A program made the position numbers and the translations under genes. This document shows, one piece after another, positions 1-64,000 of a stretch of 64,000 nt of DNA. Positions within the stretch are counted from its first letter, which is position 1. Each line of letters starts with the position of its first letter. This DNA comes from Corythucha ciliata (Eukaryota > Arthropoda > Insecta > Hemiptera > Tingidae), in NCBI GenBank assembly GCA_038030265.1, contig CM075937.1, positions 28,314,198-28,378,197 of the forward strand. Reading direction: 5' to 3'. The notes beneath the pieces are model-generated. The model was not told the origin of the DNA. It saw only the letters and a list, made by a program, of their open reading frames with translations, and did no database searches.

Positions 1-704
1 TCGATTTAAGAGGACGAATTCGTTCCGAAATAGGCTCTTCGTGATAGACTTGGGTGTGTTCTCGGTTACAAAAATCATGGAAGTACTCCATAACTCGAAT
101 AAACATTTTTTAACAATTTTTGAAAATCGAAATTTTCTGGCCTCAATGCACCCGCCAAGCGAATTTCATTTCTCGAGCTCAGAATTTTTATTTCGGTCCA
201 AATTTTCCCCTGAACATCAATTTCGGAGGCATGGCAATCACTCATACGAATTACAATGCCTTTGTCATGTCATCTACACAGTTTACCGTCAAGAAGTCAG
301 AATATTATTGCGGCGAGTTGCACGCAATATTATACTGGTTCTCCGAGTAAAAAGTGCGAAAGCCAGGATATTCGGACACGCTAGGCGGTCTTTGAAGGAA
401 ATGTGTGAAGCACTTTGAACAAACCTCAACTGGGAGCATGGCATTTATGGTCGATTCCGAATGGTCGCATATAGCAAACCATCGTTCACGAACATGGATG
501 ATCCTTAGGATATTTATTCACTGTATGTTCAACGTTTAAGAAAAAAAATATACGTAGGTATCCCATATCCTTCTACCTGGGATACTCGTGTTATGAGCTA
601 AGCGCACGGGATGTGTGTCGTGCGAAGCTAACTGTGATTAATTTTCGGAAAATGAGATATCGACACATGTCAACCAATTATTGTAAATGTGCCCATAAAC
701 TTTT
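1..704. other. no gene seen
   Basis: Short overlapping open frames occur at 41-418, but they show no domain, no codon pattern and no splice context that I can defend. I see only AT-rich sequence here. Confidence 0.5.
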
Positions 705-2285
705 TTACGCCACTATCAGACTCGACGTATGACGGATTGAGTAATGTAAATTTATCAGAAAATCATCTGAAAAAAAAAAAATAATAATAATAATAATAAA
801 AAATAAAAATGTTAACTTGTGACAGTTTATGCTTAATGTCTTCTTTTTGGCATCATTCTTTTTATTTTGATTATTAATCCATGCCTTCATTTGCATCGGT
901 GTCCTACCACTCAAGTGCCTATAAGTACTTTTGACTTTAGCGCATTCAGACAACGAAGGCATTGTCTTCTGTCGGAGGTGGATACCAAAAACTTTCCTCA
1001 CAGTTTTCCTCTCCGGTGTTGTCCAAGTCCTTCTGATAATTTTCTTCTCGGGGGTAGAATCATCGTTGTCATCGCTGAAAACTTTTCTTTTCACGCCTCT
1101 GGCTCTTTTAATAGGAGGTGACTTTACTTCACTTGATGGATTATCAGTTTCCGAAGAACTAACAGAATCTCTCGTCGGTGTAACAAACTCAAGTGGTTGC
1201 ACCGTCGATGGTCCAGCCTCGGGTTCTTTCACCTCGAACGCTGCGGTGTACGGCGATTCTTCGTATTGCACTTCTACTAAGTCACGGGCTTGTTCCTCAA
1301 TGTCATCTTCTTCCTCAACCTCTATTTCAACGTTCAAATCAGTCGCGTTGATTTCTTGTAGACGTTTTTGGCGATGTTGATGGATCGTTCCCTGACTCAT
1401 GAGAAGAAGAAGTCGAGACACGTGCGCTACATTCTCTATTGTTCCATACCTGTAAAAGTTTCTTTCTGTATCTTTGTCGTGACCCAAAAAGTCTTCCACA
1501 GATCTCATCTCCGTCTCCGATAAAGAAAGAGTCTGGCTTGTGGTCGCCATATGCTTCCTTAAATTAGTGCTGCCGAATAGCTCAGGGTTCTCGGCACCGG
1601 CCTTTGAGGCATATAACTTTAGCAGTCCTGAACCCCTGTACCACCCGCTAACTCCTTGGGCGAAGATGAACTTATTCGATTCAGGAATACCCGCTTTCTG
1701 GCGATTAGCAAGAATAACTGCTATTGCTTCCTCTTGTTGTGGCGTCATCATCATGGGAACACCTCGCTTACCTCTAACTTCCATTGTCGTGAATTTTTTT
1801 GCTAGATACCTATCAGTTTCGTCCATTGTCCGGTATATTTCGTCTGTCTCCTGTATTTTTCCTCTCCTTAGGAAATCGGTTATGAGCAGACGTTCTGCTT
1901 CTCCCACTCGTTTTCGGTTGAACAGAAGAATCTTCGACAGAGTTACTTTGTTCAAATCCTTGAACATAGTCACACTAAATTCACGCCTGAGTGATGTGAC
2001 CAGATGAGCGATTTGCAGGTCCATGTATGTGTTTACCTTTTGGATGTCACTAGTAAGAGGCAGAAGTTTTGGTTTCCCCCATTTCTTCTTCTCTAAGCAC
2101 TTCCCTGCCTTGTTTCCTTATAAAGACTGGAATTCTATTCTATGAAGCTCGAGAAATTGGTTCAGTTCATTGCCTAAATCAGTTTCATTATTTTTCATCG
2201 CCCATTCCTTCATGTACTTGATACATGAAGTCAGCGTGAAACCTATGAATTTCGCGAGAGAAGGGATTTCATTTTTCATTTTCAT
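705..2285 (-). pseudogene. tyrosine-recombinase-like (Crypton-type) protein, one in-frame stop
   Basis: The long minus-strand frame runs from an ATG at 2285 (or 2279) to 705 and is broken once, by a TAA at 2118-2120; the longest uninterrupted part starts at the ATG at 2024. Residues around plus positions 1430-1560 carry the layout LRKHMATTSQ, then FLGHDKD, then NFYR. This matches the R...H-x-x-R/K...Y catalytic arrangement of tyrosine recombinases as found in Crypton-type DNA transposons and related multicopy arthropod and cnidarian proteins. The stretch after the core is acidic and Ser/Pro-rich, then basic (KRARGVKRK), typical of a nuclear protein tail. The last residues read through an ATT/poly-T microsatellite and are probably not native. 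A dispersed repeat covers the region just upstream (2300-2477). The family match is from motif pattern only. Confidence 0.5.
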
Positions 2286-2299
2286 AATTTTGTTCCTCC

Positions 2300-2477
2300 T
2301 CAGTTGGTGCCAAAAAAGGGGCCTGCGGTAAAAAGAAACACGATTTTATGATTTTGACTTTCTATACCACGGCCTAAATGTCATTCATAATTGATTGATA
2401 TCGTACTAACTTATGAGGTTTGACTCGACTGTCGCATGAATGAAATGCAACTTTTCCCGACAGGCTGCTGTCGAACT
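2300..2477 (-). repeat. dispersed repeat, 5' end of the Crypton-like element
   Basis: The reverse complement of this stretch matches 51003-51215 along nearly all its length. Both run from a hairpin-like start with CCGACAG and CTGTCGG, through GTGCATTTCATT, to GGCACCAACTGAGG and GAACAAAAT. It lies directly in front of the recombinase-like ORF, so it is probably the terminal and leader part of that element. The second copy lacks the ORF. Confidence 0.6.
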
Positions 2478-2489
2478 TTAAGACATAAT

Positions 2490-4933
2490 CACCTCAATCG
2501 TACCCCCACCAACCCACCCCTCATCGTACCGTGAGAATCGGGTTGACACTTTTTTAAGTTTTTTTTGTTCCTCCCTTTTTGGCCCACCTCAGGATTTTTT
2601 ACTCAATATTTATTAGGCTGTAGGCAAATCAAATAAAAGAGACGGCTCAAAATTCAGTGTCAATGAAATTTTTTGGTAATTGGGTGGTCCAGTAAGGCAT
2701 AGCGTTAATTTAATAGCTCCCCTCCGCCGAGAACTCCCCTGCCATATCAACGGATTTGGTTCACAAGGGTCTCATACGAAAGCGCGTTCATTTCTCATTA
2801 CTCGTGTCAATTTTGGGGGCAGTGCAGCAACAGCCGTGCGGTAGCGAATTTTCAACTAATTCAAACCCCTCTTTCACACCGTTCCCGTGGACCGATTCTT
2901 CTGGATCACGAACTTGTCCGAGATATTCACGCTATTGATTTATAGACCAAATTTGGTTGCCTTAAGTCAAAAATTGCCACCGTGATCGTGCTAACAAGCG
3001 AGGGGCCATATATATAATATATATATAAATAAGTATATATATCAAATCGAACCGACCTCGGATTCGTGTTCTAGGGGTTCTGAAACGTGAAAAAAAAGTA
3101 TCACAACCCATATGTGCGACCATCAGGGCGAGACCAATAGTGCATTTTTTGAATGAAATGCACTAAAAAACATTATAATATTACCTACCAAAAATACACC
3201 ATCAATATTTACAAAACACGATCAATAATAATTTGAAAATTTCCCGATATCTACTCCACGGTTGCACAAACCCTGCAGTGGAGCATCCCGCATACCTCCT
3301 GATATACATGTGTTGCATATTTGCAACGGCTAATTACATACAATCATAGAGGTAAATAACTGGAGAAAGCCTGAATGGGCTAGGGGGTGGGTAGAAGGGT
3401 TGTCACAAATATGGCCGCCAAAGTACACCTTCAGAACCTTGAATTTACCTCTACATCGTCAGGTTATCAACAAAAATGCTCACCTCCCCCCTGAGATTAA
3501 TGCAAAATTACAAAAAAAGAGCCCGAGTTAGAATGAACAAGGGGTATTTCGGGGAATTTGTTCGGTAAAAATTAAATCAAACTCGTCAACACTCTCGTTC
3601 TCAAAGCGTGGACGACTTGATGTTCATACAATTTCATTGTAAATGTCATCGATCGTGGCACGTAGCCGTGTTTTCAAGTGTATTTTGGTGTTTATTTTCT
3701 AAAATAAGTGGCCCTGATCGCGTTCCATCAACATACTAGGAAAAATATTACATGGGCGAGACAGTCACGAGTTCAGAAAGAGCCGCTCCGTCTCTTGAGG
3801 ACTGCGAAACAAGGATTTGAACAAAAAGTCGCCACACTCATGCAGTTCTCGCTGTGCTCGATCCACGGGTCTTCTCATTCGCAGTGCTGGTACATATAAT
3901 GTTTCTGAATTAGTTTGTTTCTTGCTTGCGAGCGATTATTATGTAAAATAAACGTTCATGATTTCTTAGCCCTGTATTTCTCTTTGCTGTCACAGGATCG
4001 ACCCCTGAAGAAACATACCCAAAAATACACAACACATTAACACATCAGTAAAAAACAAGTTATCTTTCTTAAGTTCTTTTTTCGGTAGCGCCAAATGCTT
4101 CCGGTTTGTAGTTGATTTTTGGCTCGGTCGGACCCCGGTCAACATAGTTTTCAGTTTGAATGGTCTGAGTCAACATTTTAGAACCCTCCATGCATAGACA
4201 CCTCACCACCAGACCAGACGTAAAAAGCAATTATAATAGAAAAATAATCCAGACCTATAACCAGTTTTTAAAACACCAAGTACCGAATAGCTGAATGCTA
4301 ATGAATTTGTATAATGAAAAAAAATAAATACCTTTGCTTTGGTAATTTGAGTTAGCGTTACCAATAAGGATGGAACTCGTCACGGGAACTACAACGCAGT
4401 GAAACCTACTCGATTGAATAAAATGGAAGATGTTTTTGTAGGTTATGGAACGACAAGAAAAAAACGCTCTCATTGATCATAAAGTATTCTACTTTATGAT
4501 CTGACACCACTGGGGGGCGGGGGGCTATGTCTTGAAATAGCAACACTGATGTCCAAATCACCTGTCACTGTTACGTTACGCAACTAAGAATACACAATAA
4601 TGTTTAAGAAAACTTGGTTCCCAAGCAAGAGGTGTGCGTTCCCGATAAGTCTAAATTGCCTGATTACCTACTTCTGTTTCGGAAAACAAGAGAGCGCTCT
4701 AAACGCTCAACTATTGGTAATGCAGAGAGGCTATGCACCTCTTGAAGATGATTTAAACTGCAAGTTCAAAAAAAATGATTAAGTATGCGAGTGTGCGTGA
4801 ATAATGGACGAGGTAGCTTAGAACCATCACCATAAAAAAGATGACCTTGCTTTTTTTGAATGATGACTTTATGGAAGTGAAAATTCATACTCCCTCTCAT
4901 GAACTGCTTCGTAACGCTTCCATATTCCAACAC
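2490..4933. other. intergenic, mostly featureless
   Basis: I find no supported gene. Present are a TA-rich microsatellite (3009-3045) and a stretch at 3055-3170 that matches 50105-50222, both containing GAGACCAATAGTGCATTTT, so it is part of a dispersed repeat. A homopolymer G run sits near 4512-4523. Confidence 0.5.
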
Positions 4934-5003
4934 AACACACGATACTATCCGGACGACGATGGAAGGGCATAGCCCAACACGATTCGAGTTTCGAGAAAAA
5001 ATG

Positions 5004-5076
5004 GCTCTCCGGCGGGATTTGAACCCGCAACCTCTGGATTACCAGTCCAGCACGCTGCCATTTGCGCCACGGAGAC
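5004..5076 (-). tRNA. tRNA with anticodon GGT (Thr by code), copy 1
   Basis: Reads as a cloverleaf: D stem GCGC/GCGT, anticodon stem CTGGA/TCCAG with loop CTGGTAA (anticodon GGT), T stem GCGGG/CCCGC with loop TTCAAAT. The acceptor pairs six bases (TCTCCG with CGGAGA); the next pair would be G-G. A CCA-like end follows, then a T run that would stop RNA polymerase III. GGT for threonine is unusual in eukaryotes, which normally use AGT. The D arm resembles tRNA-Trp and initiator tRNA-Met, so the charging identity is uncertain. Confidence 0.75.
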
Positions 5077-5325
5077 GCCTATGGGAGTCGTACTCCGAGG
5101 GATAAGCTAAGCCGAACCCCACCTAGGTCCATTGTTTCTCGAAACTCTAGGCGCTTCTCCTGATCGGTAAACCACGCCGAATTTAATCTTATCTAGATGT
5201 TGTTAGATTGATATAATGAATAAATCTGTCGCCGGCATTTTAATTACTAAATTAATTAAACTGATATTATCCGGACGACGATGGAAGGGCATAGCCCAAC
5301 ACGATTCGAGTTTCGAGAAAAAATG

Positions 5326-5398
5326 GCTCTCCGGCGGGATTTGAACCCGCAACCTCTGGATTACCAGTCCAGCACGCTGCCATTTGCGCCACGGAGAC
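5326..5398 (-). tRNA. tRNA with anticodon GGT, copy 2
   Basis: Same sequence as the copy at 5004-5076, exactly 322 bases further on, with identical arms, anticodon GGT and trailing T run. Confidence 0.75.
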
Positions 5399-5470
5399 GC
5401 CTATGGGAGTCGTACTCCGAGGGATAAGCTAAGCCGAACCCCACCTAGGTCCATTGTTTCTCGAAACTCA

Positions 5471-5535
5471 CGCGCAAATGGCAGCGTGCTGGACTGGTAA
5501 TCCAGAGGTTGCGGGTTCAAATCCCGCCGGAGAGC
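5471..5535 (+). pseudogene. tRNA(GGT) lacking its 5' acceptor strand
   Basis: Begins inside the D arm (CGCGCAAATGG) straight after spacer sequence, so the 5' acceptor strand is missing. The rest matches the full copies. It marks the point where the array changes direction. Confidence 0.75.
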
Positions 5536-5784
5536 CATTTTTTCTCGAAACTCGAATCGTGTTGGGCTATGCCCTTCCATCGTCGTCCGGATAATATCAG
5601 TTTAATTAATTTACTAATTAAAATGCCGGCGACAGATTTATTCATTATATCAATCTAACAACATCTAGATAAGATTAAATTCGGCGTGGTTTACCGATCA
5701 GGAGAAGCGCCTAGAGTTTCGAGAAACAATGGACCTAGGTGGGGTTCGGCTTAGCTTATCCCTCGGAGTACGACTCCCATAGGC

Positions 5785-5857
5785 GTCTCCGTGGCGCAAA
5801 TGGCAGCGTGCTGGACTGGTAATCCAGAGGTTGCGGGTTCAAATCCCGCCGGAGAGC
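5785..5857 (+). tRNA. tRNA with anticodon GGT, copy 3
   Basis: Full-length copy on the plus strand, identical in the body to the minus-strand copies, followed by a T6 terminator. Confidence 0.75.
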
Positions 5858-6106
5858 CATTTTTTCTCGAAACTCGAATCGTGTTGGGCTATGCTCTTCC
5901 ATCGTCGTCCGGATAATATCAGTTTAATTAATTTACTAATTAAAATGCCGGCGACAGATTTATTCATTATATCAATCTAACAACATCTAGATAAGATTAA
6001 ATTCGGCGTGGTTTACCGATCAGGAGAAGCGCCTAGAGTTTCGAGAAACAATGGACCTAGGTGGGGTTCGGCTTAGCTTATCCCTCGGAGTACGACTCCC
6101 ATAGGC

Positions 6107-6179
6107 GTCTCCGTGGCGCAAATGGCAGCGTGCTGGACTGGTAATCCAGAGGTTGCGGGTTCAAATCCCGCCGGAGAGC
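6107..6179 (+). tRNA. tRNA with anticodon GGT, copy 4
   Basis: Last full copy, 322 bases after the previous one, followed by T6 and the spacer, which stops at the right-hand 12-bp direct repeat. Confidence 0.75.
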
Positions 6180-6494
6180 CATTTTTTCTCGAAACTCGAA
6201 TCGTGTTGGGCTATGCCCTTCCATCGTCGTCCGGATAATATCAGTTTAATTAATTTACTAATTAAAATGCCGGCGACAGATTTATTCATTATATCAACAC
6301 ACGATACGGCTCTTCCTGTTCCAGCCAGCAGATTAAATAAGCATGGTTGAATACATGAATAATTTGTTTTGTATTTTTGGGGCTATTCATGAAAAATGCT
6401 GAACCTTGTATCTGTTAAGCCTTGGTTTCCTAGAAAAGCGGTGCCGTAATATAGCGGTGAAAAAAAAAAAAAAAAAAAAAAAAACTTTTAAATC

Positions 6495-6832
6495 ACGCCA
6501 GTAGTTGCCTAGAGAGTAAAGTTCGGTCGACATGACAGCGGCACCGCTTCGAATGAGACGGCCGTTCGTGACGGTGACGAACTGTTCGTCAACGGTTTTT
6601 AACGGTTACGGTGAACGTTTGTTTTTTGTTTACAATGAGCGTGAAAACTACCTGGACGCTAGACGGTGACGAAATCGTAAATAAAACTGTCCGAAAAACG
6701 ACTCTATTCTGATGTTTAAAGAAAATACTACCAAATAGTTGGAACTACGAGGAAAAAAACGTTCATCACCACCGTCGCGATGGAAGCGGTGCCGCTTTCT
6801 GTTTACTGCTATCTAGGCACAACTATGGCTTG
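6495..6832. mobile_element. MITE with degenerate terminal inverted repeats
   Basis: The left end (AGTAGTTGCCTAGA ... AGCGGCACCGCTTC) is an imperfect inverted copy of the right end (GAAGCGGTGCCGCT ... TCTAGGCACAACTA). There is no ORF between them. A 23-base poly-A run lies just to the left (6462-6484). Confidence 0.45.
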
Positions 6833-6848
6833 AATCTAGGCACAATTA

Positions 6849-7027
6849 GGCCGGTCATCCACTGGCAGCGTTATCGAGCGGCGCTACAACGCGGATACAT
6901 CCCAAAGGCTCAAATTGATTGTGACATCGTCCACTGCACGCTTTGCTGCAGTGCATTCAATTTAAGGCTTTGGGATGTACTCTCATTGTCGTGCCCCTCG
7001 ATAACGCTTACAGTGGACGACCGACCT
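6849..7027. mobile_element. MITE, about 180 bp
   Basis: The ends form an imperfect inverted repeat of about 40 bases: GGCCGGTCATCCACTGGCAG at the left, and the reverse complement of ...CAGTGGACGACCGACC at the right, with GCGTTATCGAG shared. It has no coding content. Confidence 0.6.
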
Positions 7028-7649
7028 TATTTAATCACGCATGAAATTTTTGAATGAAATGTGCCGTGCTAGTTTATTAAAACGAAATCAATAGTTATTA
7101 ATTGTCCTCTTCACAGGTTTTTCAAGACCATTCCGATATGAAAAAGAGCATCGAACAAGACGTCTATCGAGGCACCCAAGCCGATATGAATATTGGCGAT
7201 TGTAGCTAATGGATACGATATATGGCGGCGTTTCAGAGAAATATTGAGTCCGGTACTCCATGTGATTTGTTGTTGTCATTTGACAACAAACTAAAACAAA
7301 AGTTTTCTACAATGAGGAAGTTCATGTGTCAAAAATGTTGGTCAGTGACACTTTTTTACTGTGAACTACGGCTAAATAATGCGACGGTGATGAGGAGGCC
7401 TCGATATTGTACCTTTGGCATCACCAAATCAAGAAAACAAGACGGTTATGCGGGTGCGCAGTATACCCGAACTGAAACTCACTGTCGGCCATTTGTCGGA
7501 GCAAGAAAACCCGAAAACACCGATTCAAAAACGTTTTCGACCATTTTGCTGAACCCGTGCCATTCTCTGAGCGCTAGAACGAAACGGTGAGCTGGCGAGT
7601 ACCAATAAAGAAATGATAAGGCGCTCGTGGGATGTCTCTCAAGGGTGAA

Positions 7650-7895
7650 TCCAGAGAAAACTGCTGTGTCTTTGGTTGCTCTTCCCGTCGTAACCGAGAC
7701 ACAGCATTGTCATTTCATTGTTTCCCAAAAATTGAGGGTTCAACGATGTCAGCTATCAATTAGCCCATGTTGGGAGAAAGTCGACCGCCGAAAGGCTTGG
7801 GAGCTAGCTTGGCGTTTGAGTATAAATGTATCAGAAATCATGTTCTTCTGTTTTCGTCACTTTAGGCCAACTGACTACTTTCTTCCCGTTATGCG
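7650..7895 (+). pseudogene. THAP zinc-finger fragment
   Basis: In one frame the sequence gives C-C-V-F-G-C-S-S-R-R followed by ALSFHCFPK, the first half of a THAP (C2CH) DNA-binding domain. In another frame, about 30 codons on, it gives RKAWELAWRL and then CFRHFRPTDYFLP, the second half with its His and closing Phe/Pro. A frameshift therefore separates the halves, although an unrecognised short intron is possible. THAP domains occur in P-element transposases and in host regulators; no transposase body follows here. The nucleoprotein-like ORF starts about 60 bases further on. Confidence 0.6.
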
Positions 7896-7957
7896 ACTGA
7901 CGTTGACCACGAAAAAACACTTTAAAAAAACACAAAACTTGTTATCATTTAACATAA

Positions 7958-9209
7958 ATGTGGGGAGTACCGGTTTCATTATCACACGACAAGCTACAAT
8001 CGCCAATAGTGACAAAAGTGATAGCAAAGGGTAGAGACTTTTTTGAGAGAGAATATCCTTTACATGTTATAGGAACTCTACCTCAAGGTGTTCCTTCTAC
8101 TATCGGAGGAAATCCTGAGCCTGTCTACCTACCCATGACTGGAGATGACATTACCAAACAAATCCAAGTCATGTTCGCAATGCCTTTTGTATTAAGGAGT
8201 TCAGAGTTGGCAATAAGCAATTGCCAATTTCTTACCGGATATCTAGGGGCTCTTTCATCGTTTATCCCTGTCCGAAGACAATATAATCAAGGAATTCAGT
8301 GTGAAGGGTTTCAAAATAGAATTCGTAGACTTCGCAGAATGGTTTCACTATTTAGACCAAGCAGATCCTCAGGTCCGAATCAATACCAGCAACTTGTATA
8401 ACTCAGTTCAAAGTGATTATCTATCCGCAGGTTGTGCGGCGATTGGGATAGGAATTTTACTCTTGTCGAAAAAACTGACTGCAGAGAATGTTGCAAATTG
8501 GACCATCAATCGAATCAGATCTTTTGTCACGGTCTTGGGATTAGAAGGGGTAGTTGATGGTCTTGACCAGTTAACTCCTAATCTTCAGGTCACCAAGAGG
8601 ATGTCAATATTCTCAAGGAGATTGTTTGAAATTAGACGAATGATCTTCCAATCATTGAGAACCTGTCGTCAAACTCCAGGAGTTGTATCCATATTTTCAG
8701 AGATCCTGATCAAGAAATTCATGCATGCGGAGTTGACAAATTATATGCTGGTCATGAAATATATCATAGAATCCAGAATGTATTTGTTATTATAGGGACT
8801 TATTGATCAAGATCTTCAGGTGCCAAACAAAGCATCTGAGGTGTACCTCAAGTTTGGAACAGATGCTCCCTTCTGTAAACTGCTTTTCGAGCAAGAAGCA
8901 CTCAATATTTTTGCTCACGAGAGCATTAAGAGATTTGGTGCCATTTCTAAAATCATCGCTGAGTATTCTGGAATAAGATCACTTGGAAATTACAAGATAT
9001 CAGCGAATAGTGAATTATCTGAGGAACTTAGAGAAACAATACACGCCATAATGGCTGCAGTGACCCATTCTGAATTCACTGCAGCGACTCATGTCAAAAA
9101 TAATTTCTTTTTGGTAAAAGAAAAAGCAAATGATGATTTTTATCATGAAATCAATTCTTCCCAGTATCAGAGAGAAACAGAAACAGAGTATATCCCCCCG
9201 ATCTTATAA
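7958..9209 (+). pseudogene. candidate endogenous viral nucleoprotein-like ORF (unconfirmed)
   Basis: An intronless coding stretch of about 415 codons starts at the ATG at 7958. It needs one frameshift near 8260-8300 and has one in-frame TAG at 8793-8795; otherwise it is open to 9209. The predicted protein is mainly helical and mid-sized, with repeated Leu/Ile-rich segments and scattered basic residues and no membrane segment, which fits nucleoproteins of non-segmented negative-strand RNA viruses. An A-rich tail follows (ATTAG then A18, 9230-9252), as if a polyadenylated mRNA had been copied into DNA. I cannot name a virus family. An unknown cellular retrogene is the alternative. Confidence 0.4.
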
Positions 9210-9254
9210 AACTAGTTCTGTTACTTTCTATTAGAAAAAAAAAAAAAAAAAAGA

Positions 9255-9553
9255 CTGTGAAGAAGACAATTAATAAACTATTGATTTCCTACCGACATAC
9301 ATCCTTCACAACGTCGCCGCATCAAAAGTAGAATGTATTAAAACGAAGTTTATTATTTATTTTGGTACAGAAGGTCAGTCAACAATAACACAAAAATCGT
9401 AATTAAACGGCTGTTTCTGATTTGTTAATATGTTGTTGAGACCAGTGCCAGTAGTCTAAATCTAAGTTTGCTTGCTTCGAAAAACCTGAGCTACTATCGC
9501 AGCTCTATGAAAACAGCGGAATTTTGCCACTTTTTTTCGGTGTTTTGACTATT
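9255..9553. other. no gene seen
   Basis: AT-rich spacer between the A-tail and the next transposon end. I see no ORF or repeat that I can assign. Confidence 0.5.
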
Positions 9554-11653
9554 CAGGGTGCTTCAGAATAACTGTAAAAACATAATGGGTTAAAGTTGAC
9601 CCTATGTTCAATCAAAAAGACGAAATGCGCTAACATATGTATAGTCCGAGGGCCGTATTCAGAAACCAACGTTAACCTTAACGTCTCCTTTAAGCGCTTC
9701 GAAACAGATGACACATTTTTATGAAACATCAGGAAAAAACTCCGGTCACAATTGGTTTTGTCACAATTGACCCAGCCGTTTCACCGGTATTGACTTTTTT
9801 GAAATGGTCATTTTTTGCCACTTTTGGTAAAATTAATAAAAATGACTAAGGCAGCTGCAACTTCAAAACGGCTGTTCCAATCGAAAAATGTCAAGAAATC
9901 AAAGTTTTCAGAATTGAATTTTACATAAAAGAAAGCATTGAAACGTACTAGAAAATCAGTGGTGTCAGTTATGTGACAAAAAACACGAAAAAGGACAGCC
10001 CAAAAACCACGTTTTTCTGCACATTTTTGCCAGTAGCTCGGGAACTAGTAGTCCAATTTTTTCTGTAAAAAACGATCTGAAAGCTGATTGAATTTTCTAT
10101 CAGACCTACAATATAAAATTCCATTCCAATATTAACGTATGACAGGGCCATAACGTCAAACAATTTGATCATTTCGGCCTATAGCTCAAAAACTATCCAT
10201 CAGATTAAACTTTAAAGGACCTCAAGTGAAAGCTCGTTAAATTTCATACAATGAGTCATGTATGAAGTTTTTATAAAGACCTGATAAGTGGCAATAAAAT
10301 GCAGTGAGAAATCCGAAAAAAGTGTAATTGACCAATAACTCTTTTCTTCAGCCGAACGTTTTTGCCTATAACTTTGGAACGAAGCCTTTGATGAAAATTG
10401 CATTAATTTTGAGTGAAAGCTGGTGAAATTTACAGTCGGAAGCCATATTTGCCAGATTTTTCAAGGCCCGGAAAATATTCTGTACAGAGCGATGATAATC
10501 AGTTTTGTTTCAAAAAAAGTGGATACACCCACCAACTTTGTCCACAAATGTTGAAACTCAACATATCACCAGTATTATAGTTAGCGTCATGGATTACATC
10601 ACTCAACTGAGAGTTGAAAAATTTTTATTTTGTCGCAAATTTTGCCAAAAGCGGCTGAAAATGACCATTTAAACAAAAATCAATACAGGTGAGAATGATG
10701 GGTCAATTGTCACAAAAGCAAAAATGATTTGACGCAGAACTAGATGCTCTTCAAAAAAGAACAGAATACAATTCTCAGTAGAATGCGTCATTGAGGAGTT
10801 GCAAGCAAATAACTGAAAAAAGTATCCAAAATTAAGTTTTTCGTGATTTTCTCAAAACGCATAAGGACATTTTGTTGGATCTCTTCAGATTCGTGTTCCT
10901 TACCCCAAAAAACGTAGAATGAAGTCAAAAAATCAAAGACGAGATTTTGGTCTACGTATGGTTTTTTGGTATACGATTTGACTGGACTATATGCCACCTG
11001 AAATACTTTTTTGAAGGATATGGTTCCGGCACATTTCTTATGCTTTCAGGTGTGCTAAATGCGAATTCCAGCTTTACTCAACCCAAACTAACGTGAACTA
11101 GGTCAATTTCAGTTTATGGCGCGTATTACAACAAAAAACTAAATAAGGGGGTTTTCCAGTTTTTTCGGCTTGCATGATATAGCGTCTCTCTTAAGGGTTC
11201 GGGGGCTTGAAATTCAGATTAAGCACACCTGAAGACGCGAGGAATGTGCGGGAATCATATAGAAAAAAATATATATTACGTTTAGAATGGCAAAAGACCA
11301 GAAAAAAACACGAATTTTAAAAGTTTAATCAAATTGCGTCATGTTGCCGGGGCCGTAACGTTGGGCAAAGTTGAAATTGGGATTAGCACATCTGAAAATA
11401 TTAGAATCAGTCATAAAACTTGGTGCCGGGGTTTTTTCCTCCCAGAACTACCTGCTTCCTGGACTATTAGTTAAGGTCTCGTAAAGGTGGGTTTTTTATG
11501 AATACGGCCCGGAAACTCGATAGTTTCCGATGTATGCTGAGATATTGAGTTATTTCGGACTATTGACTACGGTTTTAACGACTATGCAATCTTTTTGATT
11601 GCAAATGAGGCCTACGTTAACCCTATTTTTCAAAGTTAATCTGAAACACCATG
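9554..11653. mobile_element. non-coding transposon pair, one nested inside the other
   Basis: The outer ends are CAGGGTGCTTCAGAATAACT at 9554 and its imperfect reverse complement closing near 11653, the same style of terminus (CAGGGTGTTTCAG) seen at 47638 and 50079. Inside, a second pair of inverted ends begins with GGGCCGTATTCAGAAACC at 9650 and closes with AATACGGCCC at 11510. The inner element shares TTTAAGCGCTTC and CAGATGACACATTTTTAT with the short element at 43643-43776. No coding sequence is credible in either. Confidence 0.5.
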
Positions 11654-11659
11654 TAGGTA

Positions 11660-12225
11660 GGTACGTATTGCCTAAACTATGCATATTTATTTATGGCCTT
11701 AAATAAACTGACGAGGTCTGGCGTAGCGAAAGACGAGGGCTCAAAAGAGAATACGAGAATAGCTTGCCTGCCGGGCGGACCTCCTTTTATACCCTAGCTC
11801 GGCTGCTCCCTCCTACTAAGCTCTCCCACATTCCGTGCCGCCTGAGCCCTTCTCTTTCACCCATCATTTTTTTTTTTTTAGAAAAAATAAGTTGAATGAT
11901 AATTTGTTTACAACAGAACATTTTCTCTGCACTTCGTTTCGTGTTTTAAAAGCTCATTCCCTTTCCTTGAAAATTTACCGTTCTGCTGTGCAGCTTAAGC
12001 ATAGGGGCGACCCTCATCATTCATCACTACGCACACACAGTAAAATCCTCTTGGTCAGCCTGAAAGAAAGAAGGACACGTTGGTTGCGAGGCACTATCAG
12101 AAATTTCTCCTGCGAGATGCCTGACGATCTTGATATTTTTGAAGGGACGCAAGTCTTTCCAAGTCCTCCTCAGTCTGTATTTATTTAGTACAGTGGAGGA
12201 ATCCGGCAGTTCCCAAATCCAACTT
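11660..12225. other. no clear gene; possible LTR-like or promoter-like sequence
   Basis: Contains CCTTTTATACCC (11785), which resembles a TATA box, in a C/T-rich context. The open frame at 11835-12188 has no recognisable domain. Confidence 0.3.
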
Positions 12226-12230
12226 TTGGA

Positions 12231-12861
12231 TCAATCCCAATGCCCGGTAAGGGGATTTTGCGATTGTACGATGGAACGAATAATTTTTTGCCATTGAACT
12301 GAGAAGCATCCGATGTAGTAGTATCCGATCGCTTGGAAGTATGCTTTCCATGCCTTGATTGCTCCTCTCGACGTTTCCTTGAGTCTTGGGATGACGAGGA
12401 CAATTTTGCAGTCAGGCCAAATCTGTTCTTCTATATCACCTGCCACTAACGCACGCCCGTTGTCACTCTGCAAAATGTTTGGAGCTCCAAATTCCATAAA
12501 GATTTCCAAGAGCTCAGTGGCAACTTCTGATGTTCTTTTAGAATGAAGCGGTCTCAAATGGAGAAACTTTGTAGCATGATTGCTGATTGTTCATCAACCT
12601 CTTGAAGCCTCCGTCCGCCAAAGGCAGAAAATCAATAAAGTTGTCCTGTCCATTTACATTATTGAAATCTGACGAAATTAGAGGTTTGGACACGAGCCCT
12701 TTACGAGGTTGAGAACGATTCTTGGGGCAAACGCGGCAGAGGGGGAGATGAACATTTCGTTGATTGGTTTCCGAATTACGTACACATTCTTTAGCGCGAA
12801 TTATCATCTTATCCCGACCACCACAAACGCATGGAACGTGGTGAGGTAGGTTGCTATCCAT
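12231..12861 (-). pseudogene. retroviral-type integrase relic (KRBA2/SCAND3-like)
   Basis: Two overlapping minus-strand frames give the order CRVCPKN then RKGLVSKPLISSDFN then DFLPLADGGFKRLM, and after a frameshift RPLHSKRTSEVATELLEIF, FGAPNILQSDNGRALV and IWPDCKIV. This is the integrase core layout of domesticated or transposon-borne integrases of the KRBA2/SCAND3 type, with the second catalytic Asp in QSDNGR. The first catalytic Asp lies in the DFLPL stretch and the catalytic Glu region is lost. It is a relic with at least one frameshift. Confidence 0.6.
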
Positions 12862-12924
12862 TGATAGTCCTACGCGAAGTTATTGAGGGCGGTTATCTGA
12901 ATGATGTTTCCTTTTCAGGCGTCG

Positions 12925-13655
12925 AAGAGGTCTTGGTGACCTCCTCGAGACTGTTATGTTTTTATGTTTGGATGGTCGGATATAGAATCATAGAGGTGGC
13001 GATATGCTTTCGTAATGACATCGCTGACTAGGGGGATATTCAAATCTCGGTGGAGAACTGAGTTCCTCACATACCAAGGTGCACACGTGATAAGTCTCAG
13101 CTCTCTGTTCTGTTGCACTTGGATTCTGTTTACTAGAATAGCGCTTGCAGATCCCCAAAGCCATATGGGCCGTATGAGCGATAGATTTTATAAACGCTTA
13201 GCCGAGTGTTACAGGTGAGTAGAAGCCAAGTAGTGGTTTCAGTTGGTATATTCGTGAACGGATGCGTTTGACAAGATCGCCAATGTGTGTTGACCGCAGT
13301 CCGACACTTGTGGTACCATTCTCCAACGGCTGTAATATGGGTTTGTAAGTTTTCGACAGTAGTTTTCTCATCTATGTTGTGAATCAGAAAAGCCAGGTCA
13401 TCAGCGAACATAGCTATCGTGGTGTTTGTATAAGTGGGTACATCACTGGTATAGATTAGGTAGAGCAGCGGGCCTAAGACTCTTCCCTAGGGGACACCTG
13501 ATCTGATTTCTTTAGACTCCGATCTTGAGTTATCGCATTTTACGCAGAAGGTCCATCGGTTGAGATAGGATTGTAAAATCCTATAGTAGATATCAGGTAG
13601 GGATAGCTTAAAGAGTAGACCAGTGTGCCATACTCTGTCGAATGCCTGGGTAAAG
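12925..13655 (-). pseudogene. Jockey-type non-LTR reverse transcriptase, 3' half
   Basis: Reading leftward, the frame gives QAFDRVWHTGLL (RT domain 3), SGVP then an in-frame TAG where a Gln is expected, LGPLLYLIYTSDVP, and FADDLAFLI (catalytic FADD box). It ends with CAPWYVRNSVLHRDLNIP, typical of the C-terminal region of Jockey-clade ORF2. The 5' half is cut off where an LTR begins (13652). At least one stop and one frameshift make it inactive. Confidence 0.75.
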
Positions 13656-13778
13656 GAACTAGAACAAAATATTTGTTGTGAAAAAAAATCATGCTTCACT
13701 TTCGGGAATTGTAATAATAATAATAATAATAATAATTCTCCAAAGTGTATAAAAAAAATAAGAAAGAACAGACCGCGA

Positions 13779-14464
13779 AGGGGGATTTGCCAACCATCAA
13801 AGTCCCCATGGGCATCTCCACTCGACATAGTTATGAAAAAAGACGGAAGCATCAGACCATGCGGAGACTACAGACAGCTCAACACGAAAACAATACCCGA
13901 TAGATATGGGGTACCAAACCTGCGAGATTTTACCACGCAACTTCACGGAACAAAGATTTATTCCACACTGGACATCCGCAAAGCCTTCTATCACATCCCA
14001 GTTGCACCCGAAGATGTACCAAAAACAGTGATAATAACGCCGTTTGGTCTTTTCGAATTTACAAGAATGGAATTTGGGCTCAGAAATGCAGCACAAAGTT
14101 ATCAACGGTTCATGGATCAGATCCTAAGGGATTTTGACTTCATATTCTGCTACCTCGACATTCTGATAGCATCAAACTACGAGGAAGAGCACAAGAAACA
14201 TATCGAAAATTGACCGAATATGGTTTAACGCTCAATATTGATAAATGCGTACTCGGAGAAACATCAGTGGAATTCCTGGGCTACACAGTTACTGAAGAAG
14301 GCATCATACCACGCAAAGACAAAGTAACAGCAATTCTGGAATTTACAAAGCCACATAACGTGGTAACTCTTCGAAGATATCTAGGAATGGTCAACTTTTA
14401 TCGACAATGCATTCCTAACACGTCGGAAATCCAGAAGCCACTCTGCAGGTACCTTCATAAATAA
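13779..14464 (+). pseudogene. Ty3/gypsy reverse transcriptase (frameshifted)
   Basis: Residues include PCGDYRQLN, STLDIRKAFYHIPV, TPFGLFEFTRMEFGLRNAA and then FCYLDILI. The catalytic YxDD box reads YLDI, losing the second Asp. A frameshift near 14210 moves to the frame with FLGYTVTEEGI and LGMVNFYRQCIP, the RT thumb region. It is non-functional as read. Confidence 0.85.
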
Positions 14465-14479
14465 ATAAATAAAAAAAAA

Positions 14480-15160
14480 CGATAAAACGCCTATCAACTG
14501 GGACGAAGAATCAGAAGCAGCTTTCTAGAACACGAAAAAAGCGTTGGCAAAATCAACGATGCTGGCACATCCTTCTTCTACTTTACCACTGTACCTAGCC
14601 TGTGACGCTAGTGATGTGGGAGTGGGTGGAGTACTGCAACAAAATCAAAAGGGGATATTGAGACCACTAGGATTTTTCTCGAAATCACTGAACTCGACTT
14701 AAAGAAATTACAGGACTTATGACCGCGAATTGTTGGCTATCTTCGAAGGCGTAATATATTTTCGAGACCTGCTGGAAGGAAGAGAATTCACCATCTTGAC
14801 AGATCATAAGCCGCTAACACACGCTCTAGCTCAAAACAGAGCAACAGTGACGACTGCGTCAACTGAATTACATCTCCCAGTTTACCACTAAAATCGAGTA
14901 TAAAAAGGGAGAGGACAACACGGTCGCCGATACCCTGTCAGGAGTGGAAGAAATTAACCTACCAGCAGCACTCCTAAAGCTCGCGGAAATGCAACATCAT
15001 GACACCGAGATGCAACAACTCATCGCCAATGGAAAATGTCAAGTCAAATCAGTAGACGTAGTGGGCACAGACTCATCGTTATACTGTGAGACTTCAACAG
15101 GGCGAGAGCGACCGGTAGTCCCAGCAACAATGAGGAAAATTATTTTAAAGCTTTTTTGTA
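14480..15160 (+). pseudogene. Ty3/gypsy RNase H and linker
   Basis: Translation gives LYLACDASDVGVGGVLQQ (RNase H, first Asp present), RTYDRELLAIFEGV and FTILTDHKPLTHAL. Stops and frameshifts fall between these motifs. The final part (14944-15160) leads to the start of the integrase zinc finger, where an insert interrupts it. Confidence 0.8.
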
Positions 15161-15400
15161 TCGAAATTAAAGTTATTTCGGACTTGTAGTTTTATAAACA
15201 ACAGTGACATGGTGCTTTGTGTGTCATGAGGAAAAGAAACTGCCACGGAGCGTGAATCGAACGCGGACACCGTATCTCCGGTACGGCTCTTAGACCACCA
15301 AGACACCGCGGCGACCAGGAACTATTCAACTCCGGGCTATCTCTTTCACACACCATGTTTTGTTTGCTCGGTCCTGAATTCCCGAAAAAAAAAAAAAAAA
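15155..15400 (-). mobile_element. tRNA-derived SINE-like insert
   Basis: This stretch interrupts the integrase reading frame; similar AAAATTATTTT and AAAATATTTTT sequences flank it and may be a target duplication. It contains a tRNA-like region on the minus strand. A run of A precedes the right flank. Removing it would bring the two halves of the zinc-finger region together. Confidence 0.5.
15241..15312 (-). pseudogene. tRNA-like head of a SINE
   Basis: The minus strand gives a seven-pair acceptor (GCCGCGG with CCGTGGC, one G-T), a D arm TCTT/AAGA, and an anticodon stem CCGTA/TACGG with loop CCGGAGA. The T stem is mismatched and the variable region is short. I read it as the tRNA-related head of a SINE and not a working tRNA. 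Confidence 0.55.
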
Positions 15401-16112
15401 TATTTTTGACTGCATCCATAACCTGAGCCACCCTGGCGTTCGAACAACACAAAAAATGGTGACTCAGAGATTCTTCTGGCCAGGAATGAAAAAGGAAGTT
15501 AAGAAGTGGGCGCAGTGCTGTATTCCTTGCCAGCAAACAAAAGTACACAAACATACGGTCAGCCTGAGTCAATTTCCGGCAGCAGAAGAATTTGAACACG
15601 TCCACATGGACATATTAGGTCCATTTCCTCAATCCGGAAAAAAAAAGTATATCTTCTGACAGTAATTGACAGAGAAACAAGTAGGCCTGAATGCATCCCA
15701 ATAGCGAGAATTGACGGTCGTACGGTAGCCGAGAATTTCTTCAATGGGTCGCGAGGTATGGGACACCAGCAAGAATAACCACCGACCAGGGAAGAAGTTT
15801 CGAGTCAAGCCTATTCAACAGCTTGACATAAATATTAGGAATTGAGAGAATTCGGACAACAGCATACCATCCCATGAGCAACGGAAAAATCGAAAGATGG
15901 CACCGCACATGCAGGAACGCACTAATTGCAGACCTAAAACTCCCCAATGGACTAAGAAGTTGGGAGCAGTACTCCTTGGACTGAGGACAGCCATTCAGGA
16001 GAAGGACAATAAAAGCGCTGCAGAAAGAGTTTTCAAAAGACATATGCGACTTCCTGTGGATTTGTTCACTAAAACTCCGCTAAATGCTGAAGAACCGTCA
16101 TGAGAACTAAGG
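15400..16112 (+). pseudogene. Ty3/gypsy integrase
   Basis: Motifs in order: NLSHPGVRTTQKM and QCCIPCQQTK (HHCC zinc finger), then VHMDILGPFP (first catalytic Asp), RITTDQGRSFES (second Asp) and AYHPMSNGKIERWHR (catalytic Glu). Frames change at least twice and stops are present, so it is dead. Confidence 0.85.
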
Positions 16113-16184
16113 TCAAATCTACAGACACAGAGGAAAAAATACTCCTTCGTTCATCCTGACCTAAAAACGGCAACTCACGTTTTC

Positions 16185-16676
16185 TTGAGGGAAGAGGTTC
16201 GACGGAAGAAGCTTCAACCTCCGTACAAAGGACCATACCCAGTTGTGGCCAGAGATGACAAAACGATTTCCGTGAAACCATCTGATGGCAAAATAACAAA
16301 AGTATCAATCGACAGAACAAAACCAGCATTTATACTTCAGCCTGAAGAACAAACTTCTACTACAGTGGAAGTATGTGACCTTTCAATAATGTCGCGAGAA
16401 GAAGCTATTTTTGAGGAAATGTGGAGGCGGATTCAGCAGGAGTATATAATCGATTTCCCAATGCTGTCACCGATGCGAGAGTTGAAAGAGAAAGGAATGT
16501 CAGCGCAGACGTCTTGGTACACACCCTATAAAGTCGACGTAGATAACGCTCGGAGGATCGCCTCACGCAGTCGCCGAGAGCTACAGCTTGTCCTGGCAAA
16601 GCTCAAGTGGAAAAACAATATGAAGGAAGCACGAACTCAAACGCCACGGAACTGGTTATTCATTGATAAATGAGAA
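16185..16676 (+). pseudogene. gypsy integrase C-terminal tail
   Basis: An open stretch of 162 codons begins in the usual end of gypsy integrases (KKLQPPYKGPYPVV, then SIDRTKPAF) and continues about 100 residues with no motif I recognise. The extension may be a family-specific tail. Confidence 0.6.
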
Positions 16677-17249
16677 GTGGAATGTGAAAAAAAGTGCAGT
16701 GCAAAGTTTAATTAGTGTAAATATGGGATATTGTTTTTTTTCTTTCTTATGATTTTTTTGGGGGAGAACTGTTGTAAAGGAACTAGAACAAAATATTTGT
16801 TGTGAAAAAGAAATCATGCTTTACTTTCGGGAATTGTAAAAAATAATAATAATAATAATAATAATAATACTCCAATGTGTATAAAAAAAGAAGAAAGAAC
16901 AGACCGCCAGAGGCCAAAGGAAATGTGACCAATTAGAATAATCTGCTGAGGTATATAAGGACGCTCATCGATGCACCTTGAGCCCTTTCTGAGTCAAGTC
17001 TCCTCAACGTTGCCATCTTCGCATTGTTATTCTTCTCTTCTTGTCATCAATAAAAAAAAAACTTACCCCTTAAATTTCTCTCAGTTATTATTTCATTTTT
17101 TTTAGGAAAAACCACTGACTGTATTGGTAGCCTGACTCTGTAGAAAGACGGGGTACAGTTGATATAGTTATGAAGAAAAAGGCAAAACACCCGTCGAAGT
17201 CTTCAATTATTTATTCTACGTTTCGCTATGATCCTAGCAACCTCAGGGC

Positions 17250-18839
17250 TCTAAACATTGTAAAAATTACAATTGCCTGCGTAGTCTGAGTCACAGTATG
17301 CTACTATTTGGTAGGGAGGTCCTCTCATGTATTGAATTCCTTCGCTTAATGTTCCTTTGAGGTATTTTAATGTCCGTTTCAGATTGACTAGATTTTCACG
17401 CGTTGGGTTTTCTACTTGTCGGCTGCTCATGCCGACTGCATGAGCCAGGTCTGGTCGTGTTTTTGTTGAAATATAGAGCAGACTTCCAACTGCTTCTCTG
17501 AACGGAAATTGAAGTTCAGGATTGTTGTCATTGTCCGAAGGTTTCACTATCGCCTATCGACGAGTGACCATGTTTTGTTCTTAGTCAGAGACTGTTTCTC
17601 TTTTTCGATTGATAGTCGCCATGATGTTTCTCTTCGCCTGAAATAGCTTGATTATACGATAGAAGTGCAGTTTCTTGTATTTCTGGCATCGACTCAAGAT
17701 CTAATTCATAGTCCTGCAATTTTACTGGCAATTTTATCGTTCTGGCTAATCGGGTTTCATCCGGCTTTTCACCTTCTTGACTTGTTGAGGCGTCTTCGTC
17801 GGTAGCATTTTCACAATTTTGGATTTCAGTTTCCTCGTTTCGTTGAGGATTTTTATTGTCATCCTCTGTTTCGACTCCCGAAAGTGAATTTTCTTCAACC
17901 TTCGTCATCACTTTCATCGAAATCAAGAAAAATGGTATTCTTGTTTTCAGGCGATGTGATCTTGTTTGTTCCCTAAAAATATACATCTCTGGACGCTACT
18001 ATTTTACGATTTTCAGAATCCCGCAATCTGTAGGCGTTGGTGGTATAGCCTACAAGAGTGTATTTCTTCGCTCTTGGATCCAGTTTCTTAGTATGGGAAA
18101 GAACTTTCGAGTACACCACAGACCCAAAGATTCTGAGGCGAGACTAGTAAGGTTGTTTTCCAAACCAAAGTTCCGCTGGTGTTGACGTTACGGCCTTCGT
18201 AGGGCTACGGTTTTGAAGATGTGTCGCTGTGAGAACTGCTTCTCCCCACATTTCTTTGTCCAGTTGTGAGTCGAAGAGTAGAGCTCTTGTTTTATTCATC
18301 AGAGACCGTCCGAGTCTCTCTACGTGAGCGTTGAGATGCGGAGTATACGGGGGAGTGTACTCTAGTTCAATGCCTTTTTCGTCGCAGTAATCTTTGAATT
18401 CCTTGGAAACATACTCTCCACCTATCAAGCCTGATGTTTTTTACTTTCAATTTTACCTATCACTTATTTATTTATTTCAATTTTATCTATGTAATTTTTT
18501 AGGTTTTGTTTCACCTCACATTTGCTTCTCAAAAGATATGTCAAAAAAAAAAGTGAGAAATGTCAAAGAAATGTAAAAAAAAAAAGTGAGAGTAATCATC
18601 CATCACGGTCATAAAATAACGATAGTTGTCCCAGGTAGGTGTTTCTATTGGTCCTACCACATCTGTATGAAGAATCTGTAGGGGTTTTACGGCTCGAGTG
18701 CGATTGAAACCGAATGGTTTGCGACAAGCTTTCGCCTTGAGGCAAACTTCGCAATTTTCAATTGATTTCAAGTCAGCGTCGGTGAGTTTCATTCCATGGG
18801 ACATATTTTCCAGTATCTTAAGGTACTTTGGACCCAAGT
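17250..18839 (-). pseudogene. Ty1/copia pol, 3' part (split element)
   Basis: Read leftward on minus: integrase zinc-finger tail (ENCEVCLKAKACRKPF), first Asp (LHTDVVGPI), an AT-rich insert of about 150 bases at 18430-18590, catalytic Glu region (YTPPYTPHLNAHVERLGR), GSVVYSKV with LDPRSKKYTLVGY, an acidic linker, then after a deletion of most of the RT the end of RT and RNase H (TRPDLAHAVG, IVAYCDSDYAG). The 5' continuation lies at 23831-24060, because a Ty3/gypsy element entered here. Confidence 0.85.
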
Positions 18840-18976
18840 TGTTATAATCCTCATACATCGTTATAATCCCCTTCACTTCTTCTCCATGTGTCTCTTCTAC
18901 AATTAATTCCTAATTGTTTAATTATAAATAAATCAGTTCATATTTGGAAATTGATTATGACTATTTGAATATTTCA
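18840..18976 (+). repeat. 5' LTR, 137 bp
   Basis: Identical by eye to the copy at 23694-23830. Contains AATAAA near its end. Confidence 0.9.
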
Positions 18977-20059
18977 ATGGCGACATCGGACGAACAAAAC
19001 GCGGCGTTATTAGCGATGTTGCGATCGCAGAACGTCTCTACAGACTATCGACCACGGTTCCCATCGAGGCTGGAACCATTCGATGAAGATGCAGAAACTT
19101 TCAGCGCCTACATACAACGTCTGGACAATTATTTCGATCTCGCTGACTTGAACGGAGACGAAGACGGAATGGATAAAAAACGCGTTCAAGTACTAATTAA
19201 TTGTTTAGCTCCTAAGCATTTCCAGTTGTTGGTCGATCTCGTTGCTCCTTAGAAACCCTCCACGAAATCCTACAAGGAAATATTAATGATTTTGAAAGAG
19301 CACCTTGATCCTACTCCAAATGAATTGATGGAACAAAACAAATTCTACAGTCGGAACCAACGAGACGGTGAATCCATTCAAATGTATGTAAAAGAGCAAA
19401 ACGTTTAACGTTGAACTGTAATTTCACATGTCCAAATTGCAAAACGCACATCAACGATGTTCATCTCCGCACCCAATTGATACGGGGCCTACTTAATCAA
19501 GAAATTCGCCAAAAATTATTGCTCGAGAAAGACTTGACGTTACAAAAAGCAATAGAAATGGCAATATCAATGGAAACCTCAGAAATAGACGGTAAAAATT
19601 TTCATCTGAGTTCTCAATTAAATAAGGTGAGTGCTAACGTTAAGAGGTCAACCAAAACTCGCTGGCAGAATGAGCAGGGCGTTGAACGGAAATGTTTCCG
19701 CTGTGGGAAAAATTTTCATTTAGCAAATGAGTGTCGTTTTATCAACGCGACTTGCCATAAATGCAAGAAAAAGGGGCATTTAGCCACCGTTTGCAAATCA
19801 TCCAAAAGTTTCAAGGTTAAATCGACTGAGCATCCCTCGACTGATTCGGAACTCGAATCAGATGACAGCAGAAGTTCCATTCATCAGGTTTTCGTTTTAA
19901 ACAGCTCAGAGACATCCGGAAGGGAGACTGACAAAATCATAGTTAAACCTTTCATAAATGGTCGTAAATGTAAAATGGAATTTGACACGGGAGCAGCTGT
20001 TTCCTCCATGTCCCATTCCAAATTTATCAAACGATTCCCTGGAGTTAAAATCGACCGCT
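18977..20059 (+). pseudogene. gypsy gag with two zinc knuckles and start of protease
   Basis: Starts at the ATG at 18977. An in-frame TAG at 19250-19252 and a frameshift near 19400 break it. Later residues contain CFRCGKNFHLANEC and CHKCKKKGHLATVC, two CCHC zinc knuckles that bind nucleic acid in Gag. About 75 codons further comes MEFDTGAAVSSM, the active-site region of an aspartic protease (D-T-G). The protease is cut off at 20060 by the start of another LTR. Confidence 0.85.
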
Positions 20060-20366
20060 TGTAGGGAACGCGAGTTCCCTAGCAACGAGTGTGAGTGGAG
20101 GCGTCTTGTGAGAGATATAAAAAAGAGAGAGTTTTCGTTTTTGCTAAAATACAGAACTTGATTTTGGTTTATTAAAATGACTTGAGTACCTTACATTTGG
20201 CGCTGCGGACAATTTTTTTAAATTTTTTTTATTTTCTTTCGCGCTTGTGGCTGTAATGCCATATAAATCTAAAAGCAAAAGTGCACGAAGAAAGGACAGA
20301 CATGACGAAGACGGGGACTCAACACCAAACGTCCAACGGAAGCAGACTTCAGACGATGAAGTAGAC
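20060..20366 (+). mobile_element. 5' end of a third LTR element: LTR, primer site, start of gag
   Basis: A 136-base stretch (20060-20195) starts TGTAGGGAACGCG and ends CTTACA, like an LTR, and is followed by TTTGGCGCTGCGGAC, which resembles a primer-binding site. An ATG at 20256 opens a basic, Lys/Arg/Ser-rich frame (MPYKSKSKSARRK...), like the start of a Gag. This stops abruptly near 20366, where viral sequence begins. The LTR differs from that of the host gypsy element. Confidence 0.55.
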
Positions 20367-20988
20367 AGGGTTTGTTTCAAGCCGGATCAAGGATGTGTGG
20401 GCATTAGAGGCAACTGTGCTAAAGTCTTCGCCAGGACTGATCCCCTGGGGACGGAGTGAGGAAGTTTCTGTTCCACACTGTGAGACAAATTTACCGTCCA
20501 GAAACCATGATGTATATTCACCAAATACTCCTTCAATGAGGAAAGTCTTAGATGTAGAGAGATTTATGCCCATGAGTTTTAATACACAGTACTCCACCAT
20601 GGCAGCGGCTATGATGTCATTTTTGTTTGCGGCCGCATACACTGAAAGGCTGTCGTCTGACGATCGTAGCGTCCTCACTTTCACTTTGTTATTGTTTTGC
20701 CGTTGCCCTATTACTATGGCCCCAAGAGTTGTTGCTGCCGCGTTCAACATGCCCATCAACATCCCAGGTGACGAGTCGACATAACCGTCATTTATGTATT
20801 CAGCGTTTCTCAGGACCCATGCAGATGTTTTGGGGTTAAATCGTCCAGCATTTTCTGGCGTGTACTCAGGCCTATTGAAGTGCTTGGTCTTCTTATTTGT
20901 GCAGACTGGCCCAGGTCCAAGTGTGATGCGTTTGCAAGTGAGAAAGTAGCAAGTGAGGTTAAATATGCTCTTCATTAACTGAGCTCCT
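20367..20988 (-). pseudogene. endogenous orthomyxovirus-like PB1 polymerase fragment
   Basis: An uninterrupted minus-strand frame (20349-21014, 221 codons) contains an SSDD tetrapeptide, the polymerase motif C form characteristic of orthomyxovirus PB1. It is preceded by a Met/Gly-rich stretch (GMLMGMLN) of the kind placed before motif C in this family, and followed by a K(T/S)F segment and an aromatic, Gly-rich stretch as in motifs D-E. It is only an internal piece (palm, about 200 codons) and could not act as a polymerase alone. Boundaries near 20366 and 20988 are estimated from where the frame stops making sense. The closest group may be the quaranjavirus-like viruses of arthropods, but I cannot test that. 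Confidence 0.75.
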
Positions 20989-20992
20989 GAAT

Positions 20993-22634
20993 TTGTGGGA
21001 CCGACTTCCTCCATACGCCTTGAGAGAAAAAATTGAGAAAGAGCTGAATTCTCTGGAAAAAGATGGAATCATAACTAAAATTCCAAATTCTGAGTGGGGA
21101 ACACCGATAGTGCCAGTCCTAAAACCCGATGGTTCCATTCGTGTCTGTGCCGACTATAAATCAACAGTAAATGACCAGCTACAAAACGAACGCTATCCTA
21201 TTCCTCGGATAGAGGAACTTTTCCACAAAATGCGAGGTGGAGTGTTTTTTACAACGTTGGATATACATAAGGCTTATCTTCATTTGGAAATGGACGATGA
21301 AAGCTCCCTCATCCAAGCCATCAGTACTCACGTAGGTACATTCAAAGTAAATCGGTTAATGTTCGGAGTAAAGGTAGCGCCAAATTTGTGGCAACGTTTC
21401 ATGGACGAAATGCTTACAGGTCTCGAAGGAATCGCTGTTTTCTTCGACGACATTATCATTCAAGGCCGCACAATTGAAGAAACGGAAAAGCGGACTAGAG
21501 CTGTCCTCGATCGGCTATCATCAAACAATTTACATGTTAATAAAGCAAAAAGTAAATTTTTCGAGTTGTCAGTCAAGTATCTGGGACATATCATTGACAA
21601 AAATGGACTTCACACGTCAAAGGAAAAAGTCGATGCAATAGTAAAAGCCGGACGACCAAAAAATACCCATGAACTTCAACAGTTCTTAGGAATGGTAAAT
21701 TACTACTGCCGTTTCCTTCCTAACGTATCCACAAAATTACAACCTTTATACCAACTATTACAAAAAGGAAAAAAATTCCATTGGTCGACCGAGTGTGAAA
21801 ATTCATTCAAATTAATCAAACGTGACATTACTAGTGACAAGGTACTCACACCATATGATCCTAAACTCCCCCTTATCCTTGCCACTGGTGCTTCACCGTT
21901 TGGCCTCTCAGCAATCCTGTCACATAAGTTGCTCGATGGATCTGAAAGACCGATTGCATTTGCGTCCAGATCTCTTTCCAAGACAGAAAGAAAATACAGT
22001 CATATAATCAAGGAAGCTACCGCAATATACTGGGGTGTTACGAAATTTTTCCAATACTGCTACGGTCGAGAATTCACGCTAGTCACTGATAGCAAACCTT
22101 TAGTTTCCATTTTCAACCCTTCAAAAGCTCTCCCTCCACTCACGGCCACGAGAATGTTGCACTATGCTCTTTATCTATCGGGATTCAATTACAAGGTGAG
22201 CTACCGCAAAGCTTCCGACCACGTCAACGTAGATTACTTCTCACGAAAACCACTTCCCGATTTGCCTAGCAACACAATTACTGAATTGCCCATTTTACAA
22301 ATTCAACTCGACAGTCTTCCCGTAACTGCCTCTGACATAGCCGACGCCACCTCAAGAGACCCAGATCTACAAAAGCTACTTAAGACTTTACAGAAAGGAC
22401 TTCCTATTACGGAGCCTGAAGCTTTCAAAGGGCTTGAAAAAGAATTAGCCGTTGAAAGAGGGTGTATCTTCAGAGGTTTACGAGTAGTCATTCCTAAACA
22501 ACAGCAACTACTGATGTTACAAGAATTACATACAGCTCACACAGGCGTCACGAAAATGAAAGAGCTAGCCCGACAATACTGTTGGTGGCCTTCAATTGAC
22601 AAAGACATTAAAAATTTGGCAGCCTCTTGTAATC
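20993..22634 (+). pseudogene. gypsy reverse transcriptase and RNase H
   Basis: RT motifs are clear: KPDGSIRVCADYK, TTLDIHKAYLHLEM, LMFGVKVAP and VFFDDIII, with both catalytic Asps (FFDD). Thumb: YLGHIIDKNGLH, FLGMVNYYCRFLP. RNase H: ATGASPFGLSAILSH, where Gly stands in for the usual first Asp, then FTLVTDSKPLVSIF. The integrase zinc finger starts near 22520 (ELHTAHTGVTKM). A frameshift follows near 22634. The 5' end directly abuts the viral insert. Confidence 0.85.
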
Positions 22635-23653
22635 TTGTAATGTCAATGCCAATAATCCACCGAAAACTCAGCAGTCGTGGATCACATCCGGCCAACCCTG
22701 GGAAAGGCTACACGTTGACCACGCTGGTCCATTCATGAACAGATATTTCCTCATTGTGGTTGACTCTTGCTCCAAGTGGGTTGAAGTCATCATTCAAAAA
22801 CGAATTACTAGCTCATCAACCATAGAAAATCTTCGAGAAATCTTTGCTCGGTTCGGACTACCGAAGGTATTAGTTAGCGACAATGGATCAGCATTTACGT
22901 CGGCGGAATTTAGGACATTTCTTCGATTAAATGGCATTGACCATTTGCTTTCACCCCCCTACCATCCATCTTCCAACGGACTTGCAGAAAAGTTACGTTC
23001 AAACAGTCAAAAAGAAATTGAGAGCAATGGCTAATGAGCCAGGTGACTTACACACAAAATTATGTCGAATTTTGATGCAATTGAGGAAAGTGCCACACAT
23101 GACCACAGGCAAAAGTGCAGCACAGATGCTTTTGAAAAATGATATCAGAGTTCGACTTGATCTTTTGAAGGAAAACCGCGAAAACCGGAGTGATCAAACA
23201 GCGTCAAGCCCTAAGCGTTCTTGCAATGTTGGAGACGAAGTAACAGCTAGGAATTTTTCGAATACGACAAAATGGAAATTCGGAAAAATTGTCGGGAAGG
23301 TAGGAAATTCAATCTATGATGTTGAAATCAACGGGAAGATTCATCGCCGACACATTGATCATCTTCGACGACTACCTAACTCTCCAATTAGAAGTCAGCG
23401 AACAATTCAGCCAGGAAAGGTTACCAAAACAAAGTGTCCACCTACTAGATCCAATGATTTCGACGAAGATGCATCTTTCTTCATATCTCGACCAAGACCT
23501 CCCAATGCTATTTCGAATGAAGACACCTTTCAGCCTTTTACAGCGGAGGAAAGAGAAAGCATAGACTCCAACCAAGAACTTCGCGAACCAACAATCGACG
23601 AACTGCGAAGATCAACACGGATAAAAAGAAAACCCGATTGGCTCCGTTACTGA
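22634..23653 (+). pseudogene. gypsy integrase and tail (two frameshifts)
   Basis: After the frameshift near 22634 the frame gives the first Asp region (LHVDHAGPF), then KVLVSDNGSAFTS (second Asp) and YHPSSNGLAEK (Glu). A second frameshift near 22990 leads into the C-terminal domain, which ends with RSTRIKRKPDWLRY and a stop at 23651-23653. Confidence 0.8.
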
Positions 23654-23693
23654 ACCTCAACCGTCTTGTTTATTTTTCCTTCCCCCGGAAGAT

Positions 23694-23830
23694 TGTTATA
23701 ATCCTCATACATCGTTATAATCCCCTTCACTTCTTCTCCATGTGTCTCTTCTACAATTAATTCCTAATTGTTTAATTATAAATAAATCAGTTCATATTTG
23801 GAAATTGATTATGACTATTTGAATATTTCA
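23694..23830 (+). repeat. 3' LTR, 137 bp
   Basis: Identical by eye to the 5' LTR. Preceded by a C/G-rich tract (CCCCCGGAAGA), not a typical polypurine tract. Confidence 0.9.
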
Positions 23831-24060
23831 CAAGTGTCCGAGTTTTCTGTGCCAGACATCGCTGTTGGAGTTTGAAGCGATCATGGCTTATTCTTGCGGG
23901 GATCCCAGCTTTACGTCGAATAGGCCACAATAATTTTTATTTCCAGTAAAAACAATTTCATTTCCCTGGCTAATTTCGACTTTATCGCCCTCAAAAATTA
24001 CTTTTCCGTCTCTTTTCGTGCTGGCGTTGACCGATAGAATATTTTTGGACAGTTCAGGCA
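23831..24060 (-). pseudogene. Ty1/copia pol, 5' part of the split element
   Basis: Gives LYVPELSKNILSVN, then a Lys-rich segment, then DVWHRKLGHL at the edge of the insertion; the remainder of this pre-integrase zinc finger continues at 18839. The upstream protease and gag are missing, replaced by a SINE-like sequence. Confidence 0.8.
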
Positions 24061-24420
24061 CATACAGGGTGGAAGGAAAGCGCCCCTCGATGGTGTAATG
24101 GATACAATGCTCGCTTCGCAACTCAGCGGGCCTGGGTTCGAATCCAGCCATTGCCCATTACACTATAAGGCTGCGGCGAGCTGTGACACGGCACACTCGG
24201 CGTGTGCGTTCAACAAACCGCGCACCGACTGAAACGCCCGCGAAGTACGGCTCGAAGTGCACAGTTAGATCTGGGTATGGCGTCGCAGCCCAATGGAGGC
24301 TTAGGCGCCTGACGGGTTCAAAGCCCGGCGCCTTTCCCCCCAAAAAAAGGTGGAAGGGGATGAGTGTGACAAAAATGTTTGGGTGATAGTAGGTCTCATT
24401 TGCGACCGAAATCACCATTT
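24061..24420 (+). mobile_element. SINE-like sequence with tRNA-related head
   Basis: A tRNA-like start (about 24085-24155) has D-arm TGGTGTAATGGATA and T-arm CTGGGTTCGAATCCAG, with a T stem one pair out of register. A second T-arm-like piece, GCCTGACGGGTTCAAAGCCC, follows near 24308. I see no clear A-tail beyond a short run at 24342. This looks like a composite tRNA-derived repeat, not a working tRNA. Confidence 0.5.
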
Positions 24421-24990
24421 ATACACCATGGTCCGAAAATCAATACCCTTCGAGATATGATTTTTCTAACGATTTTTAAGCCTTAAATATTTTTTTTTAA
24501 CTAACGGCGAGAAACTCGCATTCAATTTGAATTTTTGCAACTTTTGGTGATGGATTCGGAAAGAGCACACTATTTTCTGTCAGGATTAGCCATTTTCGAT
24601 AGACGTTAACTATCTTACGTGCCCTTAAATGCGGCTCAAAGTCGAGACAATCGGGGATTTCATTTCTTTCAAAAAAAGTCAGTCCCCGTTTGTCCACACT
24701 AAATCTGAGTGTACGGACAACCGGTGATTCAGAAAAACATCTTCAAAGTGTCCTTTACAAAAATAGTCATAAGCGTTTTCTCAGTTGTTTGGTGATTTTT
24801 CGTCAGAAATGACGATTTCTTAGAAAAAATAATGATTTTTCTCTTCAAAATCGCTTGTTTTGACCTGAAAAATTTGAACAATTTTTGTGAATTTTTGTGT
24901 TTTTTTAACGTGATAAAAAGCACTACAGCCTTATCCAAAGCTATACGTTGAATCGAACTGATTATGCACGCCTACAAAAGTATCAAAAAA
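24420..24990. other. no gene seen
   Basis: AT-rich with poly-T and poly-A runs. No ORF or repeat that I can name. Confidence 0.5.
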
Positions 24991-24991
24991 G

Positions 24992-25209
24992 GTCGCTCCG
25001 GCAGCTGGGGTGTCGGATAGAGTACATTTCACGAAATACGAATTTCGTTAATTTAACTTAATTAGCGATTATTCATCACGAATTCATATAAACATGTAGA
25101 GTAACAAAGTGAAATGTTAATTAATGCCAAATAATAGCTAAATAACTAAAAACGTCGAAACTTGTAGTAGTGTAATGCACTTAACCCGACAGCCAGCGGC
25201 CGGAGCGAC
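24992..25209. mobile_element. MITE, 218 bp, 40-bp inverted ends
   Basis: The left end GTCGCTCCGGCAGCTGGGG and the reverse complement of the right end, GTCGCTCCGGCCGCTGGC, are near matches that extend about 40 bases. The end motif is shared with elements at 37397, 44178 and, more distantly, 2477 and 51003. Confidence 0.65.
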
Positions 25210-26452
25210 ATTTCCACAACAAGTCGTCCGTATCTACTTTGTCCAAGAAAAAAATTAGGATCCTTCACAGAAAATCAAATACATGCAAGTAAATATGACG
25301 CTATGACAACGATTCGCATTGGAGAACACCTAGGAAGAATTCCTGATGTTTTTTTTTATTTTACTTTTGCCCTCAATGACGTCATTTCTACCTTTCCCCC
25401 CTCGTCTATCGAAATGCATGATCGGACCTTCTTTTTTATATACCTTGGTACCTACCTACTTTTATAAAATAAAAAGTATTTTAAAATGAATCAAAATAGT
25501 GTCTATAATTTTTTTTTTAAACTCTGCATAGCGTCCTGGATTCTGTGCATCAAAACGTTCTATGTAGATGACGATAACCATTTTTTAAAAAAAATAATTA
25601 ACAACACTAAACTTGAGAAGAAAACAGGGAGCCATGGGCAAGCGGAGTTCTATGACGTATAAAATGTGTGTGTGATAATTTTGGGATTTTGATAATTTTA
25701 ACAATCAATATAGCAGTGGAAAGAGCCTCAAACCTAGACCTCTCCTTCTAAACTTAAATGCTATTCGCTGAACGCAAACGCGGACGCGAGAGTTGGCTGA
25801 AATCCGCGCTGCTTCCTGCGCTGCGATCTGCGTTGCGTCCTATGTAGACGGGGCTTTATGGAACAATTCTATATTATGTGATTCACCCGTTATTTTTGTG
25901 TGGTTCTATGGACTGAATTGAACTGAAAGATTGAAAAAAAGCTTGACCGTGTGGTAGTGCTTCGTGCGGTGATATTTTTTTGAAAAAATAAAACAGAGAA
26001 GTAACCGAGACATTTAAGAGGAAAAGGTAAAAGCGTTCTGAAAGATGTAAGCTAAGTAAATAAGAAGTCGTAGTTTATGGTTTCCATGTCCTCAAACATA
26101 AAACGTCCTCGAAATTTAAACTTTAAGGAACTTCGCTTTCATTCCTTATTCACCTAACGCGCGAAGCACGTGATCGCTTGTATATCATGTCGCATGCTTC
26201 ACATTTTAATTACCTACTTTAATGTAACCTGCTTACGTATTCGCTGACTTAAAAATTCTGCGCATCACATTAATGACTTGCTAACGTCATAAAATATTAC
26301 TAATTACATCACTCCCCGGGGGTTTCCCCGGATTCATGTATTTTAATGCATGAAAAAGGGTCGGCTTGTAACAATTCTCACAGTGAAACACGGCAAACAC
26401 CTAGGAGAATTCGCACCGTTAAACGGCAAAGTCACGTGGAACGGAATTTAAA
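25210..26452. other. upstream region of the odorant receptor; no gene
   Basis: AT-rich, no coding sequence. This is where the receptor promoter should be; I see no convincing core element that I can separate from background AT richness. Confidence 0.4.
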
Positions 26453-28024
26453 ATGAAGTTCTTCTTTGACGTTGACCCCGAGGAGGAGGATGCTGTCGCA
26501 AAAGGGAGAAAACTATGCGCTGGCGACTACCCTGCTAAGATCGGCATGTACCCAGGCCTGACCAAGTCTGAATACCCGTGGACAATCGCCAAACTGAGCT
26601 TATTCTTCTTCAACTCCTTCGCCGTGACGGGTCACTTTATTAGTCTGAAATGGGCCTTGAAAAGCGGTGAAATTGACGTCGGCCTGGAGAATACGTTTTT
26701 TACTTTGATGATACTCAGTCACCACGTCATATTCGCATTAGCTATTTTCAGGCGAAGGGTCGTTAAAGCTATGTACCGAAAAGTAGGAGCCGGATTTTTC
26801 ACGTACGATGAACCGATGACGGATGAACAAATGACAGTTTTGAACAGTCGGTCGGCGGCCGTCTTTCTGCTCCGATTCAACCGTGATTTAACCCTTGGAG
26901 GGTGTTTTGCGTATTTTGTGGCCGTGCCCGCCTTGAAAGTTTACGTGACAGGTTCTTGGACCACGGTAACTGGGAAAGAAGGAGAATACCCTTACAACAA
27001 AAATCTTCCTTTAAGAATGCCAGGGGTACTCGAAACGGACACTGCGATTCCATTCATTACTACGGGGGCTGCCCATTTGATTATGGCAACGCATTCAGGA
27101 CTGATCATGCCAACCGCTTCAAATATGTTTCTTGGGCTCAGCATTCAAATTTGGAATCAACTTCAACTCCTGAATTTGTCTGTTAGAAATACATACAACA
27201 GGGCTTGTTACTTGTACAAGAAGAGAGTTCATAGCTCATCACCGATTGATTTTACGTCAAAAGGATTTGAAGAATGTTTGATATATTGTCTCAAAGAGAA
27301 TATCAAACATCACGTAGAGATTGTGAAGTAAAATAGTCAACACCAAGACTAATTCCGTCGCTTTTCACTATGTACTTTTCAGGTTTTACAGAAGTTTCGA
27401 ACATATATTTGCTGGATGGTCATTTTTCCAACTTTTGTCATCCGGAACGATCATAAGTCTTACGACTTACAACGTTTTACAAGTAAAAAACGGTGATGGG
27501 GGGTTTAAAATTTTCTTGGGATGACTCAAAAGAAAACGAGACCTCCTCTTAGGTAGATACTACCGTGGGATTAATCACTTTCGCAGCGGCATCTATGGGT
27601 AAAATCATGCTTCTTACGTTGAACATTCTCCACGCCACAATTTACTGTATGGCAGGACAACGAATAACTAACTTGGTTGGTATCGTACGATTTTATCACT
27701 AACAAAGTGCTCCATTAGTTGTAAAACCCCTTCCCACCCTAATAACTCATAGAGCGAAGACATGGTTCAAGCCTACTATTTTTGCAACTGGAACGACAGC
27801 GGAAGCCGGGAATTCAACAAGGTCCTCTTGCAAGCTCTGACCAATTCAAGGAATCCATTTGTCATCAAAGGATTTGGACTGATTGCCGCGCAAGCTGAAA
27901 CTTTGGTGGACGTAAGTGTCTCAAATATTGGTTCGTAATTCGTTCTGTAATTCATTGATTTTATGGACAGATCCTTAAAACAGCGTTCTCTTTGCTGAGT
28001 TTCGTAAAATTTGTTGTCGAGTAA
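26453..28024 (+). CDS. insect odorant receptor (7tm_6 family), five exons
   Basis: Exons at 26453-27327, 27383-27492, 27587-27675, 27753-27911 and 27971-28024 join in frame to 428 codons plus stop, the usual size for the family. All introns are GT-AG and short (55-94 bases). The start is the ATG in TTTAAAATGAAG. The protein has several hydrophobic segments. The C-terminal part carries family features: RSFEHIFAGW, an aliphatic Cys-containing segment (LHATIYCMAGQRITNL), an Asp-Met-x-x-Ala-Tyr block before a Trp (exon 4), and a final ILKTAFSLLSF. These receptors form ligand-gated channels with the Orco co-receptor in olfactory neurons. Exon 2 and 3 donors are chosen to keep the frame and are the least sure. 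A related pseudogene lies at 33610-34588. Confidence 0.85.
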
Positions 28025-28344
28025 ACATCTTTTCACCCAGTAGGCACATTTTAATTATAGCAGCCGATTTTTAAGCCCACGAAGGTCATTCACTGTTTGC
28101 CGTCTTTTTGCGATACATTTAGCTTGAGATGAACCACGGGTGTGTTAAAAAATAAAATAAACACGTTTATACACCTACTGGCCATGGCCACGATTCGCCA
28201 CTGCAAGTATCTGTTCTCAACAAGTCTGAAGAAATCGAATTCTAGAAGTCTTCTCTAGAAGACTTGGACTAATTTTCCCCCAAGGTTATGGAACGCATGG
28301 TACTTGACCATTACAATTAATTATACATATATAAATATAATATA
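28025..28344. other. 3' flank of the receptor
   Basis: Ends with a TA/AAAT-rich microsatellite (28320-28360). A near-palindrome GAAGTCTTCTCTAGAAGACTT lies at about 28245. No gene. Confidence 0.5.
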
Positions 28345-29216
28345 AATAAATAAATAAACGTAAATAATTAATAGATAAAGAAAAAAGAAGCCCGAACCCT
28401 AAAAATAAATTATCAATTTACTGTATTCTTGAACAGAACTTTCAATTAATGAAGTCATACAAATGTTAACTACGTGCATTTCATTCACGACGGCTTCTTT
28501 CTAGCACGAATTTGAGGAATAAGAACGCAGTTTTCTTCACGATATTTGACGAGGTCATGATTTAATGATTTAATAAGATGTCCGTACTAGACCTCCGTAT
28601 TCAAATTTTTATTAAATGTCCGACGTTTCGCCCATGTTAGGGCATGTTCACGGACTTATCTGTACAAAAAAAACCAATTAACCACGTCGGCGGCCCTCTT
28701 TTCTTTTGAAAAGAGATAGGTGAGTAGTTGTTGTTTCACCATTGTATGATTCTGTAGGGCCGCCGACGTGGTTAATTGGTTTTTTTGTACAGATAAGTCC
28801 GTGAACATGCCCTAACATGGGCGAAACGTCGGACATTTAATAAAAATTTGAATACGGAGGTCTATAGTACGGACATCTTATTAAAACGCAGTTTTCGTTA
28901 TCTAAACGAAAGTACCTTCTTTTGTGGTAATATTATGTTGTTTTTTTTAAATTTATTGCGGATACTTCCATTTATAAGCGTTCCGGAATCGGCCGGAATG
29001 ACACCATGCCAGAATCACTTCTTTTTTTCCGTATACGTCATACTTTGAAGTATCATAGTTTCGAAATCGTGACTGCGTAAGTCGTACCAGTCGGTGAAGT
29101 AGAACGCTTCATGCAAGCGTGAGCCTAAGCATAATTGTGGTTATTTTCAGACACCAAGTCTAGGCTCTTTGTCGAAATATGCGAACCAAAATTGTGGTCT
29201 TTTCTGATGCTCTAAT
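28345..29216 (+). repeat. 872-bp tandem duplication, first copy
   Basis: This unit recurs immediately downstream (29217 onward), where the second copy is split by a transposon and resumes at 32311, ending at 33057. The copies look identical by eye. Each contains a foldback element. Confidence 0.8.
28571..28885. repeat. foldback element, 125-bp arms
   Basis: The left arm TTAATAAGATGTCCGTAC... to ...CGTCGGCGGCCC and the right arm GGGCCGCCGACG... to ...GTACGGACATCTTATTAA are near-perfect inverted repeats around a loop of about 60 bases. The tandem copy is at 32413-32727. No coding content. Confidence 0.75.
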
Positions 29217-29544
29217 AATAAATAAATAAACGTAAATAATTAATAGATAAAGAAAAAAGAAGCCCGAACCCTAAAAATAAATTATCAATTTACTGTATTC
29301 TTGAACAGAACTTTCAATTAATGAAGTCATACAAATGTTATAGCCCGGCCAAAGACTAAAGAAATCGACGGTAGCGCTACTAGCGCCGATTAGTATGTAC
29401 TTAACCCCCCACCAGTTTTTCGTGCAATCGATATTTTCCGATATTTCTATCAGTGAGTTTTTTGTCGTGATTAAAGTAAGTAGACATGAGATAATTAATG
29501 ATTTTAATACTTTGAGAGGCAAGATGTTGTATTTGATTTCAGAA

Positions 29545-30770
29545 ATGAGTGAAAGACCGAAAAGAAGAACTTTAGGAAGCCAAGCAAGGCAAATCGTTTT
29601 TTCAGTATTTTACCCGGCAGAAGGTAGAGGAAGAGCCTAAGCCCGACATCAACAGTTTGGTGGCTGAGACGACCGGTGTTTCCCGATCTTCTGTTTTCCG
29701 CATCGTGAAGGAAGCCGAACGATCGACCTCAGAGGGCTCGAGTACGAGTCGGTCACTTTTCACCACACCTACGAGGAAGAACATTCCACATAAGAAGCGA
29801 GTTGAGTTCGATTCTTTTACTGACAGTGCCATTCGTTTTAAAGTTCGCGAGTTTTGTGCTGTTAAAAAGCAGTGTCCGTCAATTAGGCTTCTCCATAAGG
29901 AGTTACTAGAGCAAGGCGTTGAAGACTGCGGTAAGGAGTATATTCGGCAGCGCCTACATCACCTGGGGTTTAGGTGGAAGAAGTGTCAATCCAATCGTAA
30001 AATTCTAATTGAGCGGCCAGAAATTCCAGCCCGTAGGGTCTCCTACCTGAGGGAGATAAAAAAACGTCGAGAGGCCAACAAGAATATTGTCTTCCTGGAT
30101 GAAACGTATGTACAAGAGACCCACAACGTTACATCCTGTTGGCAGTCGGAGGACGAATTGGGGGCTACTCATAAAATAGGTGAGCTGATGATTCTTCATT
30201 TCTTTAGCATGAAAATAGTTTCTCGTGATTTTATATTTCAGGCAAGGGCAATCGACTTATTGTTGTTCATGGAGGTGGGGAGCAAGGCTTCGTTAGAGAC
30301 GGTCTCCTCATTTTCAAATCCTCAAGTACTTCAGGGGACTATCACACGTCCATGAATGCTGAGAATTTCTCGAAATGGCTCAGTACGTGCTTCCTACCCA
30401 ACCTGCCGGCAGGCAGTGTCATAGTCATGAACAACGCGAGTTATCATTGCCTCGAAAGAAACAAAAAGCCGAATTCCGGCAGCCTTAAGCGCGTGATTGT
30501 CGAATAGCTTTCCCAGCATGGCATCGAATTCTGCGAAACATCAACGAAAGCAGAACTTCTCGAACTGGTGGTGGATGACTTGATCCGGTCTTTTGGTCAC
30601 ATACCTCTGCGTCCCCCTCCTTATCACCCCGACTTAAATCCGATTGAGTTGGTGTGGGGAGCCATCAAGAACGATCTTGCTCGAAATAGTGTTGGTACAT
30701 CACTTAGGGAGAAAGAAATTGATTTGTGCAATGATGAAACCGCCCCCCCCCTTCCCTACCTTGGTGGATG
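29545..30770 (+). pseudogene. Tc1/mariner-type transposase, catalytic Asp lost
   Basis: Starts at MSERPKRR (29545), just after a CAG that could be a splice acceptor. A helix-turn-helix segment (LVAETTGVSRSSVFRIV) follows a frameshift near 29612. The DDE core has VFLDETYV (first Asp), then VIVMNNASYH, where Asn replaces the expected second Asp, and YHPDLNPIELVW (Glu). A 62-base intron (30180-30241) joins IG to KGNRLIVVHGG. A TAG follows VIVE near 30505. The lost Asp, the stop and the frameshift mean this copy cannot move itself. Confidence 0.85.
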
Positions 30771-31527
30771 AACTGCTCTGGCTTTTCGACGTTGGTCTTT
30801 GTCGTATAAATAAATTTATAATAAATTTTATGTAATAAAGGTTCTGAAAGAGTGAAATTCAGTAAAAGAGGTTTTTGAAAGAGCAAAACCCACAAAATTT
30901 GGAGTTTGAACAAGCAAATTTCACGAAATTACGATTTGAACGAGACAAATCCACCAAAAGATTTGGAAGAGCAAAAATCCGCAAATCTGGCGTTTGTGAG
31001 AGTCAAAAATAGCGATTTTTGTTTTTGAAAGTGCCACAAGCCTATGATTAGTTTTGAATCAGACCGTGAGCCAAATTGTTTGGTTTGTCGGTCTAACGAT
31101 CTGGATTGTGGTGGTGTGAAGTTCCTACTTTTTAGTATAATCGGTGGCGGTGTGTGGGAGTGATTAAGTGGATGAAAAGGGAAATCGCTGTGTTGTTCTC
31201 CGAGTAGACTGTGCATTATGAACCCCGCTCTTGCCGCTCGACCTTATCTTACCTGGCAAAAATCGAGTTAGGTAGGAGACCCGGCCCTTGTTTCTTGAAG
31301 ACGAAATGAATGTTTTTAGGTTGTGGCTACGAGTTTGCCAAGTGGCAAAGGGACTTATTTTGCTCCCCCCCCCCATGAGCAAAACTGTTGGCCCGCGTCT
31401 GGTCAGTTTCAACGAAAACATCCACTCAAGTAAATAATGCAAACATGTATTCAGAAAGAAAACAGTCAGACATGGATACCACACAGGCAAGTAGATAACT
31501 TTTTAGAACGGCAAATAAACATGTAGG

Positions 31528-31658
31528 GCCCTCCACACACAGTTTGTCTTGTTTTCGACGCTAACTCGAAAGGGGCTTCTGTAAATTGCATTCGTGTTCG
31601 ACATTGAAACGCTTCGAGTTCGAGTCAAAGACAAGACAACCCGTGTGTGGGGGTCTTA
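31528..31658. mobile_element. small MITE inside the transposon
   Basis: Left GGGCCCTCCACACACAG and right CGTGTGTGGGGGTCTTA are imperfect inverted ends that extend through GTTTGTCTTG. About 130 bases, no ORF. Confidence 0.45.
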
Positions 31659-32412
31659 ATAAGACTTTTACTTGAGAATTCCGTGAAATCCCTATAGTTT
31701 CACCAAAAAAACAACAGATAACTATGTAAAAGTAGAGATTTGTGGCTATTATCCGTCGCTCGGACCAGGAACGTTTCAATTTAACGAAGCAGGCTTCAAC
31801 AGATTTGTCGAGCAATCGGGTTGTAGTTTTCCTGGTTAAAGACGCGTTTTGAGAAGGTTTGTCTCGACAAAGGACGTTCTTCCGGTCCTAAAACCAAAAA
31901 TAGGAATCATACCAAGGATAACGATGCGTAGATTGTAAAATAAATAGGAAAATAATTATCATGTTGGCTTACTCACTTCGGCAACTCAGCCTCATAGCTT
32001 CGGAAGGAATTGCACAAACAATGAATTCCACGGTACGTTTAAATATCAACCCTTCCGCCGAAAGACCGAAGGAAAAGTGAAACATTTTAGTATTTGAGCA
32101 CGAAAAATAAGGATTCTTGACAAAATTTAACAAATCAAAACATCTACCAGTTGTAGTCAGAAAGATCAGTGAACCGCGATCCCCGAGTGATAAGAAGTTT
32201 CAAAACTTTAGGAGGTAAACAAACGGCTGTACAATGGAAGGGGTAAGGGGAAGCTCTCAGTGAGAACTTAGGTGGAGATTCGATGTTCTTCAATCTTTGG
32301 CCGGGCTATAACTACGTGCATTTCATTCACGACGGCTTCTTTCTAGCACGAATTTGAGGAATAAGAACGCAGTTTTCTTCACGATATTTGACGAGGTCAT
32401 GATTTAATGATT

Positions 32413-32727
32413 TAATAAGATGTCCGTACTAGACCTCCGTATTCAAATTTTTATTAAATGTCCGACGTTTCGCCCATGTTAGGGCATGTTCACGGACTTA
32501 TCTGTACAAAAAAAACCAATTAACCACGTCGGCGGCCCTCTTTTCTTTTGAAAAGAGATAGGTGAGTAGTTGTTGTTTCACCATTGTATGATTCTGTAGG
32601 GCCGCCGACGTGGTTAATTGGTTTTTTTGTACAGATAAGTCCGTGAACATGCCCTAACATGGGCGAAACGTCGGACATTTAATAAAAATTTGAATACGGA
32701 GGTCTATAGTACGGACATCTTATTAAA
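32413..32727. repeat. foldback element, second copy
   Basis: Duplicate of the foldback at 28571-28885, within the second half of the tandem repeat. Confidence 0.75.
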
Positions 32728-33169
32728 ACGCAGTTTTCGTTATCTAAACGAAAGTACCTTCTTTTGTGGTAATATTATGTTGTTTTTTTTAAATTTATTG
32801 CGGATACTTCCATTTATAAGCGTTCCGGAATCGGCCGGAATGACACCATGCCAGAATCACTTCTTTTTTTCCGTATACGTCATACTTTGAAGTATCATAG
32901 TTTCGAAATCGTGACTGCGTAAGTCGTACCAGTCGGTGAAGTAGAACGCTTCATGCAAGCGTGAGCCTAAGCATAATTGTGGTTATTTTCAGACACCAAG
33001 TCTAGGCTCTTTGTCGAAATATGCGAACCAAAATTGTGGTCTTTTCTGATGCTCTAAAGTAGATACTTGCGTATAATAATGTTTAAAGAGACCATCAATC
33101 CTTTACCCGGTAGCATCGCTGCAGCGGTTATAAACCCTAGTGATGTATCAACCTTGAAACAAACAAGAA

Positions 33170-33571
33170 TTAAGGGGGAGTTGCACATGTGTTTCCTCGA
33201 CCCCCCTCCAATCATACCTCGCCTACTCCGCGTTACGGAAATTACCGCCGTATTTCTGCACCAATTGTGGACTTCAAGAGCTCATTTAAATCTTCAGGAA
33301 ATTCCGCACAAGCGTACGATCTTCCTTTTTCATATTTCATCCCTAAAATAACTGTAAAACGCACACAAACGTTTACCTTAAAAATTCACACTCTATCGAC
33401 GACTTATTTAGGAAAGCAAGATCGTACGCTGGTGCGGAATTTCCTGAAGATTTAAATGAGCCCTTGAAGTCCACGATTGGTGCAGAAATACGGCGGTAAT
33501 TTCCGTAACGCGGAGTTGGCGAGGTAAGATTGGAGGGGGGTCGAGGAAACACATGTACAACTCCCCCTTAA
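33170..33571. mobile_element. Harbinger-type MITE with long inverted ends
   Basis: About 170 bases at each end are inverted copies, starting AGGGGGAGTTGCACATG at the left. TTA flanks both sides, the typical 3-bp target duplication of PIF/Harbinger. The end resembles the start of the element at 35659, which precedes a Harbinger transposase. Confidence 0.75.
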
Positions 33572-33609
33572 TGATTTATCATAAAAGACCAAGATACGAG
33601 TAGCTTACA

Positions 33610-34588
33610 AATAAAGCACCTTTAAGAGTTAGACTTATGATTCTTCCGGAAAATGCAAGCATGAAAACAACCAGCCAGCAAATATGTGCTCGAAGCTCCT
33701 GTAAAAATTAAAAGAAAACTATATTAAATTGCAAAATGAATAGTATCGCTAATACCATGAAAGAATTACTTGACTATTTTAATATGATGTCGAATATTTT
33801 CCTTGAGGCAATATATCTTGCATTGCTCGAATTCAGTAGGGTCACAATCGGCTGTTTCCGTAAGACTAATTTCTTTACATAAAAAAGCAGCCATAGTTGA
33901 GCGCTAGTCCCCACAAATAAATTACACGCGGCTGATAACAGGAAACCAATATGAGCCCAGAATATAAAGGAAGAACGAATTGGTCATGTACATATTTGAA
34001 CGCTGTGTCCGATCGAAAGGGAACAACAATTCGAATGGGGAGATTTTTATTGTAAGGGTATTCGCCTTCACTGTCCGTTTCCGTACTACAGGTCCCACTA
34101 CTGAAAAACTTTCAACATGGGGAGAAGCAAGATATAAACGAAACACCCAATTCCTGTGAAATTACTATTCAATTGAAGCAGAAACAAATAAAACAGTTGG
34201 TCTCGGATAGTCACTTGTTCGACTGTCAACGTGTTCGTTGTACGTGAAAAATCCAGATCCGACTTGTCGAAACATTTTTTTCTACGACGAGTCATCGAAA
34301 CAAAAAAATGGCAATAATAGCACTGTGGCTGGTAATCATTGCAAAGAAAGAAACGTTTTCCAAAATAATGTCAATTTCACCCGTTCTGACGGCCCATATG
34401 AGACTGATTAAATGAAGCGGACAGACCAATTTGCATGTTAAGAACAGGCAAATCTTAGCGAAAGTCGCCCGGTACTCCTCGGGCGTCAGAACCTGGTACA
34501 TTCCGGTTAAAGTGGTGCACTCGCCACCGCATAATTATCACCCCTTGATGACGGCTTCGTTCTCATGTTTAACTTCGAAGAACTTCAT
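33610..34588 (-). pseudogene. odorant receptor pseudogene, paralogue of 26453-28024
   Basis: Starts with MKFFEVKHENEAVIKG (34588) and then two adjacent in-frame stops, TGA TAA, at the place where the intact receptor has Arg-Lys. The same frame continues with CGGECTTLTGMYQVL. Frameshifts occur near 34295 and 34120, and a stop near 33921. The end of exon 1 (EFEQCKIYCLKENIRHH) and the start of exon 2 (RSFEHIFAGW) are clearly related to the intact gene, although exon 2 soon breaks down and its splice acceptor is degraded. Exons 3-5 are not visible. It lies tail to tail with the intact gene. Confidence 0.85.
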
Positions 34589-34599
34589 TGCGATTGACC

Positions 34600-35460
34600 C
34601 TCGATACAAGGATGTTCGTTGGAGTTAATAAATAGGGGTATATAGAGGTAATGAATGCAATAATTACTAGTTACGAAGAAGTGAAGAATGAGAAACCAGC
34701 AGAAGGAAGAAGACAGCGGCAAATTATTCATTGAGGAAAAGTAATTATGGGATAGGTAATGTTTTCTCAACTGAGGTATACCAATTCTACCCCATTTCTA
34801 CTGACTCTCACGAATGTAAATATGAGTGGGAGGAGTGGGTGATCACCTAGCACGTTATTGGAAAAAAAACTGTAGAAGCTGATGATGAAATAAATAGCTG
34901 TAAACCATGTGTAGTAGTTATCGAATGCGGGTTTGGTAGAGAACACAATTAAATGCATTCTCCGCCGCAAACATTAATTTCTGGAACACCTCTACTAACA
35001 TGAGATCCCCTGGACCCCAACCCTCATGAAATAAATTCAACTTATTCATTCAGAACTCTTTGATGGACCGTATTAGAATATTTTTTATTGAAATATTTGT
35101 TTAATAGCCACACAGCCTCATTAGTAAAACGTAACAAACGGAAATCAGAGTACAGTATCCAGAACGCCTACTAACTTATAAACCCCGGTTACAACTAGCT
35201 CTTTTTCACAGTCTTAAACTCAAAAGTAATAACTAACTGCAAATAGCTGTGAACAATAAAAGATCTGATGCCCAACTGTTCAAGTGATTTGATCAAAACT
35301 ATAAAGCATGCTCTGAACAAATATTTCTGCTACATTTTGCGAACGATTGTCGTGTTCGATGATCTTTTTTTCGTCACGCATCAGTGACGTAGCTTGTTAA
35401 AAATGCGCCTCCCCGCAACACTAGCCGTTGGCGCCCCATCTTCTCATTGTCAGTTCAAGC
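34600..35460. other. no gene seen
   Basis: Non-coding spacer; no repeat pair that I recognise. Confidence 0.5.
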
Positions 35461-35464
35461 TCAA

Positions 35465-35660
35465 AGCCTCGATTACACGGGGCTAGCTTACAAGCTAAAA
35501 GCCAGCGAGTTCGCTAGCAGCTTGTAAACTCGCCCCGTGTCATCGTCTTTGTTGTTCGCTCTCAGATTGTAAAAAAGCTGCGAAAAAATAGAAAGACTGG
35601 CTAATTTACTCGCCACTCGCTGGCTTTTAGCTTGTAAACTAGCCCCGTGTAATCGAGGCT
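35465..35660. mobile_element. MITE, about 196 bp
   Basis: The ends AGCCTCGATTACACGGGGCT and its reverse complement at the right are inverted repeats of about 45 bases; AGCTAAAAGCCAGCGAG is in the left and CGCTGGCTTTTAGCT in the right. Confidence 0.7.
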
Positions 35661-37153
35661 TAAGAGGGAGTTGCACTCGTGTTTTCTCGAACCCCCTCCA
35701 ATCATACCTCGCCTAATCGGCGTTACGTAAATTATCGCCGTAGTTCTCCACCAATCCTGGATTTTAAGGTCTCATTTCAATCTCCAGATAATTCTGCACG
35801 CCCGTTAAATCTTCATTTTTCATATTTCACCCCTGAAACAACTATAAAACCCACTAAGGGCTGTATTCACAGTCGTCACTTACATATAAGTTTCACTTGA
35901 GCATTCGCTTATGGCTTTTTCCTATTCTCAAACATTACTGAATAATTCGCTTAATTATGACGCTAATACTAAAAGGGAGCTCACTTATACGTCTACTTGT
36001 ACTAGTGTCATTGTAAAGGTTTGGATTTGTGCAGCTGGTTTCAAATTTGCAAGAGCATGGAGGACGATTTCAATCAATTCTATGAGCGTTACAGGGAGGT
36101 AGTCAGAATTCCAAAACGGTACATCCGGGATATGGATAATATCTTCGAAGAATACGATGAGAGAGAATTCAAGAGAAGATTTAGTTTAAATAAATTTACC
36201 GTGATAAACACAATCATACCGCTGGTAAGCGCGCAGGAGGAAAGCTTTTCAAATCGAGGTCTACCGGTACCGGTTCATCTAAAGACGTTGATTGCTCTGA
36301 GATTCTACGCTACATCGTCATGCCAGGTAAGTTAAGGTGTCCTAGAAGGCTCTACCGGGGTTTTCTGAAGCTATTTTACCCTCTTAATTAATTTTTGATT
36401 TTCAGTTAGTGGCTGCAGATCTTTACCACGTCAGCCAATCAGCAGAGTAATTAGCAGGATATCTGAAATTCTTGCGAGATACGTCAGAAGATTTGTGAGC
36501 TTTCCTAGCAGCAATGAAGAATTCAATGCCATGAAGACTATTTTATACAGAAAAAAAATATGGATTTCCCGGCGTCATCGGCTTGATTGACGGAACACAT
36601 ATAGCGATTAAAAATCCAGGAGGAAATCAAGCCGAAATATTTCCCAACCGAAAAGTTTTTTTTTTCGTGTAATGTTCAAATTGTTGGAGGACCAAATGAA
36701 CAAATTCAGGACATTGTAGTTCGATGGCCAGGTTCTGCACATGGTAGTAGGATCTTCGAAAACAGTGGGGTTAGAGTGGGTGGAGGGGACAGTGGATACC
36801 CGCAAAGGTCCTACATTTATACACCCATCATACACCCTTAAAATCAATCCGAAGAAAAGTCCAACAAATCTTTAACAAAACCCAGAAGTTTAATAGAAAG
36901 AACTATTGGTAGATGGAAAATAAGATGTCCTTGCCTTTATTATGACTATGAGCTACAGAACAGCCTAAAAAATTCCCAAAGAATTATTACTGCTTGCGCC
37001 GTGCTTCACAATATCGGTAGTCAGGCAGGAGACCATTGGCAAACAGATGACATCAACGTTGACGAAATTATCGAAGTTTCGAGTACTACTGTTCCTGAGA
37101 ATGCCACAGGAAATTTGATACGTCAAGAGTTCATAGAAAGATTCTTTGCATAG
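35659..37153 (+). mobile_element. PIF/Harbinger element, left end and transposase
   Basis: Starts with TTAAGAGGGAGTTGCACTCG and shares about 200 bases of subterminal sequence with the MITE at 33170-33571, then carries a transposase pseudogene. I do not see the right end. Confidence 0.6.
36057..37153 (+). pseudogene. Harbinger transposase (HARBI1-like)
   Basis: Starts MEDDFNQFYERY. The first exon ends at a GTAAGT after SSCQ; the next begins after a CAG near 36405 (LVAADLYHVSQS). Frameshifts are needed near 36440 and 36555. The DDE nuclease core is clear: YGFPGVIGLIDGTHIAI (Asp), WPGSAHGSRIFENS, GGGDSGYPQRSY, and IERTIGRWKIRCPCL. It ends with a stop at 37151-37153. Related proteins cut and paste elements with TTA targets. 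This copy is dead as read. Confidence 0.8.
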
Positions 37154-37396
37154 CTATACAATGAATTTTATAATATGTAAAGAGCACAATTTCAATTAAT
37201 CTTCAGTTCCTGCTTTATTCTTATAATGATTCATTCTCATTGTTCGGTTTTCAAACCTCATCCCTATTTCCATCGCCTGTCTCTTCATTCATCTTTCAGT
37301 CTGGACTGCTTCAGAGCTTCACTTTCGTTAATTGTTCTTGTTGGAACAAATAGCTTCAAATCATATGTTGCAATCTAGACAAGCCGAAGTAACAAA

Positions 37397-37918
37397 AAAA
37401 ATTTCGCTCCGGCAGCTGGCGGTCGGAAAGAGTGCATTTCATTATGTATACGGATACCCTAAGCCGTCCCAGAAGTAATAATTTTGATACCATTATTTGT
37501 TTCATTAAGCCGAACTTCTTCCTCTATTTTCACCACCCTCTCTTCAAAATGTCGAAAAGTTTCGGTAGTTTTCCAAGGGCTTTGTAATATTAAATTTTTG
37601 TGCCGTATTTTATAATACCTAAACGTGTGAATTTAAGCTTTTTTTTTTGAAATTTCATCCCCCATTTCACCCTCCTTCATCAAAGTTTTCGATAAATTTC
37701 AATGGAACCAAGGGCTTTCGTTACATTAAATTATTGAGCCGAATTTTAGAGCGATAAGATGAACTAGTTAAGCCTGGGAATCGTTTTTCTCCTTTCGTCC
37801 ATTGCATCAGTTTCTTGGTTTGTCATCCGGTCTGTTGTCTAGTGCCAGATATTTCAAAACTTCCCAATGCCCCAAATATTTAATCACATTTCGATAACTT
37901 TTCCAAGGCTGCGCAAGA
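37397..37918 (+). repeat. dispersed element end, shared with 44178
   Basis: Begins TTTCGCTCCGGCAGCTG and continues GGTCGGAAAGAGTGCATTTC, GTATACGGATACCC and AGCCGTCCCAGAAGTA, the same string of motifs as at 44178-44280. The similarity fades after about 100 bases; the rest is unassigned. Confidence 0.55.
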
Positions 37919-37921
37919 CTC

Positions 37922-40031
37922 TATGATAAATGTGAATCGTCATCATACGCAAAGGACAGACGAACTCGAAAAAAAACAATTGAAAAATGGGAAGCCATCA
38001 TTAAGTCCTTTTTGAATGAAGCCCAAATCAAATCTCTCCAGAGAGAAAAAAAGAAAATGTGGTCTTCGGAAAGCATAATTAAAGGCCTTAAACTACGGTT
38101 CATGCTTGGTAAACATATTAATTCAATTTATCACGATTGTACTGACTGATGTTAGCCGACTTGTTTTCAGGAGTTCACGGGTACAACTACTTGTGCTCTA
38201 CTAACTATCCGATCCCGTCTTATAGTACGCTAAATAGACGGATAAGTAAGTACAGAGTCACCACAGGGATTTTATCCGATATATGTATTTGATCCACTGA
38301 AGCATAAGATTCATTGTATGGAACCCCTAGATCGGTGAGTTTTTCTTTAAATGCCGTTGCATTACGAACAATACCAAGTGTTTACTTCGTATTTCGTAGG
38401 TGCTGCGCATTGTCAATTGACGAAATGCAGATCAATGCGATGGAGGACTACGTAAAACACCTACACGAGTTCAAAGGGTTCGTCACTCTCGTGGACACAA
38501 GCAAACTCGGAACGCATTTTCTGCTTGTTTTGCTTCGTGGTATAAAAAATTATTGGAAGCAGGTTGTTGCCAGCCATGTGACAGGCAGCAGCACAGGTGT
38601 GGAACACTTGGAACTGTTGATTGTTGAAATCGTGAGATACGTCGAAGAGTGTGGTCTGCGGGTGGTTAGCCTCACTTCTGACATGGGCGGAAAGAACGTC
38701 AGCTACTGGACGAAGCTGAATGTTGTAGCAAAGAAAGACGGCAAAAGAAATAACCATTTCTCTTACTTAGTACCGGATGTTTGCCATTTGTTAAAAAACT
38801 TGAAAAAACTCAATTTTAAACAGTGCCGGCACAATTCCTCTTTCCGTTGTCGAGGTCGAAAACTTGTCAACCAACAAGATTGAAGGGTGCTATGTCGAAA
38901 AGCTTTGGCGGGCTGAAATAAAAGCCAACAAAGCATTTCGAACGCTCCACCATTTGAAACATGAGGATATATACCCATCAAATTTTCAGAAAATGAATGT
39001 TGGACCAGCTATTAGATTTTTTTACGAAAAAACGGCCTCTGCTCTTGAAATAGCCGTTCATTTAAAAATGCTCGATCAAAAAGCCTTAACCACTGCCTGG
39101 TTCTTCCGGTTGATTTCTCAATGGTTCGAAACGGTAACTTCTCGAATACGTAAAAAAAGCATTACGAAAAGAAATATGAGCGAAGCAATGAACGCAAGCA
39201 AAAGCATGCGTTCATTGAAAAATTAATTTCTGTGATTCATGGCACTCGGTTCGAACTGACCAATCGATGAAAGCCGTTAAGCACGGGCTTAATTCTTTCA
39301 TCGTTGTCTATGCTTGATTTGACAAATTTCATTATTCGAGAAATTGGCTATGAGTTCGTTTTGACCAGCCGCTTCACTCAAGACGCCCTGGAAAATTTGT
39401 TTTCTCAGATACGCAAGCGTGGCGGGTCAACTCCGTCTGTTTGCAAATGTTTACAAGCTCTCGTTTACAAGCAGTTCGTTTCGGAAGTTAAACATTCCAA
39501 TTACTCCTCCGATTCTGACATTTTCTTGTTGCAGCACTTGAATGCGGTTCGAACCGGGAGGTATGAAGATGCGCCATATTTCCAAAAATCAATGTAGTAG
39601 CTGAAACCCCTCTTTGGGGAACGCCATTCGAAACTCTTTTAATCGACAAGATTTTACCACTGAACGAAAATGACATGAACTTGATTGTTTATTTGGCCGG
39701 AAGCGCGACAAATTCTGCTTTGAAACGAACGTTTTGTGAACGGTGTATTCAATTTCTGAGGCAAAATTTGATCACGGAAATCCTTCCCCGCTATAATGCT
39801 TACATAAATGCCCGAAACAAAGGAGGGCTTAAGGCCCCAGCTACTAATGTTGTCCAGTTATACTTGAACTGCCACGTCATTTACAACAAATATTACAATT
39901 ACATATTACGTAATAATTCGTCACCGATAATAGAGAAAATTGTAAAAGACGTGAATTTTCCTCATACTTGTCTGCAGAAAAAACGTAATTTTCTGACTAC
40001 ATCAACATATCACCAATACTTCCGGAATTAA
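37922..40031 (+). pseudogene. P-element-type transposase (THAP9-like), decayed
   Basis: Exon 1 (37922-38108) has MWSSESIIKGLKLRF; exon 2 from 38171 has GVHGYNYLC and NYPIPSYSTLNRRI; exon 3 from about 38400 has LSIDEMQIN, FKGFVTLVD, LVLLRGIKNYWKQVV, SLTSDMGGKN and DVCHLLKNLKK. Splice sites between them are GT-AG. Frameshifts then move to LSTNKIEGCYVEKLW, to RFTQDALENLFSQIRKRGG and to the C-terminal part ending at 40031. This is the RNase H-like and GTP-region order of P transposases. The N-terminal THAP domain is missing here. Confidence 0.75.
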
Positions 40032-40319
40032 GTTTCCTCGCTAATAAGCTGATTCAAAACGTATAGTCCAGTAAACGAGTGTTCAAAAAGGTGGTCTAGA
40101 GGGAATGAGCGAAAGCAGAAAGTTTGACTCCGGAACCATGTTTGGACAAGTTAGGAGGTAAACATACTTAAAGTCCCCACCCCTAGGAGGTGAGCTCCTA
40201 AACCAAATATCCGACCTACTATGGATTGAGCAAAATTCTCCTCTGAAAGAAACACGAAAATTCAATGTCACACTTTTTCGTTTTTTCAAATAATAACTAG
40301 ACGTACTTAAATACAATTA

Positions 40320-40562
40320 TGGCGTGTTATTCTTAGGTTTTCTAACATGAAATTTTGCGCTCTTTTCAGAAATGTAATTCATTTTGTTCTATCTTGAACG
40401 GTTTGTCCGTTAAAACCACTTTTTGTGGGAAAGAGGTGGTTTAGCTCAAAAAGGTTTGCGTAAAAAAAGCGTTTGCGACCCTATGTCCATATAGTAATTT
40501 TTGTTCGCTCTACTTGGTAGTACAACATGTACAAGTATTGCCGAATCCTCCTGAAACACCCT
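40320..40562 (-). repeat. lone end of the CAGGGTGTTTCAG family
   Basis: Matches the right-hand end of the giant inverted repeat at 47638-50079: shares GCGTTTGCGACCCT and ends TCCTCCTGAAACACCCTGTA. No partner end is seen nearby. A long poly-T run follows at 40590-40617. Confidence 0.55.
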
Positions 40563-40619
40563 GTATTTCTTTATTTATATTATCTTACCCCTTTTTTTTT
40601 TTTTTTTTTTTTTTTTAAT

Positions 40620-42599
40620 TTTTTTATTGTATACGTATTTATATATTTCAAATTACTGTTCTTTATATATCATTGTTGTTATTTAATATTAAATTAGTTC
40701 TAAATTATATTAACTGTCGATATTTAGATTATTGTGTGAATAGTTCAAGAATGGTTTAGTACGCAATGAATGCAGTGGTTCGCAAAAACCGGTAAACCCA
40801 CGCTCTTTCTCTGAGTCTGTGCAGCGGTTATTTCTTCCATTCCACAACTCGTCGTTACACTCGAAACTTCACTTGAGGTGTCACTGACCGTCCATCATCG
40901 TGTCACCTTTCGTGACTAGTCGTGGCCGTCGGAGTGGGGACTGATCCAGTTCAGGGTACCCTAAAGTCGCAAAATCGGGGTGAGACCGGTAGCAGCTGGA
41001 CTCTCGGAGAAGCTCTTCTAACGGTGACTTCCAACATAATACTTTTTCAAGTCACCTGTCCTCAAAACTATTCATTCAGTCTCCAACCTAGCCATGCTCA
41101 CAGGACCGGGAAGAGAGAGCGGGGGCTCCAATATGTACTTGAATTGTTCGCGAATGTTTGTAGGTTTCAAATACGTTTGTGTCGATTAATTTGTTGTTAT
41201 TGTCGCCCATTACACTGTAAATTGTTCAATACATGAAATAATAGTTTTTGCATTTGAAAGAAATACAATGTTTTGAAAAGTGTTGCCAAACTTGTTCCCA
41301 TTCTTGATTACCAAACTCAACACGCTTTACTTGAAAATCCTATGAAGGATCAATCGAAATCAGGCGAAGTAGGATCGCACTACAGAGTGCCATAAATAGT
41401 GCTTTTTCTATGCCAAAACAACTTTACGAATCGATCCCGATACTCTTAAAAAACGGCCAACAAGCGTAAAAATCCCAGTACATATTATGAAACTATCAAA
41501 AACGCGTCATTCAATCAAGGCAATTCGTTGTTCCTATTCGAATAGTATCCCGGGAGGCACCGTGAAAATTCCAGTATCAATAATAACTTGGTCCATACCT
41601 GTCATCCGGTGTCCTATGGTGAATTTCAACACCGTGTTGGAGTTTCCAAACTCTAATATTGTTTACATAAATTGTGACGCATTTTTTTCGTTAATTCTGA
41701 GTTAACGTAACTCAAATTTTAACTCTCGGTGGTGAAATCCACCATTAATTATGTAAATTAACCATTCAGGTAGAAAAATTTGGAAACATATTAACGATTT
41801 AGAAAATATTACAATCGTATGAACCCCTTACCCCTCCTATTCTCCCAACTTGATTATTCAAGAATTCCAATCACCACTTACACGAAAACCCCTAATAGTG
41901 GATTTCATCACTTCTCTTTAGGCGTTCGGCCTAAATAAGCCGAACCTTGTTTACATAAAATTCAATGCATTTTGTTCCTTAAGTCCGACTTAATTTAAGC
42001 CGAGGAGGAGAAATTCATCATAAATGAATGAAATAAATTAATATAACGCTAAAAAATTTGGAGACACTTGGAATGGGTACATCCAACCAGTATTGCGCCG
42101 ACTTCCGCCCGATGTTCTGTGATGCACATTGCCAGGATTAGACTAGGATAAATAATGGTTATCCTCGCCCCGCTCCCTGCTACCGATATGGACCGCTTGG
42201 CGGAGGGCAGTTTTAGAGGTGGTTAGGTTATGACGAGGTGAGAATGTACCGTACAAGAACGTCTCGACACCCCACCCACCTTAGGATTCATTCTCACTCT
42301 TCGGTGATTCTTGAACTACCTGCTGACCATATGAGACGAAAGGAAACCGGAATTAATAAATCCGTGCATTAACTCGTAAAATCTAATTTTTAATTAATTG
42401 TGCTTTATTGTACAAGTATAACATTATTCCCGATTTGTCTTGTAACGAGGCGGTCCAGTTTTTTCGGCCTCGCTCTCGCGTTATTTTATTTTTCTTTCAA
42501 TATCGTCCCTACAGTTGAACGAGATTGTGAAGCAGATGATTATTATAGGTAACCGAAGCAACGGATTGGGAAGAGAGAAAAAAATCCACATATTGGGCG
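40620..42599. other. no gene seen
   Basis: Long AT-rich stretch. Short ORFs at 40922 and 41487 have no recognisable features. Confidence 0.4.
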
Positions 42600-43330
42600 A
42601 AAAGTAACCCATATAAAAACCCGTGACAAGTCCGGAGAGAGACAGTTCGTACACAGTTTTTTGACAGTTTTTGAATAGTTCAGTCTGTTCAGTTCAATTT
42701 TTCTTGCTGTGTAATTTGAGAGTTTAGTTCACTCAAAAGGGCAGGGAGTGATTCACGGGGTGAATTGTTGCGTTTTGTGCGTTTTATTGGTACGTTTGTG
42801 CGTTTTGTTCAATTTCTCGTTTCCGTGTGCTAGATACAACCGGTGTGTCATTTTCGAGCTTCACTCAACACGCACACACCACTCACCACTCGTCGTTCGT
42901 CGTTGCCACCACTTTCACTAGTCGGACCCGGCATACACAAGACACCACTCGTCGTTCGTCGTCGCCGCCACTTTCTCCAGTCGGGCCCGGCACGCACAGG
43001 ACAGCACCGCCGCCACTCACGTTTAGTCGGACCCGGCGGACTCGTCTCCTCTACGCTAACACACGGACACGCACACGCACATACCAATCTCGCGACTACA
43101 CCCAGAAACGCATAAGCGGACATCGTGAGTCAGTCCACTCCCTGCGCCTGCCGTCTTCAAGAATTTCGTCTCCACCTCCTCTGCGGAAGCGAACCACCTC
43201 GTCGGTCAGCGCCGTCGACTCCTCACTCACTCACCACTCCCCATAAAAACGCACACACACCCAAACACACACAACCCCCCCCCCCTCATATTCCAAGTTG
43301 ACTCGCTTCCTCAAAAGGGACACCGGAGGA
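42600..43330 (+). promoter_or_regulatory. TATA-bearing, CA-rich leader-like region with tandem repeats
   Basis: CCCATATAAAAACCC at about 42610 is a good TATA box, followed 30-40 bases on by AGACAGTTCGT, a plausible initiator. Downstream is a C/A-rich stretch with a degenerate 59-base tandem repeat (about 42885-43035) containing CACCACTCGTCGTTCGTCG and GTCGGACCCGGC. The open frame at 42827-43246 is low-complexity (Thr/Ser/Arg/His) and I doubt it is coding. It could be the promoter and leader of a gene or of a retroelement whose body is not here. Confidence 0.35.
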
Positions 43331-43642
43331 CTTACATTTTTTAATTTTTTTTTTTTACAAGTTTGTAGGCCTCCTCCGTCTTTGCGTCACTCTTAAATTG
43401 TCAGATCAGTGGAATCTAGACTTTTTAGCATGTAATTAATTCCCTCTTCCTTAATCTGACGCGCTCGAGAATGTCTGATGATCAATTTTGTTTTTACTAA
43501 TCTGACGTTTTATCCTTGACGGGCGGCCACATTCATAGGGCTCTTATTTGGTGGAGGTACTCAACTAGATACAAGGTATCCGCAGTATGTTAATCTGACG
43601 CGCTTGAGTAAATCCCGATATCCCCCCTTGGGCTCCCTACTA

Positions 43643-43776
43643 TAGGCCTCCAACCAACCTTAACCTTTACAACTCCTTTAAGCGCTTCAAAACAGATGAC
43701 ACATTTTTATAAACCATCACTTTTTTTCAACTCCTTAAGTAAAGGCTTTGTAAAGGTGGGTTTCTGAATACGGCCC
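43643..43776. mobile_element. short deletion derivative of the 9650-11510 element
   Basis: Shares TTTAAGCGCTTC, CAGATGACACATTTTTAT and the end GTAAAGGTGGGTTT...GAATACGGCCC with the long element, but is only about 134 bases. The left end is degenerate. Confidence 0.5.
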
Positions 43777-44337
43777 TTAGTCCCGGAGTTTTTCCTGAAA
43801 CTACCCCTTAATGAAACCTGTTCCCTGGACTATGGGAGTAGAGGCGGCTTTCATTGAGCCGACTCCAACTGGGCGTCAATACGCGTTTGAACTTTAATGT
43901 AAGATGCGAAGGAGCCTTCACTCTTTATATTTAGAAAAAACCAAAATCATTTGTTGTGATTGTACTTTGTTCGACCAATTCCCTATCTTAGAGTTTTAGA
44001 ATTTTTTTTTTTTCTCAATAAGACCCTAATTACACAAAAGGATTTTTTTAGTCAATCAAAAATCCCCGTTTTGTTATTGGGGTTGCTTGATTTTAGATCT
44101 CCCCAGAGCCACCACCAGTCCGGGCGGCACAAACGGAACGGCAACGGCCGCCAACGAAAAGAAAAAACAAAACAAAAAAAGTTTCGCTCCGGCAGCTGAC
44201 GGTCGGAAAGAGTGCATTTCATTTTGTATACGGATACCCTAAGCCGTCCCAGAAGTAGTAATGTTGAGACCATGATTTATTTCGTTAATGTTTGACTCTC
44301 CGTACTGTTTGCTGCCGGGTTTGTTTAAGCTGAACTT
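43777..44337. other. no gene; contains the 37397-type repeat end at 44178-44280
   Basis: From 44178 the sequence TTTCGCTCCGGCAGCTGAC matches 37397 and continues for about 100 bases in parallel. Confidence 0.5.
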
Positions 44338-44572
44338 AATGGGAATCAAAGGCTATTTCAAAATGGAATCATCATACCGAATATAATGCTTCTGGAATCA
44401 ACTGGTGATTTGTAGTGATTTTTTTACCATTTGACCCCTATTCCCCCCCCCCCCTCCGACCGATTTGGCCCAAATGCAATACCGACCGGGGTCTTATGAC
44501 TACTGATTTTTGTGCCAAAGCGCGTTCCGCTAAATTAATTTCTACGAGAGTTATCGTGCTAACAAGGCCTCA
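44338..44572 (+). repeat. dispersed repeat, copy 1 of 3
   Basis: Shares GGGAATCAAAGGCTA, ATGCTTCT, AATCAACTGGTGATTT, GGCCCAAATGCAATACCGAC, TTATGACTACTG and GAGTTATCGTGCTAAC with 47130-47395 and 47380-47613. A poly-C tract varies in length between copies. No ORF. Confidence 0.7.
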
Positions 44573-44591
44573 CACTTGCTTCCACCTGGAT

Positions 44592-45675
44592 GGCAGTTTC
44601 GTAATCTACGGAAAATTTTCTACGGGATGAACGCAAAACAATATTCTAAATCGTCAAAAACGCCTAAAAACGTAACGTATTCGTTGCGTTAATGCAAAAA
44701 AAACAATAATTTGACTTCACAAAACAATTTACTGTGTCACCAAAAATAGCTTCACACGTTGTCAAACGACGTAAAAACTTCTCTGTTTTTCCAGCTTTCC
44801 AACGGTGTACTCGAAAGTAGAATTATCTCCCTCCTTTGACGAGAAATTTCGAAAAGAAGCGAAAAAGTCATACATTTTGGGCTAAAAATGTGAGTAATAA
44901 CAGGTGCGAAAATTCATTTGTTTGGCTCTCTTTCTTGAGAAATCCAAGCGCTGGCACAGTAAAAATTAAAATGTATTGCATTTGAAGAATAAACAACAAA
45001 CAAACAAATTAATTAATAAACTGGACGACGAGGTGTGCGAATTTAGGGCGTCTGCTGGTTTTTTATTTTGTTTTTATGTGTTGGACATGGTCCATGAACA
45101 CCCACACATTAGCAACGCCGAAGATGTCGATGGAACTTGCAATTCCATGATGGAAACTCAAGTTCCGTCGACATCTTCGGCTGCTAATGTGAGGGTATAA
45201 AAGAGGATAAAAATAAAAAACCAGCAGACGCCCTAAATTCACACACCTCTTTGTCCATTTTATTAAATTTTTTATTAGTTGTTTATCCTTCAAATGCAAT
45301 ATTATTTTAATTTTTCCTGTGCCAGAGCTTGGTTTTCTCAAGAAAGAGAGCAAAACAAATGAATTTTCACACCTGTTATTATTCACATTTTTAGCCCAAA
45401 ATGTATGACTTTTTCGCTTCTTTTCGAATTTTCTCGTCAAAGGAGGGAGATAATTCAACTTTCGAGTACACCGTTGGAAAGCTGGGAAAACGGAGAAGTT
45501 TTTATGACGTTTGACAACGTGTGAAGCAATTTTGGGTGACACAGTAAATTGTTTTATGAAGTCAAATTCTTGTTTTTTTTGCATTAACGCAACCGTTTGC
45601 AAGCGTTTTTGACCATGTTGAATATTGATTTTGCTATTTTCCCATAGCAAATTTTCCGTAGATTACGAAACTGTC
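44592..45675. repeat. giant foldback element, about 520-bp arms
   Basis: Left arm from GCAGTTTCGTAATCTACGG inward is matched by the right arm ending CCGTAGATTACGAAACTG. The centre is near 45145: GCCGAAGATGTCGATGGAAC on one side and GTTCCGTCGACATCTTCGGC on the other. Arms differ by scattered substitutions. The frame at 45063-45650 is a consequence of the repeat, with no known domain. Confidence 0.75.
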
Positions 45676-45948
45676 ATTACTTTTGAAAAAAAGTGAAGTA
45701 GAAGCTGAGAAATAACTGTTTTTCCTTGAAAAATACAGTTGCGCCTAAAAATCACTAAAAAAATTATTACTCAAAAACAAAAAGAGATAGGCCACTATCC
45801 GAATAGGACTTTTTTATCCCATTTTTGGTGTACTATTACCCAATTTTTTTTTTCTACTCAAAACCGACCACCCTGTATATACAAATAAGAATCAAATAAC
45901 ATCTAGCAACTTCACTTTCACATTACACAGTTTGTGGCTTCACTACAC
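45676..45948. other. no gene seen
   Basis: AT-rich; contains CACCCTGTATATAC near 45870, a possible further end of the CAGGGTG family. Confidence 0.4.
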
Positions 45949-47124
45949 TTATAATGTAGCTACCAAGTCAAGGGGTTTGGTCCTTTTTAGCCGTCGAAGG
46001 TCTCCTGCAGTATCCAGCAAGACGAGTGCCTCGACATTAGGGTGTTTGTGGAGCCTTTTTTCGTGCTCCGCTGCTCGTTTTTTGATAGCTTCTGCCACCG
46101 TTTCAATTTGCAGGTCACGATGCAGGTCAAGCCCTCGTACATACCAGGGCGCATTTGTTATCATTCTCAAAACTTTGTTTTGAAAAGTTTGTATGACTTT
46201 GACATTGCTTTTCTTGGTGCAGCCCCAAAGCTGACACCCGTAGGCCCAGATCGGCTTCAGAACTTGCTAGTATAGCAGGAGCTTGTTGGCCATCGAGAGC
46301 TCAGAATGCTTCCCGAGCAGCCAGTACATTTTTCTGAGCTTGGTGTTGAGTTCCTCTTTTTTCTTTTTGACGTGAGGCTTCCACTGGAGTTTAGCATCCA
46401 GCGTCATGCCTAGGTACTTCGCCGTGTTTGCAAATGGTATTATTTTCTCATTGAGTTGCACAGGGATTGGGCTGGTCTTGCGATTTGTAAAGTTTACATG
46501 AACAGATTTCTCCTCGTTGAGTTTTATTCTCCACTTTTTTGTCCAGGTGTTTACTTCTTCTACCGCGGTTTTCATTTTGCTAGTAGCCTCTTCAACATCA
46601 CTTCCAACTGCAAGAAGAGCTGTGTCGTCGGCAAACGTTGCAATGATTGAGTCCTCTCTTACGGGTATGTCACTCGCGTACAATAGGTAAAGCACTGCTC
46701 CAAGGACGCTTCCTTGAGGTACTCCAGCCGAAATTTTACGCAACCGCGAATATTCACCCTCATGTTTCACTCGGAAGTGTCTACCGCATAAATAAGATTT
46801 CAGAATTTCGTAGAATTTTTTCGGAAGGAGTTTATTCAACTTGAACTCAAGCCCCTTGTGCCAAACTTTATCAAACGCTTGAGCTACGTCCAAAAAGACA
46901 GCCGAACAGATTTTCTTTTCTTCCAGAGTAGACTCCACAGCATTCACTATCCGATGGACCTGATCTATTGTGGAGTGTTGTTCTCTGAATCCAAACTGAT
47001 GGGATGGTATGATTCGTTTTTCTTCTAGAATAGGCCATAGTCTTTTCAGGAGGAGTTTCTCAAAAAGTTTCGAGACTGTAGGGAGAAGTGAAATGGGTCG
47101 ATACGACTTCACTTCATTAGCTGG
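45949..47124 (-). pseudogene. Jockey-type reverse transcriptase, one in-frame stop
   Basis: A nearly intact frame from about 47124 to 45949. Motifs: EVKSYRPISLLPTVSKLFEK, HQFGFREQHSTIDQV, FLDVAQAFDKVWH, SAGVPQGSVLGAVLYLLY, ATFADDTALLA (catalytic), KYLGMTLDAKLQWKPH, then after a TAG at 46267-46269 the same frame continues with APWYVRGLDLHRDL and a natural end. Only the RT and C-terminal regions are present; the endonuclease part is missing. One point change from an open RT suggests fairly recent decay. Confidence 0.85.
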
Positions 47125-47129
47125 AATAT

Positions 47130-47395
47130 GATGCTTCTAGAATCAACTGGTGATTTTTAGTGATTTTTTGACGACTTCAAGCCCTATTTTCCCCCCCTCC
47201 ACCTTGACCGATTTGGCCCAAATGCAATACCGACCGGTGTCTTATGACTACTGATTTTTGTGCCAAAGCGCGTTCCGCTAAATTAATTTGTACGAAAGTT
47301 ATCGTGCTAACGTGACCACACACTTATTTCCACCCCGGGGGCACAACCCCCTCCCCCTTGACTTTTTCAAAAAATTAAAATGGGAATCAAAGGCT
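47130..47395 (+). repeat. dispersed repeat, copy 2 of 3
   Basis: Starts ATGCTTCTAGAATCAACTGG directly at the broken 5' end of the RT above, and runs past GTTATCGTGCTAAC. Confidence 0.7.
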
Positions 47396-47613
47396 AGTCT
47401 AACATGGAGTATACGTACCGAACATGATGCTTCTAGAATCAACTGGTGATTTTTAGTGATTTTTTGACGACTTCAAGCCCGATTCCCCCCCCCCTCCACC
47501 TTGACCGATTTGGCCCAAATGCAATACCGACCGGTGTCTTATGACTACTGATTTTTGTGCCAAAGCGCGTTCCGCTAAATTAACTTCTACGAGAGTTATC
47601 GTGCTAACAAGGA
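47380..47613 (+). repeat. dispersed repeat, copy 3 of 3
   Basis: Starts GGGAATCAAAGGCTAG and ends at GAGTTATCGTGCTAACAAGG, 25 bases before the giant inverted repeat. Confidence 0.7.
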
Positions 47614-47637
47614 AACGGCCATAAAGATATATATATA

Positions 47638-50079
47638 CAGGGTGTTTCAGGAGGAATGATCAGGACTTTAACCAGTGATAGTACTAACTAGGACAAACCA
47701 AAATCGTCATATGAACCCAGGGTCGCAAACGCTTCCCTTCTGAGTTACAGGTATTTTTGTCATTTTTTGGCCAAACGCTCTCTTTTCGTCAATAACCATT
47801 TTTAGCGTCGCAGCTATTCGTAACAGAAGAAAACCGATGACGGTTATGGAAAGAGCACAAAATTTCCGTTCAAGAAATGCTGTTGCAACTAGCTGACGCC
47901 ATGTTTTAGTACTTTATTTTATTATTTGAAAAAACCAAAAACCGTAAATTGTAATTTTACTGTTTCTTACAAAGAAGATTTTTCCACAAACTTCAGTGGC
48001 AAAGTCACGGTTAAGTTATTGATAAAACATGCCAGTATTGTAAGCTACAAAACGACTTTTTAAATTTCACAATCGATGCATTTTTCGCTGAGATATTGCA
48101 TCTAACGTTCAGAAATCCCTGATCAGGTAGTCAAATTGAGCCACATAGCACCTACCTAAAAAAAATTGAAAACAGTCATTTCCCGAGTCAATCCTTGAAT
48201 GTGCTCACGGAAATAATTTCATGGAACTAATGCCTGGTGTTATTTTGTCAAATAATTACTACAAACCCCTCCCCACCCCACAAAAATAACCAAAATCACA
48301 GAAAAATGATTGAATAATGTGTATACAAGAAACTGGAATGAAGAAACTGGATGTAAACGGGGGAAGCCTACAACTTACTCGATGGATTGATTTTCGTATG
48401 TCTTTTGTCCCCTCCCCCCATCATAAAGAGTACGAATTCACAACTAGTTTCAGAAGATTGACAATTGTTACTTTTCTATGTGATGATTATTATTGTTTCA
48501 AAAGACTTACTAAGAGACACAATACATGGTTTTTCGTGAAGTGGAAGTTGTAATCTGGATTTAGATTCGTTCGTGTACTTAAAAAACTTAACTATTTCAT
48601 TATGGTGCATTTGTTTTTCCATTCAGAGTATGCGGACGTAATTTTTATTTATGGCTTTTGCAACGGGAATTCCGCTCGAGCTCAACTCGAATATCGTGGA
48701 CGACTCCCACGAGCTTAACTCGAATATCGTGGACGACTCCCACAGCGACCGATCCCCACACGTAGAGTTTTTCGGCAAGTTTTCGACATCTTTCGTACTA
48801 CAGGAACAGCGCTCGGATCACCTCCGAAAGAGGAAACCTTCAGGAGAATCATGAACAAAACGAAGAAGATGAAATCCTACGTCTAGTCACAATGGATCTT
48901 TCCATAAGCACTAGGAGAGTATCAAGAGCAGTCGGAATACCCCATACCCGTGCATGGCGGACATTGCGCATTAACGGTATGCATCCTTATCACCTGAGAA
49001 AAGTGCAAAACCTTCACGACGGCGACGAAGTTCTCCGATCACAATTTTGTCGATGGTTCGGCGCTAACCGCCATTTAGTCCCAACTATTCTTTTCACTGA
49101 CGAAGCTACATTCACGAGGGATGGAATCAACAACACGCGTAACTGGATGGAATCTAAATCCAATTTACAACTTCCACTGCACGAAAAACCATGTATTGTG
49201 TCTCTTAGTAAGTCTTTTGAAACAATAATAATCATCTCATAGAAAAGTAACAATTGTCAATCCCCTGAAACTAGTTGTAAATTCGTACTTTTTATGATGG
49301 GGGGGGGGGACAAAAGACATACGAAAATCAATCCATCGAGTAAGTTGTAGGCTTCCCCCATTTACATCCAGTTTCTTCATTCCATAGTCCACAATACACA
49401 TTATTCAATTATTTTTCTGTGATTTTGGTTATTTTTGTGGGGTGGGGAGGGGTTTGTAGTAATTATTTGACAAAATTACTCTAGGCATTAGTTTCATGAA
49501 ATTATTTCCGTGAGCACATTCAAGGATTGACTCGGGAAATGACTGTTTTCAATTTTTTTAGGTAGGTGCTATGTGGCTCAATTTGACTACCTGATCAAGG
49601 ATTTCTGAACGTTAGATGCAATATCTCAGCGAAAAATGCATCGATTGTGAAATTTAAAAAGTCGTTTTGTAGCTTACAATACTGGTATGTTTTATCAATA
49701 ACTTAACCGTGACTTTGCCACTGAAGTTTGTGGAAAAATCTTCTTTGTAAGAAACAGTAAAATTACAATTTACGGTTTTTGGTTTTTTCAAATAATAAAA
49801 TAAAGTACTAAAACATGGCGTCAGCTAGTTGCAACAGCATTTCTTGAACGGAAATTTTGTGCTCTTTCCATAACCGTCATCGGTTTTCTTCTGTTACGAA
49901 TAGCTGCGACGCTAAAAATGGTTATTGACGAAAAGAGAGCGTTTGGCCAAAAAATGACAAAAATACCTGTAACTCAGAAGGGAAGCGTTTGCGACCCTGG
50001 GTTCATATGACGATTTTGGTTTGTCCTAGTTAGTACTATCACTGGTTAAAGTCCTGATCATTCCTCCTGAAACACCCTG
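47638..50079. mobile_element. giant inverted-repeat element, about 930-bp arms
   Basis: The left arm (47638 to about 48567) and right arm (about 49148 to 50079) are near-perfect inverted copies that start CAGGGTGTTTCAGGAG, flanked by TATA/TATA sequence. The 580-bp centre holds a piece of transposase. The right arm begins inside the transposase frame, so the inverted arm seems to have formed from a once longer element. The end motif also appears at 9554, 11653 and 40562. Confidence 0.8.
48840..49205 (+). pseudogene. DDE transposase fragment (IS630/Tc1-like)
   Basis: Frame gives EDEILRLVTMDLSISTRRVS and AVGIPHTRAWRTLRINGMHP (helix-turn-helix), YHLRKVQNLHDGDEV, FCRWF and TILFTDEATFTRDGI, which contains the first catalytic Asp. 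It then passes into the inverted arm and loses similarity. The later Asp and Glu motifs are absent. The layout resembles a widespread insect transposase family that I cannot name exactly. Confidence 0.65.
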
Positions 50080-50204
50080 TATATAGAAATGTATATATGA
50101 ATTCTGGAGACCACTGAATTCGTGTTCTAGAGGTTCTGAAACGTGAAAAAAACATGACATGACCCATGTTTGCCACCATCACGACGAGACCAATAGTGCA
50201 TTTT

Positions 50205-50825
50205 CAGAATGAAATGCACTAAAATGTATGATGACCTTCAGTCATTAATTACAGCCGGCAAAATTATACGTTTCAAGTGGGTCCCTAGTCATTTCCAAAT
50301 CCCTGGCAACGAGGTCGTAGACCGCCTTGCAAACGACGCCTCCTCCACTGTCAATCCATCCAGCCTCCTTATCCCTCCCCTTCCGGTAACTGATTATAAT
50401 AACCATATCAACCAAACCCTCTGGAAGCAACAACAAGAAAAATGGGAAATAAGTTCCTCCTCGTTGAGCCTCATTTTCCCTGAATTGTCCAATCTAAAAA
50501 AACATCTTCTTACCAGAAACCAATAGAAAAGAGGAAATTATCCTCAACCGCCTTAGAATTGGTCATACTAGAGCCACACATAGTTACCACCTTGTAGGCC
50601 GCTACCGACCAACATGTGAAAGCTGTGATGTAAACTTAACCCCAGTACACATTGTACTACACAAGTACTTGTATTGTACTTGAGTGTCCCCAATGGGCAA
50701 ACACTCGTGAAAAGCACGGGCTGCACCATTTTTCTTATGTTGAGTTGCTCCGATCGATGGACACCCAGATCCAAAGAGCCTTGTTTAACTACCTACGCGA
50801 GATTAATTACTTCTATCAAATTTAA
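50205..50825 (+). pseudogene. Jockey-type RNase H domain and C-terminal end
   Basis: IIRFKWVPSHFQIPGNEVVDRLAN is the end of an RNase H domain. After a stop at 50524-50526, another frame gives LNRLRIGHTRATHSYHLVG, C-x2-C and H-x4-H-type residues (CESCDVNLTPVHIVL), the usual zinc-knuckle-like end of these ORF2 proteins. 5' end joins the repeat shared with 3055-3170. Confidence 0.7.
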
Positions 50826-51002
50826 AAAAAACAAATCCTTCTGCTAGATCACAATAATTAATTACTCTCAAAACAATAGCCACATAATACCCCAGTCATT
50901 TTAATAACCAGTCATTTTAGTAACCAGCCTCAATCTCCTCGGCAGGAGTCCGGCACTCTGTGCGTATAGGCATTTCCACCTCCCTGCTCCCAAAAAAAAA
51001 AA

Positions 51003-51215
51003 AAGTTTTGTTCCGACAGCAGCCTGTCGGGAAAAGTGCATTTCATTCATGTGACAATCGAGTCAAACCTCATAAGTTAGAACGATATCAATCAACTATG
51101 AATCACATTTAGGCCGTGGTATAGATAGTAAAAATCATAAAATCGTGTTTCTTTTTACCGCAGGCCCCTTTTTGGGCACCAACTGAGGGGGAACAAAATG
51201 GTGAAAATGAAACAG
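51003..51215 (+). repeat. copy of the Crypton-like 5' repeat
   Basis: Plus-strand match to the reverse complement of 2300-2477, ending at GGGCACCAACTGAGGGGGAA. No recombinase ORF follows. Confidence 0.6.
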
Positions 51216-52418
51216 AGTCTTTGTATATGAATTTATGTGACTTAACGTTGCTAATTCAGCGAAAATTGGTTTATCTCCATATAGCAATAATTATAACACT
51301 CATTTCAAATGATTCAGCAATTCGAAAACAATTAAGTAACGCGAACGCAATAATTTTTGCTTTGAGAATAGGTGCGAAAATAAAATTTTGATTCAAAACT
51401 TTCCTGTCATTGGCTAAATTTTAACGATTTTTGAAGGATACTGTTGTATGAAATGTTACTTGGTTTATATTTTGGTAGGATAAATGGTTTGATATTTTCA
51501 TTTTTGCATTATTTGAGTTGGTACAGAAGTTGATATTGTATTTCATTTGCCTTGCGGTATTACGGTCTGTGGTGGCACCGAAAAATGTATATGCAGCGAT
51601 TGAAGATTTTGACTAATAACATTCCAGTTCGAAAACTGGTATTACGTTTATTTGCTTTTCGTTTGGAATGGAGTTGAGCCTCTTTTAGATGCGGAAGTAT
51701 CTGCATTCATTCAATGTTAATAATGAGTCAGGGATAATTAACATTGTTAGTAGAAACGTTTATGCTACGAGGGTTAGTAAAGTAGTGCATGGAAAAAAAC
51801 TTAGCCTTAGCAGCATACGTTGTACTTCTTCCCTCGTCGAGGCTCGTCATGGACGGACCGGTTTCCACTGGTCGCCTTCATCAGAGTTTAATTTCACTAG
51901 TGAAATTGGTGGACGCACCTCGGCGAGGGAAGACTGACAACGTAGGCTCCTAAGGCTACGATTTTTGCATGCATTTAGTTCTGGTTATTTTTGAAATAAA
52001 ATAGGAAAACAACGAAGTAAATATTATGCATCATCGCAATTTTTATAACTCGTAAGGTAAAATTCCTTACTCTCCATGATGTACAAATTGAAATGAGGGA
52101 CGATGACGTTCGAGATGCTTTTTGATTACGATCTTGACATGAACTTTGCAAGTCCCACATCATTCCAATACGTCATGAGTGCTGTGAAGAGTGATCGATT
52201 AAAATTCAACTGAGACCAATGTTATGCTAATATGAAATGTTTGAAAAGAACATAGATAATTCTAATTTTATATCATGTAAGTTTAAATAACATTAGTTTG
52301 TACGTTATGGTGCAATATTAAGAATTGCTGTAATGTATCGATATTAATTTAGCAAGTTAAGCGAAAAATCTAAGTAACCCTCACTCATTCGTTCCACGAT
52401 TCCAAGCCTCACAACAAA
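51216..52418. other. no gene; one small inverted repeat
   Basis: At about 51829-51938 CTTCCCTCGTCGAGG and CCTCGGCGAGGGAAG form inverted ends around TTCACTAGTGAA. The rest is AT-rich and featureless. Confidence 0.45.
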
Positions 52419-53314
52419 ATGTGGCACGTGGGAAGAGGACCCCGGACTTTTCGTCACGATCCAAATCCAAACTTTCGTCCAAGAGGGAGGAGTAAAATTT
52501 ATCGGTGAGTACTATTACTAGTACTCACTAGTAATCACACACTAGTATTAATGGTTGTTTCTCTTGATGAAATAACTCTGTCCTGCATCTATAGCTGAAA
52601 CGGTTGAATCACCTGATTCATATGGATTTCGTTCATTTCTCAGTCATCAATCACTCGCAACCATTCTCATTACATTAGTATCATGAAATCTATTACTGTT
52701 GTACTAAAATTTATTTTAATATGTTCACAGTCACCACTTCGCCTGCATCACCTCCGCCATGGAGGTGATGACAGACCAGGAGATGGAGGAGACCAATAAA
52801 TTTGTACAAAACGTAAGAACGCTGAGATTTACACGTGAGTTGCATGATTAACAAATTGCCTATTCATCTCCAGCAATTAAGTAACCGTGCCACAAGTGAC
52901 GGTGGGAGGAGCCACAGAAGCGTTCCGGCGGAAAGGGCCCCCCAGGCACCTTACCCACAGACTAGAAGACCGCCTCCCCCCCTGGAGCGGTACGCACCTC
53001 CCGCATCACCAACGCCGTCGTCGTCGTCGACGCATTCGTTGGGGAACCAGATGGTAAGACAATGTTATTAGCAATTTGAAAAAAGGTTGGCAATAATAAT
53101 GTTGTATTTAATGAAATATCGCAGCGTACCATCGATCTCAGTGACGACGACGATGACGGACAACAGGAAAACGTGGGGGGTGCGGACCTCAAAGTTAGAA
53201 CCTCGGTCTTCCACAATTCCAATGGTAATGCTGTCATCCAACCTCCCCGTTAATTGTGTACTGCTGTACCACAATAATCAAACTGTATTATTTATTATTG
53301 CAGCAGGCCGATGA
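52419..53314 (+). CDS. small five-exon gene, unknown function, 152 aa
   Basis: Exons 52419-52504, 52731-52812, 52874-53053, 53125-53224 and 53304-53314 join in frame with GT-AG introns to 152 codons plus stop, followed by AATAAA signals (about 53330). The N-terminus is Arg/Gly/Asn-rich (MWHVGRGPRTFRHD), the second exon acidic (MTDQEMEETNK), the third Pro/Ser-rich (TRRPPPPLERYAPP), and the fourth has an Asp run (IDLSDDDDDGQQ). No known domain, signal peptide or membrane segment. Base composition is far more GC-rich than the surroundings and codons are used evenly. The five-exon agreement is hard to explain by chance. It may be disordered and nucleic-acid-binding, which is a guess. An upstream exon is possible. 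Confidence 0.65.
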
Positions 53315-53414
53315 AGATTCTAAAATGAATATAATAAAATAATAAAATGAATATATTTGTACAAATAGATTATCATTTTGAAAGATCTCACTGACGATTT
53401 CAAAAGAACAAAAC

Positions 53415-53900
53415 GTTTCTCCACCCAGGTTCACATGGGTCCTGGACACATCAGTCTACCCCAATACCCCAGCCCCCCTTAGCATTTTTCTCCAGGACAC
53501 GAAATGTGCGTTTATTGGGCCCCCCTGGGCACTTGTCGATTTTTGACGGACACCCATTTCAAACGGGCAAATAGTTTCTCCACCCAGGTTCTACCGACAT
53601 GTGTCCTGGACACTTCAGTCCACCCCAATACCCCAGCCCCCATTAGCATTTTTCCCCACGACTCGACATGTGCGTTTATCGCGCTCCCTGGACACTAAAC
53701 TTGTCGATTTTTGACGGACACCCTCGTGAAGTGCGCACAAAGTTCTTTTGCTCTAAATCTTCCCACATGTGTCCTGTACCCTTGGGTCATCTCCACGACA
53801 CGAAATGTGCGAGCGTACGGCCCTCCGGGACACAAGGCTATTTTTTAAAGACATCCTCTTGATACGGGCACAAGGTTTTTTCGCCCAAAACCATCTCACA
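53415..53900 (+). repeat. three-unit degenerate satellite, about 165 bp per unit
   Basis: Three blocks begin near 53425, 53586 and 53755 and share ATGGGTCCTGGACAC or ATGTGTCCTGGACAC, CCCCAATACCCCAGCCCCC (first two), CACGAAATGTGCG and TCGATTTTTGACGGACAC (first two). The third is most changed. It starts about 100 bases after the polyadenylation signals of the small gene. Confidence 0.65.
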
Positions 53901-56509
53901 TGGGTTTGCTGTTGTTGGTGCATTATTGCCACTCCAGTTACATTGTGTTATTCAGGGGCAATCAAATTTCTGCACTTCATTGTTTTTGATATATTTTTTA
54001 ATGACTTATCAGTAGTGCCTGTCGTTTGAAAAGGTTGTTATCATTGATAAGAGATGGAGATAATCATTTTTTTAGTTATCGTCTTATTTGCTGCTCTACG
54101 TAGAATGTCCGTTCGGCCATCTTTAATTTTGGAGGGGTAGGTTTCAATGAGGTTATCGTGGGCTTATCAAAAGGAGGCTAGCTTGACGCTCGTGAGCTTA
54201 TGGCATGAAATTATTTCTATCTTAAATTGTGAATCGACAATTTTAATTTTTTTTTTGAAATAGCCAAAACAACGAAATTTTGTTTTTGAGAGATCAAGAA
54301 TCCCTAAAATTGGGATTTGACGAGCTAAATGCGTAAAATTTGACTTTGAGAGGTCGAAACTTGGGTTCAAAATATACTAAATTGCGATATATGTATTTGG
54401 TTTTAGAAAGAGCCAAACGCGCAGGATTTGTTTTGGATAAGATCATTATGAGCTATTTAGCTAAAATTTCTGATGTTAGATAGGATGTTCTGGATTCTGG
54501 GGCCGTATTACCAAATGTTGTATTCCCAGATTCTTGAGCAGGTATCAGGCACTGCTATACAAAATCTGTTTTTTGGGAAACAGACAGTGGGCTTTCAGGC
54601 AATTTATTTTTAATTAAGAAAATTAAGAAATTATGCGAATAGGGTGAGTGTGGGGGGAGGGAAGCATGAGAACACATTTTACCGCCACCCCCATTTCGGA
54701 GGCCTCAAACAGTCCCTGATAACTCACTGGCTTTTTATGGGCCAAAATGGGATTTTCAAACGTCTTGCGATCGTAGGGGTGTCGGATGTCGATTTTAATG
54801 TGAATTCAAGCCGTATCTGGCTACATGCATGAATAATAAGCCCACGTGTAAAATTTGCAGCATTTTGAAATAAAAAGTTTGGAATTTATAAACAGACGAA
54901 AAGTGAAGCGAACGTAAACAGACGATTTATCGTCTAGATATGCCACCAAACAAACGATTTCGTTCATGAATCAGGGAGCATGAAGCTAGCCTCACCCCAG
55001 TTTGTTAGTTTTGAAAGTGCTTGAGGGGCTAAAACAAACGAAAATGTCTTCTATACAAACGACATTACGACTAGAAATTGAGATAAACACACTATTGCGT
55101 TCATGGATCGAGTTACGTTAAGTTTGCCGCTCCCGTGATTTTTTAAATAAAAAATTCGTGTTTCGAAATGGTGAACAAACGAGTATATTTGCTAAACGTA
55201 CGAAAAACAAACAAATAGGGCCGTTTTTGCGGTTTTATGCGTCAGGTTCACGTGCATTCAGACGGAGGCGAAGTGCCTCTACTCCTTCCTGGGCTTGTTC
55301 TTGCATGTTCATATCTCCGCGCCGCGTAAAACCATTTTCACGTCAGTTGAAAGGTTTCATGATAACAACAACAGAATGAAATGTACCACGAATTGGAGCC
55401 CCTGCTTCCAGATGTGACGTCGTGGTTCCCTGTTCGGCAAGGTGTAATGTATGAATTAAGGAAATGTTAATATCGCATTGTTCAATTACCTGATGAAGTT
55501 TGTGCTAAAACTTTAACGGTCGGCGGTGTTGTACATGAAGGACCTAGCTGTAGGCCTTCATTTAATGAGTCTACGTTTATGAAAAAGTGAAATGCATTTA
55601 TGCAAGTACGAATCAGAAGTAGCTACGGGGGTCAGTTATTTTTATTTGCCCTTGTGGTGCCGCATGCAGTGAATTATAATTACTTTAATATAAAATACAT
55701 TGTTTGAAAAATGGGACAGGTACCACTAAAACCATCCAAACGACTTTACGGCATCACTGATAATTTTTGCCCTATTTTCTTTTCGCGTCAAGTCACTCAC
55801 TACTTGGAATAAAACACGAAACCGAAAAGTCGTATTCCAAGGGGAATGCGAGACCCATCAGAGTTTGGTTCAACTACAGTTGTATTTTCTAATTGTGCAC
55901 AATTAGAAAATGTCAATGGGCATGTCTATTTTACGATTTGGTAGTAATAAAGCGATGAATTGCACTTGAATTAAATGAATTGACTCACCTCGTCTTTTCG
56001 ACTTGCTCAAGTTGGTTTGTCGTATCTACATTTTCCAATATGAAACTTGATGAAAGAAAAAACTGCAATCAACTTAAAAACAACGGTAATTACGCTTCAC
56101 TTCTTCGGTTTTGAGTTCAGCGTTCTAGGATTGAATGAAGAATCAAGCAAGCGTGTTTATGTTTACTGTTTACTAGTCATTGGAAGGTTTTTACGTTGCG
56201 TTGTAAGGAGGAGGCGGAGGTGAGCCTAGAACATGCCCTATTTGTCAAATCAACAAACATCTGGAAAAAAGAAGCGCGAGGAAGTGGTCGTTCTCTGTGG
56301 TGCCACTATGTGGCCTCGTATTCGGGGTGAAAATTAAAGACGCGCCACGTTTTTTTAAAGCGCTTCTAAAGTGGCTCCGTGTGCGCATCCCCATTCATTT
56401 TAATGTTCCGCAACTAGCATCGCCACTCATTGACGCTTCCAAGTGGCCCCGTGTGTGGAGGCCCGAAAACATTCATTTATATTGCACAAATTAAACGAAT
56501 AAAATTTAT
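53901..56509. other. no gene; minisatellite-like and palindromic sequence
   Basis: At 54250-54420 a degenerate 35-base motif recurs (GAGAGATC/AGAGGTCG with AAAATTTG), similar to 30850-31020. A perfect 26-base palindrome centred on GTGCAC is at 55885-55910. No coding sequence is supported. Confidence 0.45.
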
Positions 56510-59500
56510 TTAACTTAATTTAAAAGTTGGTACGGAGCACGTGGTACCGTCAAGGGCATGATCTTCGTCACCCAATTCAAAGAAATCGTCTTCTCCGGCA
56601 TTTTCTTCTCGATTCGTCGAGGCTACTGTGGAATCTGCTCTTCGTGGTGTGTCATACATTCGAGCCGTGAATCGATACAGCATATCGTCAGACGGGTAAA
56701 ATAAATCACAGCAAGTATTTTGAACCTAAATCCAAAAAATGATAAATTACGAAGTCATGGGCAACTACGAGAAATAGATAATGACACAGAGCATGAGAAC
56801 ACAATAGGCACCTTTAGATGAACGCGAATCCTGAGAATTGCCTCGAGCATGAGCAACTGCAGCTTGTTTCGCTGCTTGGTTTTTACAGCACTCATGAAGC
56901 TGAACAGGCGCTCAACAATAGCGTTGCTAATTGGAATTGTCAGAGCTATCAAAGTAAATTGGGCCAACAGTTCGAAGGAGCGGTCACCTGAAGCGTCCTC
57001 ATATTTTAATACGCACTAAATGACTAAATCTTCAGTGCTGCCAAAGTGAGAGCAAATATCTCGTGGAGGAACATTGATGAGTGAGGCCCACTGCCTCTCC
57101 AGATCATCAAGATCAGTCCCGGGAACTGAAATTAAAATCACTATTGACAATCGTTTCTCTTGGTCGGATTATGTTAGATAATAAATTAAATAGTTTGAGC
57201 ATCCACAACTTTACCTATTAAATCTAACCGCAAATGACGAAAAGTTGGCCTTGCGACTTTAGCTGAAGCAAGACGAGGCGCAAGGTATCTTAGGCTCTCC
57301 ACGGCCCTCACATTATCTGGCATTAGCTCAATGATTTCAAGGCATAGAATTAAGATGTATTGCCCGCATGACTGTCCTGGCAGCATTGAGATAATCAGTG
57401 TGAATCTTGCAGACGGGTGCTATCTCACGAAAGCTCTCTCCAAAATTGGCCCGGTCAAGAGCTCTCTGGTTTTCAGTCATTTTGAAGTTACCGCGAAGTA
57501 CCTCGCATTCATCGGACCGTAAGAGTCCTTCTCGATCCGTTTGAGGAATTGCTTGATCTTTCAGGATTCTTCCTGCAAGGGAGAAGAGCAAGCCCCGCAG
57601 GTCCGTAAAAAGCTTTGTCACGTCCGCGTCCGTCTTCTGGAAGGCCATGTTGACTTTGGAGATTTCTGTCATGATGCTCCGTAGAAACGACAGATAAAGT
57701 TAAACTCGGGAGTCCCTGAACAGTTCTGCCAGTCTAGTTGATTTTTTGTCGTCTGAGGACTTTTTCATGTTGAAAAACCCGCTGAGCTCGGTCCATTGTT
57801 TAAAAACGACTTCAATTACCGGCAGCCACAACAGCCTGCGCGTGTCACACGCTGTGGGAATTTTCACGGGTTCTTTCCCATTATTAATAGTCTGTAGAAA
57901 GAGAAAGGGAAAAAAACATGTTGCTTAAATGCGCATTTGAGCTCGTTTAAGAAAATACCTTGTAGTACTCCTCTAAAGCATTTATCCGCACAGTGCTGTG
58001 CGCGAACCAGTTGTGAGACTCTCGCAATAAGTAGTTAACGTCCTCAGGGATAACTTTACGAGCATATTCTGCGCATTCATCTATTGAGTGACAGACGCAC
58101 TTGAAAATTTGTAAGTGCGGAACGTCCTTTTTGAGATGTGTATAAAATGAATTGACGTGGCCACACATATTGGGTGCTCCATCGGTCCCAATGGACGTCA
58201 TCTGCCCAATAGGCAGTCCAATACGGGCGAGGTATTCCTTAATGGCGTCTGCAAGAGCCACCTCTTTACAGGTTGTCACCTCTATCAGACCGAAAAAATC
58301 TGTTATCACTTTCCCTCGACATTTGCTGAAAAACCTAATGCAGACGCCCATAAATTTCGAAGAGGTTATATCCGTGGCTTCATCACATATGAAAGCGAAG
58401 GGAGAGTCATTTATTTCTTTTAGCAGCTCATCGATCACTGATGGAGCAATGACGGCAGATATTACTTTAGAGCATTTCGTCCTATGCATTCGCAAATTCT
58501 CTAATTTGCTCCCTTTCCTAATACTCTTTAGAAGTTCTTCCAAATGGTCTATTGCCTTTATGGGACAATGCATTGCTGCGAACACAGCAAGTTTTGTGTC
58601 TATAACTTTTTCTGCACTCGAAGCCACCGAACAACCTAGAAGTAACGAATAATTTGTAACTAATAATGAAAAGAAAACTATACTACCAACATGTAAGTAG
58701 TGATTGGATTTAAAGTCTCACCCAATTTTTCCAAACTTTTCTGTTTATTCTTATTATATACTGATGCATAGTCTTGATGTTTTTTCCTTGTGGTGTGTTT
58801 CTCCAAATCAAATTTGTGAGCGCGTAGGTTGTGTAACAAGCCTTTTTTTTGGGCGATATTGGGGAATGGGCTTATTACTGGGGGGAATTAAGAAAAGGAT
58901 TAAAAAGATTAAAACTCATTTATTGACACAGTATAAAGCCTATTACTAAACTCGGGGAGGACACACCACGCGGACCTAGGGATCTGACGGGATTGCGGCG
59001 AAGACTCGGAAGAGCGCGAGATCAGAGCGCCCCTTCCTTATATCTGTTTTTTGGCACCTATTGGTGGGAAACCCGCTTTTCTCACGCTGAGTTTTGCTGA
59101 CGCTCCAATATTCGCCCTTTCTCGGCGTCTTGGTGATTTCCGTTTTGGTGCAGAGGGGCTGGGGAGGGGTGAGGAATAATTTGTAGTATTGGTGGATTTA
59201 AATAGGGATAATTTTTAGAAGGAATAATTATTAAGGATAAGGACTTAAATGGTTTTTGTAAACTAGGAAAAGGATGTAGTTGCCCCTGCACTTGTGTGTA
59301 CTTCGCTACTCTGCCCTCCGGAGTCTGTAGCTGTGCCCCACAGCTTGTTTTGTTTATATTTTCTCTCCGGAGGTTGACGACTCGAAGATGTTGAAGAGAG
59401 GAATCGGAATATGGAGCGCCAGCAGAAGGTTGATGTGAGCGTGACGATGGAGTAACGGGGCGAGCGGGGTTTCTCGTAATGAAGAGATGAAGTACAGTTC

Positions 59501-60174
59501 GTAATTAGATTGAGGTTGCGGCGGTTGGTGTTGTGAGGGTCTCCGCTCAGATCTCGTCCTTCGTCCTCACTCGGGATTGAACAAGGGTTCGCTGATTGTA
59601 TCTGAGGATATTATGGGTAGGATGGCCTGTGTGGTGTCATCTCCCAGTTTAGTAATAGGCTTTATACTGTGTCAATAAATCAGTTTTAATCTTTTTAATC
59701 CTTTTCTTAATTCCGTCCAGTAATAAGCCCATTCCCCAATATCGCCCAAAAAAAGGCTTGTTACAATTGGTGCCAGGTGTGGGGTTGGGGAGGGGTGAGC
59801 AATAATTTGTAGTATTGGTGGATTTGAATGTGGATAATTTTTAGAAGGAATAATAATTAAGGATAAGGACTTAAATGGTTTTTGTTAACTCGGAAAGGAT
59901 GAAGTTGCCCCTGCACTTGTGTGTACTTCGTTACAGTTGCATTTGCAAAATCGACAATACGCTTCTCCTTTTCCATTTAAAACATCTTGTTCAGTGGACG
60001 GCTCAGGCCAGTCTACTGTGACATGGGACTCGAAATGAACATAATAAACCAAACGTATATATGTAATAAAGAATCAAAGAATTTACAACTACCAACTGAG
60101 GGCTTACCTTTGAATTCTGGATCCTTCTGCCATTCAGCTTTAAAATGTTTTAAAAATTTGCCCCACTTCCCCAT
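56510..60174 (-). pseudogene. hAT-family transposase-derived gene, BED finger split by an insertion
   Basis: Exons (leftward) 60174-60108, 60015 to 59936 then 58831 to 58722, 58635-57959, 57891-57215, 57125-56812 and 56725-56510, joined by GT-AG introns. Features: KWGKFLKHFKAEW start; a BED zinc finger with CRFCKC and HKFDLEKH, interrupted by the 58832-59935 element; a catalytic core with FICDEATDITSS and SIGTDGAPNMCGH; and a C-terminal hAT dimerisation segment (IALTIPISNAIVERLFSFMS). In-frame stops occur at about 57705 (TAA) and 57020 (TAG), with a frameshift near 57375. ZMYM6/ZBED-like proteins have this layout. It is inactive as read; precise removal of the insert restores the finger's frame. 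Confidence 0.8.
58832..59935. mobile_element. insertion with TGTAAC...GTTACA ends and 4-bp TSD
   Basis: Begins TGTAACAAGCC and ends CTTCGTTACA; GTTG flanks both sides (58828-58831 and 59936-59939). Inside, a stretch of about 130 bases (58833-58965) is repeated inverted at 59640-59765, and another of about 165 bases (59143-59305) is repeated directly at 59768-59933. The inverted stretch contains AATAAATCAGTTTTAATC and resembles 62993-63105. The direct copies and TTGGTGCCAG (59766) suggest an LTR-type origin. I cannot classify it further. Confidence 0.6.
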
Positions 60175-60503
60175 GTTTAAACAGTAATCCCGTTCCGGTC
60201 CGAAATTAACTGGAGATGCAGGAGTGCGCCTACGAACCAACAAATGTATTGAATGGTAGAGAAGGTAGAAATTTTATCGAGCAGGTATTGTTGACAGATG
60301 AAATACATCAGAATACACAGAAACATTCAGTATTAACTATATTGTTTCGCTATGATATTTAAAAGCTAAGATTAATTAAATTTTGAATTCAAGGTGAAGG
60401 GAGGGGAAAATTTTTTTTAAAAAACCTCCTGCTTTATACAAAAACTATTGAAAAAGGGTTCTTAAGTTGAAACGAGGGAACTTCTGTTGTTATTACCTGG
60501 GGG

Positions 60504-61866
60504 TCATGATAGTTCTGATATATTGTGTCTCAGTCTTCTGTGTTTGGCACGAGCTATTGAGTCATAGCGAGCTATTTTAGCGACGAGGGGATTTATTGAA
60601 CTATGAAATTTTTTCAACATACTGGAGGATAACTGTTGGATGTAAGGCTTGATAAACGGCATGTCACAATTTTCATGAAGGGTGGAGATTTTCGTGGATT
60701 TTGTGCTACCGGTGCATAAACGTAAAAATGTATTTTGAATAATCCGGAGTTTTTGTAGTTCGAGTCGGACGTGTAACTCCATGCTGAGCAAGAGTACGTT
60801 AAGAATGGACGGATACATGTTTTGTAGATTAACAATTTATTCCTTTGGGACATACCTGATTCGCGCCGCATTAAGGGAAAAAGGAGTCTAACCGAGAGTT
60901 TACTCCTATCTACCAAATCATTGATGTGGCTTGTAAAATTTAGTTTTGAATCTAGTTTGAGGCCCAAGTATTTTACAGATGAAGAGAACGGTATTTGTTG
61001 ATTTTCTAGAACTATGCTACGATTTAATAATGGCCTGCGTTTTGAATAAATAATAGCTTCTGTTTTAGTACAATTTAGAGAAATTTTCCAGTGAAAGAAG
61101 AATTTAATAATTTTTGAAAGAATATTGTTCAACCTACGAACTATAGTGTCTACTCTCCAGGAAGACGTGTAAACTGCAGTATCATCCGCGAAAAGCGCTA
61201 TATTTACGTGTGGTGATGTGGGAATGTCGTTAATAAATCAAATGAACAAGAGTGGTGCAAATCCTTGGGGAACTCCAGCGCAGCAAATGTGCAACGAGGA
61301 GTTGGCTGTGTTTACAGTCACAAAGAATTTCCTGTCCCTGAGGTAAGCTGCAATAATTTTGATGAGATAAACAGGGAAGTTAAGTTTTATTAATTAATAT
61401 AGCAAGCCATAATGCCAAACTGTATCGAATGCTTTTTGGACGTCAAGTAAAACCATTCCCGTGTGTTTACGCTCGTTGAAGCGATGAGTGACGTCGTCTA
61501 CAACTCGGCACAGCTGTGCTTGAGTCGAGTGACCAGCTCGAAACCCGAATTGTTCGTTACACAATATGTTGGATGCAACAGTATAGCTTAGTAGCCGGGA
61601 TTGGATTAATTTTTCGAATACCTTGCTGAGAGTGGGCAGGAGACTGATAGGACGGTAGCTTGATAGCAGCGAGGGATTTTTGCCAGGCTTGTGCAAAACA
61701 ATGACTTTAGCCATTTTCCAGAATTTCGGGAAGTACCCTAAAAACAATATTTTATTGAATAATTTTGATAAAAATACAAAGGCTTTTCGTGGGAGTTGTT
61801 TTAAAAGAATATTGCTTATCGTGTCGTGGCCGGGAGATTTATTACTAGGCCAAGCCTTGTATTGAA
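60504..61866 (-). pseudogene. Jockey-type reverse transcriptase with frameshifts
   Basis: Read leftward: WPSNKSPGHDTISNILLKQL, LGYFPKFWKMAKVIVLHKPG, SSYRPISLLPTLSKVFEKLI, NEQFGFRAGHSTQAQLC, LLDVQKAFDTVWHYGLLY, then a frameshift near 61394, [28 protein letters not shown] (catalytic), YLGLKLDSKLNFTSH and IRPFLTYSCSAW. Several further shifts and stops occur. The layout matches the copy at 45949-47124, but the sequences differ, so they are different subfamilies. Confidence 0.8.
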
Positions 61867-62990
61867 TGGAATTGAAAGGAAGTAGTGTTATGGAACTTCT
61901 GTTCTGTCTCCCTCGACAGAGTTTACAATTACTCCCTCATCACAATAAAATCAATAAATAAAATTCATTCAACTTACCAGGTAAATCAAATCTCAGCGAG
62001 AATTTGCAAATTAATTCGAGAACACTCTAATAAATTCGAGATCACAACGATGTCCGATAGTATGGTGGGAGTTACCTTCATCACAGTAATAATCGGAGTC
62101 AGGTTGAGGTTACATTGGAGGTTACACGTTTCACTGCTAGCGCTTGGTGGTCCTCAATTCTCACTCTAATCATTAGGTTTGTTCCTGCGAAGAGCTTGTA
62201 ACAAGTTCAGAACTTGTTCGGAACATTAACATTTTGTTCAGAACAAATTGCGATTAAATTTCACCTACGTCTTGTTGGAACGCACCAAAGAGCAACGAGA
62301 TCTTCTGTGAATGTGTCATTATGATTATACCAAAGAAGGGTTGAATACTTTATTTTTCCAGCCTCGCCTCTAGTTATGTTTAGCTCCCTCACATTATGAA
62401 CTGTCAAACACTAGAACTTCACGAAATACGAGTGCGTGATCCAACATTTTCATTCGAAATTAAAAACAAAGTCAAATAACTTCAGTTTATCGCTTAGGAA
62501 CCGAACGTACATTCCAATTTTTAGTAAGGCGCAGGGCTGAATTGTTTACTCCTCATTTTGTGTAGAGCAAACTATTCACGTTCAGAACATGTCCCAAAAA
62601 AGTTCTATGGCTGTTGGAAGGGAGGGGCTTACTGCATCACAAACTTGTTCGACTACCAACAGAACCTACCTCTCCCTCACGACTTTCCGTGAATTTGAAT
62701 TAAAACTTGTCCGAGGTAGCCCAAAACGCGATTTTTTCGTGGTCCTTGTTGCCCAATCGGCGACAAGTCGCTTTTGATAAAAATAGGTCGCAAACGGAGC
62801 ACCAAAAATCGCCCAAATTGCGATATGTCGCCCAATCTGGCAACCCTTGCGAATTATTTATTCGAAGGTCATAAATAGAACTTTCTCCAATTTGGCGAGT
62901 AGCAATTATTCATAGCGTCAAAGCTCCAAACGGAAAAGACAAGCCTGGATAAATTTCCATTAATTTACGGCAGCCTGCAACTTGTGTGGC
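61867..62990. other. no gene seen
   Basis: No supported coding sequence. AACTTGTTC and GAACAAGT-like words recur at 62195-62260 without forming a clear element. Confidence 0.4.
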
Positions 62991-62992
62991 GT

Positions 62993-63105
62993 GGGGGAAA
63001 GAGCTTATTACTGGGGGGAATTGAGAAGAGGATTATTAAAATATTGAAAAACTGATTTATTAACACTCAAGTATAAAACCTATTACTGACTCGCGCTATT
63101 TTGGA
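62993..63105 (+). repeat. partial copy of the terminal repeat of 58832-59935
   Basis: Shares GCTTATTACTGGGGGGAATT, then AAACTGATTTATTAACAC and ACCTATTACTGACTCG, with the left end of the 58832 element. It is a lone fragment. Confidence 0.55.
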
Positions 63106-63759
63106 AGACCACATTTTCGTGCTATTGCACCGTCTTTAAAATCGCTTTCTTCATTTTCCTTTTAAAACTATCTTTACTTTCTCAGCCTTATAACAATGGC
63201 AGAGAATCGTGCACCTCGTGGCTTCCACGGACCGTAGGAACGCCAGAACAACCCGAGAGCGCCTAATCTGTTCAGGGGCGAAAGGCAGCAACCGCACTCC
63301 AAAACGACGACATATTAGCGGGACATCATATCGGACGGCCGCGAACAAAGTTATTTAAGAATATCCACTACCGACATGGAGTGCATATTGAATCGAATTG
63401 ACCCTATTGTTCGACGGTAGGACACCAATTTCCGCGAAGCAATATCGTCGAAAAGACGTCTCCTTGTGACGCGCTTCGGTTCTTAGCTACTGGGGACTCC
63501 TACGTTTCCCTAATATCCTATTCATAATTTCGACATCTTCAATTTCTAGGATTATTCCCGAAGTCTGCGACGCTCTCGTGTCAAAAACAAAAAAATGAAA
63601 ATTTTGAGCTACCGAATTACTGTTATTAATAACCAAACTATTCAATTTCATTTTCCAGGCTGCTAAAGAGTGAGAAGATTATATTGATGGGTGTACGCAA
63701 CTTTTGTTCTGAATGCCTTAAAGATAAAAAGAGGGAATCCGAGCCGGAATTTTCACGCC
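63106..63759. other. no gene assigned
   Basis: Non-coding or intron-like. If the exon at 63773 is real, its next exon could begin near 63660 after TTTAGCAG (minus strand); this would add only a few codons before a stop. Confidence 0.3.
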
Positions 63760-63777
63760 CGAAACACCTACGTTACG

Positions 63778-64000
63778 AAAATGGGACTGGTTCCTCCTTA
63801 CCATGGACAGCAATATCGTTCTTGAAGGTTTTCATAGGAGCGAAGAAATGCATGGCGTTCGGTATAATATGCTCATTCCAGACGGGGGCAGTAGCGTTTA
63901 CCGGACAAACTGGTCCACTCCGATCGAAGGGTTTCATGTAAAAATCATGTCCTTCGGAATTTGTGTAATAAGTTGAGAAATATCGCAAGGTACAAAAGAG
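63778..64000 (-). CDS. partial unidentified exon, open to the window edge
   Basis: A minus-strand frame is open from the right edge of the window to about 63778, where it meets a GTAACG donor-like site in TTTTCGTAACG. The residues include KPFDRSGPVCPVNATAPVW, NEHIIPNAMHFF and APMKTFKNDIAVHGKEEPVPF, which look like constrained protein with a possible N-glycosylation site (N-A-T). I do not recognise the family. The gene would continue to the right, outside the window. Confidence 0.4.

Follow-up and report, generated by a model that had tools for sequence, protein, structure and literature searches.

What placed a piece of an orthomyxovirus polymerase gene inside a retrotransposon of Corythucha ciliata, and is that piece still moving? 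The locus lies in a stretch of 64,000 nucleotides (the window), part of contig C1 in the 401-Mb, 57-contig assembly that was searched here. An earlier note, written from the letters alone, had proposed that an LTR element captured the viral sequence by template switching within a recently moved gypsy element. Such a capture is most likely what happened, but the capturing element would be another family, E2, and not the outer gypsy. We consider it probable that E2 produced a young endogenous orthomyxovirus fragment by a template switch, followed by integration of its LTR end into the gypsy.

A viral polymerase fragment within nested retrotransposons

The features are, in order along the window:

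18541-18834, minus strand: copia-like element, left part (rve match of 19.9 bits, below the cut-off of 32.6; frame continuous across the empty site)
18835-18839: CAAGT target duplication, left copy
18840-18976, plus strand: 5' LTR of the outer gypsy, identical to 23694-23830
18977-20059, plus strand: Gag and first half of the protease of the outer gypsy (tblastn with relatives; comparison with sister copies)
20060-20195, plus strand: complete 5' LTR of E2 (136 bp, TGTA...TACA, TATAAA at 20116), its first base exactly at the gypsy break
20196-20368, plus strand: presumed primer site (TGG at 20198), leader and Gag start (ATG at 20256) of E2; E2 identity ends at 20368
20367-20999 (start at about 20367 or 20369), minus strand: orthomyxovirus PB1 fragment, 211 open codons with SPGMLMGM and SSDD blocks (Pfam PF00602 and PDB matches)
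21000-23693, plus strand: RT, RNase H and integrase of the outer gypsy (Pfam RVT_1, RNase H, Integrase_H2C2 and rve; frame broken in the integrase region)
23694-23830, plus strand: 3' LTR of the outer gypsy, identical to the 5' LTR
23831-23835: CAAGT target duplication, right copy
23836-24157, minus strand: copia-like element, right part (frame across the empty site)

The open frame on the minus strand extends from stop to stop over 239 codons (20349-21068). Within 20367-20999 the other two frames contain 15 and 16 stops, and none of 5000 base shuffles left the frame of this interval open. A profile search, set beforehand as the check on similarity to PB1, gave a clear match to Pfam Flu_PB1 (E = 4.6e-30, 104.9 bits against a curated cut-off of 26.4), and 16 distinct PDB sequences named RNA-directed RNA polymerase catalytic subunit also matched (best E = 1e-13). 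The SPG.LMGM.NA and SSDDS columns were invariant in an alignment of 17 proteins; we take the former block to be motif B and SSDD to be motif C of PB1. The antisense frame that the earlier note had singled out for its SSDD and polymerase motifs is thus a piece of an orthomyxovirus PB1. It aligns to profile positions 331-531 of 732, an internal piece rather than a complete gene, and on this coverage enzyme activity is implausible; the fragment probably has no function as a protein. Bordered on both sides by chromosomal sequence (E2 and gypsy) on a 56-Mb contig, it is, at the level of the assembly, a non-retroviral endogenous viral element.

The search for protein relatives was limited to lengths of 0.55-1.75 times that of the query, which kept out full-length PB1, and yielded matches at E <= 1 for 25 of 283 candidates, with identities of 35-48% (44% for the top-scoring one). 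Named relatives include a coleopteran orthomyxo-related virus (38%) and proteins annotated in Pieris macdunnoughi (45%) and Parnassius apollo (47%). The tree of 26 PB1 pieces gives the window piece a provisional place on a long branch beside P0001 and P0020. A scan of IMG/VR with the PB1 alignment returned 22 pattern matches, none of which was confirmed.

The outer element has the identical 137-bp LTRs bordered by CAAGT that the earlier note described. When the flanks are rejoined with a single CAAGT, a continuous frame results (...WHRKLG, followed across the join by HLGPKYL...); this motif, which we take to be that of copia, gives the split element its label together with the weak rve match. 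A young Ty3/gypsy copy inserted into the copia-like element and split it. Gypsy identity ends at 20059, in mid-protease, and resumes at 21000 with the start of the RT, which had correctly been placed on the far side of the virus, and 940 bp of foreign sequence lie between. Sister gypsy copies have 342 bp between positions 20059 and 21003, and the missing piece of 339 bp has no match in the window. The borders of the viral piece, previously put at 20366 and 20988, were close and were refined to about 20367-20369 and 20997-21000.

Two other observations concern the window at large. Four tRNA-Thr (GGT) genes stand at 5003-6180, two per strand in mirror order and at an equal spacing of 322 bp. A 302-codon open frame at 26423-27331 looks by eye like a membrane receptor; it had no Pfam match at E <= 0.01, and none of 1042 candidate relatives matched at E <= 1.

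E2 and the origin of the chimera

An LTR, a presumed primer site and a Gag start adjoin the virus, as the earlier note had seen. The E2 family to which they belong comprises 40 scored matches among 71 candidates (31 were left unscored), and 30 loci including the window were fetched with 1.5 kb on each side, 10 scored loci remaining unfetched. Eleven of the 29 fetched sisters match all 306 bases of 20060-20365 at 98-100%, and against these the window has one private change; in L047 and L048 the identity reaches 20368. Three full copies that were fetched (L047-L049; 4366, 4367 and 4368 bp) are flanked by the 5-bp duplications GACAC, TGAAG and GTTGG and contain one long frame each, of 1386, 1386 and 1373 aa, with the domains in the gypsy order PR-RT-RNase H-integrase. 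Judging by these matches and copies, E2 is a young Ty3/gypsy family. A scan of prokaryote genomes for a 30-base E2 LTR pattern gave no matches, as expected of an animal element. Among the fetched loci, PB1 or gypsy sequence was seen only in the window; the 29 others contained no PB1 within 1.5 kb.

The window keeps the E2 5' LTR, the primer site and the first 113 nt of gag, and then changes to virus. This is the structure of a chimeric cDNA, with internal E2 sequence joined to virus and the E2 LTR end intact. Packaged RNA of LTR elements lacks U3 at its 5' end. Because the gypsy break coincides with the first base of a full LTR that includes U3, the left join is best read, from this one end, as an integration and not as an RNA switch from gypsy.

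We propose that an orthomyxovirus infected a cell of the germ line, where its PB1 RNA would have met the E2 reverse transcriptase. A switch between the viral and the E2 RNA during cDNA synthesis, 113 nt inside gag, would have given a cDNA in which the E2 LTR, primer site and gag start were joined to about 631 bp of PB1. The E2 plus strand carries PB1 in the genome (vRNA) sense; the template would have been genomic viral RNA if the switch took place on the minus strand, and viral mRNA if it took place on the plus strand. A gypsy already inside the copia-like element would then have received the E2 LTR end in its protease gene through the action of integrase. The 3' end may have arisen by one-ended integration, repair having closed the aborted cDNA onto the gypsy at the cost of 339 bp of the latter; alternatively, the chimera may have been complete at first and have lost its 3' part later. 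Transcription from the E2 or the gypsy LTR would run antisense to PB1 mRNA, and might hypothetically feed small RNAs.

Two observations speak against this account. The window contains no second LTR or further E2 sequence, so that the E2 3' LTR and a second, matching target duplication are absent. The private changes are also uneven between the gypsy halves, with 6 substitutions and 1 indel in 1083 bp against four sisters (L051, of which part is missing, was left out) and 1 substitution in 1158 bp of the other half against five sisters, a split for which a single simple history does not account.

A second chimera lies on contig C6 (L010:3245-7065). It is an LTR element of 3821 bp with 497-bp LTRs that differ by 6 mismatches and an AGTA duplication, and it consists of LTR, gag start, PB1 in sense orientation and 3' region. 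Its PB1 pieces match profile positions 348-421 (E = 1.8e-6), 435-609 (E = 1.4e-18) and 615-667 (only E = 0.17), and are 49-51% alike to the window piece in protein over 76 and 102 aa. The LTR and leader have 45 matches, including its own two, and belong to a multicopy family. In the C7 sister, the only one with the gag start read, homology to the chimera ends at about L010 4484-4499, 94-109 nt from the gag ATG at L010 4391, and the sister gag continues normally beyond the junction point. From about 5632 the 3' internal region matches the same sister at 78% and 97% in two blocks; the stretch 5517-5630 is unmatched in it. By this comparison with its sister, the C6 element is a two-sided capture with both LTRs. 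E2 and the C6 retroelement do not match each other, and the two chimeras are independent. In both of them the switch to virus falls 94-113 nt inside gag, which with two cases may be chance.

A different history would start from a plain E2 copy in the gypsy, where a later double-strand break removed most of E2 and 339 bp of gypsy and was patched with episomal PB1 cDNA. Repair of this kind would produce both PB1 junctions in one step, and it agrees with the few bases shared there (1-2, and up to 3; the 1-2 at the join of E2 and virus were counted by eye against related genomic PB1 copies) as well as with the remaining E2 and the missing gypsy piece being without a match in the window. It requires, however, that E2 inserted in an event of its own and that the later loss, of about 4 kb, by chance halted 113 nt into gag, near the point at which the C6 chimera changes to virus independently. 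We regard this course of events as unlikely, and template switching by E2 remains our preferred reading. More doubtful still is a generalisation from the two loci, that LTR particles repeatedly capture orthomyxovirus polymerase RNA and switch in a narrow zone of gag, at about 94-113 nt, which both chimeras have kept. Two unrelated families would then represent a standing germ-line route that places pieces of RNA viruses directly behind LTR promoters, here antisense to viral mRNA and suited to small-RNA defence.

Copy number, age and the open frame

The expectation that the fragment would be carried with the gypsy, multicopy and still spreading was not borne out. A DNA search of the assembly found the PB1 piece once and only two other matches, at 72% over 202 bp. 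Because the search yields no more than these, the donor was most likely viral RNA and not an existing genomic copy. The gypsy family has 19 matches in the genome including the window; 12 of the 18 other loci, all of which were fetched, hold both sides of the site, and all 12 are uninterrupted (340-342 bp), while 6 do not hold both sides. Neither PB1 nor E2 or an inner LTR occurred in any of the 18 within the stretches fetched. Because the sister loci with both sides are uninterrupted and none carries E2 or PB1, we read the gypsy as the landing site only and not as the capturing element. A search for other copies of the retroelement-virus junctions found none in the 18 other gypsy or the 29 other E2 loci fetched, and there was no Anakin-like amplification, with several copies sharing the same junctions.

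At the protein level, the PB1 profile had nine matches in the assembly. Besides that of the window there is a single match on C6, another on C4 that covers profile positions 17-330, and a group of six on C5. Compared with the window piece, those on C5 are 70-81% alike over 57-90 aa, and a further piece of 30 aa is 50% alike. As a possible genomic donor, a near-identical endogenous copy was sought in the assembly and none was found.

The other loci have features of their own. The six C5 matches (L011-L016; 39.5-40.0 and 60.2-60.4 Mb) are of a lineage related to the window piece; two of the loci agree to 97% over 2.3 kb, and another pair to 99.5% over 1.1 kb, so that duplication at the DNA level is suggested for these at least. 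On C4, L009:4344-5465 is an open frame of 374 codons without stops that covers profile positions 17-328. A Helicase_C match (L016:3944-4543, E = 2.4e-8), presumably to a helicase of the flavivirus NS3 type, adjoins a PB1 fragment in what is possibly a cluster of virus fossils. The frames at 8247-8795 of the window and at L013:1897-2928 are 29% alike over 124 aa (E = 4e-9 in a single comparison) and have no Pfam match; by eye they resemble viral nucleoproteins, and the former is possibly another virus-derived piece in the window.

Had the outer gypsy taken up the virus with its own reverse transcriptase and carried PB1 to new sites, this would explain why the piece sits within a pair of identical gypsy LTRs that have a clean target duplication. 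The 18 other gypsy loci without PB1, the 12 uninterrupted sites among them, the single PB1 copy in DNA and a left break at the first base of another family's LTR all argue against it, and we hold it to be very improbable. An assembly artefact that joined repeats and a viral contig seems just as improbable. Gypsy and E2 are near-identical repeats that assemblers may confuse, and the case is drawn entirely from the assembly, but one break coincides with a canonical LTR end and the other with a join to PB1, which is single-copy. The empty site can moreover be restored exactly, the genome has a second chimera built in the same way, and the gypsy parts carry private differences.

The gag of the outer gypsy contains one stop and one frameshift. 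The stop is absent from the 8 of 9 sisters whose sequence could be located at that position, and the frameshift is likewise absent from the 4 of 9 that could be located at its position; the decay therefore belongs to the window copy. The identical gypsy LTRs bound the age loosely, at 3.6 or 1.1 million years for assumed substitution rates of 3e-9 or 1e-8. Overall, private changes amount to about 0.3% in the gypsy and E2 parts. A neutral PB1 frame would still be open with a probability of 0.66 at 0.5% and 0.44 at 1% divergence, if indels are assumed to be 12% of substitutions. The earlier note had offered recent capture or selection as reasons for the open frame; the divergence agrees with the former, and because it is so low, the latter is not needed. 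Maintenance of the frame as a protein, for which 211 codons without a stop could be cited, is the least probable of the explanations, given a divergence at which a neutral frame can stay open and the short part of the profile that is covered. The PB1 fragment looks like a young, single-copy fossil, and not like a spreading element or a working gene.

Comparison with known systems

PB1 fragments in arthropods, orthomyxovirus sequences in the firefly genome, viral integrations in LTR elements and LCMV-IAP recombinants were already known. Added here is an orthomyxovirus case with junctions at base level, intact sister copies, an uninterrupted target and a second, independent chimera. The origin of many endogenous RNA-virus fragments is argued by association, since they do no more than lie near retrotransposons; here the join itself is kept. 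The locus illustrates how copies of RNA viruses can be left in chromosomes and allows the template-switch model of virus capture to be checked, and it suggests that an orthomyxovirus was captured in the germ line recently.

Endogenous PB1 sequences have been described in Campodea augens (seven fragments with broken frames; PMC6938034), in Catajapyx (PMC6955108, according to which the viral elements have no retrotransposons nearby) and in ixodid ticks (PMC10675110), and Photinus pyralis carries endogenous elements of two firefly orthomyxo-like viruses, for which the relevant passages of PMC6191289 leave the gene unstated. Like these, the window holds a fragmentary orthomyxovirus gene in a host chromosome; in the window the frame is open and the join to an LTR element is preserved. 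In mosquitoes, viral integrations are enriched at Ty3/gypsy elements and AeBunya1 is embedded in a full-length Pao-Bel element (PMC5497376), which differs from our case in both superfamily and virus; the species rows shown there contain no orthomyxovirus integrations.

Anakin, a chuvirus glycoprotein captured by BEL-Pao elements (PMC7642597), is likewise an RNA-virus gene within the boundaries of an LTR element. As described there it is a multicopy glycoprotein gene, whereas the window has one antisense copy of a polymerase fragment in a truncated element. The complex LTR elements of the Triticeae have been attributed to template switching (PMC1950507), the step that they would share with the window, but as reported they are plant fusions of element with element and involve no virus. 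When LCMV recombined with IAP (work of Geuking et al., recounted in the review PMC3205384), cDNA of an RNA virus became linked to an LTR retrotransposon and entered the chromosomes of the host. The window likewise combines RNA-virus cDNA with an LTR element in a chromosome; according to that review the LCMV case was observed in mice and in infected cell culture, with an arenavirus as the virus and a mouse IAP as the element, whereas the window preserves, as a genomic fossil, an orthomyxovirus joined to a Ty3/gypsy element inside another retrotransposon.
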